Source: Maylandia zebra (lineage: Eukaryota > Chordata > Actinopteri > Cichliformes > Cichlidae). Taken from it: 64,000 bases of DNA. The notes under the pieces are model-generated. The model was not told the origin of the DNA and did not search any database. It was given only the letters and a program-made list of their open reading frames with translations. Positions 1-64,000 of the stretch are shown in pieces. The position numbers and the translations under genes were made by a program. The DNA lies in NCBI RefSeq assembly GCF_041146795.1, contig NC_135170.1, positions 20,888,033 to 20,952,032 on the forward strand. The letters are read 5' to 3'. The number at the start of each line of letters is the position of its first letter. The stretch's first letter is position 1.

Positions 1-631
1 TATATCGTATGCTGAGCCTGAAGTTTGAGCAGAAAAGCATTTCTGCACTTTATTCTCACTTAGAGCATCTACATTTGGAAAACTGAGCATAGTATTAGTT
101 CAGTAAGTCGATCTTGTTAATGCCAACCTGCGTAAACTTTTATGATTCAATCAACAAATCTCACACAGGGGACACTGTTTAAGTTGCTGCTGCTGCCTCT
201 GCAAGCTATTTTGAATCCCACCCCCACCTCAGCTCCTTCTTTTTATGTTGTCTGACTTAATGAATGTAATGTTTGTGGTCTTTGATGCCTGCTCTGTTCT
301 GTAAGAGGCGTTTTGATGCTGCTCTCCCCGCCTCCAGCTTTGCATGCATGCAAAATGAAAGAGTGGGGTGATCCCATAAGAGAGCTCATATATGAATTAC
401 TGCAGATGGAAATAACAACCTACTTTAATTAAAGTGGTCCTGTCTGAGAAAGCTTTGTATAAGGCCCTTTATGTGAGCTCATCCACCAAACTTTACTCAA
501 TAATGGCTAAATGCATTGTGTCGTTTAGATTCCAGCGCCTTTAGTTTTCTGCTCTTTGTCAAATCTGTGCATTGCAGAACCTCATTATTATTGCATAACG
601 CCCGTTTTATGGTTTGATGTGTGTGCTGCAG

Positions 632-2281
632 AGTGTTTGTGCTTGTGTTGGTTGTGGTGTCCGTTTTGTGGATTCCAGTCGTCCAGGCCAGTCAGGGTGG
701 CCAGCTCTTCATCTACATCCAGTCCATCAGCACTTACCTCCAGCCCCCCGTCTCCATCATCTTCCTCATGGGCTGCTTTTGGAAGAGGACCAATGAGAAG
801 GCAAGATGTTTTTTCTTCTTCTTCAGAATGTTCTTGCGATTGATCAAGTAATTCATGGAAAATACACCCGCTGGTCACTTTATTAGGCACACCTGTTCAA
901 CTTCTCGCTACTGCAAATATCTAAACAGCCATTCACATGGCAACAACTAAATGCTGCCATGTGACTGACAGACGTGTTCAAAACGACTTGCTGAACTTGA
1001 ATGTGACAATAAGGAAATTTAAGTGACTTGGCACAGTTGCTGTTTGGTGTGGCATGCTTCCAGCAACTTGTTGAATCTATGCCCTAAAGAAGTTAAGTTC
1101 TGAAGGCAAAAAGCAGGTCCAACCCAGCATTAGTGAGGTGTAGCTAATAAAGTGGCCGTTGAGTGTATATTCATGTTCCATTACACTGTGTATAATGCTG
1201 ATGTTTGACTCCCTCCCTGGTGCAGGGTGCTTTCTGGGGCCTGGCTATTGGCCTTGTGGTCGGGTGTATTCGTATGTTACTGGACTTCATCTACCCTGCT
1301 CCACTGTGCTATGAAGAGGACGACAGACCTGCAGTGTTAAAATATGTTCATTACCTCTACTTCTCCATGTTGCTGTCCTTCATTACCCTCGTTGTGGTGG
1401 TTGTAGTGAGCTTGGCTACAGAGGAACCAAAACCAGAGCAGGTGAAGCCACTGTTAACTTTCAAGAAAATGCCGACTGTCTTTAAACACACTTTTGCTAA
1501 GACATGAGCAATGGATGGATGGAAACATTACAAGGATCAGCTCATAACATCACTCTGTAGCACCACTAGGTGTCAATAATACCACAGGGTACATTTATAA
1601 TGAGACTGTCTTGTTAATTACCTTTTAAAGTCTGAAGAGAACATTTCAACATATGTAGTGTAAGTCGCACCTCTCTACAATACATAGATTTCTTTAACTC
1701 TCAGAAAGTTTGACTGTCACTTTTGTTTCTTTAAAAAAACAAAAAAAAAACAAAAAAAAAAAAACAGATTAGTCGACTCACATGGTTCACAAGACTCGAC
1801 CCAGTGAAGCCTCGAGAGCAGGTGTTTGCATCAGAGCAAAGCAGCACAACATTAGATGTAATTGCTATTCAGACTGATGATGTGGGAGCCACTGGGAGAG
1901 AGGTGGGAAGCAGCAATGGAAACGCGTGTCATCACAGGAAAGGTAGGTCTCTGTCCTGCTCTCTTTTCCATTTGGCAACTCTTCAGCTCAACGCATCTAT
2001 GAGACAATTCCAAGTTATTTTTCCCCTCCCTCTCTCCTTTTAACCCTTTAGATTCAGCATCGTCTGCCAGCAGTGTACGCAGTCAGTCCAAGCTGATGTC
2101 TGCCCTCTACTGGCTGTGTGGGATGGAGAGACGGAACAAGGAAGATGATCCCGCTCCGCTTCCTGCACCTGAACAAACGATCTGTTCTCTGGAGGAAAAG
2201 CCCCGTCTACAACTCATTGTTAATGCAAACCTCATCATTTGCCTCTCTGTAACCGCCTTTATCATTGGTTACTGGGCTTGA
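632..2281 (+). CDS. slc5a11: slc5a11, sodium/myo-inositol cotransporter 2, last four coding exons (partial)
   Basis: C-terminal part of a Na+/solute symporter of the SLC5 family; SLC5A11 (SMIT2) imports myo-inositol with sodium across the plasma membrane. Coding exons read as 632-800, 1226-1441, 1768-1942 and 2052-2281 (stop TGA), with matching phases at every junction. The first encodes a membrane segment plus [14 protein letters not shown] and [13 protein letters not shown]. The second starts GAFWGL and carries two hydrophobic helices. The third starts [13 protein letters not shown]. The last has [14 protein letters not shown] and ends in the terminal helix and GYWA. The WLCG and SLEEKP motifs and the LTWFTR exon favour SLC5A11 over SLC5A1, A9 or A10, by recalled family sequences. 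The upstream exons are not in the window. Intron 632-exon/1226-exon uses a GC donor, and the third exon has an A-rich acceptor. It is convergent with arhgap17, the same neighbour as in human. Confidence 0.92.
863..1170. mobile_element. Short internally deleted Tc1-like element (MITE-like)
   Basis: Lies in the slc5a11 intron. The ends are inverted repeats: the left starts near TACACCCGCTGGTCACTTTA and the right ends near AAAGTGGCCGTTGAGTGTAT. These match the termini of a Tc1/mariner family common in fish, and sub-terminal sequence at both ends also matches, but the transposase middle is missing. About 0.3 kb long. Confidence 0.8.
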
Positions 2282-2564
2282 TGGGCAGTAAATGGACAAA
2301 GAATGGGCTGCATGAAAGACTGTAGAGATTTGAATGTTTTATTTTTTCACTCTTTGTAAAGTTTTATCTTAAAAATTATAAAAATGTGGTTGACTTTTTG
2401 TAATACGAATCATATAAAAATGTCATGTCAATTGTTGCTTAAAAAACAACAACAAAAAACCCCTCAAGTAATGGACAGAGTGCAGGCAACTTGTTTTTTT
2501 CTTTTCCCAAAGAAGAGACCATTTATGAGCAATAATATTTGGCATAAAAAAAAATCATTCAAGA
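2282..2564. other. slc5a11 3' UTR and convergent intergenic gap
   Basis: Between the slc5a11 stop and the likely arhgap17 poly(A) site. No canonical AATAAA is seen on the plus strand, so the slc5a11 3' end is unclear; AT-rich variants are present near 2370-2420. The two transcripts probably end within a few hundred bases of each other. Confidence 0.5.
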
Positions 2565-3540
2565 TAAAAACTGTTGAACAATCTTTATTTAGATCAAAAA
2601 CGCATTGCGCAGTGCATTTTGTGCAGAAGAACCACCATAAAAATGCTTAAACAACCAAAACAAGAAAAGAAAAAAAAAAAGCTGAAAATAAGGCAAAGCT
2701 AATGAGCCATAGTAAAAAAAAATTCTACAAATTTTAATCACATGCTGGAGTTTGGTCATAGCTTTTGAGTGTGATAGAAAAATCAGTTATATTTTTGTCA
2801 GCTTTGTGAATCAGGTCCATGGAAATCAAAGAAAATTCAAACTGAAAACTGCCCTGAATAACTAATAAATGGCAGTGTGTGCACGCTGGGATGGGACAGC
2901 AGTGGAAGAGAAACTGTTATATTGCACTCACACTAAAATATTTGGTCATTAGCAACCATAACAATGGCTCAACATTTGAACTCAGTTTGCTTTGACTAAC
3001 AGTCATTTCCTTTGGTCCTTCATAGTATTGCTGTGGACATGAGGGAATTATTTACTCACTGAAAATTTTTCTTTATTTGGGTTTATGTGGTAAAACCAGA
3101 TTCACATTTTAAAGAAGTGTTTGCATAATTGAAGATTTAATAGTAATAGTTTTAAAAAAAATAAAAAGATTAACTTTACCAGCATTCTGAAGCCAGCTGC
3201 GATATTCAGCTGCGATATTGCTGAGGTTTTATGTTAAAGCCCCGCTAGCCTTGTTCCTCACAAGGCCCTGCAGTCCAATCAGAGAATACCCAAGCAGTAT
3301 GTGGAGCAAACCGTTTAATGTGCAGTCTAATGTGGAAAGTGATAGCTGGACAGGGCCCTTGTGGTCTGAACGACTAACTTAAGATGAGGTTTCTGGTGTG
3401 AGTCAGTATAGCAGAGGAAAAGGCAGCCATTCGTTTCCAGCGACACTCTGACATCATGTGAGCGGTACTTGAAGAGCCGGAGTGATTTCATTTTGAGTTA
3501 CCCCGTCTTATGTTTGATCATAAACAGTCAAGCCCAGACT
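2565..3540 (-). other. arhgap17: arhgap17 3' UTR with poly(A) signal
   Basis: Starts after the arhgap17 stop. A canonical AATAAA on the minus strand lies at 2584-2589, giving a 3' UTR of about 1 kb. The end is inferred from this signal only. Confidence 0.6.
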
Positions 3541-3958
3541 TTAAAAAGCGGTGCTCTCTGTCTGGATGCTGGGGTCTGGGTTCAGGGCTGGGGGGGTGTT
3601 AGTGGTAGTAGTGGCGGTGGCAGGCTCTTGACCAGCAGAGCTTTCCCGTTCTTCGTCCTCAATCACCTCAGGAATGATGGCTCTTCCAATCCCCTTTAGA
3701 ACCAGGCCTCCTTCTGGAAAGGATGTTGAAGGGAACCAATCAGCAAACAAATCAATAAACCAAACCATATATAGACACACAGTTTTAGACCGGGGAGCTC
3801 ACACTCACACATACAAACACGCACACACAGCAAGACACCAAGGATTGCTCTCATAAATAAATCTATTCTAACCAGCACTACTTGAGTAACTCTTTTTAGT
3901 TGGTGTGGCAGTCATGAGAGTTTCCTTGGTGTGTTAATCTTTAAATGCAATGCAAATT

Positions 3959-3995
<37 letters not shown>

Positions 3996-6900
3996 TTCAC
4001 ACACACACACACACACACTCTCTCTCTGTGTGTGTTAGTAACCACAAATACAAAAAATTGCAAGCATGTTAGTGTTGTTGCAAAGCATAGCTAAAGCCTA
4101 GGACAAAAGCACCAAGCCTACATATAAATGTATATGTGCACGCCCACACACGCCACTTTTCTCTCCCCCAGACAGATGCACATGCAGTAGACACAGACCG
4201 AGGTTAATGCATCAGCCAATCAGATCCTTACCATTACCTGCCTTACAAAGCTCATCTTACAGGCAGGCCCGCAGCTCAGACATCTGCAATATTTACACAT
4301 ATGCCGTCATGCATCAGATCACCACAGCTCTTTTGTAAGTGTGTGAGCCAAAAATGAGACAGTGAAACCAAAAGCCACTGAGCTAAATATAGCACTGCTC
4401 CGAGAAGAAGCTGAAATCACTCAATAACAGAAGTGAATATAGTACCAGCAGACGGCCAGCAAGTGAGTGAGTTCAATAATGGGAATGTCTGCACAAAGAA
4501 AATCATTTAAACAAAACCCACACCAAAGAAAGCTTCTATTCTTCAGTAGATCTGGTAACTTCCTTCAAAAACTTGTCTGAATAAACAACAATTGCCTTTT
4601 ATCTATATTGTTTTCAAAGGTGGAGTGTAACCATGGTGGAAGTGGTCAGATGTTAAGTTAAAATGATACTTCACCATTACTCGGAGGTCATTTTAGCAGA
4701 TATACATTTCAATATTTGTACTGCACTGTAGTTTTACTTCCCACTTTCACACCATTATAATTCATGATCCCATTGAAATCCATTTTACAACTGCATTACA
4801 GTTATTTACATGATCATTTCAGATTAATGATTTATTATGTGGTTTATTATCTGGGGTCGCATCAAATTTATCACCGTACTGTTATTTAATTTGCATATTC
4901 TTCTGTACTCTTGTATTTTTTTCTTGGTAGCTCTTCGAATGCACGACCCTTAAGTAGAGTTTTTAAAGTTAACAAAAAATAAATTAATAAATTTAAAAAA
5001 ATATATATAAAAAAAAAAAAAAAAAATCACATCTTTGCAACCACTGCACTGCAAAAGTGGCCAAATCAACGATTACTCTGTTTAGAGGTTAAAGCTTTGT
5101 ATGTACACATACAACTTATTTTAGCAATGTTTTTGTTGCAGTAGTTGATTTCTGCCACACTGTATTGCTGACACCATTTAAGTCGATGATGCAAACCTTT
5201 GTATTTGTATTTTAGTATAAAATATTTTTAGTATAGTATATTAATTTTATACAAAAAAAAGAAACTGAGACACAGACTGGTTTACCTGTTATGATCTTTG
5301 AGGCCGAGTTGCACATGCCATTGCCGCTGTCATTTGCTGCCGGTTGCGGAGGCGGTGGCATGCTGGGACGGGGTTTCGGTTTTGGAGCTGGCCTCGAGGG
5401 TCGAGGGAGAGATCCGGAGTGGAAGAGCGGCGGAGTGTCAGGAGGGGTGGGACTGCTAGGGGGAGAGTGCTCTGACTCTCCCTGGGCTTGTTGGGGTGTA
5501 GGCGGCTGTGGGGGTGGATGGCTCGGAGCTTGGATTAGGGCATCTTTGCTGTGGACACGACGGGGCGTGATGGGTGGGTGCTGCGGGGAACCGGGTGCTT
5601 GGGTGTTACTGAGCTGAGAGGCGAACGGGCTGGCCTGTTTGGGTGGGGCTGGGGCTTGCTTCTTGGTGCCTTCAGAGGAAAACGTACTTATTAAATCTCA
5701 TTTGCTATATTAAACCACTAAAATAACAGATTTAGATTTCCTCACCTCTGCGGACCATGTGTGGACTAGGCCCTTTGGAGCTTCCCTGAGGGTGTGGGGT
5801 TCCTACAGCAAGATGGACCGCTGAACCATTCCTCTGCGGAGGCGGGGTGGACATGTGCTCACGGGCCGGGCTGTGAAAACACCACAGTTCCAATTATTAA
5901 TCCATTTCCGTGTCATACACCCTTAACATTCAAGGATCAAGTGCGGCACCAGTGCTCATGCATAAAACCAACTGCACACCTTTCCATTCAAAGAATAATT
6001 ATACTTGATTAGGTTATTACAGAAAGAATGACTCAAAAGGATCGATAAACACACGAAGAAAGCACGGGATGCAAAAATCATGAAAGAAGTCCATTCAGCG
6101 GACGGAACAAGTGTTCAGTAATGAGACACATGCATAAAAACAAAGTCTTCAAAGCTTCAAAGTTGTTAAACCACCAAACAGACGAGCAGACAGGAAGGAA
6201 AGACAGCTTCTCTTTATAAACAGAAACCGAGAGTTCTGTTGATCATCACAAACAGAGGGCAGGGGGAAAGTTGTGCAAAGCATAACAGTGTTTTTCATTT
6301 ATTTACATTATTAATTAATGAAGCAGATTTAATACTTGCAGACATTATAGACATTTTTATGCTCATGATTTTTTTGTGACGTCCAGTAAATCAAATTAAT
6401 CAAATACATGGCAAACAAAGGGTGGCGAGCTCCGGATCGGATGATTGGCTGCAGTGGAGTACCGGTGCTACCTCAGCTCACTCCTTACCTGCTCTCCTCT
6501 GTGCTGAGCTGGGTTACAACCTGATGTTGCACTGTGGCTACCTGGACCCCACCAACCAGACCACCACCACCACCACCACCACTGCCAGCAACACTCAAGC
6601 CAGGCTGCTCAGCCTCTGAAGGAGGAGGAGGAGGATGGGGTTCGAGCTGTGTAGGAGTCCCGGCTTCCAGAGGGGGTAATGGGGGTTGGAAGGTGGGTGA
6701 GGTTAGTGGTGACTGCTTTCTATTTAAGACGCTGGTTCTGCGAGGAGCGGGCTCCGGCTGTTTGTTAACAGGGCTAGGGAGGGGGGGAGAGGGGAGAGTT
6801 CAGGAGGGCAAACCACAGGCCATCAGACAAGAGTGAAGGAGCAAGAGACTCAGAGACAGAAGTAAACAAAAACGACAAACAAAAACCCCCTTGAAAGAAC

Positions 6901-9900
6901 CCAGCGAGAGCAGTGAGAGATGTTGTGATGTCGAGACAGAAAGAGACGCCACTTCCTGAGTGGAACGAAACCGGTTCAGAAAGAAGAACCCAAAGAGGAC
7001 ATAAAACCACATGAGTGACCTTTAAAATAGAACAACTTTGAACTGCAACATTAATGCGGCGACAGGTGAAATAGAGGAAAAAAAAAAAAATAGATGACAA
7101 AAATGCAAGCCCACGCAAAACATAAAACCAGCAACCTACAGTGCAACCTAAGCTTTAATTGGAAATTAAGGAGATAACACAAGAGTACACAACAGTAACA
7201 CAAGAGAAATAAAAACTTGAGACATAAATGGATTCCCAAACATTATTAAAAAGGCTTTGTGTTTCATAAATGTTATGGTCATGTTACGGACGAATCTCAG
7301 CAAAATATAACTGATTAGCTTAAAACACAACAAATGTAGTGCACAAATCACACAAAGCATCATTTCCCTTATTTCACTTATTAGTAACTGGATTCGTGGG
7401 ATCTACGTTAGACTGCGGCACAGCCTTGAAGTCTGGACTGGGCAGATCTTCAGTGGGCGTTTCAGTGACCGTGATGGACTCGTTGGCCACGACATAAAGG
7501 GCCGACACCGCTGGGCCCCTCGACTCCTGCCTGCTCAGTGTCTTGGGACGGGACGGCAGGGTGAGGGGCAGGCTGAGGCTGAGGTTGGGACGAGACAGGT
7601 ACCTGTCTTTACGAGGGGTGTGACTGTCCCCGTCCTGCCCCATGCTGCCGGGGCGTTTCCTGTCCAGGATAGGTTCGGGGTCCGGGGTGGGTGGATGGCT
7701 GGGCAAGGAGAACATGCCTGACACGTTGAAGTCCACCTCTGGAGGACAGAAGCAAATTAAGCAAATTAAAAATGACCTACAGCTTGCAAGAAGACTGTAT
7801 ACAAAAGATGCACAAAGCCTCTGTGACATCACTCACTGGCCACTTGGAGCCATGATATTTTCAAGAGACGGTAGAGTGTGCTATAATTAGCTGACTCTAG
7901 GAGACCGTACAGGTGTATAACTTATACACCTACCAGCTAATAAGTGCCAACCAACACACAAACAGAATACTACAATTTCCCTCACTGAAACTAGAGTAAC
8001 ACACAATAAGCCTTTTTTCTCCAGATGATTTAATTAAAAATACTCAAAACTAGAGTCAAAAGGTCCAGATTAGTCACTCAAGTTAGCAAAATTGAGGACT
8101 AGCAGATACCTACAGACTCTGCATCCTTTTCTTTAAGGCTCAGTAAAGTTATTTTAAAAATGCACCCTCTGCTCAGCTGTTACAGAGTAAATTCATTATA
8201 GAAACCACAACTGAATAATAGTTGTGGATTTCATCATCATAACAACTTAAAGCTGAGCTTTGATAGTGAACTGGGTAAAATTATCATCGCAAAATCAGCA
8301 CAAGCATGCTAATTTTAGAATTTGGTTAACAATGTGCTCTGAGCTTCAGCCACATCCTACAGAGCCACTAGCATGGCTACAGACTCTTAGCCTTGCTGGC
8401 TAATGTGGAGAGAAACCGTTTCAGCTACTATTCATCAATTTAATGAGCTTCAACATTTTTCAAAGTACCCACTGTCAACCCACAGAGGATGAGCCTGCGC
8501 GTTAACATTGTTGCATGAAAACTAAGTGCTGGCAAACTCCACAAATCAACAATGGAAATTTATGCAAATGTTATCTTTTGCAGCAGCACTCAACGGACGC
8601 ATTACCACACGCTGCAAAGGTTCAGGTAGATTATATCATCGAGAATAAGCACGCCAAACAGCAGACAACAGACAGAGAGAAGGAGAATTATTGCAAATAC
8701 AACAACAGTGTTTCACCTTCAGGGAAGAACCAGTCAGCGTGTTGGATAATAGGCTCAATGATGGCAAGTACATGCACAGATGTAGCTGCTGCCATCTCTG
8801 CCAGCGTCCTGAGTACGAGCACAGAGACGGAGATAAGAACGGGAGGAAGGTCAGTCAGCCTAAGAGAACGACGCGCTTTGCATTTCAGAATGATGACATA
8901 AAAGTGAGGTGAACCGTCCACGACATGCTCACCCTTCGGTCTTCGACCACAGCAGGTTAGGCCCCAGGACTATTGCGATGTTGCTGGGAGTCATTTTATT
9001 AACATCACTGTCCTGAGCCAGTTTAGCCAAGAACTTCACCAGATACCTGCAACGGAGACACAAACTGCCTTAAAAAAACAAAAATATCTCCAAAATATTT
9101 TTCCCACCTTTAATCATACACTGTCCCCAACCTAGTGGGTTTCTGACTCCTCGAGAAAGTTACGGCCTTGCTGTGAATGTGGCCTGAGAGGCTCAACCAG
9201 TAAACTGGTTTACTAGAGCATCAAAGTAACATCTGGTACAGTGGTGAAATACGCACCTATTTTTCCATCTACAGTGCTGTGCAAAAGTCTTGAGCCAACC
9301 CTCATTTCTAAGTATTTTGCTCTCAAGGAGCCAGATGTTCTTGTCATTTTTTAAATTAATGTTGCGATTTTTTCCACTCATTTTTTTGTTAAGCGTATTA
9401 AACCACTTAACTCTGACTCCTGAACCAGCCTGACATAGAAAAAAGGGGAAATAAAGAAGGTGTTTAACTCACAGAAACAACCACTTTTGTGTTTGCACCT
9501 AACAAAGAAGCTGTAACTGTAGAGCCAATTTGTTACCAGCAGCCTTTTGAAAAGGCAATTTATTCCCATTGTTTAACCAAAAAGATGATTCTCAAAGAGC
9601 TATTTACTTAAAAAAAAAAATCCAGCAGAGTTTTTAGACCTGATGCAGCATCTGAGTGATGCATCTGTCCCATTCATTTGATTCACCTTCTGTCCATTAA
9701 AGTCTCATCAGAAATGGTCTCAGTGGAAGTGGGGTGGGTTTCAAGAAGCTTAAAGAAGGCAAACTGGAGGAATATGTGGAGGTATGCCAAATTATACAAG
9801 AAATTCACTTAAAAATCCACTGCAAAATCTGTTGTGGTTTGGGGCCCCGCATTTTAGCCTGTGGTGTTTGAGATCTTGCCAAAATTGAATTATGAATACA

Positions 9901-9902
9901 AA

Positions 9903-9933
<31 letters not shown>

Positions 9934-12111
9934 CACTGTCAGATTTGATCCAACATGCAATACCATCTGAAAAGTGCCCAAATGCCAACGGCTTCATTTT
10001 TCCGTATAACAATCATCTCAAACCTGCTGCCAATGCAGGAAAACCACACCTGGATAGAACAAACACAGTGTAACTATGGACTGATCTCTCCAGAGCCTGG
10101 ACCTCAACACAGACATCATGTTGACAGAACAGAACAAAAGGCAGCCAGCATCAAAAGAAGAGCTTTGAATGTCCTTCAAGAAGTATTCCTGAAGACTACT
10201 TAATGGCAAAAAAAAGAATTCTCAGAGAGCACAGACTGAACTGTTCAAGAATAATGATGATATCTTTATCTTTTGCTAATTACAGCTCCAATTTTCCATT
10301 TTTCTGGCAATATATAAAGAAATGAGGGATGGCTCAAAATCTGGTGAATTCCTCACATGAATAAACATGTACAAAAAAGGTTACATTTAAAAAACAAACC
10401 AAAAAAAACAGCGTTATTTTAAAAAAGAAAAATAATAAGGCTGGCATAAATGATAGTAATTAAAAGAGAGTAATATAGAGTACCTGAAGTTGGCTTTGTG
10501 GGCCTTTGGCAAATGGTCACATGTCACCCACAAGGCCTGAAGTCTTTTGTCAGAGTCTAAGGTACTGAAACATTAACAACATTTACTGCAAACATACTTC
10601 ACATGTATCTAAAGTTTATTAGTGCTGCACAAGTGTTTTACAGGACATTACAGGAGTCGTGTCTTTGTGTGCAGTGTCTTACTTGGAGGCCTGTATCCAC
10701 TCATCATAAAGGCTAAATGTCATTAGAGGTTCAGGAAGTTCCCTGAGGTAGGACTTGAGAGCTCCTGTGTATCAAAAACAAAATATATGCCATGAGACAA
10801 AAACCTGGAGCTGATGTTTTTACTTTCTGTGGATTTGTAGAAGTAGTACCAGCCACGGCATGGGGATCAGAGTAGAAGCCCTCGAGCTGTGAGGTGGAGC
10901 AGTCCAGCGCTGCTTTCAACTTTTTCAATTTTGAAGCTCCAGCAGCAATTCTAAATAGACCCTGAAAAGAAAATAAGGGAGAGCAAGGTCACAGCAGTGC
11001 CTGGTTACAGGAGGCTGTTTCTCTCCTAAAATTAAAGAAGTGAGTCTGGGTTGGTAACACAAAAGAAGAAGTAATGCAATCGAGTACTGAATGTCTGCAA
11101 AAGTAAAGAGAAATGCTTTTGCTACCAACAGAGATGTGACTCTTTCAGGATGAGCACCAGACGGATGCACAGCAAGAAGAGGTTTGTTTCCATTTAGAAA
11201 TGTCTTGAATCGTACTTCATGGGGAGTCTAGTGATACCGTTTCATTTCAAGAGTGCAACAGCGATCATACTAATGGGTAACAGATGCCTGTGTGTGCGCA
11301 CACACAGAGGTTTTATTCCCACAGGACAAAGACTGGCTAACCTCAAGTTGGCTGCAGATGTTTCCAGACTTTACATGCCATCATTTTTAAAACGCAGTCC
11401 ACATGACCCACATGTCCTTCCAGTTCAAACACACAGGAGGTTTATGGGTACAAATTTAATCCAAATTCTGGTCAATTAACCCTCAACTTTGCCCTACTTT
11501 AGCAAAGTCTCCAATTTTCTTCTTCCATCTCTCCATCCGTACCTCCTCCTTCATGCCGGTCTCAAGCAGCATCATGACGCAGGCCTCAATCGGCAGAGCG
11601 ATCTCACGGTTGGTCCTTTTCAGATGCTCCTCCAGCGCCGTGCCAAATGCCGGCTTCTCTATCCAGGAATCTAGGTGAGACAAGCATCGGCAATGTTCTG
11701 CGTTGGCACTCGTTTCACTAACTGTCTGCAGTTAACTTCATGGCTTTCAACAACTTTTATATAGTTCTACAGCTGACAACAGAAATACCACATTCTTTAT
11801 TTAGACTTTTAAAAGAAGTCTTTGCAGGTATGTTTGTGTGATACGATTGCTCTTTTGTCATGTGCATGAAAACATGTAAAAAGCCAACTTGAAATCCAGT
11901 TATCCTGGCTTTCATCTGGATAAATCTGGGCCAAACAAATAAATCTATAATCAGATTACATCAGAAAGCTGATTCTAAGGTTCATATAAACACACTTAAA
12001 AAAACAACCCCAAAAAACCCTCTAATGTGACGATGTAATTGTAGTGAGTCGTTTCACTATGTTGCAATAAGCAGTGCACTTCGCAAATGAGATAAAAGCT
12101 TCTTGTCATAA

Positions 12112-12149
<38 letters not shown>

Positions 12150-15100
12150 CCCCCCCCCCCCCCGTCTGTGATATATACCAGCCAATAAGACAGAAAACCT
12201 GCAAAATTTATAACAGCACACCCTGCTAAGGGACCACAAAATAAACAATTATAATGTGAAGTCCTTTGTGAGAACTGTTAAGCAGGATGACAAGCCACTC
12301 TTTATTTCTCTAACCCTAAACCAGCAGATCAGCAACAAAAAGAAGAAGCAAAGTTTAAGTGTTTATGTTATTTACATGTTTAATAATATGTTTTGTGTCT
12401 TATTGTTCACCTTGCTGTGTCTGGATGGTGGGTATAACTACTTCCAGAGCTGCCAGAGACCTCCTGTGGTACTCTGCCTGGGTCTCTAATAACTGTTATA
12501 CAGAAACACACACACAAAATCACATACACCAAATCTAATGTGAACATAGTACTTGGTTATCACACATCGCCTAGTAACTGTTACAGTGGAACGTTCCATA
12601 TTTGCATTTCCATTACCAGTAAACTGAGGTGCACTCACCATCACATAATAGCGTGCATAGTCTCCCTCTTTAGAAGCAAAGTTGTACAAGTCTGCAGAGA
12701 GCTGGTCCTGCATGAAATGACAAAAGAATGACGTGTATGGTAAACAATGAGAAACTGTTCACGAAGACATGGATATGACAAAGCTATGAGCTTTAATTAC
12801 TCGGTCCAAAAATGTGCATAGCATCAGTGTCCTGATTTAGTCCCCCTTATAAAGCCTTCTTTGTTCAGCCAGTTCATCAAATATGATCCTAACCTTATGC
12901 AGCAAGGCTCATGGGAAAGAGTCGACATGAAATCTACCTTGCATATTTCTACTTTATTGAGTGCCTCATCCATCTCGTCTTTGAGCGAGTCAACTTTAGC
13001 TGCCATGGCTGGATTGGTGGACTTGGTCGCCTGTAACCACCTGCAGAACAAAGGATTATTTAAGTAACCATGTTAGTGGAAACATTTGAAAGATTGGAGC
13101 CATACAAAGACTATTAATTAAAAAACAATTTTAAAAAATTGTTATCAGGCTGTGTGGAAATGTACCGTGTTTTAGCAGAGTCATAATCGAGAACCAGCTT
13201 AGCAAGCTGCTTTCTCTGTTTCAGTATGTTGGGAATCTCTACCTGTGAGAGAAACAAGAGGAACCATGAGAACGACATGACTACACATGCACTGCAAAAG
13301 GTATAATGAGCACTTTTGAGCAATTTTCCTGTGAGAACCTTGTGTCAATTTTAAAGATACAGAATAGCAATGAACCCAAAACAGTGCTAAAGGCATCGTT
13401 GAATTTGGTACAAACACAAAGTTCAGCTTGATGTCTCTGCTGCTGGGTCTTTGTTTTTAAAATATAGTGCATGATTTTAAAGGGATTAAAAGGAAGAAGC
13501 CAATCAATGGTTGTATGCATGAGCTTTTACCTCTGCCAGCTGGTTGAGAGGATCCAGAATGTCTTTCTCCATCTGCATTTCATGCTGCAGCAGCTCAAAA
13601 GCCAACTTGCCCTCGGCTTCGCCACACACATCCATCATCTTGCTGTTCACGTGCACAGAGACATATATGCAAATATCCCAGTTATCACTACTTTTCCTCA
13701 CAGCGAGTAAAACATATGTAAAGAGCTTCAGCTAGATCCCACATCCCATTTTTATTTAAATACTTTTACACTGATCTTGATAAACACTTACTTGTTCACC
13801 AATTTTTCCCATTTAAAGGTGATATTTTCAACTTAAACGATGCTGAAACTGGTCTTTCGATGGAAACTCACCCAATCATACTCTCTTCTCCAAGCTGACT
13901 GCCGCCCTCCTGCATGGTCTGGGACAGCCCGGTCAAGGGCAGCTTTTTCTGAATGAATGAATGAATGAAAGAATGAATGAATGAAAGAATGAATGAATGA
14001 ATGAATGAATGAAAGAATGAAAGAAAGCAGCTCAGTCTACTTAATAACGTTCACTTCATTGACATGTTTTCTTTTCTGATTTGGATCAGACTCAAATTAG
14101 TTGCACAAACACCAAAATACCAAATACGTCATATATTTAACTTAAATATGAATTTGCGAAAAGGGGGATATAAAGGCAGGTCTTACAGCATCAAGGAAAC
14201 ATGTAGACAACCCCCTCCCCAATTCAGCTTAGCTTCAGCTCATTTTTTTTCTCCCCTTCATTATCTATACCCTGCCTGCTGTGGCTCTACCCAACAGTTT
14301 AAGGACAACTGATCCAACCACGTTGGCTTATCTGTTAATTTCACTTTGCCTGCAGGAGTGCCAAACACTGCACCATCAAGATGACTTAATTTAGAAAAGT
14401 AATCAAAGTATGACAACGTAACAGGGATTCCTTCAGAGTTGCGTCAGTTTTATTGGCCTTTGGGCTGGGTCTGCTAAATGGTGATAGTGAAGCTGGAAGG
14501 AGAGTCTCTGTCATATCTATGTGTTACATAAGAAAAACACATGATAGCAGGGCCCTAGTTCAGAATGGCTGTCACAGTGATTCATCCTAATTATGCTCTT
14601 GTAAATGAAGCCATATCCAAAGTGTGGCATGTTGCTAACATGATGGGATGAAAAAGTGAAAATGAAAAAGCTAAATGATGGAATGAATCTGACAGAGAAA
14701 AAAAAAAGAAAAGGTGCCTCTTACATGTCTCTTCTCTGTGTCTGTGCCCAGCTGACCTTGCAGACAGGAAACCAGCCTCTTGTGCGTGTTGTGAGACACC
14801 AAACGAACCAGCTCCAGCCGCCTCTCGATCTGTGGGCACACACAAAAAAAAGAAGAAAAAAAAACAAAAAACAAAAGATAAAATGCAGTGTTATCAAATT
14901 AGAACAAGCAAAACAGGTCTACCGTGGAAGAGATCAGCTAACTGATTTAAACAAGGATGAAGGAAATAAGTGTAATGGACCGTTTAACCTTCCTGTTCAG
15001 CAGAAACAACACAGGTGAGGGCTACAAATCAAAATACAGATGCTGCACATGCACACATTCATCTCGCATATTTCCCACCCTGCTAGTGTTTTTGAAATAT

Positions 15101-18100
15101 GACGGCAGTTGTAGGTTGTTTGTCCAATTCTGTTACATGGCGTGCAGCTCTGACAGCCAGATGGAAGGAATCAGAGTCAAGAGCAAGTCTTTACCGACAA
15201 CAGGAAGCGAGAGATGCTATCAAAGAAAGCAGATGCATCAGTCTAACTGCAGGCCTGAGCTACTGGTAATGGAGGGCATCAAGCACACTTTCCCAGTGGT
15301 TTTCGATGTCTTTGTTTCTCTTTCACTCACATTTCCATGACCCCCTATAGCATGCTATACGTTTTGTAGCTTGACAAAACGGTTTAATTTTAAGAGGCTT
15401 GAAGCCAGCAACAACAATTCCACATTCTGCCCTCGTTTGCTGTCTGCTCCCAACTGATTTGACTAATTTTCTCTACGGTGGCCCTGAGTGCACAGGACAC
15501 AAGTGAGCCAAGAAAAACACAATCACCAAATACGACAGCATGTGCAACATTTGGATAAAAATGCTGAAAATTAAGACAACAGTGATCTGCAACTACAAAG
15601 AACATAGCAGGATAACCAACACATATTTACACTTTGAGTTGACAGTAATCTTGTATTTTATTGCTTCATTTTTCCAGCACCAGGGTGGGACTGTGGCCTT
15701 TGGTAACTGAGTCACCAAGAAAAAACTATCATGTCCCACAAATCAGGTTGAGAGTTCCTCTGTAGCCAGACACTTTATATCGATGGGCTGATGGAGACTG
15801 TGGTTTGTGGGTATCGAGGCTGTCAGGTCACTTGGTGAAGACCTTACAAAAAAAATACACTTTTGAAGTTGTATTTGGGCGTGGCAAGACCCAAATATGA
15901 TACGCTAGATTTTCTTATGCTGTATATTTTCTTATGCTGTATATTTTCTTGTGCCTTTTTCCTATTAGTATTTGGTTTTGGTCTTGTCAGCGTTACTGAG
16001 CGATGACCTCGAGTCTAAAAATGGGGCGGCCTGTGATCGAGTGTGAACCAGATGGGATGCAAATTAGCGCCTCCAAGTCTGTTGGTTCTCAGCTGGCAAA
16101 GGATAGAGTGATCGCTCCAAGTGGAGGAGTTTATTTATCTTGGGGTCTTGTTAAGACTTGTTCAGTTGCAGTGATACAGATGCCGTACCTGTCTGTTGTG
16201 GTGAAGAGAGAGTCCCAGCTGATTTATTGATCGATCAATGTTCACACCTTCACCTATTGTCACATACTCTGGGAAATGACCAAGAATCTTACTTGATTGT
16301 GGATACAAGTGGCGGAAATGAGTTTCCACTGAAGGGTGGCCGGGCTCACTCCAACTTGCGAATTATATTTCTGCGCCAGATCTATGTCGAAACTTACACC
16401 ACAACCAGAACCCCATTTTAGCCCTACGCCACAACCTTCTAAGTAACCTTATGTGCCCATCCCGAGAACTGTGACTACGCATCGGCTCGACACACTCCAC
16501 AAAACACTTGGGTTGCGTGGAATGTTGCCGTGTGGGGATAAAAGGAGTTTTTTGTTACTACACAAGTTAGGATGCAAATTTCCCACAGAAGTCTAAATAA
16601 AGCTTTATAGATGAGGTGAGAAGTTCAGAGTAGAAAAGGAGACAGCTAAAGTAGTTCAGGCATCTGACCAGGATGTCTCCTGGGTGAGGTGTTCCAGGCA
16701 TGTCCCACTGGGAAGAACCAGGACACAGCGGAGAGATTACATCTCTCAGTTGGCTTGGGAACGCCTTGGTATCCCCCGTGTAGAGGTTAGGACGTAAATC
16801 TCCCACAGACAAATACACATTTGCCTTCAATACATTTTCTGGAAAATCTGCTTAGAAACTTGTAGTGGATACAATTTTATTATTACAGTTACTATTACAA
16901 TTACTATTATTAGTGATTAACAAACATAAAAGGAGAACTTTACAAATCTTGGTATAGATAACTGGCCCAATAACTCTCTACTGTCAGACTGTCCTCAAAT
17001 GCACCACCAGTGCAGAGTTTCAGGTACCTATAGTGACGTTGTGAGAATTACTGTGCTCTGCTGAGTTTTTAGTTCCTGACTCTTCCAGATGTGGGTTTGA
17101 AAAGTCTGCTAAAGATGGCAATTATAGAGAGAATTTACTCTGTAAATGATCAGCAGTTATGTGAAGTAAAAAAAAATAATCTGCTGAAGCTTGCATAATC
17201 ACCAACATGGTCTGCCATAAGTATCCACTTCCTCTTCCTGTTTCAGTATAAACATTTAACTGCAGCGCTAGATCTGAGAGCTGCTCATTTGCTGTCTGAT
17301 CCCATCTTCTTCCTTCGTTTTCATCCTCCCAAATTCACTGATCTCCTTGCCCTGTTTGAGTCTCTCCCATACACTCGTACAGCTTTACTCCACCCTCCCT
17401 TTACTCTGCTCCTCCTTTCCTGCAGCTGTTGCAGCATGCCAAACCACATCTGGACTTGGCTTCCTTGCCTGGATCCAATTGATTCACTCACTATTCAGCT
17501 GATTCCAGTTCAATTGCATCCAGACTTCCAACACTTTTGGCCAGAAAGGAAGAAAAAGACCTGAGTGACTGCAAAGTGGGCGGTATTGTGGACTGAAAAG
17601 ACTGGATAATCACAGTACTAGTGTTATTAGAGCATTTGGTTCTATTTATTGACTTCTTTTTTGTGAGAGCACACCAAAATAAACTGGGGACAGACTTCAA
17701 GATATTCTACAAGCTTGTCTATAAAATACTTTGTCATAAACTGCAAAGTGTTTTTTCACAAAAACCCCACAAACTTTTCTTTTGCTTGATCAGAACTAGA
17801 GATGGCAGAATACCACTTTTTTTTTTATGTCCGATACCGATATGAATCCGATATAGTGTGTTTTTTAATCACTAAAACTGTGTTTTTTAATATCTTGCTG
17901 CTTTTTGTATAAGTTCATACTCAAGTTAAACAAAACCCCCAAAAAACACTAAAGCTATTCTGTTATACCTGTATGCAAAAAATACACTGCACCCAAAATA
18001 TTTCATAGTTCAGCAATACTGATCAATCTAATAAACTTAAACCTACTCAATCCTTCCTATTCTGGTATTTTAAAGAGTAAGCAACCTAACCAATAGGGTT

Positions 18101-21100
18101 CTAAAACTCCTAGCAAAGAAAAAAATAAAATAAAATAATAATATAGGGAACCACCCACCCTCCACCTCATGTTGCTTAATTGACGTAATCAACTTTAATT
18201 TGATGCAGGTTGGGGGGGAAAATGCACAGAAATTAATTATTTTTCAAGAATAATTAAATAGATTCAATATCTTTCTTCAACAGAATTGCAGACTGCACAG
18301 ATCGTACCTTCCCAAAGGATAAAGTACTATAGCTTACTAGGGTATATTAGACTTAATAGTTACTATATACAGTAATGGACTTCTATACATTTTACATCAG
18401 ATTAAAACTTTGGGTGTAAGATTCGGCTAAACTTTGCTAGATCCGCCCCTGCACAGTTACCAGCCGTGAGCTACGTAGGAAAGGATCCTGCTGTAGAAAG
18501 TAATATTAAATAAATTCTAACAAGGTTATCAAGGTTAAACGTGCTGATGTTGTTAAGCCGCTGGTTTCCTTTTTCTGGCGCGAAGTGGGCGATAAACAAA
18601 CAAGAGAGACGGACTCGCGACAGAAAAGCCGATCAGCTGATCATTGATCAGTTTCATGATTGAAGTAGCAGCAGGAGAGGGAGGGAGAAGAGGCACTCCT
18701 CCATATATCGGTTGTTAAGCTTAACGTGGGAATGCTTTACAAACATTCAGAGATGAACTTACACACTTGCTTTACTTCTCTCTGGGATAACTTCCTCGGA
18801 GATGAAATGCCGCATTGCTAGAGAGGCTACAAATACACACAGCCGCTCTATCACGTGACGCATACTGCTGCAACGTGCTACGGTTATGAGCCGAGTTATG
18901 CCATGTCGCAAGTTTTGTGAGGTGCTTTTTGATATTTAATGGATTGGATTACATTTTTTATTTCTCTCCGATATCCGATCCAGTAATTTACGTCAGTATC
19001 GGACCGATACGTAATATTGGATTGGTCCATCTCTAATCAGAACTGAGAGAATATGAGAGGAAGTTGCTAAGATTCCCTACAGCACAGAAAAGGCATCAAG
19101 GACAGCAGATATGGGATTTATTAATTCAGATATGATGGTGGTGGGTTGCAAATTGACTTACACAGTATATTGGAATTAAATGGAGGTTTCAGTAGCATGC
19201 CTAAGTCATCAAGTGGTAAAGTTGGAATTGTTGGAATTACAAAGGGGGACAAAGTGTTTTCATACAGCCCTCTGAAGTCTTTTTATAAATAAATGAGATG
19301 TGCATATCTTTAACTCTTTATAGTGGTAATACAGCAGAGACAAGCTATGTGCGGGCTGGAACCGTATTAAAATAATAAATGGTGTGGTAACAAAATCTAA
19401 TAAGTTTGTCTCAGGGTTTAAACTTGTAGGATCATCAGGAAGAGCCACCATTAAGGAAACAGAGAGATTCCAAGTATAAGAGTTGGGAAAAAAAGAAAAA
19501 AAAAAAAAAGATAGGAACACTCCCTGATCATAGGCAGAAACAAGACCACACACAGACAATTAACACAACAGAAATGAGCACTTCCACTCTCCAGTTACTT
19601 GCTGTCCAAAGGTTTACAGTCCTACAGTCTACTTGCCAACTTTTCCCCCCTAAACAGCAATGAAATCAGAATAGAGAGAGCTGACAACCTCTGACCTTCC
19701 ATAACAAAAAAAATAAAATAAAACATGGAACATTTAGTGAGTCACACAGGATGCAGTCATGTTTTCTGGATTGGACTGAATGGCTGGTTAACTGCCGGCT
19801 GGCAGGTGACGCTGTGGCTGACCTTGTTGGCAGGCCGGTTTACTATTCGACGGGCCGATGACTGAGCCGAATTGAGACTTTAATGCAAAAACAAAACAAA
19901 GTGTCATGTTTGACTGAAAGGAGTAGTCTCACAAGTTATGTGAGAAAAACGTGTCTGTCCTTTAAATGTGTCTGTAAGTAACTGGTTTTGTTTACATTAG
20001 ACTGGAAATATGACAAAGTGATAAGACAGTTTTCCTCCAGCATTTAGCTTGTGATGAAATAGTAAAGGAGTTGTTTAAAATTTAGTTGTTTTTTTTTTAT
20101 CCCAAGATAAGACAACCGGCTGGAGAACTCTCTACAGAGACTCCTGAGTTTTGTTTTTCCTCACCAGCCGTTTCACTGGTAGCCACTTGCTTGTTACACA
20201 TTATCAATTATCAGTCCATCATGCCCTCATATCAATTTGGTACTTAGGCATGGGTCCAGCTCTAGCCTTGCTCACTAGTGTGAGATCAGGCAGCAGAGAT
20301 ACAATCCAGTCTGACAGCCGCCTCAACTCCCCCTCTGAAGCAGGACGTGTCCAAACAAGATGAATGCCTTAGCCAATGCAAACGACTATGGAAAAATGGA
20401 AAAGACTAGAAGTCATATAGAGTCAAATTTCAATTTGAACTTCTCAGGGAAGGCAATTGTGGAAGAGTGTGGGGAGGGGGAAAGGAAAACTTATTCTCTC
20501 TCTGTTCATGTTTGGAAAGAGGGGAAAAAAATAAAACTTTTCCAGGCAGTGTGATTAAATTACAATGGCGATACTGATTCACTGCTATGTGAATCAGTAG
20601 TGCAGCAGCTACACACTGTATGGAGATGACTAAACAGGCAGCAAATCTGAAAACAGATTCTTTGCGTGTATACGAGGTCTTCGTTATTTGCAAAAAAGAA
20701 CAGATTCTGACATGAGTTTTCCACTATGCTCGTCGTTTGCCAATTACATTCCTTACTGAGAGCCGGAGCTTAAGGAATTCCCAACGCAGCAGAAAGCTCC
20801 TGTCACTCTGTTATTTGATGTCTTTGCCAATCATGGTTTATCCATAACAAAAACACCATCTTCCATCATAAGTGAGTTCTATGAGTGCACAGGGCACCCT
20901 AGGTCGCAGGTTGATGATCAATCAGAAATGCGTCTTATGCACTACTTTGTGTGAATGGGGTTCAGCGGTCAGCTGCTATCATAGAACTATGACTTCCTTG
21001 ACTGAATGGGGGTTGGTGAGTCTTTTCCCCCATCAAGCCTTCATCTTTACCTTCTTCCACAAAAGTTGCTTTCTTCCCTGAACATGATTTATTCCTCTCA

Positions 21101-24100
21101 GTTTGTCATATTTATTCACACCATTTTCCCAACAGTGATCTCACAGTTTCACTAGCCAGAGCTTCCCCATCCCCCTCCGCCACACAGCGCTACAGTGGAC
21201 ATCAAGTATAATTTCAAGATAACAGAGAATCGCCAGAGCTTGCCTTGAGTGGAAAACCATAAGGCGCTTCTGCTGTGCCAAACCCTTGAGCTGGCTAGGC
21301 AATGCTGAATGAAAGACTAGCCAGTAAAGTTTTAATGGCAGCAGTTATACTCCGAGATTGCATACAGATTTGGCATCAACAAGGCGCAAAGGCACGATTG
21401 CTTTAACAGAACTTTTGCGAGGAGCTTGTAAGTCTTCTGATAACTTCCGTATTTTACTCTACCAGAAAATTATATCTAAACAAGCCAGTTTTACATGCAG
21501 ACATAAAATAAGCTATGGTTAGGCAGTGAACAGGACATCTTTCATAGGTGGCAGATACCCAGTCCCAGTGTAAACATATTTTATCGTGTGCTGTGGGAAA
21601 AACCTGAACTGTTATAGGGGTTCAACAATAAAGTCCAGTGAGGCCCTGGAGTTTACTGGACTAACAGATTTGAGGAAAATTAAATGTGAAGTCATATTAA
21701 GAAACTGCCTTCAGAATGACATTTATTCTTCATGGTATACGTTTAACTAGGGGCTGGAAACATTTCTGAGAGATTTTGTTCCATATTTACATGATAGCAT
21801 CACACAGTTTTGTCACATGTAAATCAATGATGCGAATCTCCTGTTTCACCACATCCCAAAGGTGCTTTATTGAATTGAGATCTGGTGACTGCATAATTCA
21901 TTGTCATGTATAAGAAACTAGATGATTTAAGCTTTGTGACACAGCTATCCTGCTGTTATCCTGCTGGAAGCAGCCAACAGGACATGGATACGCTATGGTG
22001 TTACGCATATGGACTCAAAGCGTGCCAAGAAAATATCCTCCACACCATTACACCATCACCAGGAGCCTGAACTGTTAATACAAGGCAGGATGGATAGAGC
22101 CTCAGTTTCAGTTAGCTCATAGGAGGAGCGGCACACAAGTGTGGTTTGCTGCTGTAGCCCATTTGTTTCAAGGTTTGACGTTTTGTGTGTTGAGATGATT
22201 TTCTGCATAGCTTGGGCGTAATGAGTGGTTGAGTTAATGTTGCCTATGAAACATCATGCAGACAAATTCACTGCATTTAAGCACTGTTACATTTTTTCTA
22301 AATAAAGAAGGTTGCATTGACTTTCAGGTAGGCTTGGCAGCAAGGTTACTATAGTTACATATAACTAAACTAAAAATTTAAACTAGATGTGAAAACATAA
22401 TCATTTAGACTCTGGATGTTTACAGTACTATAGCACATTATGGATCAACACTAAAACTAATAAAAATTAAAGTAAAACTAAACATTTTCAAACTGATGAA
22501 AATGAAAACTAGAAAAAAAACTAATAAGAAAATACAAAACTATTATAACTCTGCTTGGTAGCCATTTAACTGATGGACTAAAAAAAAGCATTCAGTCGTG
22601 TCACATCCTGAAGGTGTTTTTGTACATGTGCATAAACTTGAGTTTGCTGAAATAAGCAGCTGCACCAGTATATAGGTCTCTTAAACCACAGATGTGAGAA
22701 AACTTTCTATGACATTTAGACTTTGTATTTATTATTCTTCTACCCGGTTACCACCATTAAAAACAGCATTGTTCACATTTGAGGATAAATGCTTATCACC
22801 TGCCCACCCCTCATTAGACTGCCAAATGGAATTTTTTAAAGATAATAAAAACTATTGGACGTAAAGTCCCTTTAAATAAGAGAAGATAAGATTTACCTGC
22901 AGGAGGTCATCGCTCAGGACCTCAGTTTTTTCAGCCCTGTGAAGAGAAACAAAGGCCAGTGGTCAAAGACTGAGGACATACAGAACACACCCGTGTCCTA
23001 CAGCAATACAGGTGAGACACGAAAAGCTTGCACAAGAGAGTTATTATTGCATTTTACGACTATCCGGCATTGCCTTCATTTTTTCCTCAGGCTTCACTGT
23101 AGTAAAAACAGGTGTACCTCCTTCACGCAGTGTCATTGCAGGCATGTTAACCTGACTGGCCTGTTATCAGCTGAGCTTGGGTTTTTCCTCTCCTTTTTCT
23201 CCTGGTGGTTTTGGTGAAATATGAGACTAGTGATGCTGACATTATATGCACTTGTACTTATTTATGTATAGTGCATTTATTGCTTTTTGTGTACAGCTCT
23301 CTATTGCTAAATAAACTCTGGGACTCTACAGACCACCAAAGTTGAGCACAATCTCCAGCACAACCAGTCTGCAGTTTGCACTCTGTGCTGTATGCCTGCA
23401 GTAAGTGAACAGAATAAGCTGAAATCTACAATCAGTTGTTATAATGATATACTTATTTGCTACTATTGGTACCCCCAGGCAGTGGATGGCAGCCCCTCCC
23501 CGAGCCTGGTTCTGCTGGAGGTTTCTTCTAGTTAAAAGAGAGTTCTTCCTTCCCACTGTCACCAAGAGTTTGTTCATAGAAGGTTGTGTGATTGTAGGGT
23601 CTTTACGTTGCACTATAAAACCACCTTGACTGGATTGTTTTTGTAAATTAGCACTATACAAATTAAAACTGAACTGGATTTGTACAACCATGTTGAACAT
23701 CGATGCATAAATGTAATGCTGATCCCCCTCCTGGTCTAAAAAACACACTTCCCCAGGTGTCATCTGCACCGTGTTTGTTATGGCAACACGTAAAGGTGTG
23801 CCTTTTTCTATGAAGTGAGGAGGAAGTTGCCAGGTGGCCTGTTGATTTCTGAAACACACCAAATACATGCTGAACTGTCGTAGAGTCTGTGGAAAATATT
23901 ATGGCACAACAGCTCTCCCACATTTCTAGGAAATGCTGACAAAAAGCCAAACCCTTTAAACATCAGCAACTGTTCTTTAGCCATTTGATTTACATCTCGC
24001 TCAGCTGGTGAGATTGTCAAAGGAGTGATTGGTTTCCCCGTCAATAAATCCATCAACACATACACAGATGTTGTGTATTTATGCACAAATCTCTGAAGGC

Positions 24101-27100
24101 CTGTCCCCACCCTCTAACAGCACCAGCCAAGAAACACACAGTAGATTTACACCTTGCAGGGGATAAAATAATCCGCTCACATGCAAGAATTATTACCCAA
24201 TACTGACGTGGGACACAAAAATAAGATTTTCACATTACACTCTCAAAATGCAGTACAAGCTTACCTCACTCATGCCTGAAATACTCTCACTGTTTAGCGA
24301 AACTGCTTGTGGTGGCTGTCTGCTGTCTCGAGCTCAGATCACAAATAAGACCAATTCACATTGGTAAAACTTTGCAAAGCATAAAATGAATAAGTAATTT
24401 TTTGAATGATTCTGAAGACAACTTTTACTCTGAGCTGCTAATTATGCTGTTCAGTACTCCATATGCAGTCTCTCAGATATTAGTGCGAGAGTCTGTGGAA
24501 GATTAAAATGTGAGGCATTACAGTGGATCACAGCAGAAGAGTCCTGAGTTCAAACCCGAGTAAGCCCTTCTTGTGAGAAGTTTGCACGTTCTCCCTGTGC
24601 TTGTGTAGGAAGATTAGTCTATGGTAATGCCCAGGACCGTCTTGCAAAGCAGTGACTCTAGAATGAAGCTGTGTGAGTGAATGTGCTCAATAAGACCAGA
24701 AAAAGTACCTGATATATGCCTCTCCATTTTCCATTTAATTAAATATCTCTAGGGTCTGGATGATGGGACACACCTCAACGTGTACTTGTCAAAGCATCCT
24801 AATGAGGACCAGTCTGAGATTTAAAACCAATGCAGTCAGGACATTTTGAAAAAGTGGGGACCTTTTGGTTAGTCCTTACATCTCATCTCTTTAAAGGCCT
24901 GCTTGAGGGTGAAGAACTGGTTTTAATGTTATATTTATGTTACGATTAGCGTGAGGGTCAGTCAGTGTCTTCACAAAGATATTTACGCAAATGTGTGCAT
25001 TTTTCTTGCCAATTTATTCCACATAGTCAGCATCAGATGTCCTAGCTACAAAATGGTTTTACCCAAACAAAGAAGAAACTGATTTAAAATAGAATATAGA
25101 CAAATGGATACAAGTCACTGACTCCAATGTATTAAGTAAACAGAAACTGAAGACAAGCCATTTATTAACATAATGCAGCTAGAATACCTCCACATGGATC
25201 CATATGACGTCATTAAACATTAGGCTTTACAGGCTTGTCTCTGAAGGAAAAAGCTGCATGAGCAATCTTTAGATTCCTATCAACACGGAATTAGAATCGA
25301 TTGAACTGGAGTGGAGTGCAGCTTGGCTCTAGCCAGAAGCTACTGTTCTTAAAAAAACCGACAGCTGGAGCCGGACCTTGGAAAAAAAAAAAAAAAAAAG
25401 GTGAAGGACAACTGTAACTGTAAAACATGCACCTGTAGGAAAACTGACCAAAACAAACACACAAAATCTTAAAAGCTGCTCGCAAAGATGGATCATATCA
25501 TGTTTCACTGACTCAGTTTTGGTAAAGGACACTGTGTAAGCATGTCCTATAAAAACACGCTACCCTGCCATCTTCTACCGCAATGCAACTACATCTAAAT
25601 TGAATCGCTTCCTCTTATTATTCACATGCAAATGAAATCTGGCTTCCTCTTTTATAAAAAACGACTTTGTGGCTGCATGGCGGCCCGAACCCTGCCATGC
25701 CTCTGCTGTCAACAGCTACATAAATGCTTACTCCACAAAAACTAAAAACCTGTGTGTGTGTGTGTGTCCAGCCTTTCCTGGGCCAAACAGAAAACCACAA
25801 ATCATCACAAACTCTCACGCGGGTGGACACAGATTCACTGGTTTATGATCTAGATCTTCACAGCCAGCTTAATTTCAATTCTGTCAAATTGTATTTGGAG
25901 CATTTATTAGCAGGAAAACCTTTTTTTGTTTTACCCCCGAGCTCGAGACAGAGATCTAATCTAGACCTTTATAACTTCACTTGATGGATTATGATGTGTG
26001 ATCATGTGTAGCATAAAGACTGGGGGGGGGGGGGGGGGGGGGGTGTAACATTTAACCTTAATTTAACTTGAGTGCTTTCTGTGATTTTTTTTTTTTTTTT
26101 TTTGTTTATTTTCTAGCTCCCACCCACTCTTACTTAAGCTGTGGTATTAATGGCACCCGAGGATTTCTTGCATGTTAAACTCGCCCAGCAGTAATCCAGA
26201 GTGGGTGTGGGCAAGCAAACTATTTTGCCTTTCAGTATGCAAGCTGTCATCCTGCCTTCTCAGTTGAGTTTTACTGCTCTTACACAACAACATGTGGAGT
26301 CATGTATGCAAGGAATCCAAGGCCAGCACCTGCAGGGTATCACTTGGAAACTAATCGACAGCAGTCTGGTTAATTAATACAGCAACAAATGGAGACACTG
26401 AATCAGAGACACAGGAAGAAGGATGGTATACGTAGTTTGCCCTATCAACACCCATCAGGTAACATGCGTGTGAGCACATCCTACCCTGTAACTGAACATA
26501 TACCTGCACATGTGAGTACATAGTGCAGTAAAAGGTGGGGTCATTCTTGGGTCCACAGAAGGGCAAGGGGGACTGTTGACAGACTTAATTAAATAGGTGT
26601 TGATGACAAAAGTGAATTCAGAATCGAGGCCTTCTTCAAGTACACTAAAAGAGTGCAATATAGAGAGCAAATAGAAATATTTGTATTTATCTGTTTAGCA
26701 TATATTTAAGTCTCTCCATCCCTTACAGTGATGCCTCTTTATTAATATTTGCCACTGTTGTTTTATTGTTTGCGGTTTGTATGTTTTGATAGTATCACAT
26801 GCATCCTAAGCAGGGCTTCTCTATTTAAAATAAGACATACTTTCATTGCCTCCATTTGAGCCATTAATTTATTAAAGGCAATAGCTGTGATAGTACATGA
26901 ACTGTTACAGCAGATTAGATGAGAGCCGTTTGTTCTCATCTAAAATTGGTTTTATGTTCAATAGATTATACAGTCTAAAAGAACATTTGATTATAAGGTT
27001 ATTAATAAGGATTTTAAAAAAATCTGTTGTAGCCATTTATCCATTGAATCCACTTACTTAATGCTAGTAAATTTAAATGTTTTCCCAAAGTTACAGCCAC

Positions 27101-27476
27101 ATACTTTTAAACCAAATCTGGAAAATCTACTTTTCAAACTTCTTGTATTTTTTGAAACAAACAAACAAACAAACAAACAAACAAACAAACAAAACATTGT
27201 TCTGGTATCTGGACAAGCTTTGTGTGCTTCTGACACAATTTCACTGCAATCTAAACCTTTAGAAATTCTCCAGATTTTTTTAATCACACAAAATCGTGGT
27301 CAGCCCCTCCGACACCGCCCACAATAAAAATCAGCCAGATGACAACAGGGAGACATAAATTAGAAGCGCTGGCCTAACACAATAATGTATGACATCACGT
27401 TGCAACAATGTTATGTAGCCTACCTTCCAACAGTCTGGTTGGCAAGTTGCTTCATACGATTAAACTGCTTCTTCAT
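3541..27476 (-). CDS. arhgap17: arhgap17 (RICH1), Rho GTPase-activating protein 17, complete coding region, 20 exons
   Basis: Encodes a BAR-RhoGAP protein. Mammalian ARHGAP17 binds membranes and tight-junction scaffolds and stimulates GTP hydrolysis by Cdc42 and Rac1. I placed 20 coding exons by canonical splice sites; together they give 885 codons including the stop, so 884 aa against 881 in human. Start ATG is at 27474-27476 (MKKQFNRMKQLANQTVG, A at -3). Exon 1 is 27424-27476 and exon 2 is 22897-22936, separated by a 4.5 kb intron; intron 2 is 8.1 kb. The protein runs BAR (about residues 15-245), RhoGAP (about 248-440) and a proline-rich tail ending ESTAF, a PDZ-binding type terminus (human ESTAL). 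Neighbouring slc5a11 supports orthology. The separate entries below give the remaining exons by domain. Confidence 0.97.
3714..5285. other. arhgap17 last intron
   Basis: Non-coding. Contains an A run at about 3963-3991 followed by (CA)n and (CT)n to about 4030, and an AT-rich stretch with another A run near 4990-5026. No other gene seen. Confidence 0.6.
3963..4038. repeat. Poly-A plus (CA)n/(CT)n/(TG)n compound microsatellite
   Basis: About 29 A residues, then CA repeats, then CT and GT repeats, read directly. Confidence 0.95.
8717..11670 (-). other. arhgap17: arhgap17 exons 10-15, RhoGAP catalytic domain
   Basis: Exons: 11543-11670 (KPAFGTALEEHLKR, ACVMMLLETGMKEE), 10850-10961 (GLFRIAAGASKLKKLKAALD), 10683-10764 (ALKSYLRELPEPLMTF), 10484-10564, 8933-9046 (NKMTPSNIAIVLGPNLLW) and 8717-8808 (TLAEMAAATSVHV, QHADWFFPE). 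The catalytic arginine finger is the R of GLFRI, about residue 286, and the NKMTPSNIAIVLGPNL helix is intact, so the domain looks active. Confidence 0.95.
9270..10350 (+). mobile_element. Degenerate Tc1-like DNA transposon
   Basis: In arhgap17 intron 13. The left end (ACAGTGCTGTGCAAAAGTCT, then GAGCCAACCCTCATTTCT) is mirrored at the right by AGAAATGAGGGATGGCTCAA, so terminal inverted repeats survive. The interior matches a Tc1-like transposase reading on the plus strand (for example around 9955-10200) but is broken by stops and deletions, with an A run of about 30 at 9898-9928. Inactive. Confidence 0.8.
12112..12163. repeat. (CA)n followed by a C homopolymer
   Basis: Dinucleotide CA tract to about 12146, then 17 C residues, within arhgap17 intron 9. 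Confidence 0.95.
12411..14829 (-). other. arhgap17: arhgap17 exons 3-9, BAR domain
   Basis: Exons in transcript order: 14725-14829 (IERRLELVRLVSHNTHKRL), 13872-13948 (KKLPLTGLSQTMQEG), 13531-13642 (GKMMDVCGEAEGK), 13166-13242 (VEIPNILKQRKQLAKLVLDY), 12938-13040 (WLQATKS, then DEMDEALNKVEICK), 12639-12707 (DQLSADLYNFASKEGDY) and 12411-12492 (LLETQAEYHRRSLAALE). All junction phases agree. They form the long amphipathic helices of the BAR dimer, which senses or bends membrane. Exon 4's acceptor directly abuts a tetranucleotide repeat. Confidence 0.95.
13950..14026. repeat. (GAAT)n tetranucleotide microsatellite with GAAA interruptions
   Basis: Read directly. On the minus strand it is (CATT)n and ends at the AG acceptor of arhgap17 exon 4, serving as its pyrimidine-rich tract. 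Confidence 0.95.
16000..16830 (+). mobile_element. Degenerate LINE (non-LTR retrotransposon) 3' RT-region fragment
   Basis: Matches by eye the distal reverse-transcriptase part of a LINE common in teleosts: a CCAAGTGGAGGAGT segment near 16117, TGGTGAAGAGAGAGTCCCAG near 16199, then GAGGTGTTCCAGGCATGTCC and GGAGAGATTACATCTCTCAG with GGCTTGGGAACGCCTTGG near 16690-16770. The last segment corresponds to the protein words DYISQLAWERLG. Frames are broken. The exact clade (RTE/Rex-like) is not settled by eye. Confidence 0.75.
17797..19035. mobile_element. Non-autonomous hAT-type element with 8-bp target duplication
   Basis: Begins TAGAGATGG and ends CCATCTCTA, a perfect 9-bp terminal inverted repeat. 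It is flanked on both sides by the identical 8-mer ATCAGAAC (17789-17796 and 19036-19043), the length hAT transposases leave. 1239 bp long, no transposase frame. Sub-terminal sequence repeats the CCGATAC / CCGATAT words in both orientations. Confidence 0.88.
21750..22260 (-). mobile_element. Degenerate Tc1-like transposase fragment
   Basis: The minus strand matches a common fish Tc1-like transposase: words around GGGCTACAGCAGCA (near 22150), GGTGTAATGGTGTGGAGGAT (near 22040) and CACCAGATCTCAATTCAATA (near 21870). It is internally deleted, so a family member related to the 863-1170 element but without visible termini. Confidence 0.8.
22360..22560. repeat. ACTAAA/AAACTA-rich low-complexity tract
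   Basis: Repeated AACTAAA and AAAACTA words, the type often found at the tails of fish retroelements. No coding content. Confidence 0.6.
23470..23690 (+). repeat. Dispersed teleost repeat, copy 1
   Basis: Contains CTGGTTCTGCTGGAGGTTTC then CTTCCTTCCCACTGTCACCA and ends near an ACTATACAAATTAAAACTGA tail. The same family lies inverted at 33190-33430. It is a repeat common in percomorph genomes; its class is uncertain. Confidence 0.7.
24515..24730 (+). mobile_element. Degenerate tRNA-derived SINE with L2-like tail
   Basis: A box-B like GAGTTCAAACCC near 24547 is followed by AAGTTTGCACGTTCTCCCTG near 24580, the usual order in fish tRNA-SINEs that carry an L2-related 3' part. Confidence 0.6.
26022..26043 (+). 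repeat. G homopolymer (22 nt)
   Basis: Read directly. Potential assembly-error or G-quadruplex site in arhgap17 intron 1. Confidence 0.95.
27157..27194. repeat. (AAAC)n microsatellite
   Basis: About nine tandem AAAC units, read directly. Confidence 0.95.
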
Positions 27477-27860
27477 GTTGCAAGTCTCGTGAGCTTCTTC
27501 CTACAAGTCCGTAAAAAGTTTGCGGCACCAACGAACGCTGTCGATCATCCACCAAAAAAAAAAGAAAAAAAAAGTTGCGCTACGTCGCAGCCATTGTGCT
27601 ACCAAGACCTGACTTCCGACCGCTTTTAGTCACAAAAACTGAACAGTTTTCCTGGTTGAACCCGGTGACATCGGCCGTTACCGTTAAGACGCGCAGGGAA
27701 GTGAGCAGAAACAGCGGCGGACGACCTTCAGGGTCCCCATTGCCAAGAATGTCAGCGCTCCTGTTAGACTGGCTGATTTCTCTACTACAGCTGTGATAGG
27801 AAGGAGGAAGTGCTTTTACTTCCCGCACTGGAAGCCGCATGGGCCCCGTGGTGACATGTG
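27477..27860 (-). promoter_or_regulatory. arhgap17: arhgap17 5' UTR and proximal promoter
   Basis: Immediately upstream of the arhgap17 ATG. CpG content rises between about 27580 and 27840. On the minus strand CACAATGGCTGCG near 27590 resembles a YY1 site of the type found close to housekeeping start sites. The transcription start is not fixed by sequence. Confidence 0.5.
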
Positions 27861-30800
27861 ATACCTTAACATGAAAAAAAAAAAAGACTTTGGTCATTGC
27901 AAAGTCACATGTTTTAACGTGGGGATGAATTCTTCAGAATAAATATCAGAGTTTTAAATCGGGGGTGATTGTCAAGTAATGACAAATCAGAGAAACGTGA
28001 CAGAAACTCATAAATGCAGTAGTATGTATTGTAGTGTGGTGCCAAAATATATTTTTTTAAAAACGTGGTTGTGATGCACGTGAAAGCCATTAAGAATTAA
28101 TTAACAATAGCAGAAACCTATACAACTTTAACCGCTGCTTCTGGATCAGTCCGGGTCACTGCTCACCCGGATTGTGACTAACTGTCTGATTTCAGATCAG
28201 TTCGTCACCAACCAGCACAGAGTTTTCCGGAGTGATCTGCCGCCACCTTGTGCCTGTCACGCAAAGGCTTTGTTCAGCAGTTCTTCACCGATCAGTTTCA
28301 TTATTAGACTCATATGGGCACGACTGCCTGTCTGGGTGTTGGGGGATTAATGTGAATGAATGGTAGTCAAGGCGGTTGTAATTCTCCCAGGTATAACCTT
28401 GTTAAAGAGCTCATAACTCTCTTAGCACCACCCCACCTTGATTATATTAGAAGGGCTGTTGATGGTCATTCCTGCTTGAGGAGCAATCATTTTACGGGAA
28501 CTGTAGACCCTGTTTGTCACAGCAATGACTGGTAGGGACTATATGATCCCAATAAATTACAGCAAGCACGCAATCATTCCTGTGTGCCCTGAGCTGAAAA
28601 CTTGTCAAACTCTGTTAAAGGTACTTTAAATGTGGTCATCTGCTGTTAAAGAACAACTAGTGCCATAAATAGTTTCTATGTATAAACTGTGATGTACTGC
28701 TGTGGGGAAAATGACCTTTTTTAAAATCAGTTACTGGACTAAATTATCTTTAATTAATTATTCTGTGGGGTTTATTCTTGTAAACCTGCCCTTTCACTTT
28801 TGCTACTATCCTTCTACCACAATTCATCCTCACAAATCATCACCATCCTACCTGCACTCTTTTCTTCTGTCTTTGCTTTGGATGGTTGATTCCAGGTATT
28901 TAAACTCATTTACCTTCACTGTCTGCCTTTCACGCACACACACACACACGCACACATGTATTCTTTCCATCTCACTTTTGCTGACATGCAGGCTGACACC
29001 TATCCTATAAATACAAATAGTTCTAATAATTGTAATAAACTATAAGAAACCTTAAGAAACTGCAAACTACTCAGCATTACTGTTTGAGTTGCTTTTCCTG
29101 TTGCCATGTGCACGATAGCTTCAGTTCTCCTCTGTGACACAGGAACTTTTTCATCTTAATGAATGACTGAGCTGTGCCGTGTCATGAAATTTAAGTGAAC
29201 TTAAGTGATCCAAGGTAAACACTGTGCTCTGAGAAGACACGTAAGAAATTTGACCTTCAGGGGGAAAGAAAAACAGACAAGTCTGAACTTTTCATTTTCA
29301 GGTAATACGTCATCTCTGCATTCAGTGCCCTTACATCCTGCTTTGTCCTAATCTTCCCCTGTCATGAAAAAAAGGTAATAAAGAAACCTAATCAGCAAAT
29401 ACATTACACATTTACCTTAGCGAGTGCTCTCTCGCAATGTCAGGGCATGTTGTAAATATGCCTTCTTGCCGACATATTTATAGAAAAAAAAGTCAGTTAA
29501 GCATCATTGCCAGATAATCTGACAAAGACAAAAGGAAAAGAACAAAAAAGGACACAAGAAAAAAAAGTAGAAAGTTCATTATGAGTAAAAAAAAAAGCCA
29601 AACAAGTAACACTGGTAGTTTTATGACTAACACTAAATGTGATGACAGAGACTGGGCAAAACAACTTTTCTTTCCTATACAATAAAATTAGACGTTTTTC
29701 ACATTAGTAAAGGTGTGTGTGTTTGTGTAAAGTTTTTGCATTCTCTCACTGGCAGTGTTGGAGACAAAACAGTACAACGCTTCACACTGCAGTAGGTTTA
29801 ATTTCAAATCAGAGTTACAGCTGATGATGGAACTCAGTTCACCAGCCTCTTCTTCAAATACAAAGAAAAACATGTTGTTTATCTGGAGATTAGGTTGGTA
29901 TTTGTGTGTTAGACTGTATCTGCAATTTTATTTCAGCTTCAAATTACCAAGAGCGCGATAGAAAGTAATGTTCAACCAGATGCTGGAATGATGGCAATAA
30001 GACACAACTTTATAAAAGCTCTCAGACTGATGCCCTTTGTATTTTTTTTATTAAAGCTTTGGTCAGAATTTGATTATTTCAAACACAAATGCTGCCCATT
30101 TTCAAAAGGAGACCAAATAGCGATCTTTTCAGAGCGAAGAAACATCTCTGCTTCAGCTTTGTGTTGCTGCTACCCATGTCCCAGGTCTCTATAGCGGGAG
30201 CGGTGAATGCCTGCTCGGCATTGGAGGGTATCATGCTGTTTCCATATTGTACCCCTGGGCCTCCCCACAGCAGTGGCCCACATGGGAAAGCAGACCAGGC
30301 GGTGGGATAAACCAATTACCCCCCAGTCTGGGTGGACTCCTGCCGGCGCACCATGCAGCAGCTCCGGGCCGAGCCCTCCTAGGCTCGATCCCCATGAGAG
30401 CCTGCTGGAATTCCCAGATATGAGAATAGTGTGGTCTCAAAGGCCTGCAGAGAGACTATATTTTGCTTGGAAATTTGACATGGTGGCCTCCTGGGACAAA
30501 GCTGAAGGAGGAGACTTCAAACTGTGCTTCCGTAGGATTAAAAAAAAACATTTGTGGAAGCCTTCATTTTTGTGGACCATTCATCAACATTAGGCACTTT
30601 TAGACCTTTATCCACTTCTTATACTCACAGATATCTCTGCAGAGACACATGCGAAGAAAATGGGCTTTTTTCTAAAACTCTGATCTCCAGAAATATTACC
30701 CATCTGCTAGAACTATAATAAAATATGCACATAACAAATTATATTTTCTACAGGTAATTACAAATTAACTTTTACTAAATGAGCACATTTTGGGTCTATA

Positions 30801-31878
30801 TGCTGCTGTGCCTTGGCAGAAGCAAATATGAATACTAACAGGAATGATGGAGAAAAATCTAAACTAGAATATGAAACTAAATGTGCAAGAAGAGAAAATA
30901 TTTATGGAGTTAAAGAAAACAGAGGGCTCTCCTCTCCTCTGACTTCTTGCATTCATGAGCCCTGATGGTTTCTAGATGACAGCAGCCGTGACAATGGTCA
31001 TTATGTCTGCCAGAGGCCTAGTCGCCGCAGGGCCATTGTGTGTGCCCCATTCACCACACAGTCATTTACACTTTCATTGGCAGCTATTTAGTCCTCATAA
31101 AACGTTCAACACACCAATTTGTGAGCCCTGCTCAGCCAAGGAGAAGTGTGGAATAGGCTCAGAAAGCAGTTGCTTTAAAAGTCAATTAATTGTTCCCTTC
31201 TCCTGGGAGGGGCTGAAGGGGAGGATCCCCGGGCTTCAGGGGGCCTCACATCTGTCTATTCATCTTCTTGGGCCATGATGCACAGGCCACACGGCTCAAA
31301 AGAAACGCCCGATTCAGTCTGCTCAGAGTTGTGGCCAGCTAAGATTCTGTAATTCACTTCGAGGAAGGGTTATCCTATTATCATAAGAATCTGATTCCTG
31401 GGCGAAAAGATGTATTAAAGAGTGAAAGAAAACAAAAATGAGCTTGAAGGGAAGTTTGGCACTAAATCCTCTTCTGTGCAGACAGATATAAAAAAAAACA
31501 ACACAGATTATGCTGCATGCAATGAGAAAGTGGGTGGGAAGTCATTTAAGTCATCACAAAGGCACCTTTTAAGAGGCCAAAGCATATTCTGTCTAAACAG
31601 AGGGCCTCATGAAATGTCTGTTTTATTCATTGATCATGAGCTCATTGCACTTCTCAACACTTCATCAGACACAGTTATGAGCTGACCACAACATCTGTGC
31701 AAACTGTTTAAAAGAGTGTGTAAAAAAAAAAACCATCTGTGGATTGATTGTGTAAATAATGAAATGTTGATTTATCTGTTACAAAAAAACATTCTTCTGA
31801 ATAACATTATTTATGTTATTTATTTTAAAATGGCAAAATGAGCACATGAGAGCGACGGAGACGTGTAGACATATTTGA
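27861..31878. other. Intergenic, arhgap17 promoter to metrn 3' end
   Basis: About 4 kb without a supported gene. A LINE antisense fragment is at about 28880-28990. The GC-richer stretches 30160-30480 and 30930-31390 lack repeat signs and could be conserved regulatory DNA, but nothing here proves it. Open frames in both orientations show no family match. Confidence 0.5.
28880..28990 (-). mobile_element. LINE antisense fragment
   Basis: GATTCCAGGTATTTAAACTC and TTTACCTTCACTGTCTGCCT, followed by a CA tract and ATGTATTCTTTCCATCTC, match the reverse complement of a common fish LINE RT region as I recall it. Fragment only. Confidence 0.5.
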
Positions 31879-32538
31879 TTTATTTAAAGCTCAGCAATCC
31901 GGAGTCTCAGTTGTTTCTAGATTTCATCCACTCTCCAACCGAAAAAAAAGAAAGGAAATAAAGTAAAATATCTACGGCAAACATCTCCAGCTGCAAGAAA
32001 AAAGATCACTGCACTGCGATCCTGAATCAGAAAGAAAAGAACTGCCTCGTGCAGGATCCAACAGACAGGAGTAAACACAAAACAGATGATTTCACAATGC
32101 TGTAAGTGATAAAACGTCGTATATATGTACACTCCTATTCAGTAAAACAAACTGGCAATAATAAATGGCTGTGCACCCTCCTGCCTCAGTTCATAGGGCA
32201 ATTGTCACAGAGAGGCAGCAAAATGAACAACAGTTAATGCAGGGAGAGGCACAAAAAGAGAGCAGCAACTCAACCCCTCCTTATTCTCCCAGGACTGAGG
32301 GCATTGATGGAAGAGAGACAAAGGCCGGCCCTCTCTGAGCTGCAGTGCAGGAGGCCCTGCTGGTTAACTCTATTCTCCTCCTCCAAATTAGTTTTTATCA
32401 CCAGCATTTCAGCGGCTTTTCGCTGCTGGTGCCACCTTGGTGGAACGTGACAGCAAGGATCTGAAGTGCGCCAGTGCAGAGGTGGTTAGACTTCTCAGCT
32501 CAGTATTGCTAAGATGACTCGCGCACACACACCCCTCC
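31879..32538 (-). other. metrn: metrn 3' UTR with poly(A) signal
   Basis: AATAAA on the minus strand at 31879-31884 would end a 3' UTR of about 0.66 kb. Inferred from the signal only. Confidence 0.5.
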
Positions 32539-34590
32539 TCAGTCTAAAGGAAAGTCGCAGGAATTCTGGCGTGCCGTTCGGGCATTGTGGTAGACAGACA
32601 GGAAGTCTTTGTATCGCGGGGCACACCCTAACCAAGCTTCCCCAAAGTGTTCCGACCCAGTGAAAAGAAACTCTCCGTCTCCGGGCTTGACGTGGCACTG
32701 CAGGAGTGTGTGGATGTGTCCACGCCAGGACTGACATGACACCAGTGGATCCAGATGTTGCTCAAACACTCCACTGCGCTGCCAGTACACCCTCGGCGCT
32801 GATACCTCCACTGAGGACATTTGACGCCGAGAGTCATGGGTGACCTTTTTGATGTAGCCTCGAACAACTTAAAAAGACAGGAAAGCAGAACCACGTGTTT
32901 ACGCCGCATCCAGTGGATGTTTCAGATAAAGTGGTCACTTAATTAGGGGAAAAAGCTGGCTTGATGGGGGCTAAACAAAGGTTAAGTGTAACAAGACAGA
33001 GGACTATTTTTGAACTGGGACATATGAAGAACTACTCAAGCAGAGTTTAGTCTCCCTTTAAAATGAACAAACAAAAGCACAGACAAAAAATGTCACAGCC
33101 TCACTCAGCAGATCATCAACATCTGTTTGAGTTTGTCTGCACTGCTGTTGTCCCATTATGCAGCCTAACATGAGATGGGTTTTGAAGTGTTGCCAGGTGG
33201 AGAGTGCATTCAGCTGTAATTCAATTAAATTTTGTTTATATAGAGCCAAATCACAACAACAACAGTCACATAAAGGCATTTTATATTGTAAGATAATGAC
33301 CCTATAATAATAGAGAGAAAAAGCTCAGCAATTCCCTAGAAAGCATTGGTGACAATAGGAAGGAAAAACTCCCTTTTAACAGGAAGAAACCTCCAGCAGA
33401 ACCAGGTTCAGGGAAAGGCAGCCATCTGCCTCGACCAGTTCAGGATGAGGGAGTCAGGAGAAAGGAGATCCTTTAGACAGTGGTGTGATGTACAAGATTA
33501 TATTTCAAGGAAAATCTTACTGTTGCTGAGTCATTAAGATAAATTCAATGATGCAGCTGCAGGAAAAGCCAGAGGGAACAAGAACAATAGCAAGAGACGT
33601 GTCATCTTGTCATCTCGCTGAGTAAGATACCCACCAAAGTCGCTGCTGCAGATAGCCATGAGAAGTTCTGTGTCATTGCAGGGTCGACAGGATGCTGTGG
33701 GTGGAGAAAATCATTTCACAAAATTAGAAATGTGCTCTTTGCTGGGCAGCTTTGTGACTATCGAGTCATCTGCATCGAGTAATCTTCCGCTTGTTCTGCT
33801 ATGTTGTTTCTCGCCTTACCCACTTCTCTCTGTCAATCACGTCCTCGCTCGGCCTGCTTAGCTCTCTTTTCTCTCCTAACCGTCATGATTCAAAGCTCTA
33901 TAGCTGACAGTGACTGACAGAAAGGTGTCACTTCTCCTCGCCAACACTTCACTGACCTAAAATCTGACCCACATACCGGCTCCATTCATCCCCCTTCTCA
34001 CATCACACACTGAAGAAACCATGGCTTGGCCAGAGGAATGCTGCTTCTAGCCTCTGCCCATCGCACCACCAGATCAAAAACCCACGCTAGTCTCGACCCC
34101 ACGTTTGACTCCTTTTGTATCTGCCTAATTGACTGACCCCGTGCCAATGCAGGAGCCTGCAGGAGTCAAACACTCCACCAGACTGGCAATACGGAAAAGA
34201 TAAACCTGCAGCTGTCTATTATCGGCACAGAATGACATCACCACACTGAAACCAGCCTGCACACATGGATAAATGCTAATAAACAGACAAGCACAATGAT
34301 AAGGCATTTGTGGAATCTGCAAAGTATTTGCAGTCTCAATTCAGGCCCTTGGCCCGGTGCCCTCCAGCCACTATGCAGTCTGCTCGGTCCCATCTGCTTT
34401 GTCCCTTGATGGAAACCAGACAACTAGACTGACCAGCAGCTGCATGCTGCAGTCCACAAGGCAAGACTATAATTCAATAACCACTTTTTTTTTTCAAATT
34501 GGGAATTATGACTGGTAGGCAAGTCTCCCTCGAAGATCCAAATCTGCCTTTTAAAGTCACTATAGCAGTACATACCTCTGAAACCATGAG

Positions 34591-34629
<39 letters not shown>

Positions 34630-35759
34630 TATATATATATGTATATATATGTATATATATATACGTGCAAACGTGACTTTAAAGCAGAGCCTTTACATTA
34701 ATACTGCGATATTGACTGAAATGATTTTGCTTTAGCAAATAAGAAATATTAATACGTTCATAATGGTGCTTTATCGGGACCTAAAGCCAAATTTTGATTT
34801 AGGTTCAATGTCCTCGAACCAAAAGATTACTACTCACTCTCCAGCCCGCTGGGGCCGAGGTTTGGCGCAGCACTCCTGTTGGTGAGCAGCTCGTATTTGA
34901 AGCCCACCGTGCGTCTGTTCCGCGGTCCATCACTCTGAGGGCTGGCCTGGAGGTAGATTACGGGCTTGTGAGGTCCGTCTGCCCGGAAGCAGAACACCTG
35001 ATACTCCGGCCGCCCGCTGTCCGTCACCAGCAGCTCCAGCTGCCCGGCACGCTCAATGAACACGCTGGCTCCGCCGAAGGAGGGAGACGGTTTGATGCAG
35101 ATGGAGGTGTGCCGGGCGGAGGACAGATTGGGCTCGAGGACCACTCTGAGGGCCTGACCCGGGTAGACCCACCTCACCGAGCCCTTTGTACAGCGTAATC
35201 GCACCTGGAGTACAATCCTGGAATCCACGCCAGCTGCAAAACCGCTGGATTCGGGGGGGAAATGCCAAATCAAATACTGCATGGATGTCATCACTACTAA
35301 TAAAAACTAAATGGTTCGATCCTTAATAAATTATTCAACCATATTAATCTAACAAAAAACTCAAATGGACCAGATTCCAACTTATTTGTTTATCCCTTCT
35401 GCATTAAATTTAAAAAGTCTGTTCATAAATTCCGACCATCAGATCCGCAGATTTAAATATGAATTATTCATTAATGTTCTTTCATCTACCAAGCCTCCTG
35501 TTTTAATCCTCTTAACGGATTGTAAATGTTCTACAAAGCGAACGGTTTGAAAAAATATAAGTTACATAAGAAAAGTATCAAAGCTTCTCCCCAATCTTTA
35601 CCCGAGGAGCAACATTGCACTCAGTATTTTCAAAAAATCGTTTAAAGAAAAGAAAAATCCCATCTGAAATCAGAGTTCTTACCTTCCAGTCCAGTTACAC
35701 AAATCAGCTGCACAGCGGAGAGCCAGAAAACACGTCAAAATAATCAGATTTGGCAACAT
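32539..35759 (-). CDS. metrn: metrn, meteorin, secreted neurotrophic factor
   Basis: Meteorin is a secreted protein that in mammals acts on glia and neurite growth. Four coding exons: 35683-35759, 34838-35244, 33635-33694 and 32539-32867 (stop TGA); phases agree and give 290 aa (human METRN 293). Residues 1-19 (MLPNLIILTCFLALRCAAD) form a signal peptide, then LCNWTGSGFAAG. Family words: RCTKGSVRWVYPGQALR, GGASVFIERAGQLELLV, SCRPCNDTELLMAICSSDF, VVRGYIKKVTHDS and FLFTGSEHFGEAWLGCAPRY. Many cysteines fit the disulfide-rich fold. The VFIERAG and VTHD words and the length favour METRN over METRNL, though METRNL is a close relative. Intron 3 holds a dispersed repeat, intron 2 a TA microsatellite. 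Confidence 0.92.
33190..33430 (-). repeat. Dispersed teleost repeat, copy 2 (inverted)
   Basis: Reverse complement of the 23470-23690 family: AGGAAGGAAAAACTCCCTTT and GGAAGAAACCTCCAGCAGAA are diagnostic. Lies in metrn intron 3. Confidence 0.75.
34588..34665. repeat. (AT)n microsatellite with GT interruptions
   Basis: Read directly; in metrn intron 2. Confidence 0.95.
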
Positions 35760-37840
35760 CTCACCCACACAAAGATAAAAAACCCCAGAGAGGCTGGTAG
35801 CAGTGCATGGCTGGAGAGTTTGTCAGTGAATAAACAGAGTGAGGGCTTTCTGCTGCTGCTCTCTGGGGACTGGGGCGGGGGGGCATCGCTCCTGTGCTCT
35901 CTCTCTCTTTCTCTCCCTCTTTCTCTCTCGCTACACAGCAGTTAGCACACTCTCCCCTCTCTTTGTCAACCTCTAATTAGGAGCGATCCAGTTGTTGGGT
36001 ACTGCCGGCCAGCTCTTTGTCTTTGCTCTATAAAGACACAATCGGTTTGAAGGCCCTCAGCCATCTGTTAACATCTTTGCGCTTTTCTGCACTGTAATTC
36101 ATTCACTCCCGAAGTGTTCAGGGTGTATTATTAAGTTTTACTGGAGTTCTTAAGTTGTATTTTGTATCTGATTCATTCAACTTTCAAAAATGTTGCTTGC
36201 CATAAAATTGCTTTCATTTTCAAAAAAAAGTTACAGTTCCTGGGAGGGGAAAAACGTCTGATTTCAAATCCCCGACTGCGTTAAGAGAAGCCTGATCTCT
36301 GTATAGACATTCTTTTAGAGGCAGGCCATCTACAAACAGAAAGAGCAGGCAAAGGAGGAGGGAAACATGCATCCGAACTTGAGCTTCATCTAGTGGCGGG
36401 ATGATGCACCGCAAGGTCTCCCCACATCTGGAAGGCAAAGTAAAGCCTGCTGCGGGCTTCTTCTGCAAAAGAGAGCGAGTGCAGGAGCAGGCTGCTCCCC
36501 TCCTGCCACTAATTCTGCAGCTGGGTACAGAGTGGAGTGAGTCACTGAGTTGTCATCAAAAATTCATCCACTGAGGAGCTCTTCTGAATTTTTAACCTGC
36601 GGGGTCTTTGTGTTTAAGTAGGTTGGCATCCCTTTAAAGTCCCGCTGGTAGCGACATCTCGTGGACGTGTGCGGAACGTAACAGTAACGTAACTGATCCG
36701 AGAGCTGGCGCTTCGTGTTTGTCGAAAACGCCCTGACAGGAGGGGATTTTGACAATGAGTAGAAGCAGTCACGGGGACAGTCCCCCCCATCAGATGTCGC
36801 CTCAGCTGCTTGTAAGCCGCAAATATGGAGGAATCAAATCATACCCGACATTACAAGTGTGAAAATAGGCTTGGTAGTTTTTAGTCCCTGTTTACTATAC
36901 GCCTTTTTAAAATCGTGAAGTTCTTTTTCTGTTATTTTAAATACGATTATAGAAGTGTTCGCCGCACTTCCGTTTCCCATTTAAATATGACCTTGTTTGC
37001 AGCTTCAGTTCAACATTAGAAAACGTTAAAGAGGTTAAAAATAAACAAACAAATTTAAAAAAAGAAAAGAAAAGCAAGAGTCAATTTCCAGGATCGGCTC
37101 ACAGAGAGACAAAGCTAACAAAAAAAAAAACAAAAACAAAAACAAAAATGAATGGAGGCTTTGTGTGTGAAGCGTGACCTCTTACAGTGTAGACTGGATC
37201 CGGAGGCCAAACGAACCAAGGTGCTGCATATCATTAATAATAATATAAAAACTACAATATCTACACGATCAATCCATCGCTTTAAATTCGTGCATTTTGT
37301 ATTTTTTTTATTTAACTTTTAATGAAATGTATTCATCGCTCATGTGCATTCGGGGCACGGGGTCACGGTGTCTGTGGTCATGTCTGCAGGCTTTATGTCC
37401 AAACCACAAATCACTCAAACTAATTACAGATGTGTGTCATTTACTGCGTTTATTTCTTTATTTATTTGACTAAATAAATTCAAACTGTTAACGCTAACAC
37501 TCAATGCCTGACTGACAGTGGCGTTAAGGCCTCTCTGTGTCCATAACGTAAACGCGATCTCATCTACTGAGATAATTAATTACAAAAAAGAAAGAAACAG
37601 ATTCAAAGATTATAACTTTGATTTTTTTTTTAAATTTATTTTATTTTTTCGGTCTTAGGTTTTAAAGCTCCACAGTTCATTTTTTACTCTCGAGTTAAAA
37701 CCCTTTTCTATTTTTTTTCTATTGAATTAAATGTAAAAACTAATGATGAAGTTCATGATTTCTTCGGCGTGACCTCAGGCCTTCACAGTATGAAGTGAAG
37801 TTCTTGGGAACGTAAGCTCCACCGTTTGGCTGCCTTGACA
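35760..37840. other. Intergenic, metrn promoter to cbx8 3' side
   Basis: The part nearest metrn (35760-36000) holds a CT-rich tract at about 35895-35932 and probably the metrn promoter. 36.0-36.8 kb is GC-richer and unassigned. 37.0-37.8 kb is AT-rich with several A and T runs. No gene seen. Confidence 0.5.
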
Positions 37841-40168
37841 AAATTTCCAATCAAAATGTTTATTTTTAAACGATAAAAAGATTTTATCTGCTAACAACAT
37901 TTTCCATGCCCACACAGGTCAGTGCTTACAAAGACTTTGTCAGCTTTCACATGTTTAAATAAGCGTTTTAAGGTCAGGACTTGACGCAAAATATAAAGTC
38001 GCGATAAACAATTTTCTGGAGACACTTCTAAATATGAATCTGTGCATTTCCTCTTTGTCAGGAATGATAAAACATTACACATTATATTTACATTATTTTT
38101 GGATAATAATACACTCCCACGAATTAATATGAGCAAATTAATAAAAAAAACCCCAATTACAATAACCTCTGATCTTAATTAAAATCGCGGTGTTTTGTTG
38201 AACGCAGGATGGTGCAAACCTAAAGCTAGAAATTGGGCTGAATCACGTACAAAACTTCATCACAATTCAACCAAAGCCACCTGTCAGCCAGCGAGAAATC
38301 GTATTTGGCATCGCTGTCAAAGAATGTTCCAACTGAATGAATTTTAGCCAGCAAAGATTGTTCCACAAAGACCGCGATCAGATAACTCTACAGAAACTCT
38401 GCAAGTATAAACAAACAGTGCAAAAAGAAATAGTGAGAGCGGGTGGACAGTCAAAGAGCAACAACAGCAACAACAACACTCCTTAAACTTCAGTTTGATT
38501 TTAATTTCATCAGCAGCGTATTAAATATCGGTATGTACACGTTTGAAAGTTACATAGAAAAAATATAGTATTACAGTAGGCCTGTTTGTTAGTAGCTTGT
38601 TACACAGTTACCTCCTTGGCAGGTATTGGCCTCCTCTGAACTACATGAAATACTCATCTTTTATCTTTGAAGAAGCCTTTGTCCGTGCTGCTCTCTCTGA
38701 CGGTGACTGTCAGGAAGTTCAAGGTGACATCGGTTACGGTCACAGTGTCCAGGTGAGCGAAACAGGGGGTCCAGGATGAGGCTGGATGCTCGGAGGATTC
38801 GTGGATGGAATCGGTGTGTGAAGGTGAAGCTTGTTCCCGGGGCAGAGAGTTCTCGTTCGCTGCAGGCCGCTTCATGCTCAAACAGTGAATCCTGTGCCTC
38901 CCCTGCTCGCTTTTGCGCAAATCCGAAGCTAATGCGCACGGGTAAGAGAAGCCCGCGCCCCCCAAATGTCTCTGCTCGCTGTGGGATTTGGGTGTTATCG
39001 TGGTTTCCTCCTGAAACCTCTTGGTCAACTGCATGAGGCAGTGATCTGACGTCTCCCCGTGATGATGCGGGCGTCGGCTGTGGTGAGACGTGGGCTCATT
39101 CGTGAACTTGCTACGTTTGGCGTCTGGCTCTGCTGAGCTGCTGCCGTCGTCTTTATCATAATGCATGTGCATTTTGGGTTTGCGTCCTCTCTTTTTGGGG
39201 AACTGCTGAGCAGCTGCTGGAGTTGTTCTGGGTCTTCTCTCCAACTCTGGTGGGCGAATGTGGACACTTTCCCCTCTGTTGACCGCGCTGGGCGGGAAGA
39301 TTGTGGGAACCACGGTGCGCAAACCCTCCCTGGCCCTCGGTGTTATGATAGGCTCGGGGATGGGATAGGAAACCTGGATCCCTCTGTGAGCCTCTCTTCT
39401 AAATTCATACGTCTTTTCTTTGGCTTTGGCTTTGGCCTGAGGAAGCAAAAAAAAAAGAGAAGAAAAAAAAACCCAATTACATTTATGACGAAAAGTTTCC
39501 CAGAATTGAAAATCTTAAGTCTCTTGAGCAAATGTAAAGTTTTAGAGGCCTTGACCTAAAGTTTCTGTGATTTAAAGGGAATGAAAGGCTGTAAGAATGA
39601 AAATACTGTTAATATTCACATGTAAAGTCATGTAAAGTTCTTTGTCCAACATTACATGACCAGAAACCTTTGAGAAAAGAGATCTTTGGAGACATTTTTT
39701 CAAACTTACAATTGTTTTCAAAAAACTGAAACCACAGCACAGTGGCATCAAAGTTTATAGGAGTGCACACATCACTGAAATGGTTCAGCCTGTGCACATG
39801 AAGCCACGCCTCGGAAAGACAAGCGAATAAAACGGAATACCCAGAAATAAATACAAACACTCACCTTTAAAAGAAATGTCTCAGGCTTGGGTCCCCTCTT
39901 TTTCGGCCCGAACATCTCCCTTTCTCGCTCCCTGAAGAATTTTTATAAATCGTTAAAAGAGTCCGCACGACACAATAAACAATTATTTTTCATTAAGTCA
40001 ATGATTAAATTGGAACATCTCATTTTACTGGACTATGGGCTGAAATTCAACCCGCTTCCATCAGCTTTCACTTGTAAGCTAAATACAAATCGAATAAAGC
40101 GAAATATATATGCATCTGTTTGGGATTTATTTATTTATTTTAAATGGGCGACATCACATCTTGCAGCT
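37841..40168. repeat. cbx8 segmental duplication, source copy A
   Basis: This interval, covering cbx8 exons 4 and 5, the intron between them, part of intron 3 and downstream DNA, is repeated at 42257-45217 in the same orientation. Homology begins at an AAATTTCCAATCAAAA word and ends at CACATCTTGCAGC. It is taken as the source because it is continuous with exons 1-3. Confidence 0.92.
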
Positions 40169-41091
40169 ACTTAAAGTGGCTCTGCTGACACTTTCCTGTC
40201 AGGAATGGGGATGTGGGGCTCATAGATTTAAACCCAGACTAAATGTTTTATTTAAAGTGACACTTTTGCAAAATGCGCGGTGCCAACTCGATTCTGCAGG
40301 GAGAGGGAGAGAGAGGCCTACTTGTTTCACTGTCAAACCCTCACCTCTCTTCGAAGGCAGAGAAGAGACGTGCATCCAGAATGTTTTCCTCCGGCTCCCA
40401 AGTGCTGTACCTACGTCACAACAACCGAGAGGAGAGGTGTTTGGCGACACACAGACACACACTGAGAAACGCTCATTTGTCAATGCGCAAAAACACGCGC
40501 TCCTGACACTTTTATCAAAGCAATCTCGCTTTGCTCGCTCTGCAATTACAGACTACGTAGCAGGACAGTGACGCATGGTGAACTCAGCCATTGCTAAAGC
40601 TAGTGTAGACTTCAACACATCTCAGCGGGCTGAAAGCGAGATGTGTTCAAACACCTGCCAGGTGCACACGAGCCAGCAGGCGCACGGCACACGGCACCGC
40701 CGTACACCGAGTGCATGAAATGCATTTTATTTTTTTTTAAAAACAAACCACACATCCACAAAGCTGAGTAACGCCACACTGTGTGATGGTGCAGTTGTGC
40801 AAGCGGCCAGGATGGAGCGCTGTCCTTCACAGCTTCGGTTATTATACTCACTTCTGAGACCAACCCTTCCATTTCACGAGATATTCCCAACGACCCTGCA
40901 AAAACAGACCCACAACAGAGTCAGGTTATCAGATGTCTACGTGTCGACACTGCAAACGCACATGTTTGCGTTAGAGACGCAGAGACACAGCCTGCGGGTG
41001 GAGGAAAAAAAACAGCGAATACCCGTCTGATTCGCCGTTTAATGATGGACTCGGCTGCGAAGACGCTCTCACCGACAGCCGAGAGCTCCAT
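38654..41091 (-). CDS. cbx8: cbx8, Polycomb chromobox protein 8
   Basis: Subunit of canonical PRC1; the chromodomain binds H3K27me3 and the C-terminal Pc box binds RING1A/B. Five coding exons: 41023-41091, 40852-40895, 40345-40410, 39865-39931 and 38654-39436; phases agree, 342 aa (human 389). Start [20 protein letters not shown] has a strong Kozak context. The aromatic cage residues F11, W32 and W35 are all present. Then [16 protein letters not shown], an ATG-containing exon 4 ([18 protein letters not shown]), [12 protein letters not shown], a [10 protein letters not shown]-hook-like word, and the Pc box [16 protein letters not shown] ending FFKDKR. Residue 26 is W where human has M (GRWEYL). 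Exons 4 and 5 are duplicated upstream. Teleosts have cbx8a and cbx8b; I cannot say which this is. Confidence 0.97.
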
Positions 41092-42162
41092 GGTTCACCA
41101 TGCACCTCGTTTATTTCTGTGTTTTTTATTATTTTTGGCTTCCCCTCGTCCTCTTCGGGTTGTTTAATTCCGCACATCCCATAATACGCACAACAGGACG
41201 TCATCACGTCTTTTTCTGTTGCCAGGCGCCGCGGTCGGTAGGACGGATCGTGGCGGAGCGCATTGGCTCAGTTGTTGCTACGTGCTCCGGATTTCTGAGT
41301 GAATGGGGCGGAGTCTTGTGCTGTGGCTGCTGTACAGGAATGTCTGGCACAGTGGACTAAGCAAAGTCAGAGGGTCTCGGAGCGGGTCTACTGACCCCCC
41401 CAGAGGTCCATGAGGGGGTACAAAGAGCCCTCCCCTACACGGCGAGAAGAAAACGCTGAATTCCACTAGAATAAAAAAGAAACGCGAACAAAGATGGAAG
41501 ACTAACTCCTTTATTTAATGAAAGATTGTATACTTAAAAAGCTCAAATAAAGGTGTAAAAAATCCACAAAATATAAGTCTATAAAAAGCAGAAGCATGAA
41601 CTACTCAGCGCTAAAATAACAGGCTAATAATTATTATGATAATAATGACATGCAGATGCAAATGTATTAAATGAAACCGTATCAAGCTTGTACTGAGTAA
41701 CCCCGGGTTACTGTTTTAACTGATCTACAGATCTAAATAATTTTTTTAATGACCTGTTTATTATAAAAACATAATTTAATGTTAGATGTAAGCAGTGTCG
41801 TGTTCACACGCCGAGTCTCTAAAGAAGGTTGTTCCCACTTGTTCCCATTGCTCCGTCCTTGAAACACTTTCACTGTCTGTGTCCATAATTCAGCCAGCAT
41901 GGCTCAAATTACATAATAGATAATAGAAATATTATTTAAAAATACGAATTTTAAAATTGTCTGTTTTTAGCGGCAATTCCGGGACCTACTGGTGTAAATC
42001 TTTATGGCAGAAGAGAAATCTCTGGCACATAAAACAAAGTCGGTTTGTTTTAATTTGCTATTTCAATGGCAACAGTTATGGAAACGATTGTTACAAGAAG
42101 ATCTAAAGAGTATGAAGAGCAAATTTACGATTTAATTTTAAGTTCTGCAAATTAACGCACAA
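41092..42162 (-). promoter_or_regulatory. cbx8: cbx8 promoter region
   Basis: Between the cbx8 ATG and the duplicated block. CpG-rich up to about 41340, then AT-rich. The start site is not fixed; no canonical TATA box is obvious close to the ATG. Confidence 0.45.
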
Positions 42163-42236
42163 GCAGCAGCATCCTGTCAGAGTTTATCCTGGGAAGATGT
42201 GAGAGGAAACAACATGTCAGGGACTTTGAAACTTTG
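42163..42236 (+). repeat. Left direct repeat flanking cbx8 copy B
   Basis: A word series running ATCCTGTCAGAGTTTATCCT to GGACTTTGAAACTTTGAG. The same ~73 bp recurs at 45218-45290 with about five differences. It is not present at the source copy. Confidence 0.9.
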
Positions 42237-42545
42237 AGGAGAAAAAACTGTCCAAGTGAAATTTCCAATCAAAATTGTAAAATTTAAAGGATAATCAGAT
42301 TTTATCTGCTAACATTTTCCACGCCCATACAGATCAGTGCTTACAAAGACTTTGTCAGCTTTCACATGTTTAAATAAGCGTTTTAAGATCAGGACTTGAC
42401 GCAAAATATAAAGTCGCGATAAACAATTTTCTGGAGACACTTCTAAATATGAATCTGTGCATTTCCTATTTGTCAGGAATGATAAAACATTACACATTAG
42501 ATTTACATTATTTTTGGATAAAAATACACTCCCACCAATTAGTAT

Positions 42546-42735
42546 AGAATAGAATCGAAAAATCCTTTAATTGTCCCACAAGGGGAAATCTGGTTGTAAC
42601 AGCAACCAGAAAGACACATATACAAACAAACAGTACACAGGACACAGAGCAGAAACATACACAATGTTTTTCTTACATATTTACATCAAGGACAATGGTT
42701 ACTATAAACAGAGTAATGTATGGGCAAACTAATTA
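42546..42735 (-). mobile_element. LINE/SINE 3'-tail insertion in copy B (minus)
   Basis: Absent from the matching position of copy A (about 38123). On the minus strand it ends with a (TATTC)n-like tail after a GGGACAATTAAAGGATTT word. So it inserted after the duplication, or was lost cleanly from A, which is less likely. Confidence 0.8.
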
Positions 42736-44109
42736 AAAAAAACCCCAATTACAATAACCTCTGATCTTAATTAAAATCGCGGTGTTTTGTTGAACGCAGG
42801 ATGGTGCAAACCTAAAGCTAGAAATTGGGCTGAATCACGTACAAAACTTCATCACAATTCAACCAAAACCACCTGTCAGCCAGCGAGAAATCGTATTTGG
42901 CATCGCTGTCAAAGAATGTTCCAACTGAATGAATTTTAGCCAGCAAAGATTGTTCCACAAAGATCGCGATCAGATAACTCTACAGAAACTCTACAAGTAT
43001 AAACAAACAGTGCAAAAAGAAATAGTGAGAGCTGACAGTCAAAGAGCAACAACAACAGCAACAACAACACTCCTTAAACTTCAGTTTGATTTTAATTTCA
43101 TCAGCAGCGTATTAAATATCGGTATGTACACGTTTGAAAGTTACATAGAAAAAATATAGTATTACAGTAGGCCTGTTTGTTAGTAGCTTGTTACACAGTT
43201 ACCTCCTTGGCAGGTATTGGCCTCCTCTGAACTACATGAAATACTCATTTTTTGTCTTTGAAGAAGCCTTTGTCCGTGCTGCTCTCTCTGACGGTGACTG
43301 TCAGGAAGTTCAAGGTGACATCGGTTACGGTCACAGTGTCCAGGTGAGCGAAACAGGGGGTCCAGGATGAGGCTGGATGCTCGGAGGCTTCGTGGATGGA
43401 ATCGGTGTGTGAAGGTGAAGCTTGTTCCCGGGGTAGAGAGTTCTCGTTCGCTGCAGGCCGCTTCATGCTCAAACAGTGAGTCATGTGCCTCCCCTGCTCG
43501 CTTTTGCGCAAATCCGAAGCTAATGCGCACGGGTAAGAGAAGCCCGCGCCCCCCAAATGTCTCTGCTCGCTGTGGGATTTGGGTGTTATCGTGGTTTCCT
43601 CCTGAAACCTCTTGGTCAGCTGCATGCGGCAGTGATCTGATGTCTGCCCGTGATGATGCGGGCGTCGGCTGTGGTGAGACGTGGGCTCCCTCATGAGCTT
43701 GCTATGTTTGGCGTCTGGCTCTGCTGAGCTGCTGCCGTCGTCTTTATCATAATGCATGTGCATATTGGGTTTGCGTCCTCTCTTTCTTTCTAGAACTGCT
43801 GGGACACTTGGAACGTCAGAGCAGCTGCTGGAGTTGTGTTGGGTCCTCTCTCTCTCCCCCTCTGTTGACCGCGCTGGGCGGGCAGATTGCTGGATCCACT
43901 GTGCGCAATCCAGCAATCTGGCCCTTTTCTTTGGCTTTGCCTAAGGAAGCAAAAAAAAAAAGGCCTTCTTGTGCTTTTTATTAACAAAAACGGTGCAAAA
44001 ATAAAGCTTCACGTCGACTTTATGTGTAGTGTTCAAGTAGAAAAGGATTTTTCTTCCGAAGTGCAGAGTAGCTGAAATACATTTGTGACGAAAAGTTTCC
44101 CAGAAATGA

Positions 44110-44355
44110 AAATTTTTCCCCTCCTGTCTGGAGGGGAGAGGGAAGGGAAACAGGAGATCAAAGGAGGGAGGAACAACTAAGCTGCAGTGCCTCTGCACCT
44201 CACTGTACAATACCTTGTGCAATACTTTTTGTAAATAGTCAACAGTGCAATAGACTCAATACTTGAAATGTGCAATTCACTTGTATTTTTATTTTTTATT
44301 CCTATTTATTCTATTTATCCCCTTTGTATATTTTATTTATATTTGTCTCTGTATT

Positions 44356-44453
<98 letters not shown>

Positions 44454-44568
44454 ACAGTTCTGTAACTGTAACTTCGGTCGTTGCTGTGCTTTTTTTGGAA
44501 GTCGAATTTCCCAGAGGAACCCACCCGAGGGATTAATAAAGTTCTATCTTATCTTATCTTATCTAAAT
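44110..44568 (+). mobile_element. LINE-tail insertion in copy B intron (plus), with microsatellite
   Basis: Absent from copy A at about 39513. It ends GGGATTAATAAAGTTCTATC followed by TATCT repeats, the usual tail of several fish LINEs, and includes a (TG)n/(TA)n tract at 44361-44453. Confidence 0.82.
44361..44453. repeat. (TG)n(TA)n microsatellite
   Basis: About 36 TG units then about 10 TA units, read directly. Confidence 0.97.
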
Positions 44569-45217
44569 CTTAAGTCTCTTGAGCAAATGTAAAGTTTTAG
44601 AGGCCTTGACCTAAAGTTTCTGTGATTTAAAGGGAATGAAAGGCTGTAAGAATGAAAATACTGTTAATATTCACATGTAAAGTCATGTAAAGTTCTTTGT
44701 CCAACATTACATGACCAGAAACCCTTGAGAAAAGAGATCTTTGGAGACATTTTTTTAAACTTACAATTGTTTTCAAAAAAGTGAAACCACAACACAGTGG
44801 CATCAAAGTTTATAGGAGTGCACACATCACTGAAATGGTTCAGCCTGTGCACATGAAGCCACGCCTCGGAAAGACAAGCGAATAAAACGGAATACCCAGA
44901 AATAAATACAAACACTCACCTTTAAAAGAAATGTCTCAGGCTTGGGTCCCCTCTTTTTCGGCCCGAACATCTCCCTTTCTCCCTGAAGAATTTTTATAAA
45001 TCGTTAAAAGAGTCCGCACGACACAATAAACAATTATTTTTCATTAAGTCAATGATTAAATTGGAACATCTCATTTTACTGGACTATGGGCTGAAATTCA
45101 ACCAGCTTTCATCAGCTTTCACTTGTAAGCTAAATAAAAATCGAATAAAGCGAAATATATATGCATCTGTTTGGGATTTATTTATTTATTTTAAATGGGC
45201 GACATCACATCTTGCAG

Positions 45218-45290
45218 CACAGCATCCTATCAGAGTTTATCCTGGGAAGATATGAGAGAAAACAACATGTCAGGAACTTTGAAACTTTGA
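45218..45290 (+). repeat. Right direct repeat flanking cbx8 copy B
   Basis: Second copy of the 42163-42236 sequence, starting ACAGCATCCTATCAGAGTTT and ending AACTTTGAAACTTTGAG. Four of the visible differences are G in the left copy and A in this one. Confidence 0.9.
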
Positions 45291-45532
45291 GTTGCTATAG
45301 AGTTATTTAAAATAATGCACACAAACGCTTACATACTCTGTCTATAATAATAATAACAATAATATTAATAATGAAATATTTTTTTAAATGGCTTTCTTTC
45401 TGCTTGGACAGATCAGCCATTTATTTATTCATTTATTTAATTTTAAATAATTACTTATTGAGAACATAAAATCATTTCCAGTTATTAAAGAAATTATCAG
45501 AAAAAAATGCAGAAATTGTTGGCTTCATCATC

Positions 45533-45533
45533 A

Positions 45534-45587
<54 letters not shown>

Positions 45588-45588
45588 G
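45533..45588. repeat. (ATT)n microsatellite
   Basis: About 18 trinucleotide units, read directly. Confidence 0.97.
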
Positions 45589-46481
45589 TATTACATTTTC
45601 TGGAATATCTTTGATATTTTTTAATGCGATTGTAACATTTATTCTGAGTATTGATTACTGGGGCAGGACTGTGCCTTCCAGTTGTATTTTCTGTGGGGCT
45701 CATGTTCGTTAAAATAATGCATGAAAATAAAATTAGATAAAAATAATATTAATAATAATGCATTTGGGCTTCTCTTGAACTAGTGGGTTTTTATTCTTAA
45801 ACAGTCCTTATCACAGTGAATTGTTAGGCCATCCACGCGTGTCTTTCTGATGTCAGTCAGAAAGGTTTCCAGGTTTGAAATGTATTCCGCGCAGTTTATT
45901 TCACGTTGCTCTGAACAGCAAAAACACGAGGACGGTGCTTGAAATGCGCAATTTTCGTTCCAAGATTCTGCGACTTTTTTCCTCCTAAAGTTTATCTATT
46001 GACATGACAAACAGGCAAAGCTGCACGACCAGCTCAGAGTACGAGAGTGTATCAGTTGAATAAGTAAAGCAAGTCTCTGCACGGATTATTTGACATTAAA
46101 CCTTCATGCTGATGTTGCGTTTGGCTGTGTGCGCGCTGCTGATCTGTTTTGATTGATAGTTTTTGGTCCATTGGCAATTTGTTTTGTCTTAAAGACTCTG
46201 CTTCGTCCACAGATGGATTGATCATGAAATTTTAAGATGATTAAAAATATTATCTGTAGAGGCAAAATCTCTCTCTATATATATGTATATGTATGTGTAT
46301 TTGTGTATATATTTCGCCCCTGATCTCTGATCTTGAATTTTCACATGAGCACCTCAAACAACACCTCAAGTGAAACTCTTGGAAACAGGAGGACAGAGGC
46401 GGACAGATGCTGAATGTAATTGAATTTATGTGAATCACTTAAACGTTTAATCTCATGTTTGGGACCTACTGAATGAAATTA

Positions 46482-46509
46482 CCCCCCCCCCCCCCCCCCC
46501 CCCCCCCCC
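46482..46509 (+). repeat. C homopolymer (28 nt)
   Basis: Read directly; unstable and likely inaccurate in length. Confidence 0.97.
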
Positions 46510-48974
46510 TCTAAAAAAAGAAATCAGGAAGGAGGCACTCAGTCTGCTCTGAGGAGAGGTGCAGCACCAATTTGTCCGTCTTTACTCTCGATCGTCTGAG
46601 AGATCGTGGATAATTGGCTGATAAACTTGTGCTGCTGTCTGTTTTTTCTCTTCTTCTTTTTTTAAATTTCCCAGCAGTGGAGCAGACAAAGGCGGGAGCG
46701 CAGCGGACAAAAGATGCGTGGTGGCTGCCGTCGAAATATGAACCACCATTTTGATAGTCATAGCCTGTAGACCGACATTTCCTGTCGGTACTAGAATGGC
46801 TGTACAGCCTACACTGCTTCTGCAGAGGCAGAGAGCGGACTGGTGCGTGCTGACAGGAGGCAGCCGCACATACAGACACGTTGCTGCTTCTGCGGCTCTC
46901 CATATTTGGCTGCGAGTCGGTGAAAAGTGGGTCTGCAGGAGCCGCAATGGCGACAGCCGTACATGAATAAACAGAGCTGGCTCTGTGAGAACATTATTGG
47001 CTCTCTGGTTTCTGGGCAACTGCTGCGCACAGCTCGCTGTCCTACTTACCGGGCGACATTTTCTGCTCAATGTGGCTGCTCAGATGTTTTAAAAACAACA
47101 ACAAAAAAACCCACAAGCGAGAAGATGTGAAGCCGTGTGGCTTTGACCTGCAGCCTGAATCAGACATGAGCGCATGATTTGAATTAGAAAGCATTATCTA
47201 CAACAGCAAACGCAACCGCAGCTCCATGTCTAATTTCTCACCAGAACCTCTTTCAGGTTTCTTTAAGGCGCGGGGGGGCTATATGTGTTTTAATTGCTCT
47301 TTTGAAAGGAATGAGCTCCATTAAAAATAAAAAAAAAGATGCTTAAGGAAATTTTTAAAAAGGGAGAAAATGAAGAGCCTTCGCTTCTATTTTGAATCCC
47401 TTCATATTTCTGTCGTTTCTGGGGTGTCGCAGGCCTCCAGCGGTCCACGCGCAGGGATTTAAATTAGAGAAGTGATCCCTGCTGCTCGCGCACTCCTGCG
47501 AGGCTGCACTGCTGAGATGAAACCGACACTGTGTGCAGGCTGCTGCTGGGTACGATGATAAAGGGGGTATGTGAAACATCACACTTGGTCTATAAATATG
47601 TTCCCCTGTTAAAACATGTTTCGGTTTCCTATAGCTGCTGATGCATGACTGGCTCACAGGTTCAAAGCCACGGAAGGCCTGTAGAGAGAGCCTCACGCAT
47701 AGAGAGAGCGAGAGAGATTTCAAAAGCCAGGGTGGAAAAAAGCTGCATGAAATATATAAGATATAGGAAAATATCGACTAAGCTTCACCACTCTGAAAAC
47801 AGAGTATGAGTTTATTTGCCAGTTTCAGTCGACCGCACACCTTCCGGTGGGCCTGTTAGGATTCATCGAGCATTTGAGACTTCAGCAGGTCACCTCAGCT
47901 CCCCAAAATGGCCACAAATACATTTCCAGTTCATCCACAAATAAATGATTCCTGGATAAATAAATAGTAACTCATAATCTATTGCCCGCTTTAGCTGAAA
48001 GTCTGGTTAATTAAGTCTATATTACAAGATTATTAAGGGGCCATTTCCAAAACGAAATCTCAGAGAAAGAGGGGGAATGGCCTGAAATGTTCGATAAAGG
48101 TTTATGTGAGAGTGTCATTTAGACCGGAAGTGAGCTCATTCTTGTAAAAATGCCAGCAGATTACCTCCTCATTATATGCGTCACCTATTGTGCCTGCAGT
48201 CTTCCACCTACGTAGGTGGAAAAATGCATTTGTTTATCAAAGAGGTTGATTTTTTTCCTCTCTGAAAATCAAGAAACTGATATAGTTGGTCTCCTAAAAA
48301 CTAACTCTAAGTTGGCATTAATGTCAAGATTACAGGGCAGCTAGTTCGCCCCCCCACGCCCCCACCCAAAAAATAATAATAAAAAAAAAATAGAAGAAAG
48401 CGACGTTAAATGGTTCACTTTGCTCCGGGATCACTTTTAATTAAACCTGGCAATAATATATTAATTATTAAAGTAATTAAAGTACTTCACATGACTCGTT
48501 CTGTAACGATAGAGCACCATTGTGGCCCTCTTTTGTAGGTTTTCATTTCCTTATATGGTTGTTTGATTTTGATCAGTCAGCTGTCACTGACAGACAATGA
48601 CTTGACTAAAGAAACAACCAAAATACACCTCACACATTTCTCCGGGCCTTTCTGTTTGTCACACCATGCAAATGTTATGCCTCTAATCAGTTTGTAATCC
48701 TCTTATAACAGAGTAGATTGTTTCTCCGTACAGTTTCAGACCTGGCTCCAGGCTCCCCGGGCCTTCATAAAGTCTGGAAGAGGCCCACAGAGTTTGAAGG
48801 TGTCAAGAAAGGTCAGTGTTTAGAGATGATTCACAAAAAGTCGTGCACTCGAGTATCAGCCCTTTCTGTATGATGACAGTGCAGAAAAACTTGCTGTGTC
48901 ATTGTGCCGCAGGCCACACAGACCTGTTTTACAGCAAGCTGGAAACACAATAAAGCCTCCTACACTCTAATAAA

Positions 48975-49430
48975 TAAAACATTGGTTCAAATAAAAAAAA
49001 CATGTTAACGTTTTCCACTAGAATTTTTGAGTTAAGCCAACTTCTGGCAGAATAGCATTAATTCAAAGCAATATTTTTGAGTATGGTGAAGTAGCTTTTT
49101 TGGCCACAAGTAAAAACATTCTTAAGTAAAATTAACTTAATAATTTTCGACTAGAACACAAAAATTTAAGTTGATCCAACGTGAATTTTACGTATAGTGA
49201 AGTTACTTTTTGGCCACAAAAAAAAAACACATTCTGAGTAACATGAACTTAATAATTGTCAACAAATACACAGGAATTTAAGTTGATCCAAGATTATATT
49301 TATGTATGGTGAAGTAGCTTTTTGATCAAAATAAAACACATTTATAATTAAAATGAACTTAACTGTCGGCATAAATAGTATTTATGTTGGTCAAATATGA
49401 TATTTTGGTTACAGTGTAGTAATTTTTTGG
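48975..49430 (+). repeat. Tandem repeat, ~111 bp unit, about four degenerate copies
   Basis: GTGAAGT(A/T)(G/A)CTTTTT recurs at 49086, 49197 and 49309, and GTGTAGTAATTTTTT at 49414: spacings 111, 112 and 105. Each unit also carries AACTTAATAATT-like and TTTAAGTTGATCCAA words. Confidence 0.85.
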
Positions 49431-50388
49431 TCCCACAGGAGATTCTATAAGGGCATTTACCTGTTTCCCAGCAGGCTAAGTCGCTCCAAAATACAACCTT
49501 GATCAAAAGCTGTGTCTTATAACCATGACTACCGCGTGGGCAGGCTCATGCATGGTGGTGCCTGCCCACAAAGAAGTCAAGGTTCTAAGACCTTAGAAAC
49601 TTGTCGATCACTTTTTTCCCCAAACGAAGGTCAGCCTTAACATGCGCTGTGTGTGCTCTTGTGTCATGACCTTCAGAAAAAGAAATGGATGTTGTGTGTA
49701 TTTGTTTGAATGCGGCAGATGTGATGCCAAATACCTGGACATCAGCTAAGGGACTCGTACCTGGTGCTCAGAAAGAATAGAAATTCAGAAAGATGTATTC
49801 AAATGAGTTAGACCCATTTAATTACAATAACAAACATCACAATTCTTTAACGTGCGCGTGAAGTGCAAGATTTGTGGGCTTCAGTTTCCTAGAACACAAG
49901 TTGCCTGCTGAAACTTAATGAGCTGTGTATTAAAATTGTAATACAACCTACTACTTGAATCCTCTTTTTTTTAACTTTAACATGTGACAGTGAATCAAAA
50001 CAATAGATGACAGGCTGCTATACATTAAATGCACTAATTTAAACATAAAATGAGCAAAGCTTCTTTCATTCAACTTTGTCAGCACTCTTACAAAGTATTC
50101 TTGATTCTCTTCTATATTTGACTTTTCACCCTCAAGATTAAGGCCAGCTAAAGAGGGCATTACACAAACTTTAAAACACACCAATACCCTCAGAACACAG
50201 GTCATGGGAGAAATTAAACGCATTCCTTAAAAATGTGCAAATAACAGCATTTAAGGCACGGCAAAACATTAACTCAGAAGACTTAAGAACAGCGCTTTAA
50301 AATTTAGTAAAACACATTGAAGTAGTGCCAGAAATGCAGGAATAAGGTTTTTGTGAAACTCACTCACGAATGGTCTATCAAGTCTGCT

Positions 50389-50668
50389 CTAGAAAATACC
50401 AAACTTAAGATTCATTACTTTAGAGCTGGCTTTTTGTCCATCAAGCTCAAGGCATAGCTTTTGAAATACCTCAAAGGTAAATTTCAGCTGCTTGGGATAG
50501 GTAAGGTTCAGAGCGTAGATTACTCCCATCATCAAAGCACAGGATCTGGCAACATCAATCCTCTCCAGGATCTTGGATCCCTCAACGATGATGGTTGCAG
50601 GCCCATCACCAATGATAGCAATCTTCATGATTTGCATTGCAAGGTCTGCGTTGAGCTCCTCCTCATCC
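50389..50668 (-). CDS. Terminal exon of a teleost SAMD3-like multigene-family protein
   Basis: A 280-nt exon with a good acceptor (TTTCTCCTACAG) and a TAG stop, reading DEEELNADLAMQIMKIAI, then GDGPATIIVEG, GVIYALNLTYPKQLKFTFEV and FQKLCLELDGQKASSKVMNL. The YALNLxYPKxLKxTFE motif near the C-terminus recurs, as I recall, in a large family of uncharacterised teleost proteins often named SAMD3-like. Function is unknown. No upstream coding exon could be joined with confidence; a stop-broken minus-strand stretch at about 51700-51870 (VKLIHCIEDSQVKLKIPS) might be a decayed one. The clean frame of this exon contrasts with that, so the gene may be intact elsewhere, alternatively spliced or dying. Confidence 0.5.
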
Positions 50669-51145
50669 CTGTAGGAGAAATTAAATGTTAGGATGTATAA
50701 AATACATAGCTCAAGCACTTCAGGATGACGTGCATAAGGGAATGAACTACTACAGGTAGGAAAATAAGCTAAAACAGGTTGTCTTTTGTGTTTTTCAGTG
50801 ATTTTACTTTGTCATTCTGTAATTTTTAAAAGCTAAATTAAACCATAATCCAACGTTTAAAATAAAAAATGTCTTGTTTTTCACAGTTTTGTTTTTCCAC
50901 TTTGAAAAGAAAATCTAATAAATCATTTTTAAGGGTTATTCCACTTCTAAGTGAAATTTTATCTATTGCCATATTGTCACAGTTAGAAAGTGAGAAACAA
51001 GCCTTTTGTAAACAGCACACTAATTCTCCGGAAGCAATCCATTTGCTTTAGCAGAGCATAAACAATGTAAGTGAATAGCAGGTGCTAGCATGTTGTGTGC
51101 AAAAGTGATTAAAATGACTCAGTAATGAAAACAAATATTTCTTGG

Positions 51146-51605
51146 GAGCTTAGTAATCATGTTCACGGCAAATGAAAAGTGCAAAAGTAACACGGAAGAT
51201 TTGCAGAAGCTGATTTAGACTTGAGACTACATTGCAGTTACAACAAACACCGCTGTAAACATCCACTGTATGGTGCATGGATATAACGCAACAGTTGAAA
51301 AAGCCTCCAGCTTCCATAAACAAACACACACAGCCACTACTATACAAGCATAGTAAGCTGCAGTAACAATGGATGGATCTTTGATTTGTTGAAGAAATAT
51401 TGCACAAATAGCATGTTGGTTTATAGACACTGGTCGGCAGTGGCTTCAACTGCTGTGTTATAACCATGTGGAGGCTTACAGCAGTGCTTTGTCGTAATGT
51501 AGTCCCAAGTCCAAATCGGCTTCTGAAAATCCTTCATGTCAATTCATACTTTTCATTTGCAGTCAGCATGATTCATGATTCTGAATTACTCAATTCAAGC
51601 TTACT
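51146..51605. repeat. Long imperfect inverted repeat (foldback)
   Basis: The left arm (about 51146-51325) and the right arm (about 51415-51605) are reverse complements of each other over roughly 180 bp with small gaps. For example GCAAATGAAAAGT occurs at 51168 and its complement at 51550, and CATGGATATAACGCAACAGT pairs with CATGGTTATAACACAGCAGT from 51448-51467. The spacer is about 90 bp. Confidence 0.85.
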
Positions 51606-51996
51606 TGTTAAGAAGGTCCCTTGGTACCAGGAGAAGATGATGGTTTGAGCCTTTGTCCTGGCAAGAAACACAGCAAAGTAACTGAATATTTCGGTGAGAT
51701 TCCCACTTTCTTTAGAAGGCTGACCACGTCTTAACTGGAACCCCTAGATCTGCAACGCCAGGACAGTGTATAACACCAGAAAGTTGTGCCTGCACAAAAA
51801 TACAAAAGATGGTATTTTCAACTTCACCTGTGAGTCTTCAATACAGTGAATAAGTTTCACCTGTCAAAGCTGTGTGAGCTAGAACCAAACATTCAAAACT
51901 ACATAGACCTGAATACACTGGGTGCTGGAAAGCCTAACGTGGCTTTCCATAGATCAAATATACATAGAGGTGACATGGACTGGGCCAGTCTGTTGG

Positions 51997-52109
51997 AGCG
52001 TGTATCCCCACCGATCGCGATCTTGGAGGGGTCTCCACTCGCCCCCAGTGCATGTATTTCTACTGAGGAATGTGTTAACTCAAAAAACAAACAAACAAAA
52101 AAAAAAACT

Positions 52110-52161
<52 letters not shown>

Positions 52162-52560
52162 AGTTGTTTTTTATCAACAAAAGCAAACATAAGGTGTGGC
52201 ATGACAGGACAGAATCATTTCTGACAGTAAATACAAAAAAAACCCCAAACTTTTTATACACAAGCTACAATGTCAATAATCCCACTTGATCTGTTTTCAT
52301 TTCATTCTCCAAAACCAAATTGGAATCAATGCTGAGTCAGCAGCTATGGTCATTTTTGTGCACCCTAGTGTTGCAAAAACTGGCATACTACTGAAACCAT
52401 ATGTGGGATTATTGACCTTTCTTGCCTTATCCGTTTGGAAAAATATTTAAACATTTTCCTTATTTACCATGGGTGAATACATTCCTCAGTAGAAAAAATG
52501 CACTGGCGGCGAATGGGGACCCAACCAAGATGGTGTCTGGTCTTTTACCTGTGAAAATAG
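51997..52560. repeat. Second inverted-repeat pair around an (AT)n tract
   Basis: GGGGTCTCCACTCGCCCCCA with GTGCATGTATTTCTACTGAG (about 52027-52070) reappears inverted at about 52484-52530 as GGGTCCCCATTCGCCGCCAG with GTGCATTTTTTCTACTGAGG. The outer sequences match less well. Probably the ends of a MITE-like element about 0.55 kb long that includes the (AT)n at 52113-52159. Confidence 0.65.
52113..52159. repeat. (AT)n microsatellite
   Basis: Read directly. Confidence 0.97.
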
Positions 52561-53039
52561 GCCGAGCAGACGGTGAAGAACCGCTCTTAGCGGTCAACAG
52601 ACACACCGGACTAATGGGGTTGAACTTCACCGTCACCGTTACGAAAATTTAGAAGCGTTTCTTATCAATTACTAACATAAAATGCTTCCCTTCAAAAAAT
52701 AAATTTCACATTTCAAAAATAAAATCACAGTGAACACAACTTAGCTTGGCTAGCTACGTTAGCATAGTAGTTAGCGCCGGGGCTAACAACGTCCGCTATC
52801 TTTTAATAATTATAAGACAATTACAGTGGTCTGCATTAGAGTAACGTCAGTGTTAAATTTTCCAAAAAGAGCCCAACAATTTATGCTATCGTGGAATTAG
52901 CTGCTGTGTGTATATTGAAACACACAAACGCGGGGGCAAGCTAAGATGTATGTTATGTATGTTACGTCGTTGTTTTAAAGTAAACTAACAAAATCCAGAG
53001 CGACTGCAAATATGTGTAATTTCGCATAAAATTACTCAC

Positions 53040-53125
53040 CGTTCGCGACGAACACAGCTAAAGACAGCTATGATAAACCTTGAACACGTGCTGTTGAATA
53101 TGTCCGCTTGAGTAGAAGAAGGGAA
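53040..53125 (-). promoter_or_regulatory. Candidate non-coding first exon and promoter of the SAMD3-like gene
   Basis: On the minus strand a sequence ending GTTCGTCGCGAACG is followed by the strong donor GTGAGT at 53039 and below. Its position, upstream of the 50.4 kb exon and downstream of the cbx4 3' end, suits a 5' UTR exon. Inferred only. Confidence 0.4.
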
Positions 53126-53939
53126 CTGTGAGCTGTTTACACGTCATCAAGTTGTATTTTACATCGACAGAACTTAAAATTATATTGTTTTTTGATTAAT
53201 AGAAGATTTTAAATTCAGACAAATCACGATTATATATTGAGTAAAGAGGCATAATTTATGTGTCACCCGAACTCAATAAAATAAAATTTTTAATTAGGAA
53301 GTCTAACAGTATTTATGAACTTGATTTTTCATTTCACAACAACATATATATGTAAGTAATGACTAAAGGTCACATTAATTACTTTTTAGAGTGTAGCAGA
53401 CTGGGTTTTTTTTCAAACCTCTTATTGTTGACGTCCTTTCCTTTCTGCATTGTGCTGGACGGCACAATGCAAAACAGCATCAGGCCAAACACCCTCCATG
53501 AAGACTTTCTTCTTGATAAAATCTAAGAATTACACAACCTCCTTCCTTCAGCAGATTTTAGATTCCTGCTCTGGATCAAGCTGCTATAGAAAAATAATTC
53601 TTGGGTAAGGTTTTAATAATACAAGTGACCGGTGCAGTTGTGCAATACAGAGCGCTCTTTGTGCGGGGTCATTAGTGATTATGCAACATGATCTGTTTTC
53701 CTATTTTGTTTTTGCTTAACAGCCAAGTTAATGTTTCTAAAGTTTAACGCTTCATTCTGTCCAAGCGTGAGCCAGGAGGCTTCAGACAAACTGCAGGGTG
53801 AGAGCATTGATACGCACGGCGGTTTTTACTGGAACTCTAAAGGGCGGCCGTGAAACGTTAGCCCATAAAAGGAAGCCAGTTCAAATTATAAACTGACAGC
53901 GCTCCCAGTTTGCCCCCAGCAGATATCAGTGCCACACAT

Positions 53940-55606
53940 CAGAGGTCAAATCTCTTTCTTTATTGTGAAACATACCAGTCAGTAAGCTGCGCCAACAGCT
54001 GTAAGTCAGCCAACTCCGGGTATAACATACTTTATAACAATCATTTTGACTTTTGAAATGAGTGCAAGAAGGAATGAACAGAGTAAGGTGAAAGGAGGGG
54101 ACGGGAAGAAGTAGCAAACAGACTCAAAATCATCCGAGAGGGCGAAACTCTTCAGTGGATTCACGCAACTTCTGATGCAGCAGACATCTGGGAAATGCTT
54201 CTCGAACGACATGCTCAGTGTCAATAAATATGCACTCTTCATTTTTAACATTATAGCATTTTTAGCATTCTCACTGGCTTTAAATGTGCATAAGACAGCC
54301 GTTTAGACTCAAATGTAGGGTACATCCAACAGCTTTGACATTTGAATTCTCAGCAGCATAGTCGAAACAGCTCGCACTCATCGGATTGCATGTAACAGTA
54401 TACAAAGTCAGTCTCGTAACTCACATTTAATCTCTGTAGCATACTCATTTATGACCCTGGCAGCTTCCTTTTTTCCTTGTACAACAAATAGTCCTCACTT
54501 GTACTCCTCAGATCATAGGATGAGCTTTGAAAGAAAAATGAGATGAATGTTGTAAAGCAGTGTGACGTTAAGCCTTCTAACAAGACTAGCAGTGTTTTAA
54601 ACTCCAGCAATATATCAGCAGTATGGTAATAAACCCCAATCTAATCAAGGGAGGGGGTGATCTTGACGGGAAGACACGTTTGATAAATGACACCATCTTC
54701 TTCATGTGCAACGGGCCTTTAAAAGTCTACATGTTATTTATTTATTTTCCTAAAATGATTCTTAAGTGGGAGAATGTGCAATATATTAGCAGATTGTGCA
54801 GGTTGCATCGGCTGCTGACTGCTTTTGCAGCGTCCCAGTAAAAAGAAAAGGCTGGGAACGTCACTTAAAAGCCGTCGTTGCAGCTGAGTGTGTCCCACTG
54901 TTGCCACTGTGTTTACACAGTTTTCAGACGCACCTGCTTTCCAAATTTGCATTTCATGGGCAATCATAATCCTTAAACCAAGCTGCAAACAAAACAGGCC
55001 ATTTCAGTGTCAGGGTATTTGTCTGGGATTTAAAACCCCCCCACAAAAAACAAAGAAAAATCAAAGAGACTAGCTGTTTCTCTGGTAGTAATGACACAAG
55101 TAAACGTGTGGAAAATGTAATTAAGTGCTTTCGAATTGATCTTTGATCAGCATATACTCAACAACGTCCTCTCTAGCTTCTATCAGGACCAAAATAAGAG
55201 ATACCGTTAATACAAAAGACGTATAAACCTTCATACATCTCGGGTTATAAGTTTGGTACAGGTATGAAACAACAGCAAAAGTTTCCCATCAAGCTCCGTA
55301 TGACAAATTAACAGATTTTAAACCAGAAATTATTTTCTTTTCTCGGTGAATATTTCCACCTGAATGTATTCGCTCAAATCCTCGAGGGCACTTTCTTGGC
55401 TATGACGTCACAGAGAGGAGTTACAGTATAAAACATTATAAGAAACATATTGAATTTTCATGATAAATTATAAATTTCCATATATACAAAATTCTGGTGT
55501 TTTTCTTCTTTTCTTTCTTTCTTCTTCTTTTTTTTTTTTAAACATATGCACATATGAACAGGATCGTCCAATTGGTAAACACTAGTCCCGTTTTATCAAT
55601 AGTTTC
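53940..55606 (-). other. cbx4: cbx4 3' UTR, probable
   Basis: Starts after the cbx4 stop. AATAAA on the minus strand occurs at 53959-53964, and another near 54736. A 3' UTR of 0.9 to 1.65 kb is implied. It contains no repeats that I recognise, apart from T and A runs near 55530 and 55040. Confidence 0.5.
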
Positions 55607-58600
55607 TTAGAAAGAAACGTATTCCTTGAAGGTTACAGTGAGACTGTTTGTTGTGATGTCAGTGATGATGATATTTCCCATAAAAGGGGAGGTTTTTTTA
55701 ACAGGCGCTTCTTTAGATGCCTCTGTGGATATCTGCGTGTCCTCTGTCACAGGAGGTGCATCTTTGACAGCAGGCTCTGGCTCCGGCGGCGTTTCTGCTG
55801 GAGCTTGCTTCTTAGTCTTTGGGCAGCTGAGGTCCATCGGCTCCTCTTGACTACCCAAATCCTCGTACGTACATACACCGCTCTGGCGTGGGCCGTTGCA
55901 GTGGAGGTCCATAGGTTTATCCTGAGGTGGCGTGACCACAGTGCTGGGCACGCTGAAGCTCCTCGAACTCAGGTAGATTTTGGATACACTCCTATCCTCC
56001 ACGGGATCGGAGAGCTTTCTCTTGCGGTCAGCGGGAAAAGAAGGGATCCGGATCTGGTCGACAGCTGTTGGCGTTGGAATGTTGGTGTCAACAGCCCAAG
56101 AAGTCATAGGAGAGCTAGCGGTCAGCTGTAAGGGTAAATCGTCCGGTAAATCAGCTTGACCACGAGCCACTTCGGTGTTGTATTCCTCTGCTGTGCTTGG
56201 TGAAGGTTTGGAGAAATGCCTGTCCTTTGGGGAACACTTTATAGGATGCTCCGCTACAGAGAGGGAACTTCCATTACAAATCTCTTTGGGGATACCGTTC
56301 TCCAGGTGCTCCTCCAATTTGGTTGCATGTGCTGGGTTGTTTTCTGACGTCTTCATGTTTTGGGGTTTGTCTTCCCTTGATGATTCCCCGTGTTTACCCT
56401 TTGCACCGTGAACCTTGTTACTGTCCATATATTTGCTCATGACAATAACAATACGTCCATTCTTGTTTTTATTCTTGATTATCTTCATTTTGCTGCTAAT
56501 AGCACTCGGCAGGGTTGCATCCTTGGGATTGGGCTTAAGGGCGTGCTCACTCTCCGCCTCTTTAACAGCCGGTTTCCTCACTTCCACGGCCAGCTCCTTG
56601 ACTTTGCTCAGGCAGCCTGTGTCTTTGTCACGGATCCACTTCTGCTGCAGGGCCAGAGGTAAGTTCCAGCCTGGATTTGCAGGTTTACTCGCTGCCTCCT
56701 GAACTTTAACCACCTCTTTGAGCCTAGAGGCCTGCGTGTCGTACATATTTGGGTCGGGCTCATAGTGGTGGTGCTTCTTGCTGTTTAGCTGATAGATGAA
56801 CTTCTTCTTGTTGCTGGCCAGCTGGTCACCGGGGACCTCCTGGCTGCTGGGCTGGTACTGATGGTGCTTCTTGCTGTTCAGCTGGTATTGCTGAGGCTGG
56901 GAGCGCTGCTGTGCCTGAATGGGATCAGACTTCAGGTTGCCTTCTGCATCCTGAGATGTTTCTTCAAAACCAGCAGGAATGCTTGATCTTCGGGCAAACG
57001 AGGGCACCTTCAATAAGAGATGAGACTCAATTCAGCAATTTACCCACATTTAGACAAAGCTTGCACTGTACTCCACAATACGGTAACAAAATAAAGAAAA
57101 TGTGAGAAAACTGACTGAAATTCTGGGATTGTTTAAAGTAAAATTAAAGCTCTTAACCAGAGAAGGGTTAGGGTTAAGTAACATACCGACCTTATTATGG
57201 AATCTCTGCTTATTTGGCAACACTAAAGGGAAGTGCTTATAACAGCCAAAATGCTTGTGCAAGATTTGTTTTCAGAAGTAGTAGTTTTTCTAAACTGCTC
57301 CACCGAATTTGTCATGCATATTTTTTAAAACTGAAAACTGAACTGAGTACACTAAGATAGCTTCATTAAGACATTAGTCATAACAGAATTGTGTGGTCAG
57401 GCTTGACAAAGGGGTGACTGTACCTCAGGAGGTGCAGCAGGTCATCTAATAATAGGAAGGTTGGTGGTTTGAAGTATACTGAAACCCAAGTTACTCACCA
57501 ATGCTTTCACTGGAGTATGAATGTGTGTGTGGAAGTACAGCAGCAAAGCGCTGCATAAGAACCAGTCCATTTACAAAGCCGTTTGTTCTTTTATGGGTTG
57601 GGCATAAAAAATAATAAACTAACATTTGTTGCTTGAAGACCTAATATAAAAAATTATAAAACCTATCAGCGATCGAATAAAACTATCCAACGAGCTCTCA
57701 GCTCGCCGCCACCCTCCCACCATGTTGCCCCCTCCTGCTTTACCAGTACAGGCCGACCACGCTGACGTCAGAGACGCGGTAGCCGAACGATTTGACTATG
57801 ACCTCAGGTCAGTGAAGTGCCACCTGACGTGTCACGCTCCATCTCAGATTGTCGGCCACGTGTGACTCTGGCAGGATGGTATGCCTCTTAAGGAGTGACA
57901 GTCCATAACAATCAGCTCCGAGTCGCTCAAAATATATAATCACACTTGGCTCAGGTCATGTAAGCTCAGGCCTTTAAATGCCTGAGCTGAGGAAATTAAA
58001 GCGGAATGCTGCTTTGAACCATATATTTTCGTCTTGGGATAACAAATGGCAACATGAAAGAAAACATTTCCACTGGTACTGATTCACTTGGTTCAAAAAA
58101 CAATGAAAAAAAAAAAAAACCCTCAGGCATAAGACCCAGTTTCAGAATGAGTGAGGAGTGAAATTCAGCTGCACCCCCCTCCCCCCCCCCTTAAAAAAAC
58201 CAAAGAAAGAAAGCAACACACGATAACAAGACAGCAGCTCTAGCTCACCTGACAGTATCCCTCCTGTTTAAGCCTTTGACAGATTCAGTGGAAATGTTTC
58301 TACGGAAACCGTGTTGTGATGACTCATACAATACCTGGAGAAAAAGATGTTTTGGTTTCGGCCCACGTTTTCGATATCCCATCAGCTGCTCTTGCCTCTC
58401 TCTGTGAAAACAAAGAATAATGGCATTAAATCTCATGCAACATGCTCGTCTCCCATAAACATATAAAATGCTTCATTTCCCAGACATCTTTAGAAACCTA
58501 CACGTCTGACGCTTGAATTATTCAAGGTCAAAAGTGGAATTTTGATTTAGAGGACTAATGAATGCCCGCATGTGACCCACTGCAAAGCATTATGGTCCTT

Positions 58601-61291
58601 ATTTGCATAGCTCTCCATGGTAATCGGTCCATTCCTTATTCTCATTATACTGAAGAAATTCAATTAAGGCTAAAGCAGGGAGAATCTCAAACATCCTCCC
58701 TCCTACAGCACACCCTTCCCTCTTCTTACATTCAATCTCTAATTAGGGTCATGAGGTACAAATGAAAAGGGATAAATACTACATTGTGGAGTACATCTGG
58801 GATACACCCTAATGCCAGGCCTTGTGCAAGACAACGCCTACACTTTGAAAGTGCAGGGTGAAGAGTATCAGATTAATAACAAACATCTACTGGAGCTGTT
58901 TTTATTGAGGGAGGAGATGCAGACGTGTGTTTTTGTAGTTGCACTGGCTAGACCAGGCCCGGTCTTTGAAATATTGCTCCCTGATATAAACCTCTACTCA
59001 TCACTTGGCTCATAAATAACAGCAGTGGGCGAAGGCCGGCTGTACACAGGCGTCACCAGGCGCGAGTAAAGCCAGCCTATTGTTGCTACAGATGTTCAAA
59101 CTATCGGCGCTGCCAGAAGATTGCCACAATAAACAGTCGACGCTGTTATAATGTGTATGATTTCAAAAAGGCGACTAACGGGGTGACCCCTATTCACAGA
59201 AGATTTGGCAATTACAGACTCCCTCGTCGAATCCCATCCCCCATCCACTGGGAGCAGAGAGGAATCCACACACACACACACACAGTGCAGAGGCAGCACT
59301 CCATGACCATCAGCACACAGCCACACACACACAGAACCAGGCAGGCGGGCAAGCAGGCTGTGGGGGAATATGAGAGCGGTACACTGGAAACGTTGAAGAG
59401 CGCTTGCGTGTCAATTAGCCTTTTCAGAGAAGCAAATTCCTTTCCCCAGCCATCATGTCTTTACCCAGTCCCATGAGCTGCTGCCTCCTGGTCTACAGAG
59501 AGAGAAAAGATCTCAGGGGCTGCATGGGTCCAGCAACCCAGACAAGATGTAGTTGTTTGTGCGCTGTAGAGTTTGAATGAACTAACATCTCCACCTCTTA
59601 GGTAGACATTGACCCATTCTTGATTGTTTTACGGGCCTCTGGGTAAACCCAGATTGATAGCAGGCTGTCAACACAAGCATCCAAGGTCCAAAATGAAGAT
59701 AATTTCATAGGATGTGTCAAAACTGAATGCTGAGCAGAAGCCAGCCTAGCCTTTTGGCAAACTAATAGTGAGGAGAATCCCATCAGGCAGCAGCGTGGCC
59801 CTCCTCACATCGAAACCCACAACAAACCTGCTGTGCTCATGTCCTGAACACTAGTCACACTCTCCACAGTGCAGCTTATCCTCTGGCTCCTGACTGCACA
59901 GCAAATTAACGCGTCAAACATTATCACGCACAGATTACACTGCCTTTTAACTGTCCTTCATGCATTTTGTGGCAAATGCACCTTCTCCTGTTTTCTCTGT
60001 TAGATTGGCCAATGGCCATCCTTGTAGCTCTCCAGGCCAAAAATAACAACAACAACAAAAAAAAAATCACATTTATTATGATAGATTTTTATAAAGAGAA
60101 AATGGAGGTCCTCGTGCAGATCCCTTCAGTCCATTAGCACATTGGGGAATTCTCAATATCATATCCCTAGAGTTTTTACACCAGGGAGAAAAGGAGGGGG
60201 GGGGGGGTTAGGGCTAGAGTTACTAGCGCGCCCCTCCTCCCATGCCCTTATATGGCCATGGCTGCACTGGAGGCTGAGCGGCCTCGTCCGAAGTCCACGT
60301 CTCTCTCACCTGTGTTGAAACGCGACGAGGAGGCGCGGGTCAAGGATGTTTTCCTCTGGCTCCCATGTGTTGTATCTACAGAGAGGAGCAAACAACTGTC
60401 AGAAAGCTGGCACGTGCAGCCTGGCTTTTCCACCCCCAGCTGACAGGCGCACAGGGCTTTGCCTATGACACACACACACACTCCCACGTCTTCACAACTA
60501 ATGTGCAGTTAGAAAGGAAAGCTGTATCCAGATCTCCAGTGTAATGTAAAAACAAATGGTTCCTGCTTTGTTTTTTTTATTTTACTGTTATTAAATCAAG
60601 ATGATCGAATCTGCAAGGAACCCCGCTAAGTCGCAGTGCCCGCAGCAGGTTACCAGTCATGGGGACATCCACTGGCAGAGGGGGGAAATGTCAAACAGAA
60701 AGCGTCTGTGTGAGCTCTCCAAACGCTTCTCCAGCACCAACATGCAGTCGGCCATTTTAGCACTCCTGTCTCGTAAAATTCGCTGGCAGAGCAGAAATAA
60801 TTAAAACGGGATTACATGGCTGTGCCTAGCCCCCCCTTCCCTCGCATAAATTAGTGAAGGCATCCGCGGATACACTGAAACGCATACCGACCGCGCTCTT
60901 CCAGCTTCTACACACACTCACGTGCGCGCGTACAAGTCACTGTGCACGCTCGCCCTTCATGGTTTGCGTTTTTTTAAGTAACAACACTTGATCTTGTGAC
61001 ATAATATTGAAATGCATCGTTTCGATGCAGAATCGCTGGAAATGCATTAGAAAGCGTGCAGTAAGACTTACTTGGGAGACCAGCCTCGCCACTTGACCAG
61101 GTACTCTATCTTGCCCTGTGATGGTGGAGAAGGAGAACATTTTTTTAAACCCGACATTTTCATCGTCCGCGCTTTTTTTAACCCCCATTTCTTTCCTACA
61201 AAGACGCTTCGTGTCTCTTTACCTTTCGTATGCGCTTCTTTTCGATCCCCTCCACCGCAAAGACGTGCTCTCCAGCGGCAGGGAGCTCCAT
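55607..61291 (-). CDS. cbx4: cbx4 (Pc2), Polycomb chromobox protein 4
   Basis: PRC1 subunit; mammalian CBX4 also acts as a SUMO E3 ligase and binds CtBP. Five coding exons: 61223-61291, 61072-61115, 60310-60375, 58335-58401 and 55607-57007; phases agree, 548 aa (human 560). Start [20 protein letters not shown], strong Kozak. Cage residues F11, W32 and W35 are present; [16 protein letters not shown] follows, then [17 protein letters not shown]. Exon 5 has VPSFARRSS, two YQLNSKKHH(Q/H)Y repeats, the conserved [17 protein letters not shown] block (a SUMO-interacting motif in human), two PMDL words, and ends in the Pc box [20 protein letters not shown]. The human poly-His run and the acidic VILLDSD motif are not seen. 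Same orientation as cbx8, as in the human cluster. Confidence 0.98.
57008..58334. other. cbx4 intron 4
   Basis: Holds a SINE-like relic (about 57415-57580), a CpG-containing unassigned stretch at 57690-57900, an A run near 58110 and a C run near 58176-58190. Confidence 0.55.
57415..57580 (+). mobile_element. SINE-like relic
   Basis: A GGTTGGTGGTTTGAAGTATA box-B-like word near 57460, then CACTGGAGTATGAATGTGTG and AAAGCGCTGCATAAGAACCA with GTCCATTTAC at the end, follow the order of a common percomorph SINE. Degenerate. Confidence 0.6.
58402..60309. other. cbx4 intron 3
   Basis: 1.9 kb without a second gene. (CA)n stretches lie near 59267-59284. The non-repetitive segments 58.55-59.25 and 59.6-59.95 kb have balanced composition and are candidates for conserved regulatory DNA. 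A G run is at 60195-60206. Confidence 0.5.
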
Positions 61292-61700
61292 TCTCGGCTC
61301 AATCTGATCGAAAGCGGACGGGGAGTAGATGTACTGCTGGCTACGCACAGTCGATGTGCCGTCCGCTCGGTGCGTGCTGTGCGCGCTTGGTAGTTTTCCA
61401 GTTGTATCCGAATTCAACTGTATCCCCCCCACCCCACCGCTCTCCCTCTCTCTCCTTTGCACACTCCACGATCTTGGTACTGAGCGTACAGACATTCACA
61501 GTAGTGCGGCTGCGAGCAGCTCTGTTCGTGCAATAGCTTCAGCTCGCCGTGTGACGTCAGGAGGGGAGGGGGGCAGTGTGGATTGGGGGACCTTGCAGAA
61601 AGGTTTTTTTTTTATCCCGAGCGTACCGGACGGCGGGACGAATGTTTGGGAATTCAAATCAATCCCAACTTTATCGTCACGAGCACGAAACCCGCCCCTG
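61292..61700 (-). promoter_or_regulatory. cbx4: cbx4 5' UTR and CpG-rich promoter
   Basis: CpG-rich sequence directly upstream of the cbx4 ATG. The canonical ATG has A at -3 and G at +4. The frame stays open upstream to another ATG at 61493-61495, 68 codons earlier, without an intervening stop. Confidence 0.6.
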
Positions 61701-64000
61701 TAATGGTGCTAATGTAATGCTTTGCTGTCAAACGTAAAAGTGGAGACGCTCGTGAACACCCCAGAAGCCACTGAAATCACTCTGAATGACTTTTATTCAA
61801 CTACACTTCACGCACAGGTGTAGGTAAAAGGCAGACTCGTTTGCATCAGCCATGCAAATTAAAATGAGCGCGATACTCCAGCAGAAGTTAAGGTGATCTG
61901 TTTCCAGCAGTATCGGAGCAGTCGTGTAATACTGCGAGTGATTGGGGCTGAAATTCCGTTTAGTCACCTGTTTTCTGCTGTGGAGCAAACACTGGTTTAT
62001 CAAGAGACCAGTCTATAAGCGCGGGAACAAAGGTGGGCCCCGACCTTTTACGCGAGAGCCCAGTGTCACCAAAGCTCGGGCCATCACCCCACATCAGACT
62101 AGCTGACTAAGTTATTTAAAAGTAGAAGTTCTCTTTTTGTTTGCTATCCCTCTCCGTGAATCAGCACAGTTGTAGATGTGCACAGTGGAGCTTTCTAACG
62201 GCGCTGTGCAAATATAGGTCACACACGCTGAGATAGTCAAACCAGTGCCATGTTCCCTGGGCTCGGTGCTGTTAATTTGACAAACGAGAAAGGGGTTGCT
62301 GTGCAGCTTTTACTCTACCTGTGACAACTTTAAAGCAGTCGAATCAGCTCCCACAGCCCCTGATTCGACCCCATCCCCCCAGAAATCACCACGATAGCCT
62401 TTTATAGCTTGAAATATTGGCCGTATCCACATAAAGACAATTTAAATCAAGCGGCATAAACCACATGAGCAGTGAGCATGTTTTCTGGGCTGTAAATGTC
62501 ATCCACGTTTAGTCAGCTGATTTATATGGACTTTATTAGTGCACAAAAGTACAGTTTTTGTGCGTAAATTGTGATCGCAACAAACCGTAATCAGCAAAAA
62601 CGGCAAATTTCGTTTGTGTGCGATGAGCCGATGCTGCCATAAAGAAACTAACAAGCCAAAAAAGCCCAAGCTTTTCTCGCTTCAAAAAAAAATTCAGCAC
62701 CACAAGGGTTAAAACGAAGCCTCTAAGCAGAGCGGCAGCGGACAGCCTATTAAATACAGGCACGATATATCTCTGCCCTGCCATATAAGGTAATGGCGCA
62801 AAAGCGCCGAAATATCGCATTTTACACTCTTTAATTCCCGAGTTTGAGCCCTGAAATGTGTGCTGGAGGGGGTTAAGAGCCAACCCGTCACAAACAAGCT
62901 CGATTAAAGCCAACTATTTATGCGCTATTCCCGTTTTTTCTCCATGCCCTTCATCCGCGGCCAGGGAGCGTATACGCCCTGCTTCCCTAGCAACAGCACG
63001 AAAGGGGAGAGAGAGGCAGAGACACAGAGGGGGGGAGAGAGAGTGAGAATTTAAGTTTGTGACAAACAAACAAAGGTCGTGACAAGAAGAATACGTTGTT
63101 AATCTTTTCTGTCGAATCGAAAAGCGCCTTCAAAATCGTCGAGCTCCAAACTGCACAGACCAAAGGGGGAAAAAAAGCACAAATCTGGGAGCTGTACAGT
63201 CTTCACAGTCAGCTCTGTTTACTCAACAGAAACCCAAAATACAAATTATCTATCATTTTATGTTTGTACCGGCGGGAGGGACGCCTGATGTCTGCGTCAA
63301 GACAAAGACATTCATTTAGAAAATCCTCTGACTCTGCTTGTCGGGGAGATCTGATCACAGCGCAACATCATGTAACCTGAATATATTTCACAATGAGTCT
63401 GCAATCAGTGGGCTTCATCTCAGTGGGATTTAATAATCGCGCATTATTCTGAATTAAAACACTGTTGCCAACACCAGGAATGACACTTTTATTATTTTTA
63501 CAGATGTGTGAGGATTCTTTTCTTTCTTTTAGATTTTTTCCCCTCCCACACGAGCTTGAGCTCACTTTATGTGGACCGGTGTGAATGTTTTATCACACCT
63601 GCGATTTCCATTTGTCCCGAAGCACCGTGGTAATTTTTCTGATCACTTTGGAAAGTCATCACATGTAGATCGAATCGTTTACAGCGCCACAGCTGCGTGT
63701 TCTTGTTTGGAAATGAGAAGGTTTCTGGTGTTCCACTCGCTCCCCGTGCCCTCTCAGGAATGCGCTCAGGTGAGCTCATGCCCTGTTGCACTTGTTCACC
63801 TGTGACTTTTCAGAACGAGATAAACGTCGCTCCGTGGAAATCGACCAGATTTCGAGGGCAGATTCGATTGCCGACAGTGAGAAAAAGAGAGAGACTCAGA
63901 GAGAGGGAGACTAAAAAACACACACACACAAAATACACAAAAAAGTGAGCGAGTATTTTATCAAAGGAAGGGCAATCAAAATCTACCGATGCCGATTCAG
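61701..64000. other. Region upstream of cbx4
   Basis: No gene supported. Mostly non-repetitive, with purine-rich simple tracts at about 63000-63048 and 63880-63920. The palindrome-containing segment GGCGCAAAAGCGCC near 62793 and surrounding unique sequence may be regulatory. The window ends here. Confidence 0.5.

Follow-up and report, generated by a model that had tools for sequence, protein, structure and literature searches.

A partial cbx8 copy between 72-bp direct repeats in Maylandia zebra, with the layout of a DUP-NML-DUP rearrangement

The cbx8 gene of Maylandia zebra lies on the minus strand of the analyzed window, a stretch of 64,000 nucleotides (C4:20888033-20952032; positions given below without a contig are those of the window), with exons 1-5 running from ~41.1 to 38.65 kb. 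The peptide of exons 1-4, joined by hand, matches the chromodomain (Chromo, PF00385), and exon 5 matches CBX7_C (PF17218, E 1.3e-14). A second CBX C-terminal motif, at 55.6-57.0 kb, is taken to be cbx4, judged by its place: in the teleosts described in PMC7230241, cbx8 has been kept as a pair and cbx4 is located 5' of cbx8. A second cbx8 gene (ohnolog) was found at C6:40516500-40522500 and was used to polarize changes in exon 5. The window also carries a degenerate tandem repeat at 49075-49432 (shift 111 bp, 73% identical). The genome searched comprised 962 Mb in 63 contigs, and all whole-genome place counts are lower bounds.

Part of cbx8 is present a second time at the locus. The source block, A (37841-40167, 2,327 bp, minus strand), was delimited by alignment and its CBX7_C match, and includes the 3' flank of cbx8, exon 5 with the Pc box, intron 4, exon 4 and part of intron 3. 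It is followed by block B (40168-42166, 2.0 kb, minus strand), which holds exons 3-1 with the chromodomain together with the upstream region and is copy-neutral between A and R, as defined by a genome search, the exons and the Chromo match. R (42167-42238) is the left copy of a 72-bp direct repeat. Next come a filler of 20 bp (42239-42258), the derived partial cbx8 copy A' with exons 5 and 4 only (42259-45218, minus strand), and R' (45220-45291), the right copy of the repeat. The limits of these last elements were set by alignment, and those of R and R' also by a genome search; no strand was assigned to R, R' or the filler. A and A' align in the same orientation, with 2.1 kb from the end of the source to the start of the copy and 4.4-5.1 kb from start to start, and A' is longer than A because of two insertions of 176 and 455 bp and a scrambled stretch. 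The earlier note on this DNA had described a same-orientation repeat of 37841-40168 at 42257-45217, bracketed by direct repeats of ~73 bp that are absent at the source, with about 20 bp of filler on one side. The alignments reproduce this picture with slightly adjusted limits; the repeat measures 72 bp without gaps and the filler is on the left side only.

R was found at at least two places in the genome (E <= 0.001), both of them flanking the copy at this locus, and a simple composition model predicts ~1e-25 pairs of this length in the window, which excludes chance. B has one full-length place; the other four of its five matches are 38-76 bp long (80-92% identical) and lie on C6 and C8, those at C6:40.52 Mb being exons of the cbx8 ohnolog. 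Searches of the genome with two pieces of A (its left end and the exon-5 stretch) yielded no third copy. In five clean collinear blocks, A and A' differ at 33 of 1876 positions (1.76%), a figure that omits the first 52 bp (8/52), the scrambled stretch and a number of very short blocks. The 13 listed blocks together give 61/2161, again with very short alignment blocks omitted. R and R' are identical at 68 of 72 ungapped positions; if a gap is allowed, BLAST lengthens the match to 77 columns (42162-42238 / 45216-45291). At all four differing positions the left copy has G and the right copy A, as had been noticed before, although four sites carry little weight and the pattern is unexplained.

The neighborhood was scanned for comparable duplications over 264 kb (the window and the 200 kb before it), on the same strand, with spacing under 20 kb, E <= 1e-15 and the low-complexity filter on. 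A/A' was the only pair longer than 1 kb at >=90% identity, a satellite-like array aside, whose long rows are 81-88% identical. The next-largest duplication measured 517 bp at 97.5%, and one region says little about the genome. The array (~17 kb, tandem) lies upstream of the window at C4:20722207-20739174, and the 517-bp duplication is direct and located at C4:20866845-20869100, with related pieces adjoining it. Among the matches listed in a literature search on teleost cbx8 tandem duplication, there was no paper on this duplication.

The two junctions, their filler and microhomology, and the copy numbers of the segments are direct observations. At junction 1, the end of R is joined to the start of A through the 20-bp filler. 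At junction 2, the end of A is joined to the start of R; GCAG(C) microhomology is present on both parents, and two extra bases were gained (parents TTGCAGC and AAGCAGCAGCATCC, product TTGCAGCACAGCATCC). No template for the filler was found nearby, matches within the window having E values of 1.2 or worse. The best local template was no better than those of shuffled sequences (137/200 reached its score, and 111/200 in the comparison with the left flank of the source). A genome-wide search with the filler plus the left end of A' likewise returned no filler template, in a setting where 20 bp alone could not reach the threshold. Close to junction 1, the alignment revealed a cluster of 8 mismatches in 21 bp (42276-42296, no strand assigned). 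None of 5000 simulations, each of which scattered 41 differences at random over the 1,928 bp tested, reached such a cluster. A local template for this cluster was not found (152/200 shuffles reached the score).

New here are the scrambling at exon 5/intron 4 of the copy, which spans 43785 to 44110, and a ferritin-derived segment of 116 bp within it. According to the alignment, the scrambled part of exon 5 (43785-43940, minus strand) has several indels, with losses of 77, 21, 7, 4 and 4 bp and gains of 18, 6 and 2 bp. A genome search with the scrambled patch matched cbx8 itself only, and so gave no sign of a template elsewhere. The C6 ohnolog agrees with the source over approximately the first 60 codons of exon 5 (a 19-residue stretch against AQAKVKSKSYDFRSEAVRG, and on to RPPEL); the state of the source is therefore ancestral there, and the changes in that part belong to the copy. 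A hairpin with 13-bp arms (43883-43920, no strand assigned) is present in the copy only (DNA fold z -4.6, versus +0.8 for the source), and both of its arms differ from the source. A hairpin and a dense cluster of changes, both absent from the source, may recall the short-range template-switch mutations described in PMC7954356; a point of difference is that both hairpin arms have changed here. The two large insertions are also confined to the copy. That of 176 bp (42542-42717, minus strand by its tail on inspection) is an interspersed repeat, for which the own-genome search scored 40 places of 605 candidates, itself included, the 39 others being 93-95% identical. The 455-bp insertion (44110-44564, plus strand) carries a (TATCT)n tail and has a short target duplication, AAATYTT; in appearance it resembles a LINE truncated at its 5' end.

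The 116-bp segment, located in intron 4 of the copy (43966-44081, minus strand, i.e. cbx8-sense), was recognized by a genome search as part of a ferritin 5' UTR. It is identical at 116/116 positions to C4:4719699-4719814, 16.2 Mb away on the same chromosome; the five matches, itself included, also comprise two places at C4:3.91 Mb with 115/116 identity and a 64-bp match at 92%. All four donor loci have an iron-response element (Rfam RF00037), and in one donor locus scanned, the ferritin domain (Pfam PF00210) was matched by two of three reading-frame pieces. At donor locus L039, 17 bp separate the piece from the iron-response element that precedes it, and 12 bp separate it from the start codon that follows. 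Its right end shares TACA with the source, GGCC(T) is extra at the left, and ~20 bp of the source sequence were lost. No nearby template was found for it at 30-60 kb of the window (15/40 shuffles reached the score). Since the piece is contiguous in genomic DNA, an RNA template cannot be told from a DNA one. The lack of any difference in 116 bp does not conflict with the age of A' (probability between 0.13 and 0.36), so the capture may belong to the same event or to a later one. We regard the piece as a candidate class 2 templated sequence insertion, the signature of which, as given in PMC5110952, comprises a short insert with a distant template, microhomology or extra nucleotides, and neither a target-site duplication (TSD) nor poly(A). 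The cbx8 insert resembles the cases described there in being a short stretch of a distant transcribed gene with microhomology, a small deletion, extra nucleotides, no TSD and no poly(A); it differs in that the donor is on the same chromosome and the insert lies inside an already duplicated segment.

The coding state of the copy was assessed from its reading frame. Exon 5 of the copy (43245-43940, minus strand) is open from the acceptor to the stop codon, and its Pc box is as good as that of the source (CBX7_C, E 9.7e-15 versus 1.3e-14). Exon 4 is kept apart from 4 bp lost beside the acceptor, as are the exon-4 donor and the exon-5 acceptor AG. The copy has neither the chromodomain exons nor the cbx8 upstream region. 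Compared with the source, exon 5 shows dN 0.029 and dS 0.036 (dN/dS ~0.8), with 11 nonsynonymous and 4 synonymous codon changes among 180 codons, and the probability that the frame stays open through the scrambled part by chance is ~0.11. None of these three measures supports purifying selection on the open frame of the copy. As the substitutions are such as drift gives and the frame may be open by chance, the copy is called a putative cbx8 pseudogene fragment, on the strength of its structure and neutral-looking substitution.

With A and R doubled and B single, the locus has the topology of a directly oriented DUP-NML-DUP rearrangement, in which duplicated segments surround a region of normal copy number. 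The junction pair that goes with it is also present, R end to A start via the filler and A end to R start. For the human PLP1 locus, three cases of directly oriented DUP-NML-DUP with this pair of junctions are on record (PMC6902434): of the 50 gains in that cohort, nine showed a DUP-NML-DUP array pattern, of which four were direct, and three of those four had this junction pair, with insertions and microhomology among the junctions described. The fish locus shares with these FoSTeS/MMBIR products a copy-neutral region flanked by two duplicated segments in direct orientation, as well as insertions or microhomology at the junctions. It differs in being far smaller (2.3 kb, 2.0 kb and 72 bp), in occurring in a reference genome as opposed to patients, and in being old enough to have diverged by 1.8%. 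Substitutions near junctions are expected of error-prone repair synthesis according to the same source.

The reading we prefer, with a probability of roughly 0.55, is that A' and R' both come from one local accident of repair or replication, in the course of which the template was switched twice. Synthesis in the plus direction would have passed B and R to 42238 and then left its template, gaining the 20 bp of filler after departure. Resumption ~4.4 kb back, at 37841, would have been followed by copying of the 2.3 kb of A, after which synthesis, by way of the GCAG(C) microhomology, would have skipped B and started again at 42167, 72 bp behind the departure point, whereby R would have been made twice. 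R' is thus better read as the overlap between the departure (42238) and resumption (42167) points, a second small duplicated segment, than as a target-site duplication. As for the ferritin capture and the scrambled exon 5/intron 4, they may date from the same event or from a later break in the copy. That both junctions stem from one event, and that this event was replicative, we infer. Two switches are favored by the filler at junction 1 together with the GCAG(C) at junction 2; the eight substitutions in 21 bp near junction 1 are as expected of error-prone synthesis, and the use of a distant template at this locus, evident from the ferritin piece, also counts for template switching. Against a single event stand the filler, which has no recognizable local template, and the ferritin insert, which is not at an outer junction and may hence be a separate event; moreover, two events would look the same in a single genome. 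A marginal objection is that R/R' are more diverged than A/A' (4/72 versus 33/1876; Fisher p 0.045); this is not predicted by a single event, yet fits more mutation near junctions, and is weak evidence either way.

Two other routes yield the same product as the two-switch event. A tandem duplication of the 4,398-bp unit A-B-R, i.e. of the whole cbx8 gene, with the 20-bp filler, followed by a deletion of ~2.0 kb of B' at GCAG(C) that left R', is possible but doubtful. It gives exactly the observed order, orientation and junctions, and explains the adjacency and same orientation of the copy without a further assumption. The deletion, however, must by chance end <=72 bp from the end of the unit: for an unrelated deletion with a uniform end in B'+R' (2,071 bp), a return 72 bp from the departure point has a probability of ~3.5%. 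Nor was a remnant of B' found in the own genome, an absence that this route permits but does not need. A return near the departure point is what a single detour is expected to give, and on this rough argument one event is favored. The other route, which we hold to be unlikely, is a staggered break with nicks ~72 nt apart, in which fill-in of the long overhangs doubled R and nearby A was captured as a patch. Paired nicks with overhangs of 43-46 nt give tandem duplications in cells, as described in PMC8355091 and PMC5730883, and microhomology, a TSD and filler occur together in 2 of the 39 proximal repair duplications described in PMC2671141 (Pace 2009). The cbx8 copy resembles the duplications of that study in having its donor within 5 kb (2.1 kb away), filler (20 bp) and microhomology (GCAG(C)), and no poly(A) tail. 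Its 72-bp repeat and its 2,327-bp patch nevertheless exceed the values published there, TSDs of 4-21 nt and proximal human cases of up to 619 bp, which are an observed range and not a strict definition. The earlier note had proposed duplicative insertion by staggered-break repair or template switching. The class of process and the lack of a transposase footprint stand; the 72-bp repeat, on the other hand, need not be a staggered-break TSD, as the DUP-NML-DUP topology fits.

The remaining explanations have far less in their favor than the two-switch event. An assembly artefact, in which two haplotypes were joined head to tail, is very unlikely. A divergence of 1-2% is within the haplotype range of some fishes, but B is not duplicated, the two large insertions, the ferritin piece and the scrambled exon are in the copy alone, and the locus lies inside a 37.4-Mb contig in a window without N. 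Insertion of A by a transposase or LINE with a long target-site duplication, an explanation of negligible probability, was rejected, as the element ends, poly(A) tail or terminal inverted repeats and short TSD that it leads one to expect are not seen. Direct repeats do flank A', and the filler has a run of six A (42242-42247); this run, however, does not abut A', and inspection places it on the strand opposite to the one where a cbx8-sense transcript would have its tail. Moreover, the repeat is 72 bp long, the introns are kept, R is at only two places in the genome (a lower bound), and, as judged by eye, the two ends of A' do not form an inverted repeat (the search covered inverted repeats >=30 nt). 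A spliced retrocopy was rejected as well, because the copied block keeps its introns and 3' flank and no poly(A) tail abuts A'. An extended version of the switching model, in which one multi-switch germline event would have built R, the filler, the left part of A', the ferritin patch (templated by an abundant mRNA), the right part of A' and R' is hardly credible; its product would be a putative transcribed, chromodomain-free Cbx8, with splice sites, open frame and Pc box kept, that might act as a PRC1 decoy.

Read as the outcome of two template switches, the locus is a small fossil in which a DUP-NML-DUP rearrangement of a fish can still be read, and to which the ferritin patch adds a candidate templated insertion. 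In such a rearrangement, the second duplicated segment can pass for an oversized target-site duplication, and surveys that take long flanking direct repeats for staggered breaks could misfile such cases.
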